Below, piece by piece: positions 1 to 64,000 of a DNA stretch of 64,000 bases. The stretch comes from Psychrobacter sp. NZS113. GTDB taxonomy: Bacteria; Pseudomonadota; Gammaproteobacteria; Pseudomonadales; Moraxellaceae. How positions within the stretch are numbered: position 1 is the stretch's first letter; each line of letters begins with the position of its first letter. The stretch lies in assembly GCF_015864825.1 (NCBI RefSeq), contig NZ_JADYWL010000005.1, forward strand, positions 248,001 to 312,000. The letters run 5' to 3'. Both the position numbers and the translations under genes were made by a program. The notes under the pieces were generated by a model. It was not told the origin of the DNA, did not search any database, and saw only the letters and a list, made by a program, of their open reading frames with translations.

Positions 1-635
1 TCACACATTCCTGGATAGATAGAGTACGCATTGAACCTGCCACGCAGCCATTGATTGCACCGCATATCGACTTGGATAGCAAAGACAATATTTATCACGC
101 GCTATTTTATCAACTACAAATTAAAGCCTGCTATACGCGCAGTGATAAGTCGCAATCTAGTGAATATATCCTAAACCCTATTGCCATCATTCAACGTGGT
201 GTCATCATCTACCTACTAGCAACTCGTACCGATGATCCCGAAGTTGTCATTCGTACCTTTGCGCTACATCGCTTTGCCAGTGTTGAGATACTCGAAAGCG
301 CAGCGAAAACGCCTGACAATTTTCAACTCGATACGTACTTAGATGCAGGTGGCATGGGCTTTAGTCATCCATTATTCAGTGAACTGCCTGACCATGGTAA
401 AAATACAGCTATCGAGCTACAATTCACCACACAAGCAGGCAAAAGCCTCACTGAAAGTAAGCTCAGCGACGATCAAACAGTCACGTTAGATGACGACAAA
501 CTGACTATACAGGCAACGGTCAATCTAACTTCACAACTGGTCTGGTGGTTGCGCGGTTTTGGCAGTGGTCTATTGGATGCAAAACCTCAACTGTTATATC
601 AAGCGGTATTAGACAAGTCTTTAGATGATGAATAG
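1..635 (+). CDS. WYL-domain protein, 3' part (start outside window)
   Basis: The frame is open back to the first bases, so this is the end of a gene that begins before the window; an in-frame TTG at 51 is not a convincing start. About 210 residues are visible. They fit the strand pattern of a WYL domain: 'RVRIEPA', an Arg/Ser-containing strand, 'GVIIYLLATR', then 'VVIRTFALHRFASVEIL', which is the usual FxLxRI-type element. The C-terminus 'WWLRGFGSGLLDAKPQLL' resembles the WCX extension that follows WYL in many regulators. Known members are usually HTH-WYL transcription factors, often ligand- or nucleic-acid-responsive. An N-terminal HTH is expected upstream but cannot be seen. The target is unknown. 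Confidence 0.8.
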   Translation, partial: THSWIDRVRIEPATQPLIAPHIDLDSKDNIYHALFYQLQIKACYTRSDKSQSSEYILNPIAIIQRGVIIYLLATRTDDPEVVIRTFALHRFASVEILESAAKTPDNFQLDTYLDAGGMGFSHPLFSELPDHGKNTAIELQFTTQAGKSLTESKLSDDQTVTLDDDKLTIQATVNLTSQLVWWLRGFGSGLLDAKPQLLYQAVLDKSLDDE

Positions 636-742
636 CGACTGGATAGATAACGACTAATAGCTATGACGTTAAAAGTTAAACGTATTCAAATCTCTAAACT
701 CAATATACCTCTATTAAAATTTAAGAACGAATAAGGAACACT

Positions 743-1387
743 ATGTCGATCACTGCCCCATCACCGTTACTGTCAGACAGTTTAAAAGGACTGGGCTTAG
801 ATGCAGGAACCTTATTTTTTTCGCTAAACTATGAGTTTACTAAGATTGAACCAAAAGGGTTGTTTAAACGCTTTAAAAAGAATCAAAGCGCGATTGATAT
901 TGATTTGGCCTGTGTGCTGTATGACAAAAACTGTACGATCAGTGACATCGTTTGGTTCAAGCAATTGCGTGACAAAGCTGAATCGGTTAAGCATCAGGGT
1001 GATAGCTTAAACGGTAAAGATCGCGGTGAGCAAGCGATGTATTTGGCCCCTCTCGATCAAGAGCAAATCAGACTATACTTAGATAAGATTCCAACACATA
1101 TCACTCATATTGCTATGATTGCCAACTCTTACCATGGTCATCCGTTTTCTAGAGTAAAAACAGGCGAGATTCACTTAAGTGATGATGAAGGCAACCATTG
1201 TTTTGAAGTCAATCTCAAAAAGTTACCGCGTGACTGTACGACGCTTTGGGTCGCTCATTTACGTCGAGAAATAGATGACTGGCATCTAACATTACAGAAT
1301 TTACCGCTTCCTGCCGAAGATTTGGCAATTGCCGCGCAAGAGGTGGCTCACGAATTGGCACGTGCACTCCCTCTACAAGGGATATAG
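743..1387 (+). CDS. TerD family protein
   Basis: This 214-residue soluble protein carries the TerD/TerZ pattern: a strand 'LFFSLNYEF', the acidic 'IDIDLACVLYD' element, 'SDIVWFKQL' and then 'ESVKHQGDSLNGKDRGEQ', which matches the family's conserved H-x-GD-x(3)-G segment. It continues with 'YLDKIPTHITHIAMIANSY'. Family members bind Ca2+ through the acidic residues and are linked to tellurite, envelope or general stress responses. The usual ter operon partners (terA, terB, terC) are not beside it, so it is a lone paralogue. The SD is AAGGAA, 7-8 nt before ATG, and a strong terminator follows. Confidence 0.82.
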   Translation: MSITAPSPLLSDSLKGLGLDAGTLFFSLNYEFTKIEPKGLFKRFKKNQSAIDIDLACVLYDKNCTISDIVWFKQLRDKAESVKHQGDSLNGKDRGEQAMYLAPLDQEQIRLYLDKIPTHITHIAMIANSYHGHPFSRVKTGEIHLSDDEGNHCFEVNLKKLPRDCTTLWVAHLRREIDDWHLTLQNLPLPAEDLAIAAQEVAHELARALPLQGI

Positions 1388-1420
1388 CATTCGTACGATA
1401 CTCACCAAGTAATAGTGTAT

Positions 1421-1460
1421 AAAAAGGGTGCGACGTTATAAAAACGCCGCACCCTTTTTT
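1421..1460. terminator. Bidirectional rho-independent terminator
   Basis: A run of A, then GGGTGCG-ACG / CGC-CGCACCC, then a run of T. The arms are almost perfectly complementary. It sits between the convergent TerD-like gene and the K+ channel gene and has a T-tract on both strands. Confidence 0.85.
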
Positions 1461-1491
1461 GAATGAAATTCATAGTAAAAAAACCACCTTT

Positions 1492-2475
1492 CTACAATCG
1501 CTCACCACAATGTGAGCAAAAATTCTTCTGCCCTATTTCCACTTCTTTTTCACGGCGCTCAAGCTCTTGCTCACGCAGTACCTGCAGCACAATATTTTGC
1601 GCCTGCTCTTTATCTAATCCTAGCTCGCGGCGAATCTTATCGATCATCATCTGATTCTGTACTAAATCAAAATCACTATCGATCAGTTGCTCTCGAAAGT
1701 GCTGCTCAAGCCCTTCACGACGCTGAGCAAGCTCATTGGCCAAACCTGTCGCAAGGATACCTGCAGGTAATGCTGCTAACCCCACACCCAATATAGTAAT
1801 TACTGCACCCAATATTTTACCCGCATTGGTAATCGGCGTGACATCACCATAGCCCACTGTCGTAAGTGTTACCACAGCCCACCACATCGCTTTAGGAATA
1901 GACTCAAACTCTTCTGGCTGTGCATGATTCTCAACCAAATAAATCCCACTAGAGGCCGTTACAATCATAATAATTAAGATAAAGATAACTGCTTGGAAAG
2001 AGCCTTTTTCCTTACTGATGACCACCAGCAGGATACGCATCGAAGCAAAATAACGCGTGAGTTTGAGGATACGAAATAAACGTAGAATACGTAAAAAACG
2101 TAAATCGATGGAGACAAAGAAGTTTAAAAATGCGGGGATGATAGCGATCAAGTCAATCAATGCCGACGGGCTTTTGAGCCAATTCCAACGCTGTCGCCAA
2201 GTCGTGCCATCTGGCTTTACTTCAGCCACGCTCCACAACCGTAGCATGTATTCGATAGAAAACACCACAATAGAGAAATTTTCAAACCACGTAAAATAAT
2301 CTTGGTAAGGGTAATACCAACTATCGACTGACTCTGCAATCACGGCAGCCACATTCGTCATAATCAAAAATATTAAAAAATAGTCGATATAACGACTGAA
2401 GAGCGTGTCATGCTCATCGTTTTGTAAAATATTATAAACAAAAATACGTAGGCGCCGTATAGATTGGAATAGCAT
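1492..2475 (-). CDS. Voltage-gated potassium channel (6-TM ion transporter family)
   Basis: This is an inner-membrane channel of 327 residues. It shows the K+ selectivity filter TVGYGD at about residues 206-211 inside 'TLTTVGYGDVTP'. An S4-like voltage sensor at about residues 122-143 has Arg/Lys at every third position ('LRFLRILRLFRILKLTRYF'). Hydrophobic S1-S3 segments come before it. After S6 a charged helical tail (about 250-310) suggests a coiled-coil tetramerisation region. The protein ends in 'FCSHCGERL', one CxxC knuckle, unusual for a bacterial Kv channel. ATG is preceded by 'TAGGGACGGT', which contains a GGGA SD-like core. The channel would pass K+ in response to membrane potential; the physiological role is not shown by the context. 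Confidence 0.88.
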   Translation of the reverse strand: MLFQSIRRLRIFVYNILQNDEHDTLFSRYIDYFLIFLIMTNVAAVIAESVDSWYYPYQDYFTWFENFSIVVFSIEYMLRLWSVAEVKPDGTTWRQRWNWLKSPSALIDLIAIIPAFLNFFVSIDLRFLRILRLFRILKLTRYFASMRILLVVISKEKGSFQAVIFILIIMIVTASSGIYLVENHAQPEEFESIPKAMWWAVVTLTTVGYGDVTPITNAGKILGAVITILGVGLAALPAGILATGLANELAQRREGLEQHFREQLIDSDFDLVQNQMMIDKIRRELGLDKEQAQNIVLQVLREQELERREKEVEIGQKNFCSHCGERL

Positions 2476-2576
2476 ACCGTCCCTATGCGGTGAAACACCG
2501 ATCTTATATTAGTAGATACTTAACAGTATAGTACTCTAAGCGCGCTGACAGTCGCAAAATAGATATTTATGAGAAG

Positions 2577-2810
2577 TCACGGTAAAGCACTATAAAAATA
2601 GTAAACATAAACTACCGTAAATAACGTAAAGATAATTACCATAATAGCAAATCGTAAAAACTGCTCGTCAGTATACAGTTGCTGACTGACATCCTGTGCA
2701 GGCAGTAGAAATAGACTGCATTCAGGACAACAAGAGTCCATCCGATTCAATATTTTTATAGAATAGGCATTGTCACAGCGTAGAGGAGAGTTACTACAAT
2801 AGCCAAGCAT
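2577..2810 (-). CDS. Small putative zinc-ribbon, single-TM membrane protein
   Basis: This is a 77-residue frame upstream of the K+ channel on the same strand. Its N-terminal part has four or five cysteines arranged like a short zinc ribbon (C5, C12, then 'DSCCPEC' at about 26-31). One hydrophobic helix follows at about 53-74 ('FAIMVIIFTLFTVVYVYYFY'). The SD before ATG is weak, so an internal start at Met24 is possible, which would remove the first Cys pair. I recognise no named family. It may belong to the zinc-ribbon/membrane small proteins common in Moraxellaceae. The cysteine pattern and TM helix argue for a real gene, but support is moderate. Confidence 0.5.
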   Translation of the reverse strand: MLGYCSNSPLRCDNAYSIKILNRMDSCCPECSLFLLPAQDVSQQLYTDEQFLRFAIMVIIFTLFTVVYVYYFYSALP

Positions 2811-3188
2811 AGTATATTACGCCTATTTTGATACCATAATCATTCAATGAATAAATAAAATACCTAATATCTTAGAACCTCAAAAGCAATCATTACCAAG
2901 ATACTCACCGTATTTCCCTATAACAATATCAGTCACTTCTCTTTCTTACAATAGTTGGCTATTCTAGAAAAAGACTACGTATATCAATATAAATGACTTT
3001 ATATTGTAATTTATGAGATAAAAATCTTTAATATACGTTTAAAACCTTACAGATAAAACGGTTTTGTATTATAATAGAGTCATAATGTTACAGTTTAATC
3101 AATAATTATGACATTGTGTATCAGTAACTATTGACATCCCTTATTAGAAACTGACCCATAATAATCTATCACACTGAGGAACTAAACG
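2811..3188. other. Intergenic region before ompW (378 bp)
   Basis: Strongly A+T-rich and without a credible reading frame. A TATAAT hexamer at 3070-3075 is a candidate -10 for the downstream porin gene; no good -35 is seen at the normal distance. The SD GAGGAA precedes the porin ATG. Nothing else is apparent. Confidence 0.4.
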
Positions 3189-3818
3189 ATGAAACTACAA
3201 TCCCTAGTTTTAGCCGCTGCTACTGCACTTACTATGACAACTGCTTTTGCAGTACCTGCTGGTACTTGGTCAGTTGCTGCCGGTGCACACTATGTTGACC
3301 CTAAGAGTGATAACGGTACTCTTGATGGCTCTCTGTCTGTTGATGTTGGTGGCGATGCGCGCCCAACACTTACTGGCGAATACTTTATCGCTAATAACGT
3401 TGGTGTCGAATTACTAGCAGCGATTCCATTCAATCATGACATCACATTGACAACTGCTGATGGCACTGAAATTGAAGGTGAAACTCAACATTTACCACCT
3501 ACTCTATCTGTTCAGTATCACTTTGATGGTTATAACATCCCTTTAAACATCAAGCCTTTCATTGGTGTTGGTGTGAACTACACGACTTTCTTTAAAGAGA
3601 AGCTATATACTGGCAGTTCAGCTAACTTAGAGATCGACGATAGCGTTGGTATTGCTGGTCATATCGGTGTTGATTTCCCATTCACTCCAACAGATGCTTT
3701 CCGTATTGATGCACGTTATATCGACATCAAATCAGACGTAAGCCTAAATGGCGAAGATCTTGGTGAAGTAGATATCAGCCCTTGGGTATATGGCATTGCT
3801 TACGTAAAAAACTTCTAA
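3189..3818 (+). CDS. ompW: OmpW family outer membrane protein
   Basis: This 209-residue protein has a clear signal peptide cleaved after 'AFA' (about residue 21). The mature part has OmpW features: 'GTWSVAAGAHYVDPKSD' at the N-terminus, 'ANNVGVELLAAIPFNHDI' in the middle, 'PTLSVQYHF' plus 'IKPFIGVGVNYT', and a C-terminus ending in an aromatic barrel signal ('VYGIAYVKNF'). OmpW proteins form small 8-stranded beta-barrels with a hydrophobic channel for small apolar compounds. The gene stands alone, with SD GAGGAA and its own terminator just downstream. The family is clear; the specific substrate is unknown. Confidence 0.92.
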   Translation: MKLQSLVLAAATALTMTTAFAVPAGTWSVAAGAHYVDPKSDNGTLDGSLSVDVGGDARPTLTGEYFIANNVGVELLAAIPFNHDITLTTADGTEIEGETQHLPPTLSVQYHFDGYNIPLNIKPFIGVGVNYTTFFKEKLYTGSSANLEIDDSVGIAGHIGVDFPFTPTDAFRIDARYIDIKSDVSLNGEDLGEVDISPWVYGIAYVKNF

Positions 3819-3854
3819 TTAGAAGTCTGTTTTATTAAGTCGTACTTATAGTAA

Positions 3855-3883
3855 TAAAAAAGCCGGTATCTACTGGCTTTTTT
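3855..3883 (+). terminator. Rho-independent terminator of ompW
   Basis: AAAAAAGCC-G-GTA / TAC-T-GGCTTTTTT hairpin shortly after the ompW stop codon, followed by T. Confidence 0.8.
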
Positions 3884-4000
3884 GTGTCTGTTATTTAATG
3901 AAAACAAAAGCGGTCACTGTCCAAGTATGTTGCTAATTCGCTTGTAACACCTACTTGTGCATGTTCAATACATCTTAATTGCGTTCAAAAATCAACGCAT

Positions 4001-4030
4001 AAAAAAGACCGTCCGTAGACAGTCTTTTTT
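4001..4030 (-). terminator. Terminator of aceEF
   Basis: AAAAAAGAC-C-GTC / GAC-A-GTCTTTTTT hairpin 27 bp beyond the aceF stop, with a T-tract on both strands. It most likely ends aceEF transcription on the minus strand and may also serve as a second stop for ompW readthrough. Confidence 0.75.
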
Positions 4031-4057
4031 CAAACCAATACTATTATGTTATTAAAT

Positions 4058-5791
4058 TTATAGCAAAATGCGGCGTGGATCAGCCAGTAGCGTTGCAATA
4101 TAACGAGTAAATACTGCAGCGTCTGCCCCATTAATCACACGATGATCGTAAGACAATGATAACGGTAGCATCAGGCGTGGCTCAAAGCTTTGCTTTTTGG
4201 CATCCCAACGTGGCTGCATACTTGCCTCAGACACACCTAAGATACCAACTTGTGGCCAGTTCACTAGTGGTGTAAACGCTGTACCACCTAGGTTACCTTG
4301 GCTTGAGATAGTAAAGCTAGCTCCTTGCAAATCTTTGGTGCTAAGCTTCTTATCACGCGCTTTAACGGCAAGCTCACCGATTTCGATAGCAATCTGCTTC
4401 AGACCTTTATCCTGCACGTTTTTGATAACTGGTACGATGAGGCCGTCATCAGTTGCCACTGCGATACCCATATTGACACTTTTACGCAAGATAACTTGAG
4501 TATTGTCATCGCTTAAATGACTATTAAAGCGTGGGTGCTGAGTCAATGCATAGGCCGTCGCTTTGACCACAAAGGCTAAGATAGTGAAGCCAATACCTTC
4601 TGCCTTCATACCACCTTTTAACTCGCCACGTAATTTTTCTGTCTCAGTGATATCTGATAAGTCAAACTGCGTCACTTGCGGTAGCAATGTGTTGTAATTG
4701 AGCTGTGGTATCGACACTTTCTGTAAACGGCTAAGGTCTAGTGTAGATGTCTCACCCCAAATCTCAGTATTACTCATGTCAGGTAAGCTTGGTAAGCCTG
4801 AACTCGCCACACCGCTGCTGGCAGGTGCTGCTTTTTGAGTGGTCAGACTCTCTTTGACATGCGCAAACAAGTCTTCTTTTAGAATACGATCATTCAGTGC
4901 TGAGCCACTTACTTTTGTGATATCCACACCCAACTGACGTGCAAGCTTACGTACGGCTGGACCTGCATAAACATCGACCAGCTTTTCATTGACTTGTGTT
5001 TCTGTCAGTTTTTCAGCTTTCTTACTGGCGACCACGTTAGGCGTTGTAGATTTTTCTGCCTGTTTTGGCTCACCAGTTGTTTTAGCAGCAACTTTCTCTT
5101 CTGATTTGGCTGGTGCTGACTCTTTCGACTCAGAACTATCTGATGCAGATTCGCTCTCATCAGCAGCGTCTGTACCACTGCTCATGATAACGATAAAGTC
5201 TTGACCATTGGCGACCATATCACCTGTCTGGACTAAGATTTTTTCAATCTTGCCAGCTTCTGGTGCTGGTACTTCGACAGATGCTTTGTCAGATTCAATC
5301 AATAAAATCGACTGATCCGCAGTCACTGTATCGCCTACACTGACCATAATTTCAGAAACTTGCGCTTCATCAACACCTAAGTCAGGTAGTGCATGAGTCG
5401 TTGACTTACTAGCATTCGCAACTGGCTTGGCGCTAGACTCTGATGACTTTGATTCAGTCTCAGCTGGCTCAGCTTTTGCTTCTGGCTTAGCAGCAGCGGC
5501 TTCTTCTGTATCACTCGCTTCTTGATTGTCATCAGCAGCGCTATCATCACTTTCCGCACTGTCTTCTGCACTCTCAAGCTCAATCAGCACCATGCCTTCG
5601 CTAACTTGATCACCAATAGCAATATTGATCTTGGTGACTTTACCAGCAGCAGAGCTTGGGACTTCAACTGAGGCTTTGTCAGATTCTAATAATACGATGT
5701 TGTCATCTTTTGCGATGACATCACCGATTTCTACCATAATCTCGCTGACTTCGGCGCTATCAACACCCAAATCGGGGGCTTTAATGTCCAT
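4058..5791 (-). CDS. aceF: Dihydrolipoyllysine acetyltransferase (pyruvate dehydrogenase E2)
   Basis: This is the E2 core of the pyruvate dehydrogenase complex, passing acetyl groups from E1 to CoA. The 577 residues contain two lipoyl domains with lipoylation lysines in 'ESDKASVEVP' (K39 and K169). Long Ala/Glu/Ser/Lys-rich swinging linkers separate them. A peripheral subunit-binding domain ('AGPAVRKLARQLGVD', about 273-310) and the catalytic acyltransferase domain (about 345-577) follow, with the active-site motif 'DHRVINGAD' (H550). E. coli AceF has three lipoyl domains, so this is a shorter form. It starts 25 bp after the aceE stop with SD GGAGAT, clearly one operon. The E3 gene (lpd) is not adjacent. 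Confidence 0.97.
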   Translation of the reverse strand: MDIKAPDLGVDSAEVSEIMVEIGDVIAKDDNIVLLESDKASVEVPSSAAGKVTKINIAIGDQVSEGMVLIELESAEDSAESDDSAADDNQEASDTEEAAAAKPEAKAEPAETESKSSESSAKPVANASKSTTHALPDLGVDEAQVSEIMVSVGDTVTADQSILLIESDKASVEVPAPEAGKIEKILVQTGDMVANGQDFIVIMSSGTDAADESESASDSSESKESAPAKSEEKVAAKTTGEPKQAEKSTTPNVVASKKAEKLTETQVNEKLVDVYAGPAVRKLARQLGVDITKVSGSALNDRILKEDLFAHVKESLTTQKAAPASSGVASSGLPSLPDMSNTEIWGETSTLDLSRLQKVSIPQLNYNTLLPQVTQFDLSDITETEKLRGELKGGMKAEGIGFTILAFVVKATAYALTQHPRFNSHLSDDNTQVILRKSVNMGIAVATDDGLIVPVIKNVQDKGLKQIAIEIGELAVKARDKKLSTKDLQGASFTISSQGNLGGTAFTPLVNWPQVGILGVSEASMQPRWDAKKQSFEPRLMLPLSLSYDHRVINGADAAVFTRYIATLLADPRRILL

Positions 5792-5816
5792 GATTTATCT
5801 CCTAGTCTTATGGTTA

Positions 5817-8633
5817 TTATTCTTTGACATCACCATCATTGAGTACATTTGCATCTGCTTGATCTTCAGCACGACCTTCACTACTGATTTCTTCATCATC
5901 TTCAGCAACGAACTCAGGTACAGGATTTGGATTGACGTTACCTGGTGCTGGCGCATCTGGAGAGTGATCCGAATAAGACTGCTGTTGCCATGCTGGTGGC
6001 TGATCCACATCAATGCCTAGGCTAGAAATAGCGTCTTTAACCAAACGCATCTCAACTTCACCCTCATCCGCTAGACGTTTAAGCGTTGCAACAACGATAT
6101 GTGCGGCATCAACGTTGAAGAAACTGCGTAAGTTTTCACGCGTATCAGAACGGCCATAACCATCAGTACCTAACGTGGTATAAGGACGGTTGTCGGGTAA
6201 CCAAGCACGGATTTGCTCTGAGTAATTGCGCATATAATCTGTCGCTGCGACCACAATACCTTCGTGCGGTGCCAACTGCTCAGTAACCCAAGGCACTTTC
6301 TCTTCATCCATTGGATGCAGACGGTTGTAGTCGTCACATACCATACCATCACGAGTCAACTCGTTGAAGCTGGTCACGCTCCATACGTTAGACGTAATAT
6401 TAAACTCATCTTTTAGGATCTGTGAGGCTTTTTGTACTTCGCGTAAGATAACACCTGAGCCCAATAGCTGCACTTGTGCTGAGCCATTGTCCTCGAGCAG
6501 ATACATACCACGTTTGATACCTTCCTCGGCACCTTCTGGCATTTCAGGTTGCTCGTAGTTCTCATTCATTAGCGTTAGGTAATAATAGACACGCTCGCCT
6601 TCACCATACATGCGGCGTAAACCATCATGCATAACCACTGCTAATTCATAACCAAAGCATGGATCATAGGTCACACAGTTAGGCACGACATTGAACAAGA
6701 TTTGTGAATGTCCATCTTGATGCTGCAAGCCTTCGCCGTTCAAGGTAGTACGGCCAGCTGTTGCACCCAATAAGAAGCCCTGTGCTTGACAATCACCTGC
6801 CGCCCAAGCCAAATCACCCACACGTTGGAAACCAAACATCGAGTAGTAGATATACATTGGAATCATCGGTAACGCGTTCACAGAATAGCTGGTTGCTAAT
6901 GCAATCCACGTACTCATTGCGCCTGCTTCGTTGATACCTTCTTCTAACATGTGACCATCGATAGCTTCTTTATAGCCCATCAATGCTTCACTGTCTTCTG
7001 GCGTGTATTTTTGACCAACAGCTGAGTAGATACCCAGTTGACGGAACATACCTTCTAGACCGAAAGTACGTGCTTCATCAGGTACGATTGGTACGACACG
7101 ATCTTGGATGTCTTTGTTTTTAAGCATCGCTGATAGTAAGCGTACGAATACCATGGTCGTCGATTGCTCTTTACCATTACTGCCTTTTAATACCCGATCG
7201 AACATCGATAGTTCAGGGATATTCAGTGGAATATGACCACTACGGCGGTTTGGCAGATGACCACCTAACGACTCACGACGACCTTTAAGATACTTCATCT
7301 CCGCTGAACCTTCTTCAGGGCGGTAGAATGGTAGAGTCTCTAACTGTGCGTCAGTAAACGGTAAATCAAAACGATCGCGGAAATACATCAAGGCTTCTTG
7401 ATCAAGTTTTTTCACCTGATGCGATTTATTGACCGCTTGCGTTTGGGCAGATAAACCATAACCTTTAACGGTTTTAACTAAAATAACAGTCGGTTGGCCT
7501 TTGGTTTTCATGGCTTCACTAAATGCAGCATAAACTTTAACTGGATCATGACCACCACGGTTCAGACGCGAGATCTCTTCGTCAGTCAGGGCATCTGCCA
7601 TTTCTTCTAGCTCTGGATATTTACCGAAGAATTCTTTTCGAGTAAATTCAGGCGTACGCGCTTCATATAGCTGATACTCGCCATCCACCACTTCTTCCAT
7701 ACGCTGCTTAAGCACACCTGTATGGTCTTTACCAAGTAACGAATCCCAGTTGCCGCCCCAAATGACTTTGATGACTCGCCAGCCTGCGCCGCGGAATACT
7801 GACTCTAGCTCTTGAATGATTTTGCCGTTACCACGGACTGGACCATCCAGACGCTGCAAGTTACAGTTGACTACCCATATTAGGTTGTCCAGCTTCTCAC
7901 GACCAGCAAGAGAGATAGCACCTAAGCTTTCTGGCTCATCCGTTTCACCATCACCTAAGAATGTCCAAATCTTACGACCTTCTTTTTCTAGTAATCCACG
8001 GTTTTCCATATAGCGATGTACATGGGCATGATAAATAGACATGATTGGACCAAGTCCCATCGATACCGTTGGGAACTGCCAGTAATCCGGCATTAGATAT
8101 GGATGCGGATAGCTTGATAGACCTTTGCCGCCTACTTCACGACGGAAGTTGTCAAGCTGATCTTCGGTCAAACGACCTTCTAAATAAGAACGGGCATAGA
8201 TACCTGGCGCTGAGTGACCTTGATAATAAATCATGTCACCACCGAAGTGATCGCTAGCCGCGCGGAAGAAATGGTTAAAACCCGTTTCATAAAGCGTCGC
8301 ACTAGAGGCGAATGTCGCTAAGTGACCACCTAGATCATCGTCATTCTTATTGGCACGCATAACCATAGCAAGTGCGTTATAGCGAATCAAAGCACGTATT
8401 TTACGCTCCATGCCTAGATCGCCTGGGTACATCGGCTCATCTTCGACAGCAATACTATTAACGTAAGCGGTGTCTAATCGATTGAAAGGCAGTCCTTCTT
8501 GAACCGCCATGTTGTACAAGGCTTTTAGCAAAAACTGAGCACGATCTTTATCCGCATGTTTGAGGACAGACTCAAAAGCCTGCAGCCATTCCTGTGTTTC
8601 GGTGCTATCAGCATCCTTATAATAATTCATCAT
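5817..8633 (-). CDS. aceE: Pyruvate dehydrogenase E1 component, homodimeric type
   Basis: This is a thiamine-diphosphate-dependent E1 that decarboxylates pyruvate and acetylates the E2 lipoyl groups. The TPP-binding motif begins at 'GDGETDEPE' (about 227) and ends near 'VVNCNLQRLDGP'. 'VKGYGLSAQTQAVNKSHQ' matches the active-site loop region, and 'FQRVGDLAWAAGDCQAQG' the C-terminal half. It has 938 residues against 887 in E. coli. The surplus is mostly a C-terminal acidic Pro/Asp/Glu-rich tail of about 50 residues after 'SSLGIDVDQPPAWQQQ'. ATG ATG follows SD AAGGA. It is the first gene of aceEF. A small hairpin (TCCTGC/GCAGGA, 8657-8674) lies in the 5' leader; no PdhR-type operator was recognised. 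Confidence 0.97.
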   Translation of the reverse strand: MMNYYKDADSTETQEWLQAFESVLKHADKDRAQFLLKALYNMAVQEGLPFNRLDTAYVNSIAVEDEPMYPGDLGMERKIRALIRYNALAMVMRANKNDDDLGGHLATFASSATLYETGFNHFFRAASDHFGGDMIYYQGHSAPGIYARSYLEGRLTEDQLDNFRREVGGKGLSSYPHPYLMPDYWQFPTVSMGLGPIMSIYHAHVHRYMENRGLLEKEGRKIWTFLGDGETDEPESLGAISLAGREKLDNLIWVVNCNLQRLDGPVRGNGKIIQELESVFRGAGWRVIKVIWGGNWDSLLGKDHTGVLKQRMEEVVDGEYQLYEARTPEFTRKEFFGKYPELEEMADALTDEEISRLNRGGHDPVKVYAAFSEAMKTKGQPTVILVKTVKGYGLSAQTQAVNKSHQVKKLDQEALMYFRDRFDLPFTDAQLETLPFYRPEEGSAEMKYLKGRRESLGGHLPNRRSGHIPLNIPELSMFDRVLKGSNGKEQSTTMVFVRLLSAMLKNKDIQDRVVPIVPDEARTFGLEGMFRQLGIYSAVGQKYTPEDSEALMGYKEAIDGHMLEEGINEAGAMSTWIALATSYSVNALPMIPMYIYYSMFGFQRVGDLAWAAGDCQAQGFLLGATAGRTTLNGEGLQHQDGHSQILFNVVPNCVTYDPCFGYELAVVMHDGLRRMYGEGERVYYYLTLMNENYEQPEMPEGAEEGIKRGMYLLEDNGSAQVQLLGSGVILREVQKASQILKDEFNITSNVWSVTSFNELTRDGMVCDDYNRLHPMDEEKVPWVTEQLAPHEGIVVAATDYMRNYSEQIRAWLPDNRPYTTLGTDGYGRSDTRENLRSFFNVDAAHIVVATLKRLADEGEVEMRLVKDAISSLGIDVDQPPAWQQQSYSDHSPDAPAPGNVNPNPVPEFVAEDDEEISSEGRAEDQADANVLNDGDVKE

Positions 8634-9253
8634 TGTTGTCCTTGTTTGTCAGTCAATCCTGCGCAATAGCAGGAAGTTATTAAATCAAAGTATTACTCAA
8701 TACTGTCTTATATACATTATGTGCTCAATGACGTCCTTGTTAATTTTAAGAAGTTACGTTTCATATTGAAGCGTGTATGACCGTACTTTACCGCTCTACA
8801 ATGTCGAACCGCTTAATATAATGATTCTAAAAGTAGCAGTGCTATCCATTACATATGAATGGAATAGTTAGGTAGTCAGGACAAAGTCATCACTCAACGC
8901 CTACAGTCAATTATCAAACGATAATAACTCTTTATTATAGGCGCTTATAACCTAAATGTTTATAGCTGTAGAGAAATGACGATATGACAAGTATTTTTAA
9001 AATAAATAATGATTAGTTATTAGGTAAATAATTATTGATGTATGGCTTTACTAGCCTCGTCGCTACTAGTCTCATTGCTACTAGCCTCAACGCTGAGAAC
9101 TGATATTGAAGATAACGTTTTATCGTTTAAACAAACCTTTCGTCTTTTTTGGCTATAGGCTGATTCATAAAGGCTTTACTATATAGATACGTCAAATTAC
9201 CTTTCTTATACGGTAAAACTGTATTTACAGTAAATATCATCTAGAGGCTTCAA
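8634..9253. other. Divergent intergenic region aceE / DUF11 cluster (620 bp)
   Basis: It contains the 5' leaders and presumably promoters of aceE (minus) and of the exported-protein gene (plus). Visible structure is a small hairpin at 8657-8674 and a triplicate 15-bp tandem repeat at 9050-9094 (listed separately). The rest is A+T-rich with no supported gene. Confidence 0.5.
9050..9094 (+). repeat. 15-bp tandem repeat, three units
   Basis: Three adjacent units: ACTAGCCTCGTCGCT, ACTAGTCTCATTGCT, ACTAGCCTCAACGCT. They lie about 160 bp before the first gene of the DUF11 cluster. They are in frame inside a 21-codon frame (ATG 9038 to TGA 9101-9103) that would encode TSLVA-TSLIA-TSLNA. That frame has only a distant AGG as SD, so translation is doubtful. 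Confidence 0.75.
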
Positions 9254-11257
9254 ATGGACAAGTGTCAAACAAAAGGTTTAAAGCACTATTCAAACTCTAC
9301 GCTCATGTTTGGCATAACGACTGCGTCTATTTTGATTATGGGCACAGTCGTAACCATTGGAGCAAGAGCAAGTGCTTTTGCCCCATCTGAGAATCCAACA
9401 TCTACAGTTGCCGCCTGTCCTGCAAATCATAAAATGTATTACGTCGGAGCTTCTGCTCCTACCTCAACGGACACAGCCCCTGTCACTTCTCAAGCACTCA
9501 GTTGGACAGCAGGAAACACGACTAAAACATTCACTTTCGCAGAAACGTCAGGCAATAAGACATTTGTCATCAGCTTTTCTTCAATTGTAGATAAGACCAC
9601 TACTAGCATAAGCTCACCAGCAAATGCTACATCACCTTTTTACGATAGTCTTAGCGGTGTGACCACGTCAGCATTAAACTTGGTGCATAGTTCTCCAATT
9701 TCAACGACGTCTAAGACAAATCATTTATTGGATATCACGGTTAACCGACCTACCAGTAAGACAGGGTACAAAATTCAAGATGTAGACTCCCTAACGACCA
9801 ATAGCTTAACACCCTATATAGAACAAGTAGATGTGTCTGCCAATAGCGGTAAGCTGACTTACGTCAGCGCGTATCAAACCATAAACACTGCCGGTACTAT
9901 TGTGACTGGTAAAAAAGGTCTGAACTGTAGTACTGGGGGTTGTACGATTGATGCAAATTGGAATTACACACTCGCGGATATCGCACTCAACTTAAAACAT
10001 AACAATACACTAAGCGAAGTAAACAGCCCGCATGCGGTTGGCTACTCAGACTTTTACTTTTGTCTTGCACCACCCAAAATAATCATAAAAACAGTACTAA
10101 ATGGTACTCGTGTCAATAGTAGTGATCAGTTCAAAGTTGAAGTTACCAATGGCACAACCGTTGTAGACGCTGTGACGACTACAGGTACTACTACAACCGT
10201 TAGTAATGGTACTAGCGCCGTTCTGACTTTAAAAGACTCAACCAGCTATACTATTGCAGAGCGCATTTTAAATGGTGGGAGCATTAGCAACTATAATGCC
10301 AGTTATGCTTGTACCAATGGCTCAACGGGCAGTACGACGGTGATGCCTACTGGCACAGCCAGCTCATTTACGTTATCCAATTTAAACTATGGTGATGAAA
10401 TCACATGTACTATCACAAATAGTCCTAACTATGTGTTCTCAGGTACTGTTTTTAATGACAATGGTGGCATTACCGATGCCCAAGCTGATGCCACCAACAG
10501 CACCATCACAAGTGGCGTGTATAGCAACTCAAACTATTTCAACGGCATATTGAACGCCCCTACTGAAACTGGTATCTCTGGTAGTACCATTACGTTAGTG
10601 GATAAGTGTGAAAACCCAACCAAAACCTATGCCACACAAACCTTAACATCGACAAACGCAAGCGATATTGGTACTTACCAATTTAACATCGCTAGCAGTG
10701 TCATCGGTACTCAAAGCTCTGTTTGTCTCATTGAAACCTATAGTGGTACCGCCTATCCTGTACGCACAACGATTGATAAACGTACCGTCAGCTTAGTAAC
10801 CAATACCTATAGTTACTCCAGTAATGATTTTGGCCGAGTGATTACCAACAACTCAGCCATCGTACTTGAAAAAGAGCAAGCAGCAAATACGTGTAATATT
10901 ACAGACCTGACTACAGTCACCACCTATAGTAAGAATGCATTATCTAGCTCGACGAATGGTGCCGATGTACAACCAGGTCAATGTATTGCTTACAAAATTA
11001 CAGCCACAAATCGCGCAAATATGGATATTAGCAACTTTATTATGCAAGATGTGCTACAAAAAAATGACGCTAGTAATCCAGCAGATACCACGGTTACTTC
11101 TGTATTGGCAAATCCAACACGAGCCTCTGGCATTTACAGCGATAGTCTCGTCAAAGGTCAGAATGGGACTATTACTACTATAGCTACCGTATTGACGAAA
11201 AGGAGCGCTCGCACCTTCTATTTCAACACTCAGTATGGATCAACGCAGTCCAAATAA
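9254..11257 (+). CDS. Secreted Thr/Ser-rich multidomain protein (prealbumin-like and SdrD_B-like modules, two-Cys C-terminal domain)
   Basis: This exported protein of 667 residues has a long signal peptide (cut after 'ARASA', about residue 41). The first module ('KMYYVGASAP', 'ALSWTAGNTTKTFTF') is of a type seen in Gram-negative surface proteins. At about 275-395 is a prealbumin/SpaA-like fold ('PKIIIKTVLNGTRV ... GDEITCTITN'). At about 396-530 comes an SdrD_B-like unit ('YVFSGTVFNDNGG ... ISGSTITLVDKC'). The last about 130 residues form a domain with 'NTCN' and 'PGQCIAYKITATN' also found in the 687-residue neighbour. SD AGAGG precedes ATG, and a strong terminator closes the unit. Likely a surface adhesin or matrix subunit; function is inferred from modules only. 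Confidence 0.75.
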   Translation: MDKCQTKGLKHYSNSTLMFGITTASILIMGTVVTIGARASAFAPSENPTSTVAACPANHKMYYVGASAPTSTDTAPVTSQALSWTAGNTTKTFTFAETSGNKTFVISFSSIVDKTTTSISSPANATSPFYDSLSGVTTSALNLVHSSPISTTSKTNHLLDITVNRPTSKTGYKIQDVDSLTTNSLTPYIEQVDVSANSGKLTYVSAYQTINTAGTIVTGKKGLNCSTGGCTIDANWNYTLADIALNLKHNNTLSEVNSPHAVGYSDFYFCLAPPKIIIKTVLNGTRVNSSDQFKVEVTNGTTVVDAVTTTGTTTTVSNGTSAVLTLKDSTSYTIAERILNGGSISNYNASYACTNGSTGSTTVMPTGTASSFTLSNLNYGDEITCTITNSPNYVFSGTVFNDNGGITDAQADATNSTITSGVYSNSNYFNGILNAPTETGISGSTITLVDKCENPTKTYATQTLTSTNASDIGTYQFNIASSVIGTQSSVCLIETYSGTAYPVRTTIDKRTVSLVTNTYSYSSNDFGRVITNNSAIVLEKEQAANTCNITDLTTVTTYSKNALSSSTNGADVQPGQCIAYKITATNRANMDISNFIMQDVLQKNDASNPADTTVTSVLANPTRASGIYSDSLVKGQNGTITTIATVLTKRSARTFYFNTQYGSTQSK

Positions 11258-11296
11258 ACTTCTAAGTAATCCTCTACAGCCCTTACCCAACATGAA

Positions 11297-11338
11297 CAAC
11301 TGTCGATATCATTTATTGATCGACAGTTGTTTTTTTTT
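11297..11338 (+). terminator. Rho-independent terminator
   Basis: Perfect 12-bp stem AACAACTGTCGA/TCGACAGTTGTT (11297-11308 with 11321-11332), then a T run. It separates the first secreted protein from the following genes, so these are two transcription units. Confidence 0.9.
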
Positions 11339-11564
11339 GCCTGTTTAACTGGGTATTCTTACCATTCAGCTGCTTTATAACTCACTCTATCTGCTTTTTC
11401 TGAGCTTAAATAATAAACGATATATAATTACCTTAAGAATACTAAAAACGTATTTTACTTACATCAAACATACAGAACATGCTGAAAACACGTTGGAAAA
11501 ATTCACGAAATGAATTGGTTTGTTGAAGTGAGATAAACATTTTTTACTGAAAGAGAAACACATT
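11339..11564. other. Intergenic region before the small DUF11 protein
   Basis: With the preceding terminator this gap exceeds 300 bp. It is A+T-rich, with a TATAAT at 11423-11428 that could be a -10 for the following operon. No good -35 and no gene are seen. Confidence 0.3.
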
Positions 11565-12029
11565 ATGAAATTTTCTGCCATAACAACCAAATTAGTCATG
11601 ACCTCTATATTATGTGCCAGTTTTCTGGCCAATGCACATGCAGCAGACGCTTTGAAAATGGAATTACAAGCCAACAAAGTCATTAAATCTGCTGAAGGCA
11701 AAGCAACCTACGTTGCTGCATCGGATGCAAAAAAAGGGGAAGTTGTACAGTACCGTGCCAAATATACCAACACGATCGATCAGTCTATTAATGATGTGGC
11801 AGTCACACTGCCTATTCCCGCAAACATGAAGTTTACTGGTGAAGCAGTACCGAATAGCGCACAAGCCACTACAGATGGTACAAACTATGCAGATATGCCC
11901 CTCATGCGCAAAGTAAACGGAAAGGTGGTTGAAGTGCCTTTATCAGAATACAAAGCTCTTCGTTGGAATATCAAACATCTACCTGCGAAAAAATCAGCAG
12001 ATGTTGCACTCAACGCCACTGTTAACTAA
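11565..12029 (+). CDS. Small exported single-DUF11-domain protein
   Basis: This 154-residue protein has a signal peptide cut after 'NAHA' (about residue 26). The mature part is essentially one DUF11-type beta domain: 'KGEVVQYRAKYTNT', 'SINDVAVTLPIPANMKFTG', 'YKALRWNIKHLPAKKSADV'. No lipobox, TM segment or anchor is seen, so it should be periplasmic or secreted. It lies 44 bp before the 687-residue DUF11 protein and is probably co-transcribed with it and the barrel protein. A minor subunit, adaptor or chaperone of the same assembly is possible. DUF11 is only a structural assignment; no function is known. Confidence 0.75.
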   Translation: MKFSAITTKLVMTSILCASFLANAHAADALKMELQANKVIKSAEGKATYVAASDAKKGEVVQYRAKYTNTIDQSINDVAVTLPIPANMKFTGEAVPNSAQATTDGTNYADMPLMRKVNGKVVEVPLSEYKALRWNIKHLPAKKSADVALNATVN

Positions 12030-12073
12030 TTGTTATTACCCTTTATTACTTATATCTCTAGGAAAACTACCGC

Positions 12074-14137
12074 ATGAAACCAAATCTATTTAAATATTCA
12101 GTATTAACTGTTGGTATTGTCGCTGCAATGGGTACTGTCACTGCCAATGCTGCCACTCAGTCATATGATGCTACCAATGCTTTTTCAGTGAAAAACAAAG
12201 CATCAGCTACCTATACTGTTGCAGGTAATACAACATCACAAACTGTAACGTCAAACGAAGTGGTAGTGAACGTATCAGAAAAAGGGGCATTTAGCTTAAT
12301 TGCGACCAATGATGATACCGCTGCTGGTGGCACTGTTGGTGATGACCTGAACAAAAATCTCACTATCAACCCTCAAGCCAAATCAGCCGTAGCGTTCACC
12401 CATACGTTGACCAATGCTGGTAACGTCTCTGATACCTATACCATCACCCTTGCTAACGCAACAGGGGATGATTTTGATTACAACCTCACTACTAGCACCA
12501 TCGTCTATCAAATCAAGCAAAGTGGCGTAAATTTTGGTAGTGCAGTAACCATCGCTAACAACGGTAAGATCGTACTTGCGGCCAATCAAAGTGCAGAAAT
12601 CACTGTTAATACATCTGCTGATGCAGAGCGTATCATCAATAAAAACGGTATCTTGACCGTGACGGCAACCAGTACTTATTTAACCAGCAAAAGCCAAACT
12701 GCTGCTGCGAGCAACACTGACAATGCCATCACTACAACGCCGCTATATGCCATCACAAAATCAGCAACGACCAATCTTGGCACCAAAGTTTTTGATTTGA
12801 ATAATTCTAGTGCTTATATTATTTATACGATTACTGTCAAAAACGAAGGCACATTAGCGGGTACGGCCGTCAAGATATCTGATGCCATACCAACGGGTTT
12901 GGTCGCTATTAAATCTACCGAAACCAACTACGTTGCCCCAACTGTGACCGCTAGTGCAGGCAGTATAGCGAAAACTGTGGTTATTGGAACAGACGCCAAA
13001 ACTATCACAGTAACGGATCAGGATATCAAGATAGGCGAAACCATCACGATCACTTTCCGTGCGAAAAAAGACAGCACCGTTACCACCACAGCAACCTCTA
13101 TTACTAACTATGCTGTGGTAACTGACAGTACGGCCGACAACGGCACGTTTGACCTTGTTGATAGCTCGGGTGATACAAACGATAAATCAGTCACTGAGAA
13201 GAACTACGAAGATGGCACCTTGGGTAAAGACAACAACACCAATGCAACTATCACGACTAGTAACCAAACCCGATCTCTGACCATCACAGCAGGTGAAAGC
13301 AAAGAAGTTGCCTTAGTAACGAGCGGTGCAAGCCTTGGCAATACTTATGTTTATACCATTACTAACAAAGGTACAGACATAACAGAAGCTACCACCACAG
13401 GTTCTACTGCGGGCGCTGTTAAGTTATCTATCACGCCTACTGCGGCCACTAACAGCACCACTGACGACCCAAACATTGCTATCACTCGCGTGTTTGTAGA
13501 TGCTAATAGCAACGGTGTTTATGACTCTACTGAGACTGTCTTGACTGGTACTAATGGTATTTATGACCTAAATGCAGCAGCCACTGCTGGTTTAGCGCCA
13601 AATGCCTCCGTTATCATCGGCGTACAGGTTGTCACTACTGGTACTAGTAACATTGCAGGCGGCGTGAATAACATTGGCAACTACGAAACCTTGACCATTG
13701 CCGTATTACCACAAGGGACTGTTTCTGGCACAGCAAAACCTGCTGACGTTAGCACTACCTCTACCACCACCATGCAAGGCATCAACCTACAAAAATACCA
13801 GTTGGCTGATAACTGTACCGTAACGGCCGCTAGTATCGCTTATACCGATAGCCGCTGGGTACAAACTGCTAGCACAGCAACGGCAGGCCAATGTATTTTT
13901 TATAAACTTGAAGCCACCAACACTTTCACGACCACAGCCATTAGCAACATCGTGGTATCAGATACATTAGATACGAACGTGACCTATCGTAGCGATTTTG
14001 CATCAAACGCCACGGCCACTGACGGTACGGTAAGCCCTTTGGTTAAAGGTACATTTGCAACCTTAGCTGCCAAAGCGAGTGCGGCCATCAAGTTCTCTGC
14101 CACAATCTCACAGGCTGGTAGCACTACTACGAATTAA
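12074..14137 (+). CDS. Secreted DUF11-repeat surface protein
   Basis: This 687-residue protein has a signal peptide ending 'VTANA' (about residue 26). The N-terminal module ('VKNKASATYTVAG ... SNEVVVNV', then 'TLTNAGNVSDTYTITL') resembles the N-terminus of the 1737-residue barrel protein. A DUF11 domain follows at about 224-355 ('YIIYTITVKNEGTLAGTAV'). Next is a module with a calcium-loop-like 'DANSNGVYDSTE' (D476). The last about 115 residues ('NLQKYQLADNCTV', 'TAGQCIFYKLEATN', 'LVKGTFATLAAK') match the C-terminal domain of the protein at 9254-11257. It is very rich in Thr, Ser, Ala and Asn and poor in aromatic residues, like S-layer or adhesin material. It is likely the major structural subunit of the cluster; this is inference. 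Confidence 0.78.
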   Translation: MKPNLFKYSVLTVGIVAAMGTVTANAATQSYDATNAFSVKNKASATYTVAGNTTSQTVTSNEVVVNVSEKGAFSLIATNDDTAAGGTVGDDLNKNLTINPQAKSAVAFTHTLTNAGNVSDTYTITLANATGDDFDYNLTTSTIVYQIKQSGVNFGSAVTIANNGKIVLAANQSAEITVNTSADAERIINKNGILTVTATSTYLTSKSQTAAASNTDNAITTTPLYAITKSATTNLGTKVFDLNNSSAYIIYTITVKNEGTLAGTAVKISDAIPTGLVAIKSTETNYVAPTVTASAGSIAKTVVIGTDAKTITVTDQDIKIGETITITFRAKKDSTVTTTATSITNYAVVTDSTADNGTFDLVDSSGDTNDKSVTEKNYEDGTLGKDNNTNATITTSNQTRSLTITAGESKEVALVTSGASLGNTYVYTITNKGTDITEATTTGSTAGAVKLSITPTAATNSTTDDPNIAITRVFVDANSNGVYDSTETVLTGTNGIYDLNAAATAGLAPNASVIIGVQVVTTGTSNIAGGVNNIGNYETLTIAVLPQGTVSGTAKPADVSTTSTTTMQGINLQKYQLADNCTVTAASIAYTDSRWVQTASTATAGQCIFYKLEATNTFTTTAISNIVVSDTLDTNVTYRSDFASNATATDGTVSPLVKGTFATLAAKASAAIKFSATISQAGSTTTN

Positions 14138-14180
14138 TAGGTTATTAACGCCTTAACAACCTGTTTCATTTATTGTTTTC

Positions 14181-14213
14181 GTCCTTGTCTTAATCACAGA
14201 TTAAGACAAGGGC
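14181..14213 (+). other. Intercistronic hairpin without T-tract
   Basis: Perfect 12-bp stem CCTTGTCTTAAT/ATTAAGACAAGG (14183-14194 with 14200-14211), extendable by a wobble and one further pair, with loop CACAG. No T run follows. It lies between the DUF11 structural gene and the barrel gene. It may stabilise the upstream mRNA or reduce readthrough, giving unequal subunit levels. Confidence 0.7.
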
Positions 14214-14277
14214 ACACCACCCAATCAAAATGACACTATTTTTATTATATTTTCTTTCATAAGTAGGATTACTGAAT

Positions 14278-17200
14278 ATGCATCACGCAATATCTTCGTC
14301 TCGTAACCCACGCTTCCGTATTGGAGCGCTGACTACGTTAGCCACGTCGATGCTACTTATGCAAGCAAATATGGTTCATGCTGAAGATGGCAAAGGCGTT
14401 ATTGATATTAATAATACGGCCAGTGTCAGCTACCACTCGGCTGACGGTAGCGTGCAAGCGGGTATTTCTAATAAGGTTAATATTACAGCCTTTACCCTAC
14501 CCCAACATGCCATCACTTTGACCCAGCCTTTGTCAAAAACCGTCAGTGTGGGTGCAACTGCTGAGTGGATCAATGTCCTGTCTAATAATGGCACGTATGA
14601 TGAAACCATCTCGTTAAGCTATGATTATCCAAGCAGCTTGTCTAATTTCAAAGTGTACCAAGACATTAACAAAGATGGTTTGATTGATGCAAATGACCTG
14701 CAAATCACAGATCTCAAACAGATCAAAATTGGTCAAGGCGAAAGCATACAACTGATTGTACAAGCATTGACTGACCTTAGTGCTGCAGACGGTGATAGCG
14801 CTGATATAAAAATTGGCGCAGTGGTGCTGTCTGACGAATCTATTACAGCCTCAGTGACCGATAGCTTGACGATTGTTGCTCCTAGCATCAATTTTTCGTC
14901 GTCTAGTTTTAGTGGCACAAAAAGCACGTCGCAAGTTAGCGAAAGTGTCTATGTTGAAGCAAGCTTTGCACAGTGTAATGTTCAAGCGGATCAACCTGAC
15001 CAAGTGTGGATAACGGTTACCTCTCCAACAACTGGTGATACTTATTCGCTGAAAGCATTAGAAACTGGCAATAATACTGGTAAATATCGTCTAACAGCGG
15101 CTACCGCAAATAATGCAAATGCGGTGACAGATACCATTATTCAAACCTTAAGTAATGACATACTTACCGCTAAACTGGTTGCTTGTGTTGCGCCTTCTGT
15201 TGGCTTGAATCAACAACCCAGTCAAACCGACTTATCTTACGTGACTGAACAAGTCTCAAATAAAATAACCATCACTAATGATGCCGCAAGCTTACAAGTC
15301 ACAAAAGAAGGCGATGTAAAAACTGCCGAATTTGGTGACTATGTAAACTATAGCATCACCGTCAAAAACGACGGCTCAGCAACCGCTTATGATGTAGAGC
15401 TAAAAGATGCCCTACCACGTGGCTTTGCTTACGTTTCAGGCAGTCTGAGTTATAGCAGTAGCACGAGCCAAACCACAGAGTTTACGACCGAAGGCAAATA
15501 CAAGGTCTTAAGTTTGGGTGATATGAGCAGTGGTGAGAGCAAGAGCATCACGTATCGCGTATTGATTGGCTCAACTGCATTAGGCGGTGATGGTATCAAC
15601 CGTGCCACTGCTACTGCACGTAACGCCCAAGACCAAGCATTGGTTTCGAGAGAGGCACAGTGGCCAGTTGAGGTTAGCCGTGGCTTGATGAACACCGATG
15701 GCATTATTATTGGTAAAGTCTATCACGACATCAATCGTGACGGTATTCAGCAAAAAGAAGCAGGCGAGCTTGGCGTTGCAGGTATCCGTATCTACATGGA
15801 AAACGGCAGCTTCATCGTCACTGATTCTGAAGGTAAATACAACTTTTATGGGGTAAGTGCGAAAACGCACGTGCTCAAAGTAGACCGCACTACGCTACCG
15901 AGAGAAACAGAACTGATTACCCAAAGTAATCGTAATGCTGGCGATGCTGGCAGCCGTTTTGTCGATCTAAAATATGGTGAATTGCATCGTGCAGACTTTG
16001 CCATTGTAAGTGGTATGGCAGATAGCACTGAACGTTTAAACGAGGAGCTTGTTGCTCGTAGCAAAAGCATTAACGCTAAAAACAATGCGCTAGAACAAGC
16101 CATCAAAAGCGAACTTGTGTTAGAACCTGATTACGACACTGATGATGACAATGTTGATGCCAGCGGTTGTAAGTCAATTGACGGCTTGGATCAAAGTATC
16201 AGCTGTGATTCAGCAATTATCAATGATTTAGCGACATTTCATGAGGCTAAAGTAGATTTAGCCATCACTACCATTTTGCCACCTGCACCAAAAGAGCTTG
16301 AAGAATACCTTAAACAAGTCGCTAATAACGATGTCGCTTTTATCAACTTGGGTGAAGGCCAACAACTGACCTCATACAAACAATTGGTACAAATTCAGGC
16401 GCCACTAGGATCGAACTTTACGTTATATGCCAATGGTAAGGCTGTGTCTGATGAATTAATTGGTAAAACAGCAGAACAAGAAAAGCAAAGTGTCGCTGCT
16501 TTTGACTACTATGCCGTCGAGCTAAAACGTGGACGTAACACCTTGCGTGGTGTCGCAAAAGACGTGACCGGAAAAATTATATCAGAACAATCTATTGATG
16601 TATTAACACCAGATAGCTTGCAAGCCATTGATTATCGTACTCAAGACTACTTAGTTGAAGCGGATGGCATGAGCGAATACCAAGTGGTTATTAGCTTGAA
16701 AGATCGTGACAACCGTGCGTTCATTCCAGCAACCGCTCTTACTATTGATACAAATATCGGTCGCATTAACCTTGAAGACAGCAATAAAAATCAAGCTGGC
16801 ACACAAGTTACGGTTAACGGTGGTGAGCTGTTGGTTTCAGTTATCGCCCCAAGCGCTCCCGGTAAGGGCGAGCTGACTATTGATACTGGCAGTAGCAAAC
16901 AAGTTATTCCATTACAGTTTACTGCCAAATTGCGTCCGCTGATTGCTGTTGGTATCGTAGAAGGCGCTATCTCACTCAAAGACTTTGATGGCAGTAGTAT
17001 TACCGATGCACAGGGCGCTTTTGAGCAAGAGTTACATGAGTTTGCAGGCAATGATGACTACTCAGCAACCGGCCGTGCGGCGATGTTCCTAAAAGGTAAA
17101 GTGCGGGGCGACTACCTCCTCACCCTATCTTATGATAGCGATAAAAAAGGTGAACGCTTATTCCGTGATATTGACCCTGGCGAATACTATCCCGTATACG

Positions 17201-19491
17201 GCGATTCATCAGCCAAAGGGTTTGACGCTCAATCTACTAGCAAGCTGTACGTACGTCTTGATAAAGGTCGCTCGTTTGCTATGTATGGCGATCTAAAAAC
17301 CCAAATTGACAATGATGAAGGTATCAAGCTTGGTCAGTACAGTCGTACGCTAACAGGTGGTAAGGGTCAATATGAAAACGGCAAAACGCGTATTACTGCC
17401 TTTGCTGCCGAAACCAGCTCGTCACAGCGTGTTAGTGAAACCCGTGGCCTAGGTATTTCAGGCCCATACGACCTTGCCGATAATTTTGATGACGTATTAG
17501 AAAACTCTGAAACCGTAGAAATCATCACACGTGATGCGAACAATTCCGGAATTATTATCAGCCGTGAAACCCTAACATCACTATCAGATTACGAAATCGA
17601 CACCGTTAGCCGTAGTCTATACTTAAAGTCGCCTATTGCCAGCCAAGATGTTGACGGCAACCCTATTTATTTACGCATCACTATTGAGGTTGATGAAGGC
17701 GGCGAAAAATACTGGGTCGGCGGTGTGGCAGCAAAGCATCAACTGACAGACAAAGTCTCTGTCGGTGGTAGTTACATCAATAGTGATGACCCACTGAACA
17801 AAGAAGAGTTGGCCAGCATTAACAGTGTGGTGCGTTTTAACGACAAGTTAAAACTGGTTGCAGAATATGCCAAAAACACTGCAGAAAATCCTGATTATGA
17901 ATCAAGCAGTGTCATTGGTGATACCAATACCAAAGGCGATGCCTTACGCGTTGAGCTTAATTATAACGACAATAAGCAAACCCGCGCTAAAGCTTATTAC
18001 AGCAAAGCAGATGAAGGCTTTGTCACTGCGGCATCACCATTAACGTCTGGGCGTACTGAATCTGGTTTAAATGTTGTTCATACATTGGATAACGCTAAAA
18101 CATCGCTTAAGTTTGAAGGTGTTAGTAGTAAAGACCATACCACTGACGAGAGTATTGACGGCATACAAGCCACCGTTGAACAACGTTTGAGCACCAATAT
18201 TGTTGGTGAAGTAGGTGTGCGTTATTATAAAGAAGAAAATATCGACACCACAGATGACGATGTTTTCACAGACGATAGTAGCACCGATGTAAATCTTGAA
18301 GGCACCACCGCTCGTGCTCGTATTACTGCACGCCTACCTAAGCTGAATAACAGTTTGGTTTTTGCTGAATATGAACAAGACATTAGCAAAAGCTCACGCA
18401 ATGCTACGTCTGTGGGTGCCGAAACACCACTTGCTAACTTAGGCCGTTTATATGCGCGTCATGAGCTTATCAACGACTTGTCAGGCACTTATGGGCTTGA
18501 TGATACAGATGAGCACCAACATACTGTGGTGGGTTTTGACGCCAACTATATGAAAGACGGCAAAGTATATAGCGAATACCGTGCCAGCGATACCATTAGT
18601 GCGCGCGAAGCAGAAGCAGCCATCGGCCTTAAAAACAAATGGTATGTACAAGATGGTTTAACCTTGAATACCTTACTTGAGCGTGTAGAATCACTAGAAA
18701 AAGATGATGATGATGATGATGATGACGACAGTACCGCAACAGCAGTAGGATTTGGGGTTGAGTATCTTGCCAAAGAAAACTATAAGGCTTCAGGTCGACT
18801 AGAAAAACGTTGGGCCGATTCCAGCGATACCTTGCTAGGTAGTGCAGGCATCGCTTACCGTTATACCGATGATATTACCTTATTAGCCAAAGATATTTAT
18901 TCACAGATTGAATACGAGGATGGTTATCGCACTATCAACCGTTTTCAGCTGGGCGCAGCATACCGTGATTACAATAGTAACCAACTTGATATGTTAGCCA
19001 AGCTTGAGTATCGCTTAGATGACTATGCTACAGGCACTGACCCTTATAAAAAAGACACCATCGTTTGGTCATGGAATGGCAACTACCATCCAACTCGTGC
19101 GATGACATTGTCTGGACGCTATGCTGGTAAATATACAGAATATGATGCTGACAATATTGTCAGTGACAATACAGCACATGCGCTTTATGGTCGCGGTTTA
19201 TATGACATCAGTGAACGTTGGGATGTAGGTGTGCAGGCAGGCACTTACTGGAACAAGCAAGCGGAAGACATGTCTTATATGCTTGGTGCTGAAGTAGGAT
19301 ATAGTCCTATGACTAACTTGTGGTTGTCACTCGGTTATAACTTCATGGGATTCGAAGACGAAGATATCGCTTATGATGACACGACCCAACAAGGCGCATA
19401 CTTTAGACTACGCTTTAAGTTTGATGAAGATCTATTCAAACGTGAAGATCCACGCAAAAACACACGCCTAGTCAGTGACTCTACCTTATAG
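14278..19491 (+). CDS. Giant outer-membrane protein: DUF11, SdrD_B-like and Ig-like modules plus large C-terminal beta-barrel
   Basis: This 1737-residue protein has a signal peptide cut after 'MVHA' (about 35). Modules in order: an N-terminal module with an EF-hand-like loop 'DINKDGLIDAND' (D129); a two-Cys Ig-like module (about 205-330); DUF11 (about 340-465, 'VNYSITVKNDGSATAYDVEL'); an SdrD_B-like unit (about 474-578, 'GKVYHDINRDG ... TDSEGKYNFYGV'); a helical acidic linker; and an Ig/invasin-like stretch to about 890. From about 890 to the end runs a barrel of alternating strands, beginning near 'GRAAMFLKGKVRGDYLLTL' and 'YYPVYGDSS', ending 'GAYFRLRFKF' plus a short tail. A nine-Asp run (1476-1484) lies in a loop. 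The barrel (about 850 residues) is far bigger than an autotransporter barrel. It may anchor or export the neighbouring DUF11 proteins. Confidence 0.8.
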   Translation: MHHAISSSRNPRFRIGALTTLATSMLLMQANMVHAEDGKGVIDINNTASVSYHSADGSVQAGISNKVNITAFTLPQHAITLTQPLSKTVSVGATAEWINVLSNNGTYDETISLSYDYPSSLSNFKVYQDINKDGLIDANDLQITDLKQIKIGQGESIQLIVQALTDLSAADGDSADIKIGAVVLSDESITASVTDSLTIVAPSINFSSSSFSGTKSTSQVSESVYVEASFAQCNVQADQPDQVWITVTSPTTGDTYSLKALETGNNTGKYRLTAATANNANAVTDTIIQTLSNDILTAKLVACVAPSVGLNQQPSQTDLSYVTEQVSNKITITNDAASLQVTKEGDVKTAEFGDYVNYSITVKNDGSATAYDVELKDALPRGFAYVSGSLSYSSSTSQTTEFTTEGKYKVLSLGDMSSGESKSITYRVLIGSTALGGDGINRATATARNAQDQALVSREAQWPVEVSRGLMNTDGIIIGKVYHDINRDGIQQKEAGELGVAGIRIYMENGSFIVTDSEGKYNFYGVSAKTHVLKVDRTTLPRETELITQSNRNAGDAGSRFVDLKYGELHRADFAIVSGMADSTERLNEELVARSKSINAKNNALEQAIKSELVLEPDYDTDDDNVDASGCKSIDGLDQSISCDSAIINDLATFHEAKVDLAITTILPPAPKELEEYLKQVANNDVAFINLGEGQQLTSYKQLVQIQAPLGSNFTLYANGKAVSDELIGKTAEQEKQSVAAFDYYAVELKRGRNTLRGVAKDVTGKIISEQSIDVLTPDSLQAIDYRTQDYLVEADGMSEYQVVISLKDRDNRAFIPATALTIDTNIGRINLEDSNKNQAGTQVTVNGGELLVSVIAPSAPGKGELTIDTGSSKQVIPLQFTAKLRPLIAVGIVEGAISLKDFDGSSITDAQGAFEQELHEFAGNDDYSATGRAAMFLKGKVRGDYLLTLSYDSDKKGERLFRDIDPGEYYPVYGDSSAKGFDAQSTSKLYVRLDKGRSFAMYGDLKTQIDNDEGIKLGQYSRTLTGGKGQYENGKTRITAFAAETSSSQRVSETRGLGISGPYDLADNFDDVLENSETVEIITRDANNSGIIISRETLTSLSDYEIDTVSRSLYLKSPIASQDVDGNPIYLRITIEVDEGGEKYWVGGVAAKHQLTDKVSVGGSYINSDDPLNKEELASINSVVRFNDKLKLVAEYAKNTAENPDYESSSVIGDTNTKGDALRVELNYNDNKQTRAKAYYSKADEGFVTAASPLTSGRTESGLNVVHTLDNAKTSLKFEGVSSKDHTTDESIDGIQATVEQRLSTNIVGEVGVRYYKEENIDTTDDDVFTDDSSTDVNLEGTTARARITARLPKLNNSLVFAEYEQDISKSSRNATSVGAETPLANLGRLYARHELINDLSGTYGLDDTDEHQHTVVGFDANYMKDGKVYSEYRASDTISAREAEAAIGLKNKWYVQDGLTLNTLLERVESLEKDDDDDDDDDSTATAVGFGVEYLAKENYKASGRLEKRWADSSDTLLGSAGIAYRYTDDITLLAKDIYSQIEYEDGYRTINRFQLGAAYRDYNSNQLDMLAKLEYRLDDYATGTDPYKKDTIVWSWNGNYHPTRAMTLSGRYAGKYTEYDADNIVSDNTAHALYGRGLYDISERWDVGVQAGTYWNKQAEDMSYMLGAEVGYSPMTNLWLSLGYNFMGFEDEDIAYDDTTQQGAYFRLRFKFDEDLFKREDPRKNTRLVSDSTL
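18703..18729 (+). repeat. GAT/GAC codon run encoding nine aspartates
   Basis: Seven GAT followed by two GAC codons in frame within the barrel part of the giant outer-membrane gene. It is a simple trinucleotide run, probably in an extracellular loop, whose length could vary by slippage without a frameshift. Confidence 0.9.
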
Positions 19492-19496
19492 TTTGA

Positions 19497-19529
19497 CAAC
19501 ATTGTTCTCAGATACTGATGACAATGTTG
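19497..19529 (+). other. Intercistronic hairpin after the barrel gene
   Basis: CAACATTGT/ACAATGTTG outer stem (19497-19505 with 19521-19529), a 2x2 internal loop, then TCAG/CTGA around ATA. There is no T-tract. It resembles the hairpin at 14181-14213 in being a non-terminator structure between cistrons of the same cluster. Confidence 0.6.
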
Positions 19530-19626
19530 CACTGACTCTGTTATTTGTCATCAGCTGATAGGCCTTAAATCTAGCCATAATAATGATAAATATCAATACT
19601 TATTACCTTAATACAAGGTTTGCATC

Positions 19627-20400
19627 ATGTTTAAATCTGTCATTAAAGCCATTTCGTGCAAACAGCCAATATATACTGCACTCTCGGCAGCAGTCCTGCT
19701 AACCATTGTCTCACCCGTTTTAGCAGAAAGTCATACTGCACAGATCGTAGACAAGCATAGCACTACTGATTGTCGTAATGATGCTCAAGCTCAAGTGCCT
19801 TCTTATAGGTACCAAAGTAATGAGCAACGCGTCCTGAACTGTATGGTAGCCCAGCTAAAACCTTACCAACAAGCCGATAAAACCGCGCAGCAGCAGTATC
19901 TTGCTTATAAGGCACAAGCATGGCTAAACTATGCTATTCATCAAGACAGTATGAATAGCAAATCGCCTGCTGGTAGCATGGCGACAGAAATGGCCGAACC
20001 TATACTACAAGCGCTAGAGACTGATACGACACAAAAAATTGCCCTAGACCAAGATATACCTGCCCACTCTGCTCTCATGCGTCCTGATCTATGGGCAACT
20101 TTAAGTGCTCTCAAAGAGAGCAATGGTATCGTCTCAGCACCACGCGAGATAGCTTTTAGCGAAGTGGCCCTCATTTGGGCAGCCACCAATCAATGTGAAC
20201 GTGGCTGGCGAGAGTCAAGTATGCACTTTCGTATGGCAGACCGCTGGCTTGAGCAAGCACGCGAGGCTTATGTGAATGCGCACGATTCACAGACCAATGT
20301 GAATTTAGAACAGCTAATCGTCCGTTATTATAAGCAGTATGCCCCTTTGGACACGGGTCATGATGTCTGCCGAGGACAAGTGTTAATTTCGATTTCATAA
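19627..20400 (+). CDS. Exported helical protein, like the N-terminal part of some OmpA-family proteins
   Basis: This 257-residue protein has a signal peptide ending 'SPVLA' (about 33). The mature part is mostly helical with four cysteines. The segments 'YLAYKAQAWLNYAIHQ', 'MRPDLWATLSALKE' and 'CERGWRESSMHFRMADRWL' recall the helical region N-terminal to the peptidoglycan-binding domain in some OmpA-family proteins. The OmpA domain itself is absent here. It ends the DUF11 cluster, 135 bp after the barrel gene, and a bidirectional terminator follows. A periplasmic helper for the barrel protein is a reasonable inference; no activity is evident. The gene looks real; the family link is moderate. 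Confidence 0.65.
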   Translation: MFKSVIKAISCKQPIYTALSAAVLLTIVSPVLAESHTAQIVDKHSTTDCRNDAQAQVPSYRYQSNEQRVLNCMVAQLKPYQQADKTAQQQYLAYKAQAWLNYAIHQDSMNSKSPAGSMATEMAEPILQALETDTTQKIALDQDIPAHSALMRPDLWATLSALKESNGIVSAPREIAFSEVALIWAATNQCERGWRESSMHFRMADRWLEQAREAYVNAHDSQTNVNLEQLIVRYYKQYAPLDTGHDVCRGQVLISIS

Positions 20401-20462
20401 AACCATTCTATAAAACGACTGTAGCCGTATTGATAGCCATCCCTCCTAAATATAGTAAACAC

Positions 20463-20492
20463 AAAAAAGCCGACATACTATGTCGGCTTTTT
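20463..20492. terminator. Bidirectional terminator
   Basis: AAAAAAGCCGACATA / TATGTCGGCTTTTT hairpin between the convergent exported-protein gene and TetR gene, with T runs on both strands. Confidence 0.88.
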
Positions 20493-20516
20493 CTATATAT
20501 TCGTGAAGCAATCGTT

Positions 20517-21215
20517 CTACACTGATACTTTTTTACGTGGTAGCTTTTCTGGTAGGTAGCAACGTAAATAGGCAATAAATGCAGTGTTCGCTTCTTGGAT
20601 ATAGTCATCAGTGATTTTCTGATGACGGCGATAAGATAACGTAAATATAGAGTTGATAATGCTATAAGCAATTAACAAGGTATCTTGGATGTCATGGAAA
20701 CCTGGCATCTCATAACGTTCTGATAGACGCTTATAAACCAAATCAACGATCTGATGGTTGATGTCTTCACCAAAACTATCACCTTCAAAATCAGGCGTGT
20801 TAGTGTCATAGATGAGCTTTGCTTTGGTTTCATCCTTATGGAATATCGTCACACACTGGTCAATCAGTGCGGTCAAATAACCCTGCCATCTATCATAACT
20901 ACCAACATCAACCGTTTCTACTATTTCTAATATTTCAATGGCATTCAAAAAGCGTAATGCTAAAAATATTGCTTCGATATTAGGAAAGAAATGATAAGCA
21001 GATGCTCTTGGAATACCTGCTTCTTCACAGACAGCAGCCAAGGTAATATCATTGATGGGTAATGTTTCACTCAGCTTTTTTGCACCAGCCAACAGTTTTT
21101 GACGGCGTGCACGGCCTTGCTGACTCGTAAACTTAAATTTATTTGGTACAAGCTTTTTTGCCAGCTCCGAGTCTACCAACACGTCTTCAATCTTTTCGTC
21201 TTTATTTTCGCTCAT
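20517..21215 (-). CDS. TetR/AcrR family transcriptional regulator
   Basis: This 232-residue protein has a TetR HTH at about residues 53-84 ('DITLAAVCEEAGIPRASAYH' then 'FFPNIEAIFLAL'). An unusually long, charged N-terminal arm of about 35 residues comes before it, with a variable helical ligand domain after. The SD-like AAGAGA lies before ATG. It stands alone, convergent with the DUF11 cluster and well separated from the next minus-strand gene, so its target is not obvious. The family is sure; the effector is unknown. Confidence 0.88.
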   Translation of the reverse strand: MSENKDEKIEDVLVDSELAKKLVPNKFKFTSQQGRARRQKLLAGAKKLSETLPINDITLAAVCEEAGIPRASAYHFFPNIEAIFLALRFLNAIEILEIVETVDVGSYDRWQGYLTALIDQCVTIFHKDETKAKLIYDTNTPDFEGDSFGEDINHQIVDLVYKRLSERYEMPGFHDIQDTLLIAYSIINSIFTLSYRRHQKITDDYIQEANTAFIAYLRCYLPEKLPRKKVSV

Positions 21216-21462
21216 TATAAGTCTCTTAAAGTTACACCCTATTTTATAAATACAATTTTCACTGGATAATATTTATCCGAAATGAAAGAATCACATCCTA
21301 TTAGTGATTAATATAGCGTCAATATGAGCGCTACTACATCTAAAGGAGACGCATCATAAACGCTTGTACACCATCAAGCAAGGGAGATAAATGGGTTAAA
21401 AATAATGTGTAGATCAACAATTTAATAGAGTTGACCGCTTAGTGCAATTTAATATATTAAAA

Positions 21463-22491
21463 CTAATTATTAAGTTTTATTTTCGCTCTTATAATACCAT
21501 GATCAGTGACTCTATCTGCATAATCCCATTTTAAATGATCATTGAAATAGTCCACCCTTTCAACCTGACCGAGCGAAAACTTACTGTCAGGCAAAAACTC
21601 TTCTGAAACGAACAACTGATCAATGATTTCTGGCATGCCTTGATATATATGGGTATATGCCACATCTTTCATCCAGCCATAGCGTGATTGAATTCGAGCA
21701 GCATCGAACAATGCGATATCGCGCATGCTTTTGTCGTAGTTGACTTCACCCGTTTCAGCCATTAATTGGGTGGTTACGCTACCTGTGACATCATTCATAT
21801 CACCTAACAAAATCAATGGCTCATGAGTATGCTGCAGACGCTCTATAATAGACATACGAATAGAAGCGGCTTCTGCGGCACGCATACATAAACTGCGCAG
21901 TTTGGCACGAACTCTGATATTAGGATCGTCCATATCTTCTAACAGGCTGCCATTTTTATCACGTAAGAAAAAAGCACGCTTACTCTTAAGATGAGCAGTG
22001 ATAATCGTTATTGGTTGGCCATATGCATCAACACGTACAACCAACGGAGGACGATTGAATCGCTGATAAGGACCAATATCAGGAACATCAATTACCGCCT
22101 TGGGTAAAATCTCTTCTAACAAACTACTTTCTAGTTGCTCAAAACGGCTGATAATACCTACAGCAGGCGTATTTTGTGCCCCTTTGCCTTGGGTATAAGG
22201 ACTCGACATATCATTACTGGCCAATGGAATGACCACATGCTCTGCCTTAAACCCTAACGATACTGCCAATGCTTCGAGCGCTTCACTATCCCATACTTCT
22301 TGCACAGCGATGATATCAGCATGTGCTTTTGATAGTAAATCATTAATACCGTGTAATTTATGCTCATACTCATTGTTATTATAAGCGGGGGCATTCTCGT
22401 AATAGATACGATTGGGGTTGGCAAAATTGAGCAAATTAGCAGTAGCTATATAAAACTGCTTTGTATTATTCTCTTTTACATTATTAGTCAT
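21463..22491 (-). CDS. Endonuclease/exonuclease/phosphatase (EEP) superfamily hydrolase
   Basis: This 342-residue protein carries the EEP motifs: 'IATANLLNF' (metal/phosphate Asn), 'ADIIAVQEVW' (catalytic Glu), 'ITIITAHLKS' (His), 'LILLGDMND' (Asp/Asn pair), 'IDQLFVS' and the closing 'TDHGII' (Asp-His). All catalytic positions of the DNase I-like fold are present. There is no signal peptide, so it should be cytoplasmic. Family members cleave DNA, RNA, phospholipids or inositol phosphates, and the substrate cannot be told from sequence. SD AGTAGG lies 7 nt before ATG. It is monocistronic by spacing. Confidence 0.85.
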   Translation of the reverse strand: MTNNVKENNTKQFYIATANLLNFANPNRIYYENAPAYNNNEYEHKLHGINDLLSKAHADIIAVQEVWDSEALEALAVSLGFKAEHVVIPLASNDMSSPYTQGKGAQNTPAVGIISRFEQLESSLLEEILPKAVIDVPDIGPYQRFNRPPLVVRVDAYGQPITIITAHLKSKRAFFLRDKNGSLLEDMDDPNIRVRAKLRSLCMRAAEAASIRMSIIERLQHTHEPLILLGDMNDVTGSVTTQLMAETGEVNYDKSMRDIALFDAARIQSRYGWMKDVAYTHIYQGMPEIIDQLFVSEEFLPDSKFSLGQVERVDYFNDHLKWDYADRVTDHGIIRAKIKLNN

Positions 22492-22577
22492 GGATTACCT
22501 ACTATTAATATTCTTAACATTTGTTTTTAATAGTGTTTTTTGGAAATAACATGCATTTATAACAAACAATATACAGT

Positions 22578-22610
22578 AAAAAAGCCCCCAAAGAAATCTT
22601 TGAGAGCTTT
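22578..22610 (-). terminator. Terminator of the glycine-zipper gene
   Basis: On the minus strand AAAGCTCTCAAAG / CTTTGGGGGCTTT form a 13-bp stem with two G-T wobbles, followed by a T run. It lies about 180 bp after the glycine-zipper gene stop. Confidence 0.65.
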
Positions 22611-22788
22611 GAAACTGCATAAATCTAAGTTATTCTGTGCATTAATATAGCAATATCTACAACTTTACTAAATTTGGTGATGAGAGAGTAAGCTTATACA
22701 CTGTATGCTTACTTACACTTAATGTACTGTTAGTTTTAACTAGTTGATTTTAGTCTACTAATTAGCACAAACCGTTGCATAAATTTTG

Positions 22789-23301
22789 TTACGATACACG
22801 GTTCCATGCGTCACGCGATGCTCTACGTGCTTCGTTCCACTCCATACGCGACTCGCCTTTCACTTCGTGCCATGAACGCTCTAAATCTGATTCATGATCT
22901 TCGAAACGAGCATCTGCGGGATAACGAGCACGGTTAGCATAACCTACTGCATAGGCTGGATGTAAGTCGCGGTCGAAGTCATAACCTTCTTTATAATAAT
23001 CTACATTGGCATGCTCTGCACGCCAATACGCTTCTTCATGGGTAGGATCGATAGCTTCTGCTGCTGCATGCCCAGCGCCACCGCCGACGATAGCACCAAT
23101 AGCACCACCGATTAAAGTACCTAGTGGACCCGCCATTGTACCAATAGCTGCACCTGCTGCTGCACCGCCTACACCACCGATACCTGTTCCTAATGGATGT
23201 GAGCCTGGCTCACCAGTGATAACGTCAGCATTTAGATCTTGCTTTGCTTCTTTTGACATATGTTTTACTTCACTGCGATCAATACTGTCATGGTTACTCA
23301 T
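22789..23301 (-). CDS. Glycine-zipper domain protein
   Basis: This 170-residue protein has a hydrophilic N-terminus, then a glycine-zipper region at about 38-80 ('GTGIGGVGGAAAGAAIG' and 'LIGGAIGAIVGGGAGHAAAE'). That region can form two tight membrane-inserting helices. A conserved charged C-terminal part rich in Tyr, Trp and acidic residues follows ('EEAYWRAEHANVDYYKEGYD', 'YAVGYANRARYP'). Proteins of this shape are widespread in Proteobacteria and often stress-induced or abundant in stationary phase; no biochemical function is known. There is no classical signal peptide. SD AAGGAT precedes ATG and a terminator follows. Confidence 0.8.
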   Translation of the reverse strand: MSNHDSIDRSEVKHMSKEAKQDLNADVITGEPGSHPLGTGIGGVGGAAAGAAIGTMAGPLGTLIGGAIGAIVGGGAGHAAAEAIDPTHEEAYWRAEHANVDYYKEGYDFDRDLHPAYAVGYANRARYPADARFEDHESDLERSWHEVKGESRMEWNEARRASRDAWNRVS

Positions 23302-23596
23302 ATTATTATCCTTAATTATTTGTTATATATTAGATTTATTAAGTGCTCGTTTTTAAATCATGAATCTTAGAATTGCCAATTTATCAGTTACTGAAGAATC
23401 AGCACGTTTGCTTAATTCGACTAAAGTATAAGAATTTATGGATAACAACAGATAGGCAGATTATGTAAACTGTGTCCAAGTTACGATTGCGTTGCGTTAC
23501 AGCCTGTATCTTTATAACGTTTTTGTGGAATACTCGACAACGTTAAGTAATCTTCCGTTAAATAATTACAGCGCTTGGATGATCCTACTTAACTAT

Positions 23597-25180
23597 TTAT
23601 ATCGTTCTTAGGGCTCGCTCAACAGCTTGTTTCCACTTATTAAGGTGTTGCTCGCGAATATCGCTAGACATTGTAGGTTCAAAAATCCGCTCAACTTGCC
23701 ATGATGCTCGCATCGTTGTTTCATCATACAGTCCAGTTTTTAGACCTGCTAGTAATGCAGCTCCTTTGGCAGTAATTTCTGTGTCTCTCGGGCGCAGTAC
23801 TGGCACATTTAATAGGTCGGCCTGAAACTGCATCAACAAGTCATTGTTGGCCGCGCCGCCGTCTACTCTCAGCTCAGTCAGCGGATGAGGGCTGTCTTTT
23901 TGCATGGCAATGAGGACATCGTAAGTTTGATAAGCCACTGCTTCTAGAGCTGCACGCGCAATATGAGATTTGGTTGTACCACGGCTCATGCCCGTGATAC
24001 TCGCGCTGATATCAGAGCGCCAATAAGGTGCACCCAGTCCTGTAAATGCAGGTAGCAAAACCACATCCTCACTACTGTCTACCTGCCGTGCCAAATCTTC
24101 AACATCGCTGCTTTTTTGAATCATACCCAGATTATCGCGTAGCCACTGGACGATCGCGCCCGCCATAAAAACACTGCCCTCTAACGCATAGGTCACTTCT
24201 TTTTTGGGTGGCTGTAGCATACGCTTGCCTGATTGAACAATTTGATCAAACGATAAATTCTCTGAACGAGTTGGCACAGGTTTTCTTTGCCAAGCGATGG
24301 TCGTCAATAATTTATGCTCACTGAGTTTTGGTTTTTGGCCAATATTCATCAGCATAAAACACCCTGTACCATAAGTGTTTTTTGCCATACCAGCATCGAG
24401 GCAGCCTTGCCCAAAAAGCGCTGCTTGCTGGTCACCCAATACCGCATGGATGGGTATCTGCTTGGCAAATAGACCTTTTTTAGTTTTGCCAAAATCACCA
24501 TCAGAAGGCAGAACTTTTGGCAATATATTCATGGGTATCGAAAACCTCGCACACAGCGACTCGGACCATGCCAGCTTATGGATGTCATAAAGTAACGTAC
24601 GAGAAGCATTGGTCACATCAATGACATGCTCTCCGCCAGTCAGTTTGTAGATAAGCCAACTGTCTATGGTACCGACCGCTATTTCACCTTTATTAGCACG
24701 CACGCTCAGTTTAGGATTGTTTTCAAGCAACCAAGCAATTTTACTCGCGCTAAAATAAGGGTCTAAACGCAAGCCTGTGATACGCTGTACTTCACTTGCC
24801 ATGTCTTCATCAATATCATTAGTCGCCCCTTCAGCAGCCAATGTTTGACAATAGCGTTCCGTACGGCGATCTTGCCAAATAATAGCAGGCGCTAAGGGCT
24901 TGCCCGTTTGCTTATCCCAAATAACAATAGACTCACGCTGATTGGTAATTGCAATACTGTCGACATCGGTAGCAAGTAGGCCTGCCCGATTGATTACATC
25001 ATGCGCACAGCTTATCTGAGTCTGCCAAATTTGTTGTGCATCTTGCTCGACATATCCAGCTTTTGGCGTTTGCAGCGTTGTAGGCTGCTGTACCATCTTT
25101 ATTGGACTTGCATGGTCATCGTACAATATCGCGCGACTCGATGTTGTCCCTTGATCTAAAGCCAAAATATATCCTGCCAT
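23597..25180 (-). CDS. glpK: Glycerol kinase
   Basis: It phosphorylates glycerol with ATP to sn-glycerol 3-phosphate. FGGY-kinase features are clear: 'YILALDQGTTSSRAILYD' (phosphate-1 loop), 'GYVEQDAQQIWQTQI', 'NQRESIVIWD', 'IIWQDRRT', 'DQQAALFGQGC', 'NTYGTGCFMLMN', and the C-terminal 'VDGGAANNDLLMQFQADLL'. I choose ATG at 25180 (about 527 residues). A GTG three codons upstream directly abuts the SD (AGAAGG), whereas this ATG sits 8 nt from it. glpF and glpD are not adjacent, so the gene stands apart from a glp operon. A poorly conserved insertion near 'ARSENLSFDQ' equivalents makes it slightly longer than E. coli GlpK (502). Confidence 0.95.
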   Translation of the reverse strand: MAGYILALDQGTTSSRAILYDDHASPIKMVQQPTTLQTPKAGYVEQDAQQIWQTQISCAHDVINRAGLLATDVDSIAITNQRESIVIWDKQTGKPLAPAIIWQDRRTERYCQTLAAEGATNDIDEDMASEVQRITGLRLDPYFSASKIAWLLENNPKLSVRANKGEIAVGTIDSWLIYKLTGGEHVIDVTNASRTLLYDIHKLAWSESLCARFSIPMNILPKVLPSDGDFGKTKKGLFAKQIPIHAVLGDQQAALFGQGCLDAGMAKNTYGTGCFMLMNIGQKPKLSEHKLLTTIAWQRKPVPTRSENLSFDQIVQSGKRMLQPPKKEVTYALEGSVFMAGAIVQWLRDNLGMIQKSSDVEDLARQVDSSEDVVLLPAFTGLGAPYWRSDISASITGMSRGTTKSHIARAALEAVAYQTYDVLIAMQKDSPHPLTELRVDGGAANNDLLMQFQADLLNVPVLRPRDTEITAKGAALLAGLKTGLYDETTMRASWQVERIFEPTMSSDIREQHLNKWKQAVERALRTI

Positions 25181-25633
25181 GCCACTCACCTTCTACTGGT
25201 ATTGTTTATACGATTTATTAATTGGTGTATTGATTCACTGATTCGTTATGTATTACTGCGTACATTACCTAATAATGTCATTTAAAAATAATAATTATTT
25301 AGTAATGATTTGCTCAATCCTAAAAATACGCCACCCATGCTATTCGCTATCACGTTACTTATAAACGAATATTTTAAAACTAAATCGGTTCTCTATCATA
25401 CTGCTATTGACTATACAATAGAAAACAGGAGAATATTGAGCATTGACCCGTCACCATTGTGGCACTACAGTGTACGCTTTGTTATTGATAACAAAGTTCT
25501 GGTCTCTGCAATAAACTAATATTTCGACTTTTTTCCATCGGTAAATAGCTACAATGGTTCATACTTTCGCTATATTTAAGACGTTATCTGACACCAAAAC
25601 ACCTCGTATTCTAATTAATGGCTTATGTGACTT
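25181..25633. other. Divergent intergenic region glpK / TolC-like gene
   Basis: A+T-rich. It holds a 20-bp inverted repeat (25477-25496, listed separately). A possible 69-codon frame at 25310-25519 has no family features and overlaps the inverted repeat, so no gene is called. Confidence 0.5.
25477..25496. promoter_or_regulatory. Inverted repeat, candidate operator
   Basis: CTTTGTTAT-TG-ATAACAAAG: 9-bp perfect arms, 2-nt spacer, 138 bp before the TolC-like ATG. The size and symmetry fit a dimeric repressor or activator site. No regulator gene is adjacent, so the binding protein is unknown. Confidence 0.45.
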
Positions 25634-27268
25634 ATGAAATTTGCTTTATCGACTCTATCTAATTCGGTGATGATGGTTGCGCTTATAGCTTCAGCGTCTA
25701 ATGTCGCAAGTGCAAGCGAGAGTAATATTGAACTCCAGAATGACGTGACGCAAATTACTGATGCTGACTATCTAGGCGACACTCAAATTATTGATGGGCA
25801 AAATAGCTCAGTTACTACCAACCAAGAACTGAATAAAGCTCAGCAACCGATTGGTTTGTCTACGGTTATCGACCCGATCACTCATAAAAGCATCGATGAT
25901 AGTTATCCTTTAGAAGTACCTAGCTTACTTAGCCTCGAACAAGCCCAAAATATTTTATTACAAGTATCGCCAAAAATCGCTGCCAATCAAGCAGCAATCG
26001 CCGCAAGTGACTATCAGACTGATGCGCTAAGTACCTTAGACAACCCACTGGTATTTGCGCGAGTATCAGCGACTGCTTATCATCTAGATACTGACGTTGA
26101 TCTATCCTCACTCAAAAGCGGTGTGGTCAGCGAAATAGATAGCCTAGTCCCATCTATACCAAACTTGCCAGATTTTGAGAGCTTGGTTGACGAGAGTATC
26201 CCAGATTCTTATAATTTAAAACGCTCAGGCTCAACGTCGGGTGCAGGACTTGGCGTCTTATGGCCTATTTATACTGCTGGACGTACAACTGCACTGACAG
26301 GCGCGTCCAATGCCCGTACTCAAGAAGCCGTCGCAGACAGTTTGTTGGATAAAAACGAGCTGTATAACACATTGATCGAGCGATATTTTAAAGCGCAGTT
26401 GGCCATCATTGCGGCCTACTTACGCGAAGACGCTTATGATACCTTGCAACAGACTGACCATATGGCTCAGCGACTGTTTGAAGAAGGCTTCATCTCTCGT
26501 GTTGATCGGTTGGAAGCACAGTCTGCACTGGCCGATGCAAAAAGCGAATCTGTCAATGCCAACAATGATGCACGCCTTGCAATGATGGCCCTACAACGCC
26601 TATTGCGTACCGAATATCGCATCAAACCTACTACCCCGCTATTCGTCTCTAGCCGTCCCTTAGCCGATGTGAATTACTTTCAAGATCTGGCACTGACCAA
26701 TCATCCAGGTCTACAAAAAGTAGCTGCCAAACGCGCGCAAGCTCAACAATTACATGCACTATCCGATACAGGTTATAAGCCTACTGTCATGCTATATGGT
26801 TATAGTCAGATTGAAAAAGACCCCAGTTGGGTCGCTGGTGTTTCGGCAAGTTGGAAATTGTGGGGAGGACTGGACAAAACTGCATCGCTGGCATCAAGCA
26901 ATGCCAAAATCCGCCAAGCAGATTTGTCTGAAATTGAAGTCAGTGACAATCTACTGCTGCTGGTTGAAAAGAACTGGCACGATGTAAACAATGCTCAGTC
27001 ACGTTATCAAGCATTACAAAGCAACGTTGATCTGGCTGCAGAAGTATTGCGTTTGCGCCGATTGGGACTTCAAGAAGGCGTGAACACCCCTATCGAGGTA
27101 GTGCAGGCTCAGACACAGTCGCTCAAAGCACGTACTGAACAAGCACAAGCAGCAAACAGCTATGTACAGTCACTGGCGGCTCTCATGCAAAGCTGCGGCA
27201 CGCCTCTCGCGTTTAACGCTTATCTGAATGCCGCCGACATTCAATTGCCGACTTTGTATAGCGAATAA
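25634..27268 (+). CDS. TolC family outer membrane efflux protein
   Basis: This 544-residue protein has a signal peptide (cut near 'NVASA', about 27) and an extra, poorly conserved N-terminal stretch of about 70 residues. Two outer-membrane-efflux repeats follow. Typical elements are 'LSLEQAQNILLQVSPKIAAN' and 'VLWPIYTAGRTTALTGA' in repeat 1, and 'ASWKLWGGLDKTASLASS' and 'RRLGLQEGVNTPIEVVQAQT' in repeat 2. It should form the trimeric outer-membrane channel of a tripartite exporter. The HlyD-type adaptor and ABC-2 permeases downstream on the same strand are the likely partners. No strong SD is seen before ATG. Confidence 0.9.
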   Translation: MKFALSTLSNSVMMVALIASASNVASASESNIELQNDVTQITDADYLGDTQIIDGQNSSVTTNQELNKAQQPIGLSTVIDPITHKSIDDSYPLEVPSLLSLEQAQNILLQVSPKIAANQAAIAASDYQTDALSTLDNPLVFARVSATAYHLDTDVDLSSLKSGVVSEIDSLVPSIPNLPDFESLVDESIPDSYNLKRSGSTSGAGLGVLWPIYTAGRTTALTGASNARTQEAVADSLLDKNELYNTLIERYFKAQLAIIAAYLREDAYDTLQQTDHMAQRLFEEGFISRVDRLEAQSALADAKSESVNANNDARLAMMALQRLLRTEYRIKPTTPLFVSSRPLADVNYFQDLALTNHPGLQKVAAKRAQAQQLHALSDTGYKPTVMLYGYSQIEKDPSWVAGVSASWKLWGGLDKTASLASSNAKIRQADLSEIEVSDNLLLLVEKNWHDVNNAQSRYQALQSNVDLAAEVLRLRRLGLQEGVNTPIEVVQAQTQSLKARTEQAQAANSYVQSLAALMQSCGTPLAFNAYLNAADIQLPTLYSE

Positions 27269-27329
27269 TGATTTGATATAAACAATCATAGGTCATCTTG
27301 ATAAATGCCTATTTTGATAAACGTATATG

Positions 27330-27434
27330 ATAGTCGATTCAATGTAAAAGTGTGACAAGGCAACTGAACGAAGAGCGATATTGAATTCTTCAAGCGAGAT
27401 TAACACCGTCATACTTTTATAGTGGACTGACTAT
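27330..27434. repeat. 105-bp dispersed intergenic repeat, copy A
   Basis: It starts ATAGTCGATTCAATG and ends GTGGACTGACTAT, giving imperfect terminal inverted repeats, with an internal ACAAGGCAACTGA-like segment and CTTCAAGCGAGATTAACACCG-like block. The same order is found at 35459-35564 and 62025-62129. It lies between the TolC-like and YihY genes. Confidence 0.75.
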
Positions 27435-27475
27435 ACTGATTATCATAGTGCTACCAACACCATACTCATCCTATT

Positions 27476-28357
27476 ATGAATAACTATTTTATGAAAAAAC
27501 TGACTTTTAAATCGATAACTGGCTTGTTTAAATCTTTACTAGGGACATGGCGTATCGCAAACACCTCTAATGTTTGGGCACATTGCGCGAGCGTTGGGTT
27601 TTTTGGGTTTTTGTCAATTTTTCCAGTAATGGCGGTATTTGTACTGCTATATGGTCTCGCGTTTTCGCCCGCTGAGATGCAAGAACAGATTTCAATTTTG
27701 CGTCCGTTTGTACCTGATACTGTATACGAAGTCCTCAATTCACGCCTAAGCGATCTGGTCTCTAACACTGCATCCACACTCACTTTCAGTCTTATTATAT
27801 CGACCTTACTTGCTCTTTATGCTGGCTCTAAAGGTATCAAGTCTTTAATCATTCTTGTCAATCTTGCTTTTCATATCAGCCAAGAGCGCAGCTTCATACA
27901 AAGTACCATTCGATCAGTTGGCTTGACCTTTGCCGCAGTCGTGGTCCTAATTATAGCGGTCTCTTCTATCGCTATTATTCCATTAGCCGCAGCCTATTTC
28001 CCCTTCCCTCAAATCGCTAAGACGATTGCTCTTTGGAGCAGGTGGCCGATATTGACTGGCATCATTTTTCTGAGCTTTTTAGGCTTCTATCGCCTAGCTC
28101 CTAACCGTGATGCTGTCGCACTAAAAAAACTGGTGCCAGGCGCGGCGCTGGCAACCGTTCTTTGGATTGTACTGTCTGTGCTGTTTTCAATTTATGTGCA
28201 AAACTTTAATAACTATAGTGCTGAGTTTGGGGCACTGTCGGCTGCCGTGGTTATTATGCTGTGGCTTTATTATTCAGCATTCATCGTCGCTTTTGGTGCG
28301 ATTTTTAACTCTGAAGCCATAGAAGACGCCAAACCTTATGCTACTCGAGTGTACTAG
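27476..28357 (+). CDS. YihY/BrkB family inner membrane protein
   Basis: This 293-residue protein has about six TM segments and the family hallmarks: an N-terminal 'WAHCASVGFFGFLSIFPVM' segment, a long loop, then 'ALYAGSKGIKSLIILVNLAF', and the C-terminal 'FGALSAAVVIMLWLYYSAFI' plus 'GAIFNSEAI'. BrkB/YihY proteins are inner-membrane proteins of uncertain function; older 'ribonuclease BN' naming is not supported. It lies between the OMF and adaptor genes of an export operon, which may be chance or co-expression. The SD is weak; Met6 (27491) is an alternative start. Confidence 0.85.
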   Translation: MNNYFMKKLTFKSITGLFKSLLGTWRIANTSNVWAHCASVGFFGFLSIFPVMAVFVLLYGLAFSPAEMQEQISILRPFVPDTVYEVLNSRLSDLVSNTASTLTFSLIISTLLALYAGSKGIKSLIILVNLAFHISQERSFIQSTIRSVGLTFAAVVVLIIAVSSIAIIPLAAAYFPFPQIAKTIALWSRWPILTGIIFLSFLGFYRLAPNRDAVALKKLVPGAALATVLWIVLSVLFSIYVQNFNNYSAEFGALSAAVVIMLWLYYSAFIVAFGAIFNSEAIEDAKPYATRVY

Positions 28358-28405
28358 TAATAACCCTTTTATTTTCAACTTTGTTGCTTTAGGAACCTCA
28401 CCGTC

Positions 28406-29602
28406 ATGACTGAATTTCCAAACGAATCAGACCACTCAAAAAAATCATCTGATTCAACCGAGCCAGTACTCCCTCAAGATGGTCAAACTTCAGTCGATTC
28501 TGCAGAAGACGCACCTGATACCCAACAAGAGCAGACAGTGCCTCACTATAAGCGCGATGCAGCAAAAGCTGATAAATCTGCCATGATAAAAAAGGGGCTT
28601 CTGGCACTATTTATTCTGATTGTATTAGGCATGGTGGCTTATGGTCTATACAGGAGTAATCAGCACAGCGAACCTGATGTCACTACCTTACAAGGGCAGA
28701 TGCAGATGCAGCAAACATCCATCGCTGCAAAAGTACCGGGACGTATTTCTAAAATTTTGGTCACCGAAGGGGATGCTGTCACTGTTGGTCAACAGCTCAT
28801 TGAAATGGACTCACCTGAGATTAATGCCAAAATTGATCAAGCACGTGCTGGTAAGCAAATGGCACAAAGCCAGTTAGATAAAGCAGAAAATGGCGCCCGC
28901 CCACAAGAAATCGCCCAAGCAAAAGCAGCATGGCAAGCCAATAAAGCGGCATCGGACTTGGCAGAAAACACCTATCAACGTGTCAATCGCCTGTATGAAG
29001 AAGGGCTAATGGCACGACAAAAACGTGATGAAGCATACGCTCAATATCTCGCTACCCAAGACCAAACGGAAGCAGCACGCTTGCAATATGACTTGGCGAT
29101 GGAAGGCGCACGTAGTGAAGATAAGTCAGCTGCCACCGCACAAGTGGCACAAGTCGATGCAAAACTCGATGAAGCACTCGTCGCAAAAGATGAAGCGAAT
29201 TTACGAAGCCCAATAGCAGGTATCGTAGATAATGTCATTGTCAATGCAGGCGAAGTCATCGGTCAAGGTGTGCCATTGCTCACTTTGGTGGATACCAATG
29301 ACCAATGGGTAGTGCTCAACGTCACTGAAACGTATTTGAACCAGTTAGCAATTGGCCAGCAGTTTACGGGGACGATTCCAGCGCTATCCTCAGCGAATAA
29401 ACCTTATACAAAACAGTTTACAGTTTACGCCACTTCGACGTTGTCTGACTTTGCCACTTGGCGTCCGACCAACAATGATGATGGCTTTGATGTACGTACT
29501 TTTGAGGTAAAAGCACGCCCAACGACGCCTGATGCACGAATTCGCTCAGGCATGAGTGTCGTTGTACGCATCAACCCTACTACTAATAAAAGCCCAGAGT
29601 AG
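28406..29602 (+). CDS. HlyD-type membrane fusion (adaptor) protein
   Basis: This 398-residue periplasmic adaptor is anchored by one N-terminal TM helix (about 64-82) after an acidic cytoplasmic tail of about 60 residues. It has the split lipoyl/barrel-sandwich halves ('IAAKVPGRISKILVTEGDAV' and 'LRSPIAGIVDNVIVNAGEVI'), an alpha-hairpin of Ala/Gln-rich helices between them (about 130-255), and a C-terminal beta-barrel domain. Four bases separate its stop from the next permease gene, so they are one operon. It should bridge the ABC-2 permeases to the TolC-like channel. It resembles E. coli YhiI/EmrA-like adaptors. Confidence 0.9.
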   Translation: MTEFPNESDHSKKSSDSTEPVLPQDGQTSVDSAEDAPDTQQEQTVPHYKRDAAKADKSAMIKKGLLALFILIVLGMVAYGLYRSNQHSEPDVTTLQGQMQMQQTSIAAKVPGRISKILVTEGDAVTVGQQLIEMDSPEINAKIDQARAGKQMAQSQLDKAENGARPQEIAQAKAAWQANKAASDLAENTYQRVNRLYEEGLMARQKRDEAYAQYLATQDQTEAARLQYDLAMEGARSEDKSAATAQVAQVDAKLDEALVAKDEANLRSPIAGIVDNVIVNAGEVIGQGVPLLTLVDTNDQWVVLNVTETYLNQLAIGQQFTGTIPALSSANKPYTKQFTVYATSTLSDFATWRPTNNDDGFDVRTFEVKARPTTPDARIRSGMSVVVRINPTTNKSPE

Positions 29603-29605
29603 CCC

Positions 29606-30943
29606 ATGCGAATGACCAAGCTAATTAGGGCTTTTTTACGTAGTGCTACCTATGAGCGACGGTTTTTAGCCAAAAATCCGTGGGATTTAGCCATGGTAGT
29701 TTGGATACCATTCGCAACTGTACTGCTGATTTGGTGGATTTTTTCACAAACTCAGATTACAGATTTGCCCATTGGGGTCATAGATCAAGACAACAGTCCT
29801 GTTGCTAATACGGCTGTACGCTACTTGGAAGCCAGTCCAACTCTGATGGTAAAACAGCTTTATACCTCAGAATCTGATGCAGAGGCCGCTATCTTGCAAC
29901 GCGATATCTATGCAGTGGTCATTATTCCTGAAGATTTTTCTCGTAATATTTTATCTGGCAAGCCAGCTCCTTTGGTTTTGCAAGTAAACGCGCAGTACGG
30001 CACGCATTCGGGCATCATTCAAACTAGCGTGCAAACGGTTGCTAGCACATTATCAGCAGGCGTCGAGATACAGCGTTTGGTCAAGCAAGGTATGGCACCC
30101 TCACAAGCAGCGATTGCCTACTCGCCGATTAGCATACAGCGTATCAGCCTGTTCAATGCTGCAACTAACTATCAACAATTTTTAGCCTCAACGGTTATCC
30201 CTGCACTACTGCATATTTTAGCAATGGTGATTGGTGCAACGACTATAGGACGTGAGCTGCGTGATAAAAACATCGGTCACTGGTACGATGTTATTTCGAA
30301 TGGTGATACGGATAACAATCAGCATGACAGTGCTAATTTAACAAATATTAAAGCGAGCCAAACCAGCACAGTGCCAGAAAGTCAGCACAGCCATACTGAT
30401 GAGAAGACAGAAACTTCTAAAAATAATACCAAGTCCAGACAAGTGAGTATTTCAATATTACTGTTCGGCTTATTGGGAAAATATTTTTGGCCATTATTGG
30501 CTTATAGCATTTGGTCCATGATGGCACTTTGGTTTGCCACGCCGCAAGAGTCCGTTGCTATTAGTTCCATTATTGCTACTTATATCGGTCTATTACTATT
30601 GATGCTGCTCTCGTTCTTTCTCGGTGCTATCTTAACGTTAAATTCGTTTTCATTGCGCATGGGCTTGTCTTCTACTGGTTTTATTTCCGCACCGTCTTAC
30701 GCATTTGCGGGTGTGACTTTTCCGTATATCGCCATCAGTGACAATGCTCAGCATTGGTCAGATGTGCTCCCGCTTACCCATTACTTAAAGTTGCACATTG
30801 CACAGTTACAGATGCATGCGCCTGCTGCGGTTTCATTGCCGATCGTCTACGGGCTTACCCTAGCCACGACGATTGCGATGCTCCTGACCACATTATTAAC
30901 CAAACGGGCGCTGGTGCATCCTGAACGTTGGGGAGCACGCTAA
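29606..30943 (+). CDS. ABC-2 type transporter permease
   Basis: This 445-residue membrane protein has one N-terminal TM ('MVVWIPFATVLLIWWIF'), a large periplasmic domain ('LPIGVIDQDNSPVANTAVRY'), and five C-terminal TMs, as in YhhJ/YbhR-type ABC-2 permeases. A hydrophilic insert of about 50 residues rich in Ser/Thr/Asn/His (about 231-282, 'DTDNNQHDS', 'SQHSHTDEKTETSKNN') interrupts the membrane domain and is unusual. Its stop overlaps the next start (TAATG). No ATP-binding subunit is encoded nearby, so the energy source is an open question. Confidence 0.85.
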   Translation: MRMTKLIRAFLRSATYERRFLAKNPWDLAMVVWIPFATVLLIWWIFSQTQITDLPIGVIDQDNSPVANTAVRYLEASPTLMVKQLYTSESDAEAAILQRDIYAVVIIPEDFSRNILSGKPAPLVLQVNAQYGTHSGIIQTSVQTVASTLSAGVEIQRLVKQGMAPSQAAIAYSPISIQRISLFNAATNYQQFLASTVIPALLHILAMVIGATTIGRELRDKNIGHWYDVISNGDTDNNQHDSANLTNIKASQTSTVPESQHSHTDEKTETSKNNTKSRQVSISILLFGLLGKYFWPLLAYSIWSMMALWFATPQESVAISSIIATYIGLLLLMLLSFFLGAILTLNSFSLRMGLSSTGFISAPSYAFAGVTFPYIAISDNAQHWSDVLPLTHYLKLHIAQLQMHAPAAVSLPIVYGLTLATTIAMLLTTLLTKRALVHPERWGAR

Positions 30944-32151
30944 TGTCAGTTTCACCAAAAGAGAGTGCAACCACTACAACGGTAAAGCCACACGCACAGA
31001 CACACAAAAATTCACAGAATTTTCTTGGTGGGTTTTTGCAAACCTTAAAAGATATCTTTACTGACAAAGGCGTTCTTTTACTGTTAATGATTGCTCCTAT
31101 TATTTACGGTTTCTTTTATCCTTGGCCTTACTCAACCGAAGTGATCAATCATGTGCCTGTTGGTATCATTGATTATGACAATAGCAATCTGTCACGGACT
31201 ATCGTTCGTTATGCGAGCGCCAGTCCGCAGTTAGATACGGAGCGCTTTCTTAATGAGCAAGATGCCAAAGATGCCATATGGTCAGATGAAATCGCTGGAT
31301 ATATGGTTATTCCGAGCGGACTTGAACAGCAAGTGATGTCTGGCAAAAAGGCAAGCGTCAGTGTATTGGGCAATGGTGGTTATTTTTTATTAAATAAAAA
31401 TGTACAGATGGGATTTTTAAAGGCGGTTGGCACGGTATCAGCAGGTATCGAAGTTAAAAAAAGTGTGGCTCAAGGCATCTATCCATCAACAGCGACGGCT
31501 AATACCCAAGCAGTCCCATTGCAAATTATGCCTTTATACAATCAAACTGAAGGATATGGTGCATACGTCGTACCAGCCGTGTCTATTCTGATTTTGCAAC
31601 AAACGCTTTTAATGTCAACGACGATGTTGATTGGCACATGGTACGAGCAGCGTCGTCATAGGACCACTATCCGTGGCTGGCTAGGTCGTATTGCAGCGCT
31701 TAGTATGTGTAGCTTTATTATTGGCTGTTTTTATTATGGCTGGGCATTTGAGCTGCATCACTATCCGCGCGGACAGAACATGCTCGGCAGTTTATTCTTT
31801 CTACTGCTATTTTGTCCAACCGTGGCCACACTCGGCTGTGTATTGGGGCTATGGTTTCGCCAACGTGAACGTGGTATGCAAATTCTTATTTTTAGCTCTT
31901 TACCGATGTTTTTTATCAGTGGCTATCCGTGGCCCGCTGACCAATTACCCGCGTTTTTACAAGTCATACGCTGGTTGATACCCACGACACCTGGGGTCAA
32001 CACATCGGTACAGCTTAACCAAATGGGCGCAAGCGTCTCACAAGTCGCTATTGGATTTTATGCACTGGCTGCTCTATGGGTATTTTACTTTATGCTGCTC
32101 ATGCTCATTCGCTGGTATCACACTGACAAGCAAAGTAAGACAGTTGCATAA
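30943..32151 (+). CDS. ABC-2 type transporter permease, second subunit
   Basis: This is a paralogue of the preceding permease with the same layout: TM1, a periplasmic domain starting 'VPVGIIDYDNSNLSRTIVRY', then five TMs. I choose ATG at 30943 (402 residues). It overlaps the upstream TAA as TAATG and lies 7 nt after GGGGAG; a TTG at 30928 would put the SD inside the gene. The two permeases would form a heterodimer in the inner membrane. The terminator at 32202-32245 ends the operon. Confidence 0.88.
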   Translation: MSVSPKESATTTTVKPHAQTHKNSQNFLGGFLQTLKDIFTDKGVLLLLMIAPIIYGFFYPWPYSTEVINHVPVGIIDYDNSNLSRTIVRYASASPQLDTERFLNEQDAKDAIWSDEIAGYMVIPSGLEQQVMSGKKASVSVLGNGGYFLLNKNVQMGFLKAVGTVSAGIEVKKSVAQGIYPSTATANTQAVPLQIMPLYNQTEGYGAYVVPAVSILILQQTLLMSTTMLIGTWYEQRRHRTTIRGWLGRIAALSMCSFIIGCFYYGWAFELHHYPRGQNMLGSLFFLLLFCPTVATLGCVLGLWFRQRERGMQILIFSSLPMFFISGYPWPADQLPAFLQVIRWLIPTTPGVNTSVQLNQMGASVSQVAIGFYALAALWVFYFMLLMLIRWYHTDKQSKTVA

Positions 32152-32201
32152 AACATAGCTCTTCTACACAGACTCTGAGCTTAGATTAATGAATAAGTCA
32201 C

Positions 32202-32245
32202 AAAAAAGCGCCTGCACTATTAATTAATAGTGCAGGCGCTTTTTT
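32202..32245. terminator. Strong bidirectional terminator
   Basis: Perfect self-complementary arms of about 20 bp (AAAAAAGCGCCTGCACTATT with its complement) around AATT, with T runs on both strands. It serves the permease operon and convergent sthA. Confidence 0.92.
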
Positions 32246-32276
32246 ATTAATATTACTTTACTTAGATAAGCTCGTC

Positions 32277-33926
32277 TTAAAAGACGCGATTCAAACCATT
32301 CAATGCCGCAACACGGTACGCTTCCGCCATCGTTGGATAGTTGAATGTCGTATTCACAAAGTACTCAAGCGTGTTATTGCTCTTACACTTCATGACTGCC
32401 TGACCGATATGGATAATCTCTGAAGCGTGGTTACCGTAGCAATGGATACCCAAGATTTCTAACGTATCACGATGGAACAAAATCTTTAGTACGCCCGAAC
32501 GTTCACCGATGATTTGTGCACGTGCCAGATGCTTAAAGAACGCCTGACCCACTTCATACGGAACTTTTTCATCCGTTAGCTCTTGCTCAGTTTTACCGAT
32601 ACAAGAGATTTCAGGAATCGTATAGATCCCAGTCGGCACACTTGATACTGGCTCAGCATCGCTATCACCTACCATAAAGGCAGCAGCACAGCGCCCTTGG
32701 TCATAGGCCGCAGATGCCAAAGATGGCCAACCGATTACATCACCAGCGGCGTAGATATTTTCGATACCAGTACAGTAAGTATCATCTACTTTTAGCTGAC
32801 CACGGCTATTGGCTTTTAGGCCAACGGCTTCTAGGTTTAGGCCCTCTGTATTACCTGAGCGTCCATTTGACCAAAGGATGGCATCAGATTTGATTCGCTT
32901 ACCACTCTTTAAGTGTAAGACCACGTAGTCATCATGCGTCTCAAGGTGATCAATCTCTTCATTACTACGAATGAGTACACCAAACTGCCTAAAGTCATGC
33001 GCGATGGCATCACTAATTTCACTGTCTAGGTAATTGAGCAGCTGATCTTGGTTATTAATTAAGTCAACCTTGTAACCAAGACCTGTAAAGATAGACGCAT
33101 ACTCACAACCGATCACGCCTGCACCATAAATGATGATTTTTTTGACGACATAATCCATTTGCAAGATTTTGTCAGAATCAAAAACACGGGGATGGTCAAA
33201 GTCTAAGATATCAGGACGATAAGGACGGCTACCGACGGTAATGATGGCTTTATTGAAAGTAATGGTTTCAAAAACATTGTCATCGGTTTCAATACGTAGC
33301 GTGTGCTCATCAACGAAACTTGCCCAACCTTGAATCACTTCGATACGGTTACGCTCATAGAATCGTGTGTGCGTACTGACTTGACGACGTATTACTTGAC
33401 GCGCTTTAGCCAACACTTCATTTAGCGGTACTTGTTTATATTCCATCGCCTTGGTAAACATCGGATCACGGCGAAAGTTAATCAAGTTAAATACTGATTG
33501 GCGCAGTGCTTTACTGGGGATGGTACCCACGTGAGTAGAGTTGCCGCCCACTTGGTCACGTGGATCAACGACCACGACTCTCTTACCAGACTTAGTCAGT
33601 TTCATCGCAGCAGCTTCACCAGCAGGACCTGCTCCTAAAACAACGGCGTCATATTCATACTCATGATTATCGCTTTTTAGACGGCGAGAGTCTTTGTTAA
33701 AACCAGATTTGATATCAATTCGCGTGTCATCAAGTGGATTCACTAGATCAGGGTGATGCATCACATCATCAGTAACTTGCTCGTGGGTTTGTTCAATCTT
33801 CTGTTGTTTGTTTTTGCCCTCAGTGTGCTCAGGATTAGGTATGTGACCATCCGCTTTGTTAGATACTTCGGTATGGGTATCTTCACCGATATCATTAGTC
33901 GCGTCGCTTGGTTTTTTACTTCCCAT
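32277..33926 (-). CDS. sthA: Soluble pyridine nucleotide transhydrogenase
   Basis: This FAD flavoprotein moves reducing equivalents between NADPH and NAD+. It is closely similar along its length to E. coli SthA: '[18 protein letters not shown]' (FAD site), '[14 protein letters not shown]', '[20 protein letters not shown]' (NAD(P) site), '[20 protein letters not shown]', and C-terminal '[20 protein letters not shown]'. The disulfide reductase CxxxxC is absent: the position reads 'GGNSTHVGT', so even the single Cys of E. coli SthA is Ser. An extra hydrophilic N-terminal arm of about 85 residues comes before the flavin domain. Tandem ATGs lie at 33929 and 33926; the second has better spacing (5 nt) to AGAGG. 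Confidence 0.93.
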
Positions 33927-34004
33927 CATATCCTCTTTATATTTACTGGTGTGTTTAATGTCTAGACCGTGAGTGAGTCAGTATTTAAATGAGTCGGAAT
34001 CACA

Positions 34005-34403
34005 TTACTGAGGCTTGCCTACCATACGTTGTGACACAATATTTTGTAATGTCCAATACCCAGTAAGACTCTGCTTTGCCTCGTCAATCTGCGGGCGAGC
34101 ACTGATCACATATTCAGTACCGAGCGTTGGCTGAAAATCTTCAATCCAATCATAAGGAATTTGAAAAATACTACCATCTTTGCTTGATTTGGCAAGTAAG
34201 CACTGCATCGGTAATGCAGAGGCACAGGCGACTCGATTTGGCAGAATCGTTAGCGTTTGTGCGTCACCCAATACGATGGACGGCACATAACGTGGCTCAG
34301 GCACCGGCTCACGCGACGTCTGACAAGCAGTAAGTAACGTCACGGCGCTCAATAAGCTGGCCAATAATAAAGGGGTTTTGCTAGATTTATAAGCTGAACT
34401 CAT
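34005..34403 (-). CDS. DUF4377-like lipoprotein
   Basis: This 132-residue protein has a lipoprotein signal ending in the lipobox 'LLTAC' (Cys27). The C-terminal part, 'MQCLLAKSS ... FQIPYDWIEDFQP', 'GTEYVISARPQ' and 'YWTLQNIVSQ', fits the DUF4377 pattern: CL, a Trp/Tyr-I-x-F element, G-x-E-Y-x(2)-x-AR and a closing TL-x-x-(I/V)-V strand. That domain is often found with META/HslJ proteins in envelope lipoproteins. It would be a periplasmic lipoprotein of unknown role. It sits between sthA and ppsR on the same strand, with clear gaps on both sides. Confidence 0.75.
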   Translation of the reverse strand: MSSAYKSSKTPLLLASLLSAVTLLTACQTSREPVPEPRYVPSIVLGDAQTLTILPNRVACASALPMQCLLAKSSKDGSIFQIPYDWIEDFQPTLGTEYVISARPQIDEAKQSLTGYWTLQNIVSQRMVGKPQ

Positions 34404-34484
34404 AATGTTCTCTATATGATAATGAGATTATATTGAACCGACTATGGTCAAATCGATTAACATTTGATTTGATTAAACGAACCC

Positions 34485-35381
34485 TTAACCAATACGACGT
34501 TTGAGGCCTGTCTTCTGTAAAATACGAGTCGCAATTTCTTCAACAGACATCTCAGAGACATCCAAGCTTGGAATACCATGTGTGATATAAATACCTTGTA
34601 TCGCGCGCTGTTCTTGCTGACATTGCTGATAGCTCGAATAACGACTGCCCGCGCGACGCTCTTGGCGTATTTTTACCAAGCGATCAGTATCGATGAGCAA
34701 GCCGAATAATTTGTCTTTATGTTCACGCAATGCTTTTGGTAATTGATTGTCGTACAAATCATCTTCGGTCAAAGGATAGTTAGCAGCTCGAATACCGAAC
34801 TGTAATGCTAAGTATAAAGAGGTCGGTGTTTTACCAGAGCGTGACACACCTACCAAAATAATATCGGCTGCATTATAATGACGAGTACGGGCACCATCAT
34901 CATTGTCTAAAGCAAAATGAACGGCATCAATACGTTCTTTATAAGTCTCAGAGTCGACATCATCATGTGCATGACCTGAATGACCGTCTGGCTCTACGCC
35001 TGTCTCTTCTGCCACACGCCCGATCAAACCTTCATACATATCCAGATTACAGCTTTGTGCTGCGTTAATTTTTTCACGAATATCAGGATTAACAATCGTA
35101 TCAAACACTAAAGGCAAAAAGCCGTCTCGTTGATAGGCCATATTGATTTGCTCAACAGCATCGTCAGCACGCTCTAAGCTATCAACATATGGCAAGACAC
35201 GAGTCTCAAAAGGAACTGACGCAAACTGGCTCAAAATAGCACGGCCAAGTGTCTCAGCTGTAATCGCTGTACCATCTGAGATAAAAAATGCCGTTCTAAT
35301 GGCTTGTGAGCTGTCCAAGTTCAACGCGTTGTGATTTTGGATAGTGGACTTAACTTGTTCAGATGGATTGCTTGAGTACAT
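34485..35381 (-). CDS. ppsR: PEP synthase regulatory protein (kinase/pyrophosphorylase)
   Basis: This bifunctional enzyme phosphorylates PEP synthase with ADP and reverses this by phosphorolysis, switching PpsA off and on. Evidence is the N-terminal 'RTAFFISDGTAITAETLGRA', the P-loop-like 'ILVGVSRSGKTPTSLYLALQ', and 'GIRAANYPLTEDDL', all diagnostic for the DUF299/PSRP family. Length is 298 residues against about 277 in E. coli. An inserted His/Asp-rich stretch ('GHSGHAHDDVDSETYKE') lies near residue 130. It is divergent from ppsA 675 bp away, which supports the assignment. Confidence 0.95.
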   Translation of the reverse strand: MYSSNPSEQVKSTIQNHNALNLDSSQAIRTAFFISDGTAITAETLGRAILSQFASVPFETRVLPYVDSLERADDAVEQINMAYQRDGFLPLVFDTIVNPDIREKINAAQSCNLDMYEGLIGRVAEETGVEPDGHSGHAHDDVDSETYKERIDAVHFALDNDDGARTRHYNAADIILVGVSRSGKTPTSLYLALQFGIRAANYPLTEDDLYDNQLPKALREHKDKLFGLLIDTDRLVKIRQERRAGSRYSSYQQCQQEQRAIQGIYITHGIPSLDVSEMSVEEIATRILQKTGLKRRIG

Positions 35382-36056
35382 AACGTTGACACCTCAATTA
35401 GAAACACTCATGGTAATCTTTATTTAGCTTTTGTTTTTAATCTACTCTAGACCTATATATAGTCGGTTCAATATAATTTGGATACAAGGAAAGCGAGTGA
35501 AAGTGCTACAAGTAATAAACTAAGCGAGACTGACACCATTTCCCCTTTATAAGGGATTGACTATATAAGTGCTTATATCCAACATTTATATAATGCTAGG
35601 CCTACACTATTTATGCCTGACATTATACGCATAATAGCGACCTAATAGAAATCAATGTTACAGGCGTACACTTAGAAACCCACACTACTTTTTATGTCAT
35701 GGCTAATGTTAAACAACTCTGCTCACTGCGTTTTCATGCTCATATCACCTCAATACTTCCTACTATATATAAGTATTTATCATAAATAGCTGCTAACCCG
35801 ACTTTTTCACCCCTTGAACCATCCATTTATAAGTCCATAAATGATTAGCAAACAGCATTTATATCAGCTTTTATCTATATTTTATAAAAATTCTAAAAAT
35901 CAAAATTTATGATACTGGCCATAAATTATGTAGCAAACCCCATAATTTGTATCTTTTTCACAAGTTTTTTGATTTAACCCCTCGAAATTGTCCTAATATA
36001 GCGGTATAATTCGCCGTTATAATCCTTACTAAATAACCTTATTTTCTGGAGTTATC
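35382..36056. other. Divergent ppsR / ppsA intergenic region (675 bp)
   Basis: It contains the 106-bp repeat copy B (35459-35564) and otherwise very A+T-rich sequence with no supported gene. TATAAT at 36005-36010 is a possible -10 for ppsA. Confidence 0.5.
35459..35564. repeat. 106-bp dispersed intergenic repeat, copy B
   Basis: It starts ATAGTCGGTTCAATA and ends AAGGGATTGACTAT. Shared blocks with copies A and C are GATACAAGG, AGCGAG, AAGCGAGACTGACACC-like and the final TTTATA-GGATTGACTAT. The terminal inverted repeats are imperfect (about 10 bp). Confidence 0.75.
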
Positions 36057-38441
36057 ATGGCAGCGCAATCTACAGCACTTGTAATCAATCTTGATCAGCT
36101 AGGAAAAGACGATATTGAGATGGTCGGCGGTAAGAACGCCTCGCTTGGCGAGATGATCAGCCATCTATCTGATTTAGGCGTTAGTGTTCCAGGCGGCTTT
36201 GCCACCACGTCAAATGCATTTAACCGTTTCTTGAACGAAACTGGCTTACTAGATAAGATTAATAGTGAGCTAAAAACGTTAGACGTGAATGATGTAAAGA
36301 AACTTGCAGAAACTGGTAAGAAAATTCGTACTTGGATTATTGAGCAAGAGCTGCCAAAAGATCTTGAGCAAGAAGTGCGCGAGTCATTTGAGACTATGAG
36401 CGGCGGCGAAGACATCGCTGTTGCTGTACGTTCTTCTGCCACTGCCGAAGATTTGCCAGATGCCTCATTTGCTGGTCAGCAAGAAACTTTCTTGAACATT
36501 CGTGGCATTGATAACGTTCTTATTGCGATTAAAGAAGTATTTGCTTCTCTATATAATGACCGTGCTATCTCTTACCGTGTACACAAAGGTTTTGAGCACG
36601 AAGGTGTTGCACTATCTGCAGCCGTACAACGTATGGTACGTTCAGAAACTGGTGCAGCCGGTGTGATGTTCACGCTAGATACCGAAAGTGGATTTGATCA
36701 AGTCGTATTCATCACCTCAAGCTATGGCCTAGGTGAAATGGTCGTACAGGGCGCTGTAAACCCTGACGAATTCTACATCTCAAAACAATTGCTAGCCAAC
36801 GGTAAACCTTCGGTTATTCGCCGTAACCTAGGTAGCAAGCATAAGAAAATGATTTATGGCGATGAAGGCAGTACTGCCAAATCAGTCAAAACTGTCGATG
36901 TTGAAAAACAAGATCGCATGCAGTTCTCATTGTCTACTGAAGAGCTAACCTCTCTTGCCAAACAAGCTGTAACGATCGAAAAGCATTACGGTCAAGCAAT
37001 GGACATCGAGTGGGCCAAAGACGGTGACACTAACGAAATCTTTATCGTTCAAGCGCGTCCAGAGACAGTTAAGAGCCGCCAAGACAGCAATGTCATGGAA
37101 CGCTATATCATCAACACGACTGACGCAAAAATCCTATGTGAAGGCCGCTCAATCGGTCAACGTATCGGTTCAGGTAAAGTACGTATCGTTAGCAACCTAA
37201 ACGAGATGGACAAAGTACAAGAAGGTGATGTACTCGTATCAGACATGACTGATCCGGATTGGGAACCAGTCATGAAGCGTGCTTCTGCTATTATCACTAA
37301 TCGTGGTGGCCGTACGTGTCACGCAGCTATCATCGCGCGTGAGCTAGGTGTTCCAGCCATCGTTGGTTGTGGTAATGCAACTGAGCTATTGGTTGACGGT
37401 CAAGACGTAACCGCTTCTTGTGCTGAAGGCGATACTGGTTTCATTTACGAGAGCCAAATTGACTTTGAAGTACAGACCAACTCTGTTGAAACGATGCCAG
37501 AGCTAGCATTCAAAGTAATGATGAACGTTGGTAACCCAGATCGTGCGTTCTCATTCACCCAAATGCCAAACGAAGGTATTGGTCTTGCGCGTCTAGAGTT
37601 CATCATCAACCGTATGATTGGTGTGCATCCAAAAGCATTGCTAAACATGAACAGCTTGCCACGTGAAATATCACAAGCAATCCAAGAGCGTATCGCTGGT
37701 TATGCCTCACCTGTTGACTTCTATGTGGACAAATTGGTCGAAGGCGTTTCAACCCTAGCCGTTGCCTTTATGGATCAGCCAGTCATCGTTCGTATGTCAG
37801 ATTTCAAATCAAACGAATATGCTAACTTGTTGGGCGGTAAGTTATACGAGCCATCAGAAGAAAACCCAATGCTTGGTTTCCGCGGTGCTAGTCGTTATGT
37901 GTCTGACAACTTCCGTGACTGCTTCGAGCTTGAGTGTAAAGCACTGAAACGCGTTCGTGATGAAATGGGTCTGACTAACGTCGAGATTATGATTCCTTTC
38001 GTACGTACCGTTGGCGAAGCAGCACAAGTCATCGAGTTACTTGAGAAAAACGGTCTGAAACGTGGCGAGAACGGCCTACGCATCATCATGATGTGTGAGC
38101 TACCGACCAATGCGCTATTAGCAGAAGAGTTCTTAGAATACTTCGATGGTTTCTCAATCGGTTCTAACGATTTGACTCAGTTGACCCTTGGTCTAGATCG
38201 TGACTCAGGCATCGTCTCACATCTATTTGATGAGCGTGACCCTGCGGTTAAGAAACTGTTAACTATGGCTATCGATGCTTGCCGTAAGCAAAACAAATAT
38301 GTCGGTATCTGTGGTCAAGGCCCATCAGATCATCCAGATCTAGCTTACTGGTTAATGGAGCAAGGTATCAGCTCAGTATCATTGAACCCAGATTCAGTAC
38401 TAGATACGTGGTTATTCTTGGCTGGCGAAGAATCAAAGTAA
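36057..38441 (+). CDS. ppsA: Phosphoenolpyruvate synthase
   Basis: It makes PEP from pyruvate, ATP and water in gluconeogenesis. The 794 residues (792 in E. coli) comprise an N-terminal ATP-grasp domain ('[13 protein letters not shown]', '[20 protein letters not shown]'), the phosphohistidine domain with catalytic His in '[19 protein letters not shown]' (H422), and the PEP/pyruvate TIM barrel ('[10 protein letters not shown]', '[19 protein letters not shown]', '[10 protein letters not shown]'). SD GGAG lies 6 nt before ATG. The divergent ppsR encodes its regulator. It is monocistronic, with a hairpin following the gene. Confidence 0.97.
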
Positions 38442-38494
38442 GCCATTACGTTCATTCGTAGCGGTCATTTACACAGTCATTAAAAGTACGGCTA

Positions 38495-38529
38495 TTAGGG
38501 TCTATTTGATTTTTTCAAATAGACCCTAA
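38495..38529 (+). terminator. Hairpin after ppsA (weak terminator)
   Basis: Perfect 15-bp stem TTAGGGTCTATTTGA/TCAAATAGACCCTAA with a T loop but no T-tract after it. It is probably an mRNA end or stabilising structure for ppsA. It lies about 40 bp before the next gene. Confidence 0.55.
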
Positions 38530-38567
38530 TATAATGTATGAAGACATGACTAACTATGCAGGCAATT

Positions 38568-39551
38568 ATGCAGATTTTCCTTGCTCGAAATAACGTACAA
38601 GCTGGGCCATATAGTTTGGATCAGCTCAATATCATGCTCACATCTGGTGAAGTATTATTTGACGATTTGATATGGCACGACGGCCTAGACCAATGGCAGC
38701 GCGTCGGTAACTTAACCAATAACCAAACGGTTTATCGACCGACCAACGTTAATAGCCTTCAGGCCAATGACTCTATTATCAATAACGTTACCGTTTTTCC
38801 TGAAGATAACGTCAATGATGGACAGGACGGCAAGTCAGTATCGTTAGATAGATTATATGGCAAGCCTGAACGTCCAAAAGATACCAGTAAAGATGCTAAA
38901 GCCGACATGACAACCAATCGTCATCATACGCCGCATCACAACGTGTCATTGAACAAGTCTACTGGCAATAAGGCTGGCTCGAGCAAAGACAAAGTCGTCG
39001 GTAATGTTGTCCTTGCACCTATCATGTCACGAGTCTTGGCAACTGCTCTCAATGGCTTGTTATACATACTAGCTATTTTCCCACTAGTCATGGCATTGAC
39101 TAAAATGGATGTGGATTACACTAAATTCCAAAACATCCAAGATATGGACGCGGCTTATCAATACTCAATGACGCTGATGGAGAGCCTTCCTAGCAGCACG
39201 TTGATGATGTCGCAAGTTATGGTCTTTGGCTTATTTGCACTGCAGCTGGTATTTATTACCATGCGTGGTCAATCACTGGGTAAGCTGATTACCGGTATTC
39301 GCGTCGTGGATCAAACCACGCATCGTCTGCCTTCTTTTATCAAGCTCATTGGTATGCGTACGTTACTGCTATTTATTATCTACAATTTACTATTCTCATT
39401 TACAAGCTTTTTAGGTTTTGTGATTATTGCTATTCACTACTATATGGCATCAAAAAGCCCTGAAAATATTGGCTGGCATGACAAACTTGCTAAAACCTTA
39501 GTTGTAAAAGCAGACAGCAGTCAGATAGTGAAAGAGCCAAAAACAAAATAA
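38568..39551 (+). CDS. GYF_2-RDD family membrane protein
   Basis: The N-terminus is a GYF_2 domain ('FLARNNVQAGPYSLDQLN' then 'DDLIWHDGLDQWQRV', about 1-49). A polar linker follows, then an RDD membrane domain (about 150-320) with 'SRVLATALNGLLYIL', 'MRGQSLGKLITGIRVVD' and 'NIGWHDKLAKTLVV', the usual conserved Arg/Asp elements. I choose ATG at 38568, which gives the family-like start 'MQIFLARNN' with AGG 5 nt upstream; an in-frame ATG at 38556 is also possible. The function of such proteins is unknown; some RDD proteins act as ion antiporters. A terminator follows. Confidence 0.82.
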   Translation: MQIFLARNNVQAGPYSLDQLNIMLTSGEVLFDDLIWHDGLDQWQRVGNLTNNQTVYRPTNVNSLQANDSIINNVTVFPEDNVNDGQDGKSVSLDRLYGKPERPKDTSKDAKADMTTNRHHTPHHNVSLNKSTGNKAGSSKDKVVGNVVLAPIMSRVLATALNGLLYILAIFPLVMALTKMDVDYTKFQNIQDMDAAYQYSMTLMESLPSSTLMMSQVMVFGLFALQLVFITMRGQSLGKLITGIRVVDQTTHRLPSFIKLIGMRTLLLFIIYNLLFSFTSFLGFVIIAIHYYMASKSPENIGWHDKLAKTLVVKADSSQIVKEPKTK

Positions 39552-39594
39552 CCGTCTTATGATTTTGGTTATTAGGGTCTGTCTTATATATGAT

Positions 39595-39626
39595 AAAAAA
39601 GCAACGTATGATCGTTGCTTTTTTTA
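39595..39626 (+). terminator. Rho-independent terminator
   Basis: AAAAAAGCAACG/CGTTGCTTTTTTT hairpin with loop TATGAT, after the GYF_2-RDD gene. Confidence 0.88.
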
Positions 39627-39685
39627 TTGGTAAAGACATATTCACCATTTTTATATTTTATTGACAGCACCTCAGTGATTAACCT

Positions 39686-39714
39686 TTGTGTTAATGAATA
39701 AGTACTGTTATAAT
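39686..39714 (+). promoter_or_regulatory. Candidate promoter of rpsF operon
   Basis: Extended -10 TGTTATAAT (TATAAT at 39709-39714) with a poor -35 (TTGTGT, 39686-39691) at 17-bp spacing. The predicted start near 39721 gives a leader of about 120 nt, which includes the regulatory hairpin. Confidence 0.55.
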
Positions 39715-39789
39715 ACGGCGCTTTATAAACTAAGCTTATTCCTCATTATTTTTATAAAATTTGATAGGATTCGGGCTTACCTTATAAAT

Positions 39790-39835
39790 CTCCTTGCTAT
39801 TAACATAGGGTTAATAGCTACTAATCCGTAAGGAG
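39790..39835 (+). promoter_or_regulatory. rpsF leader hairpin, S6:S18-type autoregulatory element
   Basis: CTCCTT (39790-39795) pairs with the rpsF SD AAGGAG (39830-39835). Directly above it, GCTATTAAC (39796-39804) pairs with GTTAATAGC (39810-39818). A one-sided 11-nt bulge (39819-39829) contains CCG. This matches the known S6:S18-binding leader: an SD-closing stem with a CCG-bearing bulge. The S6:S18 complex would bind it and repress its own translation. Confidence 0.75.
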
Positions 39836-39840
39836 TCATA

Positions 39841-40245
39841 ATGCGACATTACGAACTGGTGTTACTTGTACACCCAGACCAAAGCGACCAAGTGGTCGGC
39901 ATGGTTGAGCGCTACATCAAGTTAGTTCAAGACAACAACGGTGTTATCCATCGTTTAGAAGATTGGGGCCGCCGTCAATTGGCTTACCCAATCAACAAGA
40001 TTCACAAAGCTCATTACGTTCTTTTCAACGTTGAAACTGACGGTGAGACTTTAGCTGAACTTGAAGAATTATTCCGTTATAACGACGCGATCATTCGTAG
40101 TCTAGTTATGCGCCGTGACGACGCCGTCACTGAAGAGTCGCAGTTAGCCAAGAATGCCGATGAAAAACGCGCACGCAAAGCAACTACTCGTCGTCCAGAC
40201 AGTCGTGAAAACGATAACGACGACAACGACAACAGTGAAGACTAA
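39841..40245 (+). CDS. rpsF: 30S ribosomal protein bS6
   Basis: This protein of the 30S platform pairs with bS18. The 134 residues include '[18 protein letters not shown]', '[18 protein letters not shown]', '[11 protein letters not shown]' and '[19 protein letters not shown]', all typical. The tail is long and acidic (Asp/Asn/Glu repeats), as in enterobacterial S6, which is modified by glutamate addition. First gene of rpsF-rpsR-rplI, behind the leader hairpin that hides its SD. priB, found between rpsF and rpsR in E. coli, is absent. Confidence 0.98.
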
Positions 40246-40261
40246 TTAAAGGAGAATACTC

Positions 40262-40492
40262 ATGGCACGTTTCTATCGCCGTCGCAAATTCTGCCGTTTC
40301 ACTGCTGAAGGCATCACTCACATCGATTATAAAGATGTTGAATTGCTAAAACAGTATATCAGTGATAATGGTAAAATCGTACCAAGCCGCATTACCGGTA
40401 CATCTACTAAATATCAGCGTCAACTAGCTACTGCTATCAAGCAAGCTCGTTACTTATCGCTACTTCCATACACTGATAACCATCAGGGTTAA
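40262..40492 (+). CDS. rpsR: 30S ribosomal protein bS18
   Basis: These 76 residues have '[20 protein letters not shown]', '[20 protein letters not shown]' and '[20 protein letters not shown]', the full bS18 signature. It binds bS6 on the 30S platform. SD AAAGGAG precedes ATG; a 16-bp gap separates it from rpsF. Confidence 0.98.
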
Positions 40493-40516
40493 CCGTTAAT
40501 TAACTAGGAATGACTC

Positions 40517-41023
40517 ATGCAAATTATTTTGTTACAGCGTATCGTCAACCTTGGTAAACTCGGTGAAACCGTCGATGTGAAACCAGGTTACGGACGTAAC
40601 TTTCTTATCCCTTTGGGTAAAGCACTACCTGCTACTAAAGCTAACATTGAAAAGTTCGAAGCACGTCGTGCTGAACTTGAAGCTGAAGAAGCAAAAGACG
40701 TAGCTGTTGCTCAAGAACGTGCTGATGCGCTAACTGACGTTAACGTCATCATGCGTGCTAAATCAGGCGACGAAGGCAAGCTATTTGGCTCTATCGGTAC
40801 TCGCGATATCGCTGAAGCATTGACTAACTCAGGTCTAGAAGTAGACCGTGCTGAAATCAAGCTTCCTGAAGGCACTTTACGTCAAGTTGGCGAATATAAT
40901 GTTGATATTCAGCTACATCATGACGTTACTGCTAGCATCTTAGTTACTATTCTTTCTGAAGAAGGTAACAACGATGACGAAGACGACGTTGCAGACGAAA
41001 GCGAAGACTATTCTGAAGAGTAA
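40517..41023 (+). CDS. rplI: 50S ribosomal protein bL9
   Basis: bL9 binds 23S rRNA at the base of the L1 stalk and helps keep the reading frame. It starts '[20 protein letters not shown]' and has '[19 protein letters not shown]' and '[16 protein letters not shown]'. It has 168 residues, about 20 more than the usual 148-149. The surplus is an acidic tail of Asp/Glu/Ser after 'TASILVTIL'. Last gene of the operon, with a terminator directly after it. Confidence 0.97.
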
Positions 41024-41052
41024 TCTTTAGTATATCTAGTTTCAGTCTACAT

Positions 41053-41086
41053 AAAAAACCAGTGATGTTATGTCACTGGTTTTTTT
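41053..41086 (+). terminator. Terminator of rpsF-rpsR-rplI
   Basis: AAAAAACCAGTGA/TCACTGGTTTTTT hairpin with loop TGTTATG, 30 bp after the rplI stop. Confidence 0.92.
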
Positions 41087-41360
41087 ACGTCTACGCTTTG
41101 CGATAGTAGTCTAATATGGATTGAGTTTGAGATTTTAACAAACAATATTCTCCTTTTAAACTCCGCTATATTTGTCCTTTTATTAAAGATTTCTGCAATG
41201 AAATAATCCAGTAACTGGCCGTAATAAATGTCCAAAAAAACTTATACTTAACAACAAGATACCATATATAAAGCATCTATATTACCGTGCAATGAATTGC
41301 TATTATAGCCATATCTACTCTACTGGTTCCGAGTTGTAGATAATAATAAGGTACGATAAT

Positions 41361-41585
41361 ATGATAAGCACTAATGACAAATTAATATGTATCAAAGGTA
41401 ACGATGTTTACTTAGAAGGTGAGGTTTATACCGTGGGTAGAATCGTCAACGATAAGTATTTTCAGCTAATGACGGGCAGTAACGACGACCATTGGTACGC
41501 AACATTGGATAACGAAGGTATCTGTGTGAGTTTCGACTCGATAGTAGCAGAAGGTAATAAAGCACGATTCGATAAAATCGCGTAA
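41361..41585 (+). CDS. Small conserved-looking protein of unknown function
   Basis: A 74-residue acidic soluble protein ('KLICIKGNDVYLEGEVYTVG', 'YFQLMTGSNDDHWYATLDN'). The strand pattern suggests a small SH3-like beta-barrel; no cysteine pair, TM or signal is present. ATG is preceded by AAGG about 10 nt upstream and a good terminator follows, so it is a plausible independent gene. I do not recognise a named family; phage and plasmid proteins of similar form exist. Confidence 0.65.
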   Translation: MISTNDKLICIKGNDVYLEGEVYTVGRIVNDKYFQLMTGSNDDHWYATLDNEGICVSFDSIVAEGNKARFDKIA

Positions 41586-41624
41586 ATACCAACTAAATAC
41601 TGCTTTAAACATGCTGTGCACAAC

Positions 41625-41654
41625 GACTGGTCATTTAAAATGGCCAGTTTTTTT
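41625..41654 (+). terminator. Rho-independent terminator
   Basis: ACTGG-T-CATTT / AAATG-G-CCAGT stem with one wobble, followed by seven T, 40 bp after the small protein gene. Confidence 0.8.
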
Positions 41655-41902
41655 GGTTAAAATTCAATAATCACTGTTCTATAAGCTAACAACCCTCATA
41701 AAAGCATCTTAAGATATATTTATTACCTCTTAGCCATACCTAGTAAATCGTAAAAACCTTATCGATAACCCCATATATTTCACGAATGTATTTCCTAGTC
41801 GCGTCTATTTACTATAAAATATGCCCCTTCAAAATTTCGTATCGTTATTGATGCCTGTTCGCGTGAATAATCCATTAAGATATAAACCATATTGAGACAG
41901 TG
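41655..41902. other. Gap before the GntP permease gene
   Basis: With the terminator before it this forms a gene-free stretch of about 317 bp. A+T-rich; no further hairpin, repeat or reading frame is supported. It presumably holds the permease/kinase promoter. Confidence 0.3.
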
Positions 41903-43261
41903 ATGATTGTATTTTGGCTTGTGCTGACCATTCTTTTTATTATTTTCGCTACCGCAAAATTAAAGTGGCATCCTTTTTTAGTGTTGATATTGTCAGCATT
42001 TTTGGTGGCACTATTCTACCAAGTACCACTTAATACTGTCGCCAAGACAATCTCTGATGGCTTCGGTGGTATCTTAGGTTATATCGGTCTAGTGATTGTA
42101 TTCGGTACCATTATCGGCTTAATCCTTGAGAAAACTGGTGCAGCCATCGTCATGGCAGAAACCGTTATCAAAGTTTTGGGGCCACGCTTCCCTACTCTGA
42201 CCATGTCTATCGTCGGTGCAGTCGTGTCAGTACCGGTATTCTGTGACTCAGGCTACATTATCTTAAACTCTTTAAAAGAGACCTTGGCCGAGCGTTTAAA
42301 AGTCTCTAGCGTGGCGATGAGTATTGCCTTAGCCACGGGTTTGTACGCAACGCATACTTTCGTACCACCGACACCAGGTCCAATTGCCGCGGCAGGCAAC
42401 CTAGGATTAGAGTCCAATCTAGGTTTGGTCATCATGGTCGGTGTGGTTGTGACAGCCGTTGCTGTATTGGCTGGCTGGTGGTGGTCTAACCGTTTTCTGA
42501 ATGTGACGCCTGATAATATAGATGCGCTGGATGCACCAGCAGCAACGTTACCTGAAAACATGAAAACGCGTGATGACTATAGTAATATGCCGTCAGCAAC
42601 GATGGCATTCTTACCTATTATCGTGCCTATCCTATTGATCTGCTTATCGTCTGTTGCCAACTTCCCAAGCGCACCGTTTGGTAGTGGTACATTGACAGAC
42701 ATCTTAGTATTCATTGGTAATCCACTAACGGCACTGCTCATTGGTCTATTTTTATCATTCTTACTTATTAATACCGAGCAAAAAACACAGCAGATCAGTG
42801 ACAGTATCTCACAAGGTTTGGTAGTCGCCGCTCCTATCTTATTGATCACTGGCGCTGGTGGTGCGTTTGGTGCCATGCTAAAAGTGACACCAATCGGTGA
42901 CTATTTAGGTACGACATTGTCTGCATTAGGACTTGGTATCTTTATGCCATTCATCGTCTCTGCTGCACTAAAGACTGCCCAAGGCTCGACCACCGTCGCA
43001 CTAGTCACTACCTCTGCGATGGTTGCACCGTTATTGGATCAAATTGGTCTAGACAGTGAGCTGGGTCGCGTATTTTGTGTGATGGCCATTGGTGCAGGTG
43101 CTATGACTATCTCACACGCCAATGACAGCTTCTTTTGGATTGTCAGTCAGTTCAGCCGCATGAGTGTGTCACAGGCATACAAAGCCCATTCAATGGCAAC
43201 TGGTATTCAAGGCGTGACCAGTATTGTGTTTATCTGGCTGTTAACCTTAGTATTTATTTAA
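41903..43261 (+). CDS. GntP family permease (gluconate/glycerate-type H+ symporter)
   Basis: This inner-membrane protein of about 452 residues has 12 or so TM segments. GntP hallmarks are 'ISDGFGGILGYIGLVIVFGT', 'PVFCDSGYIIL', 'HTFVPPTPGPIAAAGNLG' and 'ALKTAQGSTTVALVTTSAM', followed by 'SHANDSFFWIVSQFS'. GntP carriers take up gluconate or related sugar acids with protons. The glycerate kinase gene directly downstream suggests glycerate or a precursor as substrate. ATG 41903 is preferred over the in-frame GTG at 41900; GAGAC lies upstream. Confidence 0.9.
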   Translation: MIVFWLVLTILFIIFATAKLKWHPFLVLILSAFLVALFYQVPLNTVAKTISDGFGGILGYIGLVIVFGTIIGLILEKTGAAIVMAETVIKVLGPRFPTLTMSIVGAVVSVPVFCDSGYIILNSLKETLAERLKVSSVAMSIALATGLYATHTFVPPTPGPIAAAGNLGLESNLGLVIMVGVVVTAVAVLAGWWWSNRFLNVTPDNIDALDAPAATLPENMKTRDDYSNMPSATMAFLPIIVPILLICLSSVANFPSAPFGSGTLTDILVFIGNPLTALLIGLFLSFLLINTEQKTQQISDSISQGLVVAAPILLITGAGGAFGAMLKVTPIGDYLGTTLSALGLGIFMPFIVSAALKTAQGSTTVALVTTSAMVAPLLDQIGLDSELGRVFCVMAIGAGAMTISHANDSFFWIVSQFSRMSVSQAYKAHSMATGIQGVTSIVFIWLLTLVFI

Positions 43262-43314
43262 CACATTCGCGAAAATATCCAAAAAGACGTTCAAAAATAC
43301 CCAGAGAGACATTC

Positions 43315-44451
43315 ATGAAGATTTTAATCGCCCCCGACTCGTTCAAAGAAAGCTTAGAAGCACTGGATGTTTGCCGCGCCATTCAATCTGGTTTTAGTCA
43401 GGTATTTCCTGATGCTGACTATACGCTATTGCCAATGGCAGATGGCGGTGAAGGCACCTCTGCAGTATTGTCTTATGTGCTAGGCGGACGCTGGAAAGAC
43501 GTTAGAGTACATGATCCTTTAATGCGACCGATCACGGCTAAATACTTGCTATTACCGGATAATACTGCCGTCATCGAGATTGCTCAAGCCTGTGGATTAC
43601 ATTTGTTAAAGGCAACAGAACGTAACCCTGTTACTACCAGTAGTTATGGTGTCGGTGAATTGATTGCTGATGCTTTAGATGAAGGCGCCAAGCGTATCAT
43701 CATTGGCCTCGGTGGTAGTGGAACCAATGACGCAGGTCTTGGCATGCTCATGGCACTGGGTATGACATTTCATGATGTCAATGACAGCTTGCTCACTCAT
43801 GGTGGTGGCGCACTTGCCCAGCTGCATAGGATTGATAATCGTCATCTTAATGCAAAGGTTCTCGATACGGTATTTGAGGTCGCTTGTGATGTGACCAACC
43901 CATTATGCGGACTATTGGGCGCGAGTGCCGTGTTCGGGCCGCAAAAAGGCGCTTATCCAGAGCAAGTCAACGAACTGGATAAGGCTCTGAGTCACTTTGC
44001 GGCTGTGTGCGACCAGCAAGGCTATGATGATTGCCAAAATGTCGAAGGCGCAGGAGCCGCTGGAGGTCTTGGCTATGCGATGATGACGTTTTTTAACGCG
44101 CAGTTAAAATCAGGGTTTAACACCGTCGCCGAAGTAGCTCATTTGTCTGAGCATATCGCTGAGGCTGATCTGGTCATCACTGGTGAAGGTAAACTAGACG
44201 TACAGACTGCCATGGGTAAAGTGGCAGGCGGTATCAGTCATATTGCTAAAGCCAGTAATACGCCTGTCATCGCTATCTGCGGCAGTGTAGACGGTCTAAA
44301 ACATGCGCAAACCAGCCAATTCGATGTCATCATGCCAAGTATTCAAAAGATAGATACCCTCGATAATGTGCTGAGTCAGGCTTATGACAATATCGAAACG
44401 ACAGCAGCTAATATTGCAGCAGCCATCAAATTAGGTCAGTCAATGGCATAA
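43315..44451 (+). CDS. Glycerate kinase
   Basis: This protein of 378 residues belongs to the GarK/GlxK family, phosphorylating D-glycerate (2-phosphoglycerate in the well-studied members). Motifs are 'MKILIAPDSFKESLEALDVC' at the N-terminus, 'LLPMADGGEGTSAVLSY', 'IIIGLGGSGTNDAGLGMLMA' and 'GFNTVAEVAHL', then 'ADLVITGEGKLDVQTAMGK'. The start ATG at 43315 follows GAGAG and gives the canonical N-terminus; the frame extends upstream into the permease gene without use. It is in an operon with the permease (53 bp apart), so import and phosphorylation are likely coupled. It converges on the LysR gene. Confidence 0.93.
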   Translation: MKILIAPDSFKESLEALDVCRAIQSGFSQVFPDADYTLLPMADGGEGTSAVLSYVLGGRWKDVRVHDPLMRPITAKYLLLPDNTAVIEIAQACGLHLLKATERNPVTTSSYGVGELIADALDEGAKRIIIGLGGSGTNDAGLGMLMALGMTFHDVNDSLLTHGGGALAQLHRIDNRHLNAKVLDTVFEVACDVTNPLCGLLGASAVFGPQKGAYPEQVNELDKALSHFAAVCDQQGYDDCQNVEGAGAAGGLGYAMMTFFNAQLKSGFNTVAEVAHLSEHIAEADLVITGEGKLDVQTAMGKVAGGISHIAKASNTPVIAICGSVDGLKHAQTSQFDVIMPSIQKIDTLDNVLSQAYDNIETTAANIAAAIKLGQSMA

Positions 44452-44515
44452 TTTAGATTTATAATTTATAGTCAGCGTATGTATCCATTAATACTATGTT
44501 GACCTTGCTCTATTT

Positions 44516-45385
44516 CTATAGCCATTTCTTTACTTCATCAATGACAGTATGCATTCTATTAGAGAGTGCCTGCTGTCGTCTTATGGCAAGATATAGCGTC
44601 TCGCTAACGGCAACGGGCAGATAGTGACTGTGAATAAGCTCAGGCTTTGGATAAGCAGCCACTGCGTGTGCAGGTAGCACGGTAAACCCAAGTCCCCTGC
44701 TGACGGGCTCTAAAATCAAACCTATCTGATTAGAAAAGCCTTTTTTCTTAAAATCATTGATATGTTGGAATTGCTCATAATTAGCAGTCAGTAGCATGCC
44801 TGCATGATGTGCACCATCTGGATGATCAATAAATCCAAGCTCAATGAGCTGCTCCCAACTTGGCTCTACTGTAGCCGCAGGTGTCACTAGTATCAGTGAT
44901 TCTTGCGCCACGGGTTTGCAGCTAACTGTCTCATCCCCTGAGATATCCGTCATAAAACCAATATCAATCTCGTGATTTGCCAGTGCTCGTTCGATATCAG
45001 CATTGGGTGCAAAGCGATAATCAATCACTAGATTCGGATGCTGCTGCTGAAGTGTCAACAGCTGCGGATACAGCTTAAGCCCCACACTACCCGGTGACAT
45101 CAGTCGCACTAGACCTTCATAAGGTGGATCCTCACCGATTCGCTGCTCTAGATTTGATAAGCGCTGCAATATCTCGCCTGCTTCTTTATACAGCTGCTCA
45201 CCTGCATTAGTCAATGAGAACTGCTTTCTTTGTCGAATCAACAAGGCCGTATCCAACTGCTCCTCTAGCTTACTTATGTGCTGGCTCACACCGGACTGCG
45301 TCATGTATAGACGTTCAGCCGTACGAGTAAAGTGCCCAACTTCAGCAAGCGTGCAGAAGGTACGTAGCCATGTGATATTTATCAT
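44516..45385 (-). CDS. LysR family transcriptional regulator
   Basis: This 289-residue protein has a winged HTH at about 15-45 ('VGHFTRTAERLYMTQSGVSQ' then 'HISKLEEQL'), the LysR linker helix, and a substrate-binding domain ('GLVRLMSPGSVGLKLYPQLL', 'EIDIGFMTDIS', 'SRGLGFTVLP'). It is divergent from the glyoxalase-fold gene with about 100 bp between, the usual LysR arrangement, so it likely controls that gene and itself. A candidate site lies in between (45415-45434). Confidence 0.9.
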   Translation of the reverse strand: MINITWLRTFCTLAEVGHFTRTAERLYMTQSGVSQHISKLEEQLDTALLIRQRKQFSLTNAGEQLYKEAGEILQRLSNLEQRIGEDPPYEGLVRLMSPGSVGLKLYPQLLTLQQQHPNLVIDYRFAPNADIERALANHEIDIGFMTDISGDETVSCKPVAQESLILVTPAATVEPSWEQLIELGFIDHPDGAHHAGMLLTANYEQFQHINDFKKKGFSNQIGLILEPVSRGLGFTVLPAHAVAAYPKPELIHSHYLPVAVSETLYLAIRRQQALSNRMHTVIDEVKKWL

Positions 45386-45414
45386 TACATTTAATACTTA
45401 TCTTTATAATAAAT

Positions 45415-45449
45415 GATAATTTTACGTAATTATCTTCTGTTTGTATACT
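45415..45449 (+). promoter_or_regulatory. Candidate LysR site and promoter of glyoxalase-fold gene
   Basis: Inverted repeat GATAATT-TTACGT-AATTATC (45415-45434), compatible with a T-N11-A LysR box. It overlaps a -35 TTTACG (45421-45426); a -10 TATACT (45444-45449) follows at 17-bp spacing, about 40 bp before the downstream ATG. Confidence 0.5.
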
Positions 45450-45490
45450 GGCCTCACGTTAAACAAGAGTACAGCAAACAGGAGCACAAT

Positions 45491-45991
45491 ATGAACAACG
45501 TTTATCCAAGAAGCTTTTCGCACATCGGTCTTTCAGTCCCTGACCTAGATGCAGCCGTGAAATTCTATACTGAAGTAATGGGTTGGTATACCATCATGGA
45601 ACCAACTGAGATTGTCGAAGATGACAGTCCGATTGGCGAGATGTGTACTGAAGTATTCGGTTCAGGTTGGGGCAGCTTCCGTATCGCTCATCTATCTACT
45701 GGTGACCGTATTGGTGTTGAGATTTTTGAATTCAAAAATCAAGAAAACCCTGAAAATAATTTTGAATACTGGAAAACTGGTATCTTCCACTTCTGTGTCC
45801 AAGATCCAAATGTTGAAGAGCTGGCTGAGCGTATGGTTGCAGCAGGCGGTAAAAAGCGTATGGAAAAACCACGTTACTACTACCCTGGTGAAAAGCCATA
45901 TCGCATGATTTATATGGAAGACCCGTTTGGCAACATCGTTGAAATTTATAGCCACAGCTACGAGCTTATCTATAGCGAAGGCGCGTACTAA
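45491..45991 (+). CDS. VOC (glyoxalase/dioxygenase fold) family protein
   Basis: This 166-residue protein starts at ATG 45491, 7 nt after AGGAG; the open frame upstream lacks an SD. The N-terminal 'FSHIGLSVPDLDAAVKFYTE' carries the first metal-ligand His of the VOC fold. 'GVEIFEF' supplies a Glu, 'GIFHFCVQDPN' a second His, and 'YMEDPFGNIVEIYSHSYE' the last Glu. A complete metal site suggests an enzyme (lyase, isomerase or dioxygenase). The substrate is unknown; 'lactoylglutathione lyase' would be over-precise. It is divergent from the LysR gene. Confidence 0.87.
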   Translation: MNNVYPRSFSHIGLSVPDLDAAVKFYTEVMGWYTIMEPTEIVEDDSPIGEMCTEVFGSGWGSFRIAHLSTGDRIGVEIFEFKNQENPENNFEYWKTGIFHFCVQDPNVEELAERMVAAGGKKRMEKPRYYYPGEKPYRMIYMEDPFGNIVEIYSHSYELIYSEGAY

Positions 45992-46025
45992 ATTTATATT
46001 CCATTCCAGATAAATCAGATAATAA

Positions 46026-46086
46026 AATAACTACCTAAAAAATAGCGCCCTCAAATCATGAGGGCGCTATTTTTTAGGTAGTTATT
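46026..46086. terminator. Very long perfect bidirectional terminator hairpin
   Basis: A 28-bp perfect stem (46026-46053 with 46059-46086) around loop AATCA. A and T runs inside the stem give a T-tract for both strands. It separates the convergent glyoxalase-fold and small membrane protein genes. Confidence 0.9.
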
Positions 46087-46138
46087 TCAAGCAGTAAATC
46101 ATTTTGAACACGTCACTAATTTATTGATTGCTATTACT

Positions 46139-46390
46139 TTAATACGATATCGATGGTGAAGCCATCACAGCTCCTAAGACTATAAATGCAAAAGCTACCA
46201 ATGATTTCAAAAATGGTGACTTACATTCTGGCCAGCGAGTGATAATAAAATATAAATTGGCAAATGGAAGAAACAGATACAAAAGCCCCCAGAGTATTGA
46301 TTCTTGAAAAGCAATGATAATTAACTTAATGCTATAAACAAGAATCATAATACCTGCAATTATAAGTATAATAGAACCTAAAATTTCCAC
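46139..46390 (-). CDS. Small three-helix membrane protein
   Basis: About 83 residues with three hydrophobic helices: 'GSIILIIAGIMILVYSI', 'LLYLFLPFANLYFIITRWPE' and 'SLVAFAFIVLGAVM'. The segment 'LFLPFANLYFIITRWPECK-PFL' is a pattern I associate with uncharacterised small membrane proteins. GTG at 46390 is preferred because GAGGA lies 7 nt upstream; a TTG at 46423 would put that SD inside the gene. Function unknown. Confidence 0.65.
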   Translation of the reverse strand: MEILGSIILIIAGIMILVYSIKLIIIAFQESILWGLLYLFLPFANLYFIITRWPECKSPFLKSLVAFAFIVLGAVMASPSISY

Positions 46391-46643
46391 GTGATTTTCC
46401 TCAAAAATATCTAATAAAAACAAAATACAACCAGCTAAAAATATTCATAGTATTGGTGTTATGAGTGCTGAAGACATTACAGCTTCTCAAAATACATTGA
46501 TTATCTCAAAATTGTTTCTGTCGTATAGTAACAGGTAACACAAAAATTCATAATTTTATAAGACATAAGTTGATCAAATTTATTCTAGACTACTTCGATA
46601 GCTTATAAAAAGTGCTGACAACCAATCCATGAGAAGACAAAAA
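46391..46643. other. Gene-free stretch between small membrane protein and RidA terminator
   Basis: A+T-rich with no supported gene. It presumably includes the promoter of the small membrane protein gene. Nothing else seen. Confidence 0.35.
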
Positions 46644-46687
46644 AAATAAAAAGGCCATGATATCGCTATCATGGCCTTTTTTATTTA
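46644..46687 (-). terminator. Terminator of the RidA / amino-acid dehydrogenase operon
   Basis: AAATAAAAAGGCCATGATA / TATCATGGCCTTTTTTATTT stem with loop TCGC. The T runs fit minus-strand termination after the RidA gene. Confidence 0.88.
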
Positions 46688-46709
46688 GTACAGGTGCTAT
46701 GAGTAATTT

Positions 46710-47051
46710 TTACTCAGCAGCGATGGCGATCATCTCAACCAATAGCTCAGGGCGTGCTAGGGCTGACTCGCCACAAGCACGGGCTGGAGGCTGAATGCCT
46801 TCAAACCATTTGTCATAGACTTCATTCATAGCAGCAAAATCTGCCATGTCTTTAATCCAGACCGTTACTGACAGCAGCTTTGATTTGTCACTACCGACTT
46901 CTTCTAACAAAGTTTGGATTTTTTCCAAACAAGTCAACGTTTGCGCTTTGATATCGTCTTCTGCATTACCCACCTGACCACACAAATATACGGTCTGGTT
47001 ATGGACGACAATTCTGCTCATACGTGGCGTGCTATGTAGCTTCTTTATCAT
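46710..47051 (-). CDS. RidA family protein (Rid/YjgF/UK114)
   Basis: About 113 residues. 'TVYLCGQVGNAEDDIKAQTL' and 'LLSVTVWIKDMADFAAMNEV' are Rid-type. The C-terminal 'PPARACGESALARPELLVEM' then 'IAIAAE' keeps the Arg and Glu that position imine substrates. RidA proteins hydrolyse reactive enamines/imines such as 2-aminoacrylate. I choose ATG 47051 because GAAGG lies 8-9 nt upstream; TTG 47066 would overlap it. It lies 56 bp downstream of the amino-acid dehydrogenase, consistent with clearing imines released by it. Confidence 0.88.
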   Translation of the reverse strand: MIKKLHSTPRMSRIVVHNQTVYLCGQVGNAEDDIKAQTLTCLEKIQTLLEEVGSDKSKLLSVTVWIKDMADFAAMNEVYDKWFEGIQPPARACGESALARPELLVEMIAIAAE

Positions 47052-47107
47052 GTTATATACCTTCAATTTATTAACTTAAGTCTGAGATAAATCTAGCAAA
47101 TACGCTC

Positions 47108-48355
47108 TTATTTCGAAAAACGCTGAGCACTAAATGGGGCAAGGTCTACCAATAATGGCTTTTCATGAATCATTTCTTCAACCAAACGCCCTGTCATAGG
47201 CCCTAAGGTGAAACCCTGATGACTGTGACCAAATGCGAACCATAATTTGTCATGCTTGTCTGCAGGACCAATAACTGGCTTCATATCAGGCATACAAGGA
47301 CGTGATCCTGCCCAAGCTTCAGACTCTACCGCGTCTTCTAATGGTAAAATTTTGCGAGCCAGCTTCAGTACGGTTTTTAATTGACCAAAGTTCTTTGGTG
47401 CATCCATAGTAGTCATCTCAGCACCCGTTGTGATACGAATACCTTGCTGCATTGGACCCATTACGAAGCCTTTGTCCATATCAAACATACTGTGATTGAT
47501 GGTGTTTTTTTCCGTCACTTTGAAATGCTGATGATAACCACGCATTGGGAACAATGGCAGGTTATAACCTAGTGGTCTGATCAAGTCGTTCGACCATGGA
47601 CCCGCTGCAATGACCAACTTATCACTATAGTAAGTGTCATTATCAGTGATGATTTTCCAGCCTTCACCATCTTGTACGATTTCTTTTACATCGCTCTCTT
47701 TGATCGTGCCGCCCATCTCTTGGAAATTTTTTGCATACGCTTTGACTAGCGAGCTTGGGTTCGATACTTGCCAAGAGTTTTTCCAATGAATCGCACCAAC
47801 GAAACCTTCAAAATTGGCACTAGGCTCCATGGCTTTTAGTGCTTCAAGGTTTAGTACGTTATGCTCAACCCCTTGGTTACGTGCATCAATAGCTGCTGCT
47901 TGCGCTTCTTTAAACGTCTCTTCAGAACGATGCAGCTGTAACCAGCCGTCACGCGTGATTAGCTCGTCAGCACCAGATGCTTCAATCATCGTTTGATGTT
48001 CGCTGGTGCAATGCTCAATCAGTGTCTGCCACTCTGATTCGATTTGCTTAACAGTCGCAGGTACAGAGTATTTCCAGTATTGTAGCAGCGCTTGATGGTA
48101 ACGCAGAATCGCTGGGATACGATAGCGAATATCAGTACCTTGGTTCGGTAATACTCTGATCATCTCAGTCAATTGACGAGGAAAAGGATGGGTATGAATG
48201 GCTTCGCGCTGAATCAATCCAGCATTACCATACGAGGTCTCTGACCCTGGCAGTTTCTTGTCTAGCATCAATACTTGTGAATTGTTTTTTTGTAAATGCC
48301 ACGCAACTGACGTGCCAACCATACCTGCACCGATAACGATCACTTCATAGCGCAT
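47108..48355 (-). CDS. FAD-dependent D-amino-acid dehydrogenase-like oxidoreductase (DadA family)
   Basis: This 415-residue DAO-fold flavoprotein has the N-terminal Rossmann motif 'VIVIGAGMVGTSVAWHL' and 'GSETSYGNAGLIQ'. The 'LVIAAGPWSN' segment is typical, as are 'FPMRGYHQHFKV' and the C-terminal 'WAGSRPCMPDMKPVIGP' plus 'FAFGHSHQGFTLGPMTGRLV'. DadA-type enzymes oxidise D-amino acids or related imino acids to keto acids at the membrane. The RidA gene downstream fits an imine-forming reaction. SD AAGGAT precedes ATG. The exact substrate (D-alanine, D-hydroxyproline or other) is not determinable, and an alanine racemase gene is not nearby. Confidence 0.87.
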   Translation of the reverse strand: MRYEVIVIGAGMVGTSVAWHLQKNNSQVLMLDKKLPGSETSYGNAGLIQREAIHTHPFPRQLTEMIRVLPNQGTDIRYRIPAILRYHQALLQYWKYSVPATVKQIESEWQTLIEHCTSEHQTMIEASGADELITRDGWLQLHRSEETFKEAQAAAIDARNQGVEHNVLNLEALKAMEPSANFEGFVGAIHWKNSWQVSNPSSLVKAYAKNFQEMGGTIKESDVKEIVQDGEGWKIITDNDTYYSDKLVIAAGPWSNDLIRPLGYNLPLFPMRGYHQHFKVTEKNTINHSMFDMDKGFVMGPMQQGIRITTGAEMTTMDAPKNFGQLKTVLKLARKILPLEDAVESEAWAGSRPCMPDMKPVIGPADKHDKLWFAFGHSHQGFTLGPMTGRLVEEMIHEKPLLVDLAPFSAQRFSK

Positions 48356-48783
48356 AACCTATCCTTTTCTTAGGGTGTTAATACAGAGTATCAAATATGA
48401 GGGTCTAACAGAATTAGGTGGTAATAGTAACGCATTGAGCTAGATATTAAACCCTTATCTGAAAAATATTTTTGGGTTGAACACTTTTAGTTATGGGGTT
48501 TTCGAAAAGGTATTTTTGATAGGAATGAAACTCAAAGCTATAAAATGATATGTAGAAATACTTAATAAAAAAATTAATTAATAATATCAATAATAAGGAC
48601 TGCTAACGATAATTTTAACAAATATCAGTTGCCATCTATCGATATAAATTTCTGTGCTATAGTTTGGTTTTTTCTTAAAGTTATTTATCTTTAAATACAG
48701 AGTAAGTGATATTAAAAAGATAAAATTAGCATGATTTCAGTGATATTAATCGATGTTTTTTGATGATTGGGAAAATTTAATAG
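48356..48783. other. Divergent intergenic region dehydrogenase / helicase-nuclease
   Basis: 428 bp, more A+T-rich than the surroundings, particularly over 48540-48780. No hairpin, repeat or gene is supported. The base composition shift before the helicase-nuclease gene is compatible with an accessory insertion, but no attachment repeats are seen. Confidence 0.35.
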
Positions 48784-51700
48784 ATGAGTATTTACGCACA
48801 AAGACTGGCCTCTCAGATTGAATTCATCAAACAATGCGCTTTGATGAAAAAAGCACCTACTCAAGACTTTACGAAGCACAGTGACTTCACTTGTACAGAA
48901 GAGCAAGTATTAGGCCTGCCTGGTATTAGCCTAAATATCACAGATGATAGCGCTGAAAATGTTTGGCTACGCCTAGAACGATTACGTGAAAACTCATCGC
49001 CTAAACCTAGCAGCTCGCTGTTAGCAAATTGGTTAGTATCGCCAGTCAAGTTTGGCGATCGCCCCTCCCTAAAAGAAAAAACATCTGTACAACCCTTCAT
49101 CGATAATGGTCTGATATCTACAGAGGTATTCACTCCGTTTGAAGTTGACAATAATCGTAAAAATGAATCGTTAGAGGTAGAGATTTATTTAAAAGACTTT
49201 CCTGAAAAAGACATGGTACAAGATGAATTCAATACGTACCTCAAAGATATTTGGCAACCTTGGCTAGCACAAGAGAAACTCGTTCGCCAAAGCATTGCTT
49301 TGTATTCTAGCTTATTTATGCTTAATCAACAGCTTCAGGGCAATCTCGCCGATGCACAGCTAGAGCTGGTATGGGGTGTGGGTATTGCCATACGAAAAAG
49401 CACTGATGATGAGCAAAGTAGCAAACAAATAAAGTATCCCCTATTGACGCAATCTGTTGAAATTACCTTAGATCAAAAAACGATGGCGTTACTCATCAAG
49501 CCTACCCTATCTGCTCCCACGCTCGAAACTGAACCTTTCTCTATAGAAGAAAATCAAGGTTTGGCCAAGTTATTAAAGAACAGCAAAGAATTTTATGATT
49601 CAGAAGACGTGTTATTAAATCCTTTTTTGCCAAGTAGCTATGAGCCTATCTTAAAATCAGCCGTTACTTTGCTTGACTCGTCTGGCGTTTATCAGCCAGA
49701 CCATACTGGTGTAGATGATCGAAAAATACCTAAAGCGCAGAACAACCTAATCGTCACTGGTACTTGGGTCATTATGGCGCGCCCCAGAAGTAACAATATA
49801 TTTTTGCAAGATTTGAACAATTTATCCATTCAGCTCGAAACAGCCACTGATATCGATTTGCCGAGCGCTCTTAAAGCAATGCTGACAGAACCCGCCACAG
49901 AAAATAAAGACATCATATTGCCTGCTTATCGTGGTCTATCTATGGTCAGTGGCAGTGATAGCTACACTGGCATGCCAGCCGAGCTATATTTCCCTAAAGC
50001 ATTTAACGATGAACAAGTACAAATCATACAACAGTTGGATGTTCAAGATGGCGTGGTCGTTCAAGGTCCGCCTGGTACAGGTAAGACCCATACTATTGCC
50101 AATGTCATTTGTCATTACTTAGCACTTGGCAAGCGGGTACTAGTCACGTCGATGAAAGACCCTGCACTAAAAGTGCTGCAAGGACAATTGCCTGAATCTA
50201 TTCGCCCGCTCGCCGTTAGCCTGCTGACCAGTGAAAACGAGGGTCTAAAGCAGTTTGAACATACCATCAAAAAAATATCGAGCGAAGTATCTAGTATCAA
50301 CCGTGAGGCCTACAAAAAAGACATCCTCATGTTTGACAATCAAATTGATACCATCCATGCACAGTTGGCCAGCACGGATAATAAAATTACGGCTTGGGCA
50401 CGGTTAAACCTTGATGATATCACCATCGATAATGAAACGATCAAGCCCATAGATGCCGCGACTGAAGTGGCTCGAAACCGGCAACTTATCGAAAGCTTTC
50501 CAGATAAATTGAGCATAGAAGAGATATTTAAGCCTCGATTTACTCATGCTGATATCACAGCGCTAAAAGACGCAAGAGTAAACCTCAGCCATGACTTGAG
50601 TTATCTTGATAAAAAGATTCCTGCTGTTGCAGACATGCCGCCTACCAACGCTATAAAGCAACTTCATAAGGATTTAAGTTACCTCAATGAGTCGCAAGCA
50701 GCTGAGCAACAAGGAGAACTACCAAGCTTAATCAATGACAGTGCTAGCACGCTAGATATTGCTCACGAAGTCGCTTCTCATACATCTCGTTTAACTGATC
50801 TGCTGCAAAAAAGTGCAACTGTTGGGCAGAGCTGGACGACGGATATTCAGCAGCATTTAGCTAATGAGACCAAGCAAGACATCATCGGGCATCTAACTAT
50901 ACTAAACGATGAAATCAAAGCGCTTTTTGATGAGAGAACTATTTATTTAACCAAACCTATTACAATGACTGATGATTTTGATAGAAATCCAGAGCTCGTT
51001 GACGCGGTGAAAAATTTATCTGAAGGCAAAAAACCATTTGGTCTCGCTGGTATTTTTGGTAAGTCTGCTGAAAAGAAAAGCCTTGAGTCTATTACGATAG
51101 TCTCATCAGCACCATCAAGTACGGCAGATTGGCAATATATATACAGCTTTATAACGTTTAGAAAAAAAGCTCAAGCGCTTATACTTCGCTGGAATGCCTT
51201 ATCAAATGAGCTGTTCCTACCAATATTTGAGGTATCGCCTAATAACTTGTCTGTATTACATTCAGCCGTTCATCTATATGACGAAATAGTTGCTAGTAAC
51301 CACTTACAGCACAGTATCAAGCAAGCATTAAGCACTATATTCATAGATTGGGATGTTATTTCTGCAGCACCTTATGACACGGATATTTTGGCTGAGATTG
51401 AAAGTGTTCTTAAACAACATCTAAAAAGACATAGTCTGGCTGAAAGTCTCACGTTAAAAGAGACATTACTTGATAACCTCGCTGACTGTAAAGGCAATAT
51501 CAGTGAAAAAATGACGGCCTTTGTCACTCAAAATATTGGTGACCCGAGCTTATCTGATGATCAACTACAAGCAGACTATCAAGAGCTGTTGAATGAGCTG
51601 CAACGCGTGAATAACCTTGCAACAGACTTACAGACAGTCACTGACATTACCCAGCTCATTGAAGATAACGGTGCACCACTTTGGGCAAAAAAATTGCGTT

Positions 51701-53463
51701 TTGAACCTTGTCATAACTCTCAAGGCACATTGGCATCGAATCACTGGCAATCAGATAGCTTGCAACCTGATGAATTACTGCCGGATAACTGGCAACAAAT
51801 TTGGCGTCTTAATCGATTAACAAGCTTTATCGACAGTATCGATGGTCGTAAGGAATTGGTTCAACTGGCCAAAACTCGTGGCAATTTAGAAATAAATCTG
51901 GCAAGACTCTATCAAGAAGCCATCACCAAAAGAGCTTGGCTAAAGGTCGCAGAAAATGCGACGCCAGACGTGAGAGCATCTTTAGAAAAATACCGCTCTG
52001 CCATTATGCGTATCGGTAAGGGAACAGGCAAAGGTGCGTACTATTATCGCCGTGAAGCGCGCGAAGCCTCTGCGGGAGCAAGTGCTGCTATTCCATGTTG
52101 GATTATGCCGCATTATCGTATTTCTGAATCCTTGCCAGCAGAATTTGGCAGTTTTGACTTGGTTATCATCGATGAAGCGTCTCAATCTGATTTAACGGCG
52201 TTGCCAGCCATTATGAGAGCCAAAAAAGTATTAATCGTTGGTGACGATAAGCAAGTATCACCAGAAGGCGTCGGTCTCGATATCGAAAAAATTCGCAATC
52301 TGATGTCACAGTACTTAAGCAACCAAGTCCCAGTTTATCGCTCACAAATGTCACCTGATCGCTCAATATATGATTTATTTAAAGTCGTTTTTGCAGATAG
52401 CAGTGTGATGCTAAAAGAACATTTTCGCAGTGTTGCACCTATTATTGAGTTCTCAAAACGTGAGTTTTATAACCATGAGCTGATACCTTTGCGTAAAGCC
52501 AAACCCTCAGAGCGCTTGGACCCGCCATTGATTGATATTTATGTCACCGATGGCTATCGTCTTAAAGGCTCTGATATTAACCCATCAGAAGCCAGATTTA
52601 TTGTCGATGAAATCAAAACCCTCGTCTCTGACCCAGCTTACAAAGGTAAAACCATCGGTGTTGTCTCATTGCTAGGCAATAAGCAAGCACACAACATTAT
52701 GGAGATACTCAATAAAGAGTTGGATGAAGCCGTGATGACCACTTTTGATATTGCCTGCGGTGATGCTAGAACCTTTCAGGGTAAAGAGCGCGATATCATG
52801 TTTTTATCATTAGTCGTGGCACCCGGAGCTGCCCATGCACAAACGAGAGACACCTTCGCCCAGCGGATGAATGTCGCGGCCTCACGAGCGCGCGATAGAA
52901 TGTATTTGGTGCGCAGTATTGAACTGGATGAGCTAAGCCAAGCCGATCACTATCGATCAGCGCTTATCAAACACTTTCAAGCACCTTTCATGCAGGATGA
53001 AGAAGAAGTTTCTGATTTGCGCGATAAATGTGAGACCCCCTTTGAAACAGAAATCTTTGATCTTCTGATTGAGAGAGGCTATCGAGTGGTTCCGCAGGTT
53101 AAAGCAGGTGCTTACCGAATTGATATGGTTGTCGAAGGTGAAAACGATAACAGCTTAGCCATAGAATGTGATGGTGATAGATATCATGGGCCTGACAAAT
53201 GGGACAGCGATATGCAACGTCAGCGTATTTTGGAGCGTGCGGGCTGGAAATTCTGGCGCTGCTTTGCCTCCACTTTTGTCACTCGTAAAAGTGAAGTCAT
53301 CCAAGATCTATTAGCAGAATTGGAACGTTTAGAGATTTATCCAATCACTACCGACACAGCATATAGCAGCTCATATGTTGAATCTAGAATCGTCACTACT
53401 GTTGATGCACCACAGATCGATATTGAAACTGAAATTGATGCCAACCTAGATAGTAAAACGTAA
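48784..53463 (+). CDS. SF1 (Upf1/DNA2-like) helicase fused to a Vsr-like endonuclease domain
   Basis: A 1559-residue cytoplasmic protein. Residues 1-400 form an N-terminal region without a recognised domain. Walker A 'GPPGTGKTHT' lies at 428, then an inserted largely helical region of about 650 residues. Walker B 'IIDEASQSD' is at D1130, 'VGDDKQVSP' is motif III, and 'FQGKERDIMFLSLV' and 'NVAASRARDRMYLV' (about 1361) are motifs V-VI. From about 1417 comes a PD-(D/E)xK nuclease of the Vsr/MTES_1575 type: 'FETEIFDLLIERGY', 'YRIDMVV' (D1447), 'IECDGDRYHG' (E1461), 'RILERAGWKFWR'. All catalytic residues are intact. Similar helicase-Vsr fusions occur in phage-defence proteins such as Hhe. Defence is inferred; it has no mobile-element neighbour. 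Confidence 0.85.
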   Translation: MSIYAQRLASQIEFIKQCALMKKAPTQDFTKHSDFTCTEEQVLGLPGISLNITDDSAENVWLRLERLRENSSPKPSSSLLANWLVSPVKFGDRPSLKEKTSVQPFIDNGLISTEVFTPFEVDNNRKNESLEVEIYLKDFPEKDMVQDEFNTYLKDIWQPWLAQEKLVRQSIALYSSLFMLNQQLQGNLADAQLELVWGVGIAIRKSTDDEQSSKQIKYPLLTQSVEITLDQKTMALLIKPTLSAPTLETEPFSIEENQGLAKLLKNSKEFYDSEDVLLNPFLPSSYEPILKSAVTLLDSSGVYQPDHTGVDDRKIPKAQNNLIVTGTWVIMARPRSNNIFLQDLNNLSIQLETATDIDLPSALKAMLTEPATENKDIILPAYRGLSMVSGSDSYTGMPAELYFPKAFNDEQVQIIQQLDVQDGVVVQGPPGTGKTHTIANVICHYLALGKRVLVTSMKDPALKVLQGQLPESIRPLAVSLLTSENEGLKQFEHTIKKISSEVSSINREAYKKDILMFDNQIDTIHAQLASTDNKITAWARLNLDDITIDNETIKPIDAATEVARNRQLIESFPDKLSIEEIFKPRFTHADITALKDARVNLSHDLSYLDKKIPAVADMPPTNAIKQLHKDLSYLNESQAAEQQGELPSLINDSASTLDIAHEVASHTSRLTDLLQKSATVGQSWTTDIQQHLANETKQDIIGHLTILNDEIKALFDERTIYLTKPITMTDDFDRNPELVDAVKNLSEGKKPFGLAGIFGKSAEKKSLESITIVSSAPSSTADWQYIYSFITFRKKAQALILRWNALSNELFLPIFEVSPNNLSVLHSAVHLYDEIVASNHLQHSIKQALSTIFIDWDVISAAPYDTDILAEIESVLKQHLKRHSLAESLTLKETLLDNLADCKGNISEKMTAFVTQNIGDPSLSDDQLQADYQELLNELQRVNNLATDLQTVTDITQLIEDNGAPLWAKKLRFEPCHNSQGTLASNHWQSDSLQPDELLPDNWQQIWRLNRLTSFIDSIDGRKELVQLAKTRGNLEINLARLYQEAITKRAWLKVAENATPDVRASLEKYRSAIMRIGKGTGKGAYYYRREAREASAGASAAIPCWIMPHYRISESLPAEFGSFDLVIIDEASQSDLTALPAIMRAKKVLIVGDDKQVSPEGVGLDIEKIRNLMSQYLSNQVPVYRSQMSPDRSIYDLFKVVFADSSVMLKEHFRSVAPIIEFSKREFYNHELIPLRKAKPSERLDPPLIDIYVTDGYRLKGSDINPSEARFIVDEIKTLVSDPAYKGKTIGVVSLLGNKQAHNIMEILNKELDEAVMTTFDIACGDARTFQGKERDIMFLSLVVAPGAAHAQTRDTFAQRMNVAASRARDRMYLVRSIELDELSQADHYRSALIKHFQAPFMQDEEEVSDLRDKCETPFETEIFDLLIERGYRVVPQVKAGAYRIDMVVEGENDNSLAIECDGDRYHGPDKWDSDMQRQRILERAGWKFWRCFASTFVTRKSEVIQDLLAELERLEIYPITTDTAYSSSYVESRIVTTVDAPQIDIETEIDANLDSKT

Positions 53464-53530
53464 ACAGAGACTGACACTTAAATATATACAATTCAGTCAA
53501 TGCCAGTATAGTGGTAATATACTCATAATA

Positions 53531-55711
53531 TCACCACCATACTGGATCATCATTCTCCTCTCTCATCTGTTTAGAAGTTTCGACGGTGACCTCATCCGCA
53601 GATAGCTCCGCGATAAAGCGTGATGGCTTGTCAAAATACCCTGAATAACTGGCAAAGTAATCAGGCGCAGTGAGATACAGTCTGGTCTTAGCTCGACTAC
53701 AAGCAACGTAGAATAATTTTCGTTCCTCTTCTAACTCCTCAAAATCATCCAACGAGCGATGATGCGGCGTAATACCATCGACCAGTGAATTAACAAATAC
53801 CACTGGCCACTCTAGCCCTTTCGCACTATGAATGGTCGAAATAGTGACTTTATCTTTGCTTTCTTCTTCAGGTTGACTGGTTGTCGCGACCGAGTCATTG
53901 GGTGGGTCAAGTGCCAAATTTTCTAAGAAGTTATCAAGGCTGCTGTGCTCTGTTGCCAAATTTTTAAGCACACGGAAATCCTCATTACGCTCTCGCCAAT
54001 TCTCTTCAATCGTTTTTAAGACAGGAATATAGAACTCTAAAATCAGCTCAATGACCGTCTCGACTGATTCAGCCTGATTTGCCTTAGTAAGCGTATTGTA
54101 TAAAGGCTCAAGCTGTTCGCTTTTTTTAGCAAACTTCGCTGTGAGTAGTGGCTCAAAGGAGTTATTATCGGCATTAATCGCTTGGGTCAAACGCGTCGCG
54201 GTGACTGTCCCAACCCCTTGGAACAAGGTCAAAATACGATGCCATGCAATCGTATCATTAGGGTTATAAAGAATTTTAATAAAGGCTAAAACATCTTTGA
54301 TATGTCGCCTTTCAACGAACTTTATACCACCCACCACGATAAATGGAATATGACGCTCCATAAACTCTAGCTGGACATAGTTAGACTGAAACGACGTACG
54401 GCACAGTACCGCAAAATCATTGTAGTCATGATCCGACTTTAGCTCGATAATTTTATCAGCGATATATTTGGCTTCTTTTGTCTCATTGCTTAGGGGGCTA
54501 AATATTGGCTTGTACCCACTTATCGATGCGCCAGAGTACAGTTGCTTTTGGTAGCCTAGCGTGATTTGCGCTGACAAGGCATTGATATAATCTAAAACAG
54601 CGGGCGTACTACGATAATTTTGTTCGAGCTTAATGAGCTTGGCATCAGGATAGGTCTCACCGAATAACAGAATATTTTCGTAATTGGCACCGCGAAAAGC
54701 ATAAATACTTTGATTGTCATCACCGACCACCATCAGTGATACCGACTCAGGTTCACAAATCAAATCTATCAGCTGCTTTTGCGGAATATTGGTGTCTTGA
54801 TATTCATCAACCATGATATAGCGATATTGGTTTTGTAGCATTTGCCGAAAGGTGTCGTTGGTCTTCAAATGGCGCACAACTTGGCTAATTATGTCATCAA
54901 AATCATAGAGATGATTGGCACGCTTATACTCATGAAAATCGACCGCCAATTGCTCGATAATCGGAATATGTACGGCGATATCAGGATAACTGCTTTCGAT
55001 TAAATCGCGGATATGAATGCGTCTATTCCGAGAGCTAGAAATAATATTTTGCAATGTTTTCTTACGTGGAAAGGCCTGGCTTTTGGTTTGCGCAGGATAC
55101 TTTTTTTCTTTATGAATTAAGTCGATGGCATCTTCACTATCGCCAGTATCTAAAATCGTAAATCGCGGATTGATACCCAGCAGCCCTGAATACTGGCGCA
55201 ATAGCATATTGCAAAACGAATGAAATGTACCACTAGTGATATCGTTGAGCCGCTTATCAGTTGGTAGTTTATCCTTGGCCAAATCTTCATCAGATAAACT
55301 ATTGGTCAATAAAGTCTTTGCACGACTTTTGATTTCATTGGCGGCTTTACGCGTAAAGGTCAGTAGCAAGATGCTTTTGGGCGTAACTCCGTTCTCTAAC
55401 AAATAACTGGTGCGGTACGTTAGCGTTTTAGTCTTACCTGAGCCAGCTCCTGCTATAACCAATACTTTGCCTTCGATAGTCGTGGCTGCTAATAATTGGT
55501 CAGGATTCAATTCGCGGGCATAGTCTACTTTTAATCCTAATTCACCACTCAACCTTTGATTGAGTAACTCAATATTTGCATCGTCATCAGCATCGATTAA
55601 ATTTGCCTCTAGCTTTTTAATCGCCTTTTCTAGACGTGCCAGCTTGGGCTTAATCTCGATGAAATTCTGCGGATAATTATAGTGGCGCGTGTCAAAGATC
55701 GTGGTAGTCAT
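53531..55711 (-). CDS. UvrD/Rep-like SF1A DNA helicase
   Basis: A 726-residue 3'-5' helicase with all UvrD motifs: Q motif 'ELNPDQLLA', Walker A 'AGAGSGKTKTL' (88-94), Ia 'LLLTFTRKAANEI', 'GTFHSFC', Walker B 'VDEYQDTN' (302-307), III 'VVGDDNQSIYAFRGA', IV 'LEQNYRST', V 'STIHSAKGLEWPVVFV', and VI 'EEERKLFYVACSRAK'. A long N-terminal extension of about 65 residues comes before the Q motif, and the C-terminus is short, so it is not the housekeeping UvrD or Rep in typical form. It is convergent with the helicase-nuclease gene, 67 bp apart. It may act in repair or restart; association with the neighbour is not proven. Confidence 0.9.
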   Translation of the reverse strand: MTTTIFDTRHYNYPQNFIEIKPKLARLEKAIKKLEANLIDADDDANIELLNQRLSGELGLKVDYARELNPDQLLAATTIEGKVLVIAGAGSGKTKTLTYRTSYLLENGVTPKSILLLTFTRKAANEIKSRAKTLLTNSLSDEDLAKDKLPTDKRLNDITSGTFHSFCNMLLRQYSGLLGINPRFTILDTGDSEDAIDLIHKEKKYPAQTKSQAFPRKKTLQNIISSSRNRRIHIRDLIESSYPDIAVHIPIIEQLAVDFHEYKRANHLYDFDDIISQVVRHLKTNDTFRQMLQNQYRYIMVDEYQDTNIPQKQLIDLICEPESVSLMVVGDDNQSIYAFRGANYENILLFGETYPDAKLIKLEQNYRSTPAVLDYINALSAQITLGYQKQLYSGASISGYKPIFSPLSNETKEAKYIADKIIELKSDHDYNDFAVLCRTSFQSNYVQLEFMERHIPFIVVGGIKFVERRHIKDVLAFIKILYNPNDTIAWHRILTLFQGVGTVTATRLTQAINADNNSFEPLLTAKFAKKSEQLEPLYNTLTKANQAESVETVIELILEFYIPVLKTIEENWRERNEDFRVLKNLATEHSSLDNFLENLALDPPNDSVATTSQPEEESKDKVTISTIHSAKGLEWPVVFVNSLVDGITPHHRSLDDFEELEEERKLFYVACSRAKTRLYLTAPDYFASYSGYFDKPSRFIAELSADEVTVETSKQMREENDDPVWW

Positions 55712-56034
55712 TATAGAATTTTGCCTTTCATTTTATTTTAGCTGCATTTGACTGAGAGCATTTGGTGTTCATAATGAGGATTGCTCGTAAAGTGTAGCGA
55801 GTCACAGATGCTTGTCTTTTATACGCCTACAAGCCAAACTATCGCTTTATAGCACAGCTTACCATAATCGATAAAACAGCAAAATTGTCAGTAATGACCA
55901 AAAGCAAAATCTCAGTATACAATACAACAACCTCACCCCTATTCCGGTAAATTTGCTACAATGTGCCCAATTTTGATTTATCATTTAACCAATCTTTATA
56001 CCAACTGATTTTATTAATACATTGAGAGAATGTT
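55712..56034. other. Divergent intergenic region helicase / ychF
   Basis: 323 bp, no gene supported. An extended -10 (TGCTACAAT, 55954-55962) about 70 bp before ychF is a candidate promoter. TTGACT-N16-CATAAT near 55748-55775 is another, farther one. Confidence 0.35.
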
Positions 56035-57126
56035 ATGGGTTTTAATTGCGGCATCGTCGGCCTACCAAACGTGGGTAAATCCACCTTGTTTAATGCGTTG
56101 ACCAAAGCGGGAATCGCCGCTGAAAACTTTCCATTTTGTACCAAAGATCCCAACACGGGTATCGTACCAGTACCAGATCCACGCCTAAAGAAACTGGCTG
56201 ATATCGTCAATCCTGAACGCGTACTACCAACGACGATGGAGTTTGTTGATATCGCAGGTCTAGTCGCAGGCGCGTCAAAAGGCGAAGGCATGGGCAACCA
56301 GTTCCTAGCTAATATTCGTGAGACTGACGCGATTGCTCACGTCGTACGCTGCTTTGATGATGACAACGTCGTTCACGTCGATGGCCGCGTCAGCCCGATT
56401 GATGACATCGAAACCATCAATACCGAACTTGCATTGGCAGATTTAGAGGCCGTTGAGCGCGCTATATTCAACTTGACCAAAAAAGCCAAAGGCGGTGATA
56501 AAGACGCTAGTGCTATGCTTGATATCTTCAAAAAAATCGAGCCATTGCTAGCAGAAGGTAAAGCAGCACGTGCAGCAGATCTAGATGCTGATGAGAAAAA
56601 ACTCATCAGAAGCTATGGTTTAATCACACTAAAGCCTACGATGTATATCGCTAACGTCGCTGAGGATGGGTTTGAAAACAACCCTTACCTTGATGCCGTT
56701 CGCAACTATGCGACTGGTGAAGACTCTATCGTCATCGCTCTATGTAACCAAATCGAATCTGAAATCGCTCAGCTTGATGAAGACGACAAAAAAGACTTCC
56801 TAGCTGAGATGGATATGGAAGAAGCTGGTCTTGATCAAGTCATTCGCGGTGGTTATGACTTACTTGACATGCAAACTTACTTTACCGCTGGTGTTAAAGA
56901 AGTACGTGCTTGGACCGTCGCTATTGGCGCAACCGCACCGCAAGCTGCTGGCGTGATTCATACTGATTTTGAGCGTGGTTTCATTCGTGCCGAAGTTATT
57001 GCTTATGATGATTTCATCGAACACAATGGTGAAAAAGGCGCAGCTGCTGCTGGTAAATCACGTTTAGAAGGCAAAACATACATCGTGCAAGATGGCGACG
57101 TGATGCATTTCCGTTTTAACGTATAA
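56035..57126 (+). CDS. ychF: Redox-regulated ATPase YchF (Obg-like)
   Basis: This universally conserved P-loop NTPase has 363 residues, as in E. coli. Motifs are G1 '[17 protein letters not shown]', G2/G3 '[20 protein letters not shown]', a non-standard G4 typical of ATP preference in the family, a coiled-coil arm (about 130-200), and the C-terminal TGS domain ('[15 protein letters not shown]', '[13 protein letters not shown]'). YchF binds ribosomes and affects the oxidative stress response. Monocistronic; terminator after it. Confidence 0.97.
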
Positions 57127-57158
57127 CTTTAAGCGTTAAATAGCATTTAAAATTAATG

Positions 57159-57196
57159 AGCCGATGATGGATATTCTCTATCATCGGCTTTATTTT
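57159..57196 (+). terminator. Terminator of ychF
   Basis: AGCCGATGAT/ATCATCGGCT stem with a loop of about 10 nt, followed by TTATTTT. Confidence 0.82.
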
Positions 57197-57206
57197 GTGC
57201 ATTAAT

Positions 57207-57221
57207 TGTTATATTATAACA
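57207..57221 (+). promoter_or_regulatory. Zur-box-like palindrome
   Basis: TGTTATA-T-TATAACA, perfect 7-bp arms around one T. It matches the core of the gammaproteobacterial Zur box (consensus ATGTTATA-N-TATAACAT). It lies 34 bp before the start of the His-rich lipoprotein and covers the probable -10 region, a repressing position. Confidence 0.75.
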
Positions 57222-57255
57222 TATCTTTATTTTTGCTTATTTGAGGACGTATATT

Positions 57256-57819
57256 ATGGCTGCTTATTTCTCTTTTTCTAAACTCGCAGGTGCTGCGCTC
57301 ATAGGCAGTGTGGTGACAGGCTCACTATTGGGCTGTCAACCTAGCACTGACGCTGAGGTAGTAACCGCTGTAGATGATCATGAAGGGCATGAGCACGAAG
57401 AGCATGACGAACACGATCATGATGAGCACGAAGGACATGAGGGTCATGACCACGAAGGACACGATCACGAAGAACATGAAGGGCACGATCATGATGAGCA
57501 CGAAGGCCATGACCATGCCAGTGCAGGCACACCATTCTCTTGTGAGCCTACTGCTACTATTGATGTTTCTTACGGTAACGACAGTACGCCACAGACAGCG
57601 ACCCTGCTCATCGATGGTCTAGAGTATTACTTGACTGCTGCCTCTGATCTCAATGAAAGCACCGATAAAAAAATCTATATGAGTGATATTGGCCTAGATG
57701 ATACCCATGGCATCATCTGGCAAGTAAATGGTGACAAGGCAACACTACTCAATAAAACATTGGACGGTAATGTGGCTATCGAAAAGGAAGACGTCCTTTT
57801 TAACTGCCAGAAATCTTAA
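57256..57819 (+). CDS. His-rich metal-binding lipoprotein, probable Zur regulon member
   Basis: 187 residues with a lipoprotein signal ending 'SLLGC' (Cys27). Residues about 40-87 hold tandem HE/HD repeats ('HEGHDHEGHDHEEHEGHDHD'), an acidic His-rich region able to hold several Zn2+. The globular C-terminal half has two cysteines ('FSCEPTAT', 'LFNCQKS') and 'GLEYYLTAASD'. I choose ATG 57256, with GAGGA 8 nt upstream; TTG 57241 would contain that SD. The Zur-like palindrome upstream suggests derepression under zinc starvation and a role in periplasmic zinc capture. No znu genes are adjacent. The C-terminal fold is not recognised. Confidence 0.82.
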   Translation: MAAYFSFSKLAGAALIGSVVTGSLLGCQPSTDAEVVTAVDDHEGHEHEEHDEHDHDEHEGHEGHDHEGHDHEEHEGHDHDEHEGHDHASAGTPFSCEPTATIDVSYGNDSTPQTATLLIDGLEYYLTAASDLNESTDKKIYMSDIGLDDTHGIIWQVNGDKATLLNKTLDGNVAIEKEDVLFNCQKS

Positions 57820-57898
57820 TGTAGTTCTCTGACTATATATCTGTACCAAGGGCGCTATTTTGCTATGCTATAGACTCCCTTGGTTTCGGATATTTAAT

Positions 57899-59332
57899 AT
57901 GCTAAGTACACCCACCTCTTTGTCATCCCCTACCGTCCAATGGTCTCATCTCCTCAACTCACAGCGTCTTGGCGCTTCCAAAAAGTTTAACGCCAATACG
58001 AGTACCCGCTCTCAGTTTCATAAAGACTATGACAGACTGGTGTTTTCACATTCCTTTCGACAGCTCAATCAAAAGACCCAAGTCCATCCGTTGACCAATC
58101 AGCTCGGGATTCACACTCGCTTAACGCATTCGCTTGAAGTCTCGTGTATTGGACGTTCTTTAGCAATGATGGCAGCAGAAAAGCTCCATGATAAATTAGG
58201 CAATGGCTTACCATCAGGTATCTCGCCAGCGGACGTCGGCGTTATTGTACAAGCCGCCTGCCTCGCTCATGATATTGGCAACCCACCTTTTGGTCATGCA
58301 GGAGAGTATGCCATTCGTGATTGGTTTATCAATCCGGATCGTCACACTGTTTTGCAAGCTTTGAACAGCAACGAGCGCTTGGACCTATTAGCATACGAGG
58401 GTAATGCTCAAGGGTTTCGGCTATTGGCACGTAATGAGCACCATCCGGACAAAGGTGGCATGCGCCTTACTTGTGCGACCTTAGGTGCCTTTATGAAATA
58501 CCCTTGGCTAGCGACACATAGCAACGATACCTCTCACAGCTTACATTCAGGCGGCATTGCAACCAACGTGCAAAAATTTGGCTGCTTTTATAGCGAAGCG
58601 GATCAGCTAGAAGAGTTAGCAGCTTGCTTGAATCTGCCGCGCTCAGAGCAACATGATGGCTTTGCCAGACACCCACTGGCGTATTTGCTAGAAGCAGCCG
58701 ATGATATCTGTTACGCGCTCATAGATTTAGAGGACGGCATCAACCTTAACATGCTCACTTACGAGGAAGTCGCCACGATATTTTATGAGCTGATTGGTGA
58801 GCGCCCTAATAGTATTAACTTACCAGCACACATGTCCGTTAGGCAGAGTCTTGCCTCATTGCGAGCACGTGCCATGATGCGTTTGGTAAACACGGTGACC
58901 GACGCCTTTGTCTCCAATAGTGATGCCTTGCTTGCCGGAAAACTCCAAGGCAGTTTATTTGACCACTGTGATATCAGTGTACAAAGTGGTATTAACCAAG
59001 CTAAGCAGTTGGCACGTGAGAAAATATTCAATCACCCAAACAAAGTACGAATGGAGCTAATGGCCAACCAATGCTTGCATCGTTTATTAGATGCTTTTAT
59101 GCCATTGGCTTGGACAGGTAGTAGAGTAACATCTGACCCTCAATCTATGTCCTTTGAGCAGCAACGTCTGTCTATGCTGCTACAACCTCACCTTTGCGAA
59201 CATCGCCGCGAGTTATCAGATAATACTTATCACAATATTTTAAATATTTTAGATTTTATTACTGGCATGAATGACCATGAAGCGTATCGATTGGCGCAGG
59301 AATTGCAGGGTCATTGGGGCACAATGGTTTAA
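57899..59332 (+). CDS. dgt: dGTP triphosphohydrolase (HD superfamily)
   Basis: It hydrolyses dGTP (or dNTPs) to nucleoside and tripolyphosphate. The N-terminal 'WSHLLNSQRLGASKKF', 'RSQFHKDYDRLVFSHSFRQL' and 'KTQVHPL' match the family. The HD site is 'RLTHSLEVSCIGRSLA' (His) and 'CLAHDIGNPPFGHAGE' (His-Asp), with 'EAADDICYALIDLEDG' later. About 477 residues from ATG 57899, which fits the family start. A TTG at 57860 with AAGGG upstream is an alternative giving 13 more residues. A FabR-like TetR gene follows on the same strand. Confidence 0.93.
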   Translation: MLSTPTSLSSPTVQWSHLLNSQRLGASKKFNANTSTRSQFHKDYDRLVFSHSFRQLNQKTQVHPLTNQLGIHTRLTHSLEVSCIGRSLAMMAAEKLHDKLGNGLPSGISPADVGVIVQAACLAHDIGNPPFGHAGEYAIRDWFINPDRHTVLQALNSNERLDLLAYEGNAQGFRLLARNEHHPDKGGMRLTCATLGAFMKYPWLATHSNDTSHSLHSGGIATNVQKFGCFYSEADQLEELAACLNLPRSEQHDGFARHPLAYLLEAADDICYALIDLEDGINLNMLTYEEVATIFYELIGERPNSINLPAHMSVRQSLASLRARAMMRLVNTVTDAFVSNSDALLAGKLQGSLFDHCDISVQSGINQAKQLAREKIFNHPNKVRMELMANQCLHRLLDAFMPLAWTGSRVTSDPQSMSFEQQRLSMLLQPHLCEHRRELSDNTYHNILNILDFITGMNDHEAYRLAQELQGHWGTMV

Positions 59333-59437
59333 AAGACCAGTGTATGGTTTAGTAAATGAATACAAGTTGCGTATTTCATTCGTATTTTTGCGCTGAAATG
59401 AGTATGATAAACACCTACCGGACAATTTTGAAATATT

Positions 59438-60118
59438 ATGAGCAGTCGCGAACAAAAGAAACTTCAAACTCGGCACGCCTTTTTTAATGCCGTACTCGAT
59501 TTATGTATGACAGGGCAATCTTTTAGCTCTATCAGCCTAAGACAAGTCACGCGTGAAGTCGGCGTAGTACCGACCGCATTTTATCGACATTTCGATGATA
59601 TGGAGTCGCTCGGACGTGCGTTGGTGGTTGAAGAGTTAGGAGGCACATTGGCCATATTAAGCGATAGCTTACAGATTGGCCGCAAGCGTAGCTTCGATCG
59701 TCAAATTGCCAAGAGTATTCAGCTGTTTTTATATATGGTGAGCGATCAGCCTTATTACTGGCAGTTTTTGGTCAGTGAACGTTATGGCGGCTCAGAGTCT
59801 GTCCGAAAAGCCATCAATGAGCTCACAAAGAAGCATGCTCAAGGCTTGGCAGATGACCTAGCACTGCAGCCCGCATTTACTCATATCAATGACTATGACC
59901 GTCGGTTATTGGCTGAAGCTGGGGTCAATATGTTCTTTTCTTGGATTATCGACTGGTTGGAGTTGACGTATACGGAAGACCATGATGACGAGATCGACTT
60001 GAACGAGATTGAAGAGAATAAACAGATGATGCTGCATAACTGTACTCGTCAAGCACAGATGCTGTTTTATGGTGCTTATAACTGGAAATCTACGGAAGAA
60101 ACCCTATTAGAAGACTAG
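59438..60118 (+). CDS. TetR family regulator, FabR-like
   Basis: 226 residues. The HTH region 'SISLRQVTREVGVVPTAFYR' then 'HFDDMESLGRALV' (about 33-65) closely matches FabR, the repressor of unsaturated fatty acid synthesis in E. coli. Later similarity includes 'WQFLVSERYGGSESVRKAIN' and 'GAYNW'. It lies 106 bp after dgt with no clear SD. Control of desaturase or fab genes elsewhere in the genome is inferred. It converges on another TetR gene. Confidence 0.85.
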   Translation: MSSREQKKLQTRHAFFNAVLDLCMTGQSFSSISLRQVTREVGVVPTAFYRHFDDMESLGRALVVEELGGTLAILSDSLQIGRKRSFDRQIAKSIQLFLYMVSDQPYYWQFLVSERYGGSESVRKAINELTKKHAQGLADDLALQPAFTHINDYDRRLLAEAGVNMFFSWIIDWLELTYTEDHDDEIDLNEIEENKQMMLHNCTRQAQMLFYGAYNWKSTEETLLED

Positions 60119-60170
60119 CGTGCTGTAGGGCTCGGCATGCTTCATTAATTTTTGAAAGCTATAAAAAACT

Positions 60171-60215
60171 AAGAGCTGTGTGTTGCCATGATAAATATGA
60201 CAACACACAGCTCTT
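60171..60215. terminator. Hairpin between convergent TetR genes
   Basis: Perfect 15-bp stem AAGAGCTGTGTGTTG/CAACACACAGCTCTT. The T-tracts are poor on both strands, so it is a weak terminator or a simple mRNA end structure. Confidence 0.6.
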
Positions 60216-60275
60216 ATAATGATATTGCTTATGACATTAAAACTGAATAGACAGTATTAAGAGGCAATAAACCGC

Positions 60276-60959
60276 TTAATAATTGGTATTGCGATGCTCT
60301 TCTGACTCAGTCTCAATTTGTTCTACCAATTCCTGCATATCCTCATCCATCACCTCATCGTCCACAGCAGGATAATGACTAGGCAACTCTAGTATTTGCT
60401 GGACAAACGCATAACGCAAAGTATCTCGGCGACCCAAGTAACGCTGGTAAAAGCTCGAATTCAATAGTCCAGCACCGCCTTGACCCATGGCCCAAATAGA
60501 CGATAGATAATCTCGCGTACTCAAACTGCTGTGCTCATCTTTCAAATAAGCACTGATGATATCAATCAAACGTTTCATACGCTGACGACGGATATCATAC
60601 AACTCACCAAATAATCGATTGAGCCCTGTTACCGATGCAGCCAAACGCTCTTCGATTTGATTCAGTAGCATTGCTTTTTGTGGATTGAACAGCTGCTGAA
60701 AAATCATCCGAGCGACACCTGCCGATGGACAATCATCAATACGATTGATATTAAACAGATGCTCTTCGTAACGAATAATAATACGCAAATAGAGCTCATC
60801 TTTGCTGGAGAAATGCTTATATAGTGTCCCTTTAGCCAAATCTAGCTGGTCTGCCAAACTGTCTAAAGTGATATCACCATCGCCCGACTCAAGTAGCAAT
60901 TGCTCTGCCATTGCTAAGATATTTTCTTCTCGTACCTTGAACTGATGCTGACGACTCAT
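60276..60959 (-). CDS. TetR/AcrR family transcriptional regulator
   Basis: About 227 residues. TetR HTH 'DITLDSLADQLDLAKGTLYK' then 'HFSSKDELYLRII' (about 29-61); the rest is a helical effector domain with an acidic C-terminus. ATG 60959 is preferred: GGGAGA lies 5 nt upstream, and a TTG at 60971 would overlap it. Effector and targets are unknown. Confidence 0.87.
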   Translation of the reverse strand: MSRQHQFKVREENILAMAEQLLLESGDGDITLDSLADQLDLAKGTLYKHFSSKDELYLRIIIRYEEHLFNINRIDDCPSAGVARMIFQQLFNPQKAMLLNQIEERLAASVTGLNRLFGELYDIRRQRMKRLIDIISAYLKDEHSSLSTRDYLSSIWAMGQGGAGLLNSSFYQRYLGRRDTLRYAFVQQILELPSHYPAVDDEVMDEDMQELVEQIETESEEHRNTNY

Positions 60960-61178
60960 AGTCTCTCCCAAAACTTAATAAGATTAAGCATATGACTGTC
61001 GTTTGCGTTAACACACTAACATCAAGAGTATGGAGCCATACAGAGACTGCGCGAGGTCGACAAGGAATATGCTCATATTTTCTAATATAGTCATTAGCAA
61101 TCATATAATTACGTCTGCTTGGAGCAGGTCATTATAAGGCTACATGGTAAATGACTGATTGGTCATAGCATAACCATT

Positions 61179-61967
61179 TTAATGATACTGTGCCAGTAAA
61201 TTTTCAAAGTTTTTTGCAGTCAATGCACCAACGTCTTCACTACTACAGCCATACATCTCTGCGATACAACTGGCCACGTAGGGCACATAGGCTGGCTCAT
61301 TAGGTTTACCACGTTTAGGCACAGGCGCTAGATAAGGGCTATCGGTTTCGATAAGCAGTCTGTCTCTAGGCATATTTTTTGCGGCGTCTTTGATTTGTTG
61401 CGCACTCTTAAAACTGACGATACCTGAAAATGAAATATAAAACCCTAAATCGAGTGCTTTTTTTGCAGTCTCCCAATCCTCGGTAAAGCAGTGGATAATA
61501 CCGTGTTCTGCTCCTTCAGATTTTAAGATGTCGATTGTATCTTCTTTAGCATCACGCATATGGATGACGAGTGGCTTTTTCAGACTTTGACTGGCATGGA
61601 TATGACGGGCAAGGCTGGCTTGTTGTTCTTTTTTATTTTCCGTTGACCAGTAATAATCTAATCCTGTCTCTCCTATTGCCCATACATGATCAACACTGGC
61701 CGTTTCTATCAGGCGCTCAACGGTCGCTGATTGTAATATAGCCATATCTTCACAAGGATGAATGCCCACACTCATACCAAGATTCAGTGTTTCATCCGCA
61801 TACGTTTTGATAATGTCAGCGATATCATCATATTCGGCAAAATCACACATAATCGCCATCGCACGAGTGACATTGGCTTCTTTCATAGCGGCTATTGCGC
61901 CAGACATTTGGCCATCGTACTTTGTTAAATCTAAACGGTTAAGGTGACAGTGAGTATCAGTAAACAT
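61179..61967 (-). CDS. tatD: TatD family metal-dependent hydrolase (DNase)
   Basis: 262-residue TIM-barrel metalloenzyme. Metal ligands are visible in 'FTDTHCHLNRLD' (HxH), 'AIGETGLDYYWS' (Glu), 'PLVIHMRDA' (His), 'GIIHCFTEDWE' (His) and 'LLIETDSPYLAPVPKRGKPN' (Asp). TatD proteins are 3'-5' DNases/RNases in repair and quality control. The repeat copy C lies upstream. Paralogues (ycfH, yjjV types) exist in many genomes, so the exact orthologue is less sure than the family. Confidence 0.9.
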   Translation of the reverse strand: MFTDTHCHLNRLDLTKYDGQMSGAIAAMKEANVTRAMAIMCDFAEYDDIADIIKTYADETLNLGMSVGIHPCEDMAILQSATVERLIETASVDHVWAIGETGLDYYWSTENKKEQQASLARHIHASQSLKKPLVIHMRDAKEDTIDILKSEGAEHGIIHCFTEDWETAKKALDLGFYISFSGIVSFKSAQQIKDAAKNMPRDRLLIETDSPYLAPVPKRGKPNEPAYVPYVASCIAEMYGCSSEDVGALTAKNFENLLAQYH

Positions 61968-62024
61968 AAAAATCTCGTTAATAAAAATTGATAAATAAAA
62001 GATATTAAAGTTAAAGCTTCGAAT

Positions 62025-62129
62025 ATAGTTGATTCAGTTTAAAAGAGATACAAGGCAACCGAGTGCAGATGTATATCTGATACTTCAAGCAAGGTTAACG
62101 CTGTAACTATTTTATAGAGGATTGACTAT
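62025..62129. repeat. 105-bp dispersed intergenic repeat, copy C
   Basis: It starts ATAGTTGATTCAGTT and ends AGAGGATTGACTAT. Shared blocks include GATACAAGGCAAC, TACTTCAAGCAAGGTTAAC-like and TTTTATAG-GGATTGACTAT. It lies between tatD and the acetyltransferase. Length equals copy A. Confidence 0.75.
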
Positions 62130-62249
62130 AGATAACTGTATTTATTGCTCTAGAATAGGCTATTTTCAAGTGCTGTTTGACGGTACACTATAAAACGCTT
62201 AACCAGCAGACACTTTTATCCTTTTGACGACTTGCATAAGCCCTTTATT

Positions 62250-62915
62250 ATGACCCATAAAAAAATCATTACCCTGCCTCCTATTATCAAGACATTATTG
62301 CCCAAACAGCTGTACGGACAACGGTTTTTATTACAAGACAAAGGGCATCGTAACCATATCGATATTGCCGCAGATGCACGTATTATTGGCAATTCAGTTA
62401 TTACCATTCGTCAAGGTGATGACAATCAAATTAATATCGGTGAGCATGGTAAATTTAATAAGCTAAAAATAGACATCAATGGCAGTCATAATCGCATAAC
62501 CATTGGAGAGAAGGTTAAATTCTCTGGGCAATTATTGATTGTTGGTAATCATTTGCACATTCATATAGGTAACCATACTACGGCCATTGACTGCTATATT
62601 TTGGCACGTGATAAAAGCGTGACCATTGGTGAATCTTGCATGATATCTCGTGGTATTGAGATTCGTGCTACTGACGTCCACAAGGTTTATGATATAGAGA
62701 CCAATGTACGAGTAAACAAAGCACATTCTGACGTCATTTTAGGGGACCATATCTGGATTGCTGCCAATGTGACCATTTCTAAAAATGTCTCTATTGCTAG
62801 TGGCTGCATTATCGCAGCTGGCTCGTTTGTCAACAAGCCAGTCGAAACACCAAACTGCATGGTTGCCGGCACGCCAGCCAAAATCATTCGTCAAAATGTA
62901 CGTTGGGAGCGCTAA
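62250..62915 (+). CDS. Hexapeptide-repeat (left-handed beta-helix) acyltransferase
   Basis: About 221 residues from ATG 62250 (TTG 62232 is an in-frame alternative; no strong SD for either). Hexapeptide repeats run from about 40 to 205: 'IDIAADARIIGNSVITI', 'QINIGEHGKF', 'ITIGEKVKF', 'VTIGESCMISRGIEIRATD', 'VILGDHIWIAANVTISKNV' and 'IAAGSFVN', closing with 'MVAGTPAKIIRQNVRWE' as in O-acetyltransferases of the NodL/WcaF/maltose-type group. It is probably an acetyltransferase for a surface sugar; acceptor unknown. No polysaccharide genes are adjacent. Confidence 0.85.
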   Translation: MTHKKIITLPPIIKTLLPKQLYGQRFLLQDKGHRNHIDIAADARIIGNSVITIRQGDDNQINIGEHGKFNKLKIDINGSHNRITIGEKVKFSGQLLIVGNHLHIHIGNHTTAIDCYILARDKSVTIGESCMISRGIEIRATDVHKVYDIETNVRVNKAHSDVILGDHIWIAANVTISKNVSIASGCIIAAGSFVNKPVETPNCMVAGTPAKIIRQNVRWER

Positions 62916-62936
62916 AAGCGGTTCACGATTTGATCC

Positions 62937-64000
62937 TTAATTAAGGGGTACTACTCGCATTACCTCTTCTATGGTCGTTACCCCTTCACTAATACGTTTT
63001 GCACCAGACAACCTTAGTGGCTGCACACCTTCACGGTACGCTTGCTGCTTAAGTACGTCTAAGCTCGAGTCAGCTGCAACCAGTTTTTTTAGCTCGTTTG
63101 ACAACGGCATGATTTCATAGAGGCCCACACGCCCTTGGTAACCTGTATGACGGCAGTGCTCACAACCATTTGCAGTATAGATTTGTGCTGGGGCTGGCGC
63201 GCGCCAAGGCTGTACCAACTCTTGCCACTGAATCGCAATCTCACTATCTGGCGTGACATCAACGGCTTGCTTGCAATGCGTACATAATGTACGTAGCAGG
63301 CGCTGTGCCATCACTCCTAGTATAGTAGCAGAGGTTAAAAACGGCTGAATACCCAAATCATGCAAACGAGTGAGAGAGCTGGGTGCATCATTGGTGTGTA
63401 ACGTCGAAAGCACCAAATGCCCAGTTAGAGAAGCTTGCACAGCCATATTTGCCGTTTCTGCATCACGAATCTCCCCGACCATAATGATGTCTGGATCTTG
63501 ACGCATCAAGGAGCGAATACCCTCCGCGAAATGCAAATCAACGCCTGGATTTACCTGCATTTGGTTAAAAGCAGGCTCAATCATCTCGATAGGATCTTCA
63601 ATCGTACAAACGTTAACCTGCTCTGTGGCGAGCTGCTTGAGCGTACTATATAACGTAGTGGTTTTACCCGATCCCGTTGGACCTGTGACCAAAATAATAC
63701 CGTTGGGATGCGCCGTCAGCTCATGCCACGTCTCAAGCTGCTTGCCGGATAAGCCAAGCTGCGCAAATGAACGCACCAGTACTTCAGGGTCAAATACACG
63801 CATGACCAATTTTTCACCAAACGCAGTAGGCATGGTAGAAAGACGTAGCTCAGTTTCTAACCCTTTTGGCGTACGGGTTTTTAGTCGTCCATCTTGTGGT
63901 TTACGCTTTTCTGCGACATTAAGTCGTCCTAAGATTTTGATTCGTGCCGTGACCGCAACGATAATTGCTAAAGGCATCTCATAGACGGTATGCAGCACGC
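62937..64000 (-). CDS. GspE/PulE/PilB family secretion ATPase (3' part; start outside window)
   Basis: The frame is open through the window edge, so the N-terminus is missing. About 354 residues are visible, beginning in the canonical 'LHTVYEMPLA' region. Motifs are Walker A 'GPTGSGKTTTLYSTLKQL', Asp box 'IEDPIEMIEP', Walker B 'DPDIIMVGEIRDAETANMAV', and His box 'TGHLVLSTLHTNDAPSSL'. A zinc site comprises 'CTHC' and 'CEHCRHTGYQGR'. The ATPase powers type IV pilus or type II secretion assembly; PilB versus GspE cannot be settled from this part. Confidence 0.88.
   Translation of the reverse strand, partial: VLHTVYEMPLAIIVAVTARIKILGRLNVAEKRKPQDGRLKTRTPKGLETELRLSTMPTAFGEKLVMRVFDPEVLVRSFAQLGLSGKQLETWHELTAHPNGIILVTGPTGSGKTTTLYSTLKQLATEQVNVCTIEDPIEMIEPAFNQMQVNPGVDLHFAEGIRSLMRQDPDIIMVGEIRDAETANMAVQASLTGHLVLSTLHTNDAPSSLTRLHDLGIQPFLTSATILGVMAQRLLRTLCTHCKQAVDVTPDSEIAIQWQELVQPWRAPAPAQIYTANGCEHCRHTGYQGRVGLYEIMPLSNELKKLVAADSSLDVLKQQAYREGVQPLRLSGAKRISEGVTTIEEVMRVVPLN

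Follow-up and report, generated by a model that had tools for sequence, protein, structure and literature searches.

In a 64,000-nucleotide stretch of Psychrobacter sp. NZS113 DNA (hereafter, the window), two exported proteins, P0001 and P0003, end in a shared domain of the DUF11 ("CLIPPER") type, an Ig-type fold that stops ahead of its final strand, and the N-termini of P0003 and of the barrel protein P0004 carry, right behind the signal peptide, a hairpin of the form IxNxAxxY...SNxV (Table 1). The incomplete domain holds two of the three residues of an isopeptide triad, and a strand with the third seems to open the next proteins of the cluster; the parts may thus click into one another and possibly become welded into a surface fibre. 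We see about an even chance that this is a split DUF11 domain, in which the acceptor is completed by the hairpin of the next protein, an intermolecular isopeptide bond is formed, and P0001, P0003, and P0004 are joined into a surface chain. The C-terminal domain would be the acceptor half of this naturally split domain, with K540 (P0001) or K574 (P0003) as its reactive Lys and D599 or D630 as its catalytic Asp. The hairpins of P0003 and P0004 would provide the missing strand together with an Asn, N41 and N46 respectively. Once the proteins are exported, each hairpin would fill the acceptor of the protein before it, and the Lys and Asn buried there would then be joined by an isopeptide bond with no enzyme, giving a head-to-tail chain from a tip (P0001) through a stalk (P0003), which carries both halves, to an outer-membrane barrel anchor (P0004).

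Table 1. Features of the gene cluster, with positions in the window.
Feature	Position	Strand	Remarks
P0001, exported, proposed tip adhesin	9254..11257	+	667 aa; signal sequence, variable N-terminal module, SpaA_3 domain, C-terminal acceptor
P0001 SpaA_3 prealbumin-like domain, aa 276-391	10079..10426	+	Pfam E 1.2e-26
P0001 C-terminal acceptor, aa 535-667	10856..11254	+	Lys540, Cys547, Cys577, Asp599, Phe657
P0002, small exported DUF11-like protein	11565..12029	+	Ends at the same strand as the acceptors
P0003, exported string of Ig-like domains, proposed stalk subunit	12074..14137	+	687 aa
P0003 N-terminal donor hairpin, aa 38-72	12185..12289	+	Asn41
P0003 internal complete DUF11, aa 222-365	12737..13168	+	Lys229/Asp270/Asn345; Pfam best stretch 247-356
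P0003 C-terminal acceptor, aa 566-687	13769..14134	+	Lys574, Cys581, Cys607, Asp630, Phe674
P0004, barrel protein, proposed outer-membrane anchor	14278..19491	+	N-terminal donor, Ig-like domains, complete DUF11, SdrD_B, large C-terminal beta-barrel
P0004 N-terminal donor hairpin, aa 42-75	14401..14502	+	Asn46, Ser64, Asn65
P0004 complete internal DUF11, aa 339-453	15292..15636	+	Lys343/Asp377/Asn441; Pfam E 4.6e-16
P0004 SdrD_B domain, aa 480-545	15715..15912	+	Pfam E 4.5e-07
P0004 predicted beta-barrel, about aa 1129-1713	17662..19416	+	About 32 consecutive strands; AlphaFold2 secondary structure
P0005, small exported protein downstream of the barrel	19627..20400	+	Putative member only

A DUF11 domain without its final strand

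The preliminary description had placed two proteins with a common C-terminal two-cysteine motif at 9254-11257 and 12074-14137, where they were indeed found, and the relationship of the two ends is real: their Smith-Waterman score was 123, a value reached by none of 5000 shuffles (mean 41.5, sd 7.2, maximum 83). Among 196 pairs of 130-aa segments, the two top pairs (score 101) were those close to both protein ends, and plain BLASTP of the full-length proteins gave a weak match (E 0.31). The motif reads IVLEKEQAANTC in P0001, with C577 in PGQCIAYK, ATN, QDVL, SDSLVKG, and GST, and INLQKYQLADNC in P0003, with C607 in AGQCIFYK, ATN, SDTL, SPLVKG, and GST. The upstream modules are unlike, as had also been described, with SpaA_3 in P0001 and an internal DUF11 in P0003. 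A candidate internal triad in the former (Lys279/Glu336/Asn389) may be proposed by analogy with the SpaA_3 triad presented in the available text of PMC12617251. No N-terminal donor motif was found in the P0001 sequence.

Profile comparison aligned the acceptor with the complete DUF11 of the barrel protein, our cis comparison for the split domain (E 8e-8, probability 94.5%), with Asp paired with Asp and the alignment ending at aa 434, ahead of N441. P0003 as a whole passed the Pfam DUF11 cut-off (28.4 vs 24.6 bits), with the internal domain as its best stretch, and P0001 had no Pfam match to DUF11 at E up to 1. In the AlphaFold2 model of P0003, with strand order read by eye, the C-terminal domain has 669-678 as its final strand, the counterpart of 323-332 in the internal DUF11. 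The internal domain goes on to an extra strand (347-351) adjoining N345, and in the C-terminal domain a disordered end follows 669-678. The final-strand Asn that DUF11/CLIPPER domains hold within the same chain is absent from the P0001/P0003 domain, the chain stopping after the preceding strand.

Having both halves, and with two of its hairpin strands (43-59) modelled at a pLDDT near 90, P0003 might complete its own C-terminal domain and give a ring instead of a chain. We consider this highly improbable, as P0001 has only an acceptor and P0004 only a donor, which fits a chain, and P0003 is predicted to be a string of domains.

The cysteines, by which the domain was first described, did not stand as its defining feature. 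In distant acceptor-like C-termini beside distant barrels, the Lys and Asp are kept and the Cys pair is mostly missing (present in 4 of the 23 read), so the cysteines are not the essence of the domain. Where both occur, they probably form a disulfide that would stiffen the open acceptor.

Conserved residues and the donor hairpin

DUF11 domains are able to form a Lys-Asn isopeptide bond assisted by an Asp, with the Asn on the final strand. For PDB 9IFR, the triad is given as Lys715/Asp748/Asn806 in the available text of PMC12617251. K343, D377, and N441 of P0004 align with these three residues (phmmer E 7.6e-5), and each is present in 80/80 of the barrel proteins. The internal DUF11 of P0003 matched 9IFR with a VIA-align Z of 9.7 over 121 residues (model range 220-396); in A2, its Asp270 and Asn345 reach 90% conservation or more, Lys229 not being among the positions at that level. 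As for the acceptors, an HMM selected 149 distinct C-terminal domains in the 80 barrel loci, with the Lys in 149/149, the Asp in 148/149, the two Cys in 149/149 and 147/149, and the last-strand Phe in 149/149. The acceptor keeps its Lys and Asp although the Asn strand is missing from the chain, and this conservation suggests that a covalent Lys-Asn bond is probably formed between chains.

The truncation and the hairpin hold without any chemistry, and the strands could complement each other non-covalently, as in chaperone-usher pili, with Lys, Asp, and Asn being merely structural. Donor-strand fibres are familiar from type 1 pili. They have also been described for archaeal threads (PMC9715654, available text), and in one distant acceptor (L215) a Glu, judged by eye, replaces the Asp. 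We regard non-covalent assembly as unlikely, since Lys and Asp are among the few near-invariant acceptor positions and are retained in distant acceptors lacking the cysteines, and a structural need for a buried Lys and Asp without the Asn is not obvious.

P0002 represents a third version of the domain, with Leu where the acceptors have Asp, as in 65 of 66 P2-type proteins of barrel loci. Being a truncated DUF11 without the Asp, it might hold donors or cap acceptors without reacting, and our guess is a non-reactive cap or chaperone. An apparent Asp, read by eye, stands at that position in two of nine distant P0002-type proteins (L209, L210), which counts against the idea of an unreactive P0002.

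When donor regions were aligned without motif selection, Asn46, Ser64, and Asn65 were each found in 80/80 barrel ORFs, and in P0003-type proteins Asn41 was present in 72/73 and Ala43 and Tyr47 in 73/73. Topology, position, and conservation speak for strand donation, and the direct sequence evidence that the hairpin may be the missing strand is modest. Joined to the P0003-type acceptor, the barrel donor gained a mean of +5.35 bits against an HMM of complete internal DUF11 domains (72 pairs), compared under the same HMM with -0.40 bits for shuffled donors, 0.89 for random barrel segments, and 2.5-2.6 for motif-matched segments. It surpassed all 20 motif-matched controls in 8/72 pairs when these came from non-system proteins and in 22/72 when they came from barrels, with about 3.4 expected, and the P0003 donor joined to P0001-type acceptors gained 1.97 vs 0.61 bits, surpassing all 20 controls in 8/65. 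Measured against motif-matched controls, the gain is modest.

Weighing against the proposal, an HMM of the barrel hairpin hit internal DUF11 ends in P0003-type proteins (best E 3e-4) and missed the N441 region in all 80 DUF11 domains of the barrel proteins themselves, and the best match of the P0003-hairpin HMM, in an acceptor-only protein, reached only E 0.04. Whole N-terminal regions, compared as profiles with the acceptor and the complete DUF11, gave matches to Ig domains only (E 0.008 to 0.1), leaving the hairpin unmatched. Mirror-tree correlations, calculated on 24 of the 43 loci with all three genes after dropping near-identical and non-Psychrobacter-like ones, were unspecific (0.25 for the barrel donor with the P0003 acceptor, 0.26 with the P0001 acceptor).

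Occurrence beside the barrel gene

The preliminary description had named co-occurrence of domain and barrel as a check, and searches of the family with the P0001 domain bore it out: all 46 matched genomes have the barrel and none of 82 barrel-negative genomes was matched (Fisher p 2e-22, counting genomes as independent and ignoring kinship). A domain common in genomes without the barrel was not seen in the family. The P0003 query gave three weak matches in barrel-negative genomes (G110, G131, G139), which were discarded as cases of a domain without barrel, being lipoprotein loci with no domain-HMM match. Against the proposal, neither query found the domain in 20 of the 67 barrel-positive family genomes.

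Proximity, named in the same check, was observed in 71 of 80 loci, themselves collected via the barrel, where a protein with such a C-terminus, carrying donor plus acceptor, is encoded at most 400 bp upstream. An upstream acceptor-only ORF is also present in 54 loci, and 48 have the full order of P0001, P0002, P0003, and barrel types, with ORF classes set by one HMM and one motif and some contigs ending early. In several loci, an ORF of about 260-370 aa follows the barrel.

The strictly C-terminal position, the co-occurrence with the barrel, and a genome (L092) in which the gene of one domain-bearing protein is far away from that of the barrel would likewise suit a sorting or secretion signal recognised by the barrel with no exchange of strands, as suggested earlier. 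We give this little credence: it leaves unexplained the stop ahead of the Asn strand, the similar strand at the N-termini of the barrel and P0003, and the kept Lys and Asp; the absent strand and the donor hairpins both weaken a pure signal reading. Of the roles first suggested (sorting, anchoring, or polymerisation), polymerisation or anchoring fits better than sorting, the anatomy pointing to an acceptor that the N-terminal strands of P0003 and P0004 would complete.

These proteins could also be independent fibrillar adhesins with ordinary stalk domains, the terminal truncated DUF11 being a partnerless quirk of the family, as DUF11 is frequent in adhesin stalks (PMC12617251, available text), and a sample of 114 genomes from the class had it in 37. 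We attach very little weight to this reading, as no anchor of their own was seen in P0001 and P0003, and in a DUF11-wide control most readable ends went past the strand. From its 29 loci, 10 ran off the end, 5 had no readable frame, and 14 ends were judged by eye; 9 of these extend beyond the strand (4 with NxA), 3 have other sequence, and the 2 truncated ones (L226, L245) both come from barrel-positive genomes.

In support of the proposed split domain, other families of the class likewise have acceptors that contain the Lys and Asp, and barrels that begin with IxN. The barrel profile was found in 38/274 genomes sampled in the class and 30/249 in the phylum. Among 16 distant barrels read, two lack the donor motif (L207, L210), and acceptors adjoin that of L210; these distant counts exclude L203:1-1442, which runs off its stretch, and the short or cut barrel ORFs of L205, L212, and L221, in which no donor motif was flagged. 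No barrel ORF was obtained for L206. One viral-contig scan for barrel relatives gave 12 pattern matches, none of them confirmed.

Likeness to known systems

The acceptor resembles DUF11/CLIPPER domains (PF01345; 9IFR, from an Acinetobacter silvestris adhesin) in its Ig-type fold, its Lys and Asp positions, and its occurrence in surface stalks of a related genus. CLIPPER keeps its Asn on the final strand within one chain, whereas here that strand is missing and a similar one opens the next protein. In SpyTag/SpyCatcher, the Lys is on one part and its partner residue on the other, and the bond forms by itself between separate chains. Split adhesin domains of this kind are engineered (PMC6539128, PMC5333627, available text), in contrast to the natural split of a DUF11 (CnaA-like) domain serving assembly that we propose here. 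As an extension with a little less than an even chance, the system would be a natural counterpart of SpyTag/SpyCatcher, in which split DUF11 domains weld the tip adhesins, stalk, and outer-membrane barrel of Gram-negative bacteria through intermolecular Lys-Asn isopeptide bonds, without sortase or usher. One barrel could then serve several interchangeable adhesins that bear the acceptor, among them some whose genes lie at other places in the genome.

In chaperone-usher pili (type 1, P), the strand of the next subunit completes an incomplete Ig fold, with a donor-less adhesin at the tip and a barrel at the base. The same three traits may be proposed here from sequence, but donor and acceptor lie at opposite ends of long multi-domain proteins and a covalent seal is predicted. 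In P0002 and P0004, Pfam gave no match to an usher (PF00577) or to a PapD-type chaperone up to E 1. The ends of P0001 and P0003, an acceptor strand with a short polar tail, contain no sortase-type LPXTG signal with membrane segment.

Archaeal threads (Saci_0406) are head-to-tail donor-strand filaments for which an inter-subunit isopeptide bond was proposed, from the N-terminal Asp to Asn57 two subunits away (PMC9715654); in the available text of that source, they have neither DUF11 nor an outer-membrane barrel, unlike the P0001-P0004 system. A natural autocatalytic intermolecular isopeptide bond was reported for Sporesilk fibres (Remaut, Sleutel and Sogues 2025, as cited in the available text of PMC12617251), which are endospore fibres with an alpha-helical hairpin fold, unlike the Ig-type acceptor. 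Type 11 secretion cargo, with a C-terminal eight-stranded barrel domain of the TbpB type (PMC12282271, available text), was discarded as an identity, as the C-terminal domain is DUF11-like and Pfam gave no match of the TbpB type up to E 1.

The model of the P0004 barrel has low confidence (mean pLDDT 68, strands counted by eye). SprA chains of the type 9 translocon ranked 1, 3, and 4 in Foldseek with a TM of only 0.16-0.19, and VIA-align mainly gave TonB-type receptors, other barrels, and glycosidase domains; we claim no barrel class.

If the proposed mechanism is true, Gram-negative bacteria would build covalent surface fibres without an enzyme, and every species would be a source of protein ligation pairs already matched to each other. 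A group of DUF11 proteins and large barrels, widespread in the phylum of the host, would gain a function as well.

The shared C-terminal domain

P0001 and P0003 had been seen, in the preliminary description, to end in a common two-cysteine domain that may be a sorting, anchoring or polymerisation signal read by the barrel protein P0004. Both proteins and the C-terminal motif were found as described, and their likeness was far beyond chance: the alignment scored 123, whereas shuffled sequences averaged 41.5 and none of 5000 scored as high.

Features of the barrel locus and of related loci
Feature	Position	Description	Proposed role
P0001	window 9254-11257		tip adhesin
P0002	window 11565-12029	small, DUF11-like	
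P0003	window 12074-14137		stalk
P0004	window 14278-19491	barrel protein	anchor
P0005	window 19627-20400	exported, Cys-containing, downstream of the barrel gene	
Second acceptor-bearing protein	L092:5627-7486 (G000:C30)	619 aa	
Gene in L092-like surroundings	L095:5245-6870 (G140)	interrupted by in-frame TAG	
Leftover of P0003 N-terminus	L109:9052-9192		

Pfam assigned SpaA_3 to P0001 and DUF11 to P0003; P0004 matched both DUF11 and SdrD_B. In a profile comparison, the C-terminal domain matched the complete DUF11 within P0004 (E 8e-8, 94.5%) with Asp aligned to Asp, and the alignment stopped at residue 434, seven residues short of Asn441. This complete DUF11 matched PDB 9IFR (E 7.6e-5) with Lys, Asp, and Asn all in register; the 9IFR paper gives the isopeptide triad as Lys715, Asp748, and Asn806 (PMC12617251). 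The Lys-Asp spacing, 34 in P0004 and 33 there, differs by one residue. Each triad residue was present in 80/80 barrel ORFs. Among 149 distinct C-terminal domain sequences, picked by HMM from barrel loci, Lys was found in 149 and Asp in 148, yet the chain stops one strand too soon.

The AlphaFold2 model of P0003 (mean pLDDT 82.6) agrees with this early end: the internal DUF11 has an extra predicted strand (347-351) adjoining Asn345, and the final strand of the C-terminal domain (669-678) is followed by a disordered tail. With VIA-align, the internal DUF11 scored Z 9.7 over 121 residues against 9IFR and Z 9.9 to 11.3 against pilins including PitA, BcpA, and SpaD. Across 67 aligned P0003-type proteins, Lys574 never varied and Asp630 was kept in at least 90% of them; Lys229, in the complete internal DUF11, was listed neither as invariant nor at the 90% level.

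As for P0004, AlphaFold2 modelling of residues 560-1737 (mean pLDDT 68) predicted about 32 consecutive strands in 585 residues (1129-1713), and a Foldseek search listed SprA and LptD chains with low TM-scores. We take the C-terminal part to be a large outer-membrane barrel, claiming no class for it. The closest named barrels are from Psychrobacter, in keeping with a Psychrobacter-like genome.

The N-terminal hairpin and proposed strand donation

Directly after the signal peptide, P0003 and P0004 open with an IxNxAxxY...SNxV hairpin, the putative donor, whose Asn was present in 80/80 barrels and 72/73 P0003-type proteins aligned without motif selection. A comparable segment comes after the complete internal DUF11 of P0003-type proteins: a loose pattern (hydrophobic-or-Thr-x-N-x-[AVTF]) occurred at most 32 residues on in 65/72, against 798/2861 random windows (28%). 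With N-termini taken out, the top match of the barrel-hairpin HMM was the segment after the internal DUF11 of a P0003-type protein (L187, E 3e-4); the barrel-hairpin HMM matched 0/80 of the Asn441 regions of the barrel's own DUF11, and the best match of the P0003-hairpin HMM reached only E 0.04.

Joined to the acceptor (the C-terminal domain, which stops one strand short) and scored against complete internal DUF11s, the barrel donor added 5.35 bits, compared with -0.40 for shuffled donors and 0.89 for random windows. In counts that come from related, non-independent sequences, it lay above all 20 shuffles in 47/72 cases, above all 20 random windows in 42/72, and above all 20 motif-matched windows in 8/72 or 22/72, depending on window source. 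As motif-matched windows gained about 2.5 bits, the gain is partly due to the motif itself and partly beyond it.

Because of topology, position, and conservation, the best reading is that the N-terminal strand of one protein would be donated into the C-terminal acceptor of the preceding one, and, because Lys and Asp are retained in a chain without the triad Asn, that it would be sealed by a Lys-Asn isopeptide bond. The halves carried by each protein would set the order P0001-P0003-P0004. The nearest precedents are the CLIPPER domains (PMC12617251), archaeal threads (PMC9715654) and the reported sporesilk fibres. Searches of open-licence papers (including PMC12282271, PMC12617251, and PMC9715654) turned up no account of this operon or of a split DUF11, an absence that, covering open-licence papers only, falls short of proof of novelty.

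Gene order and distribution in the family

Gene order was compared in the window and 79 loci fetched by the barrel (n=80), classifying ORFs by HMM for the C-terminus and by motif for the donor. In 71/80 loci, a donor-plus-acceptor ORF was found no more than 400 bp upstream of the barrel gene; 54 also carried an acceptor-only ORF upstream, 60 had a P0002-type ORF just upstream, and the full order appeared in 48. Among the remaining loci, some lie at contig ends or have frames that are cut or split, L160 contains no intact barrel ORF, and L140 has no P0003-type gene. ORFs of P0005-like size also follow the barrel in other loci; P0005 itself had no Pfam match above cut-off.

The P0002 family stops at the same strand as the acceptors, and the Asp position is Leu in 65/66 P0002-type proteins of barrel loci. 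Relatives adjoin nine distant barrels, two of them (L209 and L210) seemingly carrying Asp there. Our guess is that P0002 may be a cap or chaperone.

The N-terminal parts vary among acceptor-only proteins, and the second acceptor-bearing protein, at L092, is encoded some 141 kb away from the barrel gene on the contig that holds the window. Both would be expected were one anchor able to receive several different tips. In genome G221, several DUF11 matches on contigs other than the barrel's (C2, C39, C43, C51) reach no further than profile positions 85-92, and some contain a stop codon or finish at one, possibly corresponding to several acceptor-only proteins within one genome.

Across the family, the P0001 domain was detected in 46/149 genomes, all within the 67/149 carrying the barrel, and in 0/82 barrel-negative genomes. 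The P0003 domain matched 41 of the 149, 38 of these barrel-positive; the other three (G110, G131, and G139) were discarded as cases of the domain without the barrel, since their matches fall in lipoprotein loci that gave no hit with the domain HMM. A conserved lipoprotein-like locus (641-666 aa, NGCGG signal) with weak P0003-domain matches was seen in barrel-negative genomes (L105, L106, L107). Neither domain query matched in 20 barrel-positive family genomes; in the subset read, L104 and L110 showed diverged C-termini of the same kind, and L108 and L109, from the same genus as the window, retained the barrel and the small protein and lacked both larger proteins. The barrel N-terminal region was shortened in both.

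The proposed split domain beyond the family

The barrel profile matched 38/274 genomes of the class and 30/249 of the phylum, two overlapping draws in which one family is over-represented among the matches. From 20 regions fetched around these barrels, 23 complete acceptor-like C-termini were read by eye: Lys could be placed in 23/23 (ambiguously in L220), Asp in 22/23, with Glu in L215, and the Cys pair in 4/23. Among the 16 distant barrel N-termini listed, 14 had the IxN start, absent from L207 and L210. This wide retention of Lys, Asp, and IxN, together with the sparse Cys pair, suggests that the split came first and that some lineages added the cysteines later.
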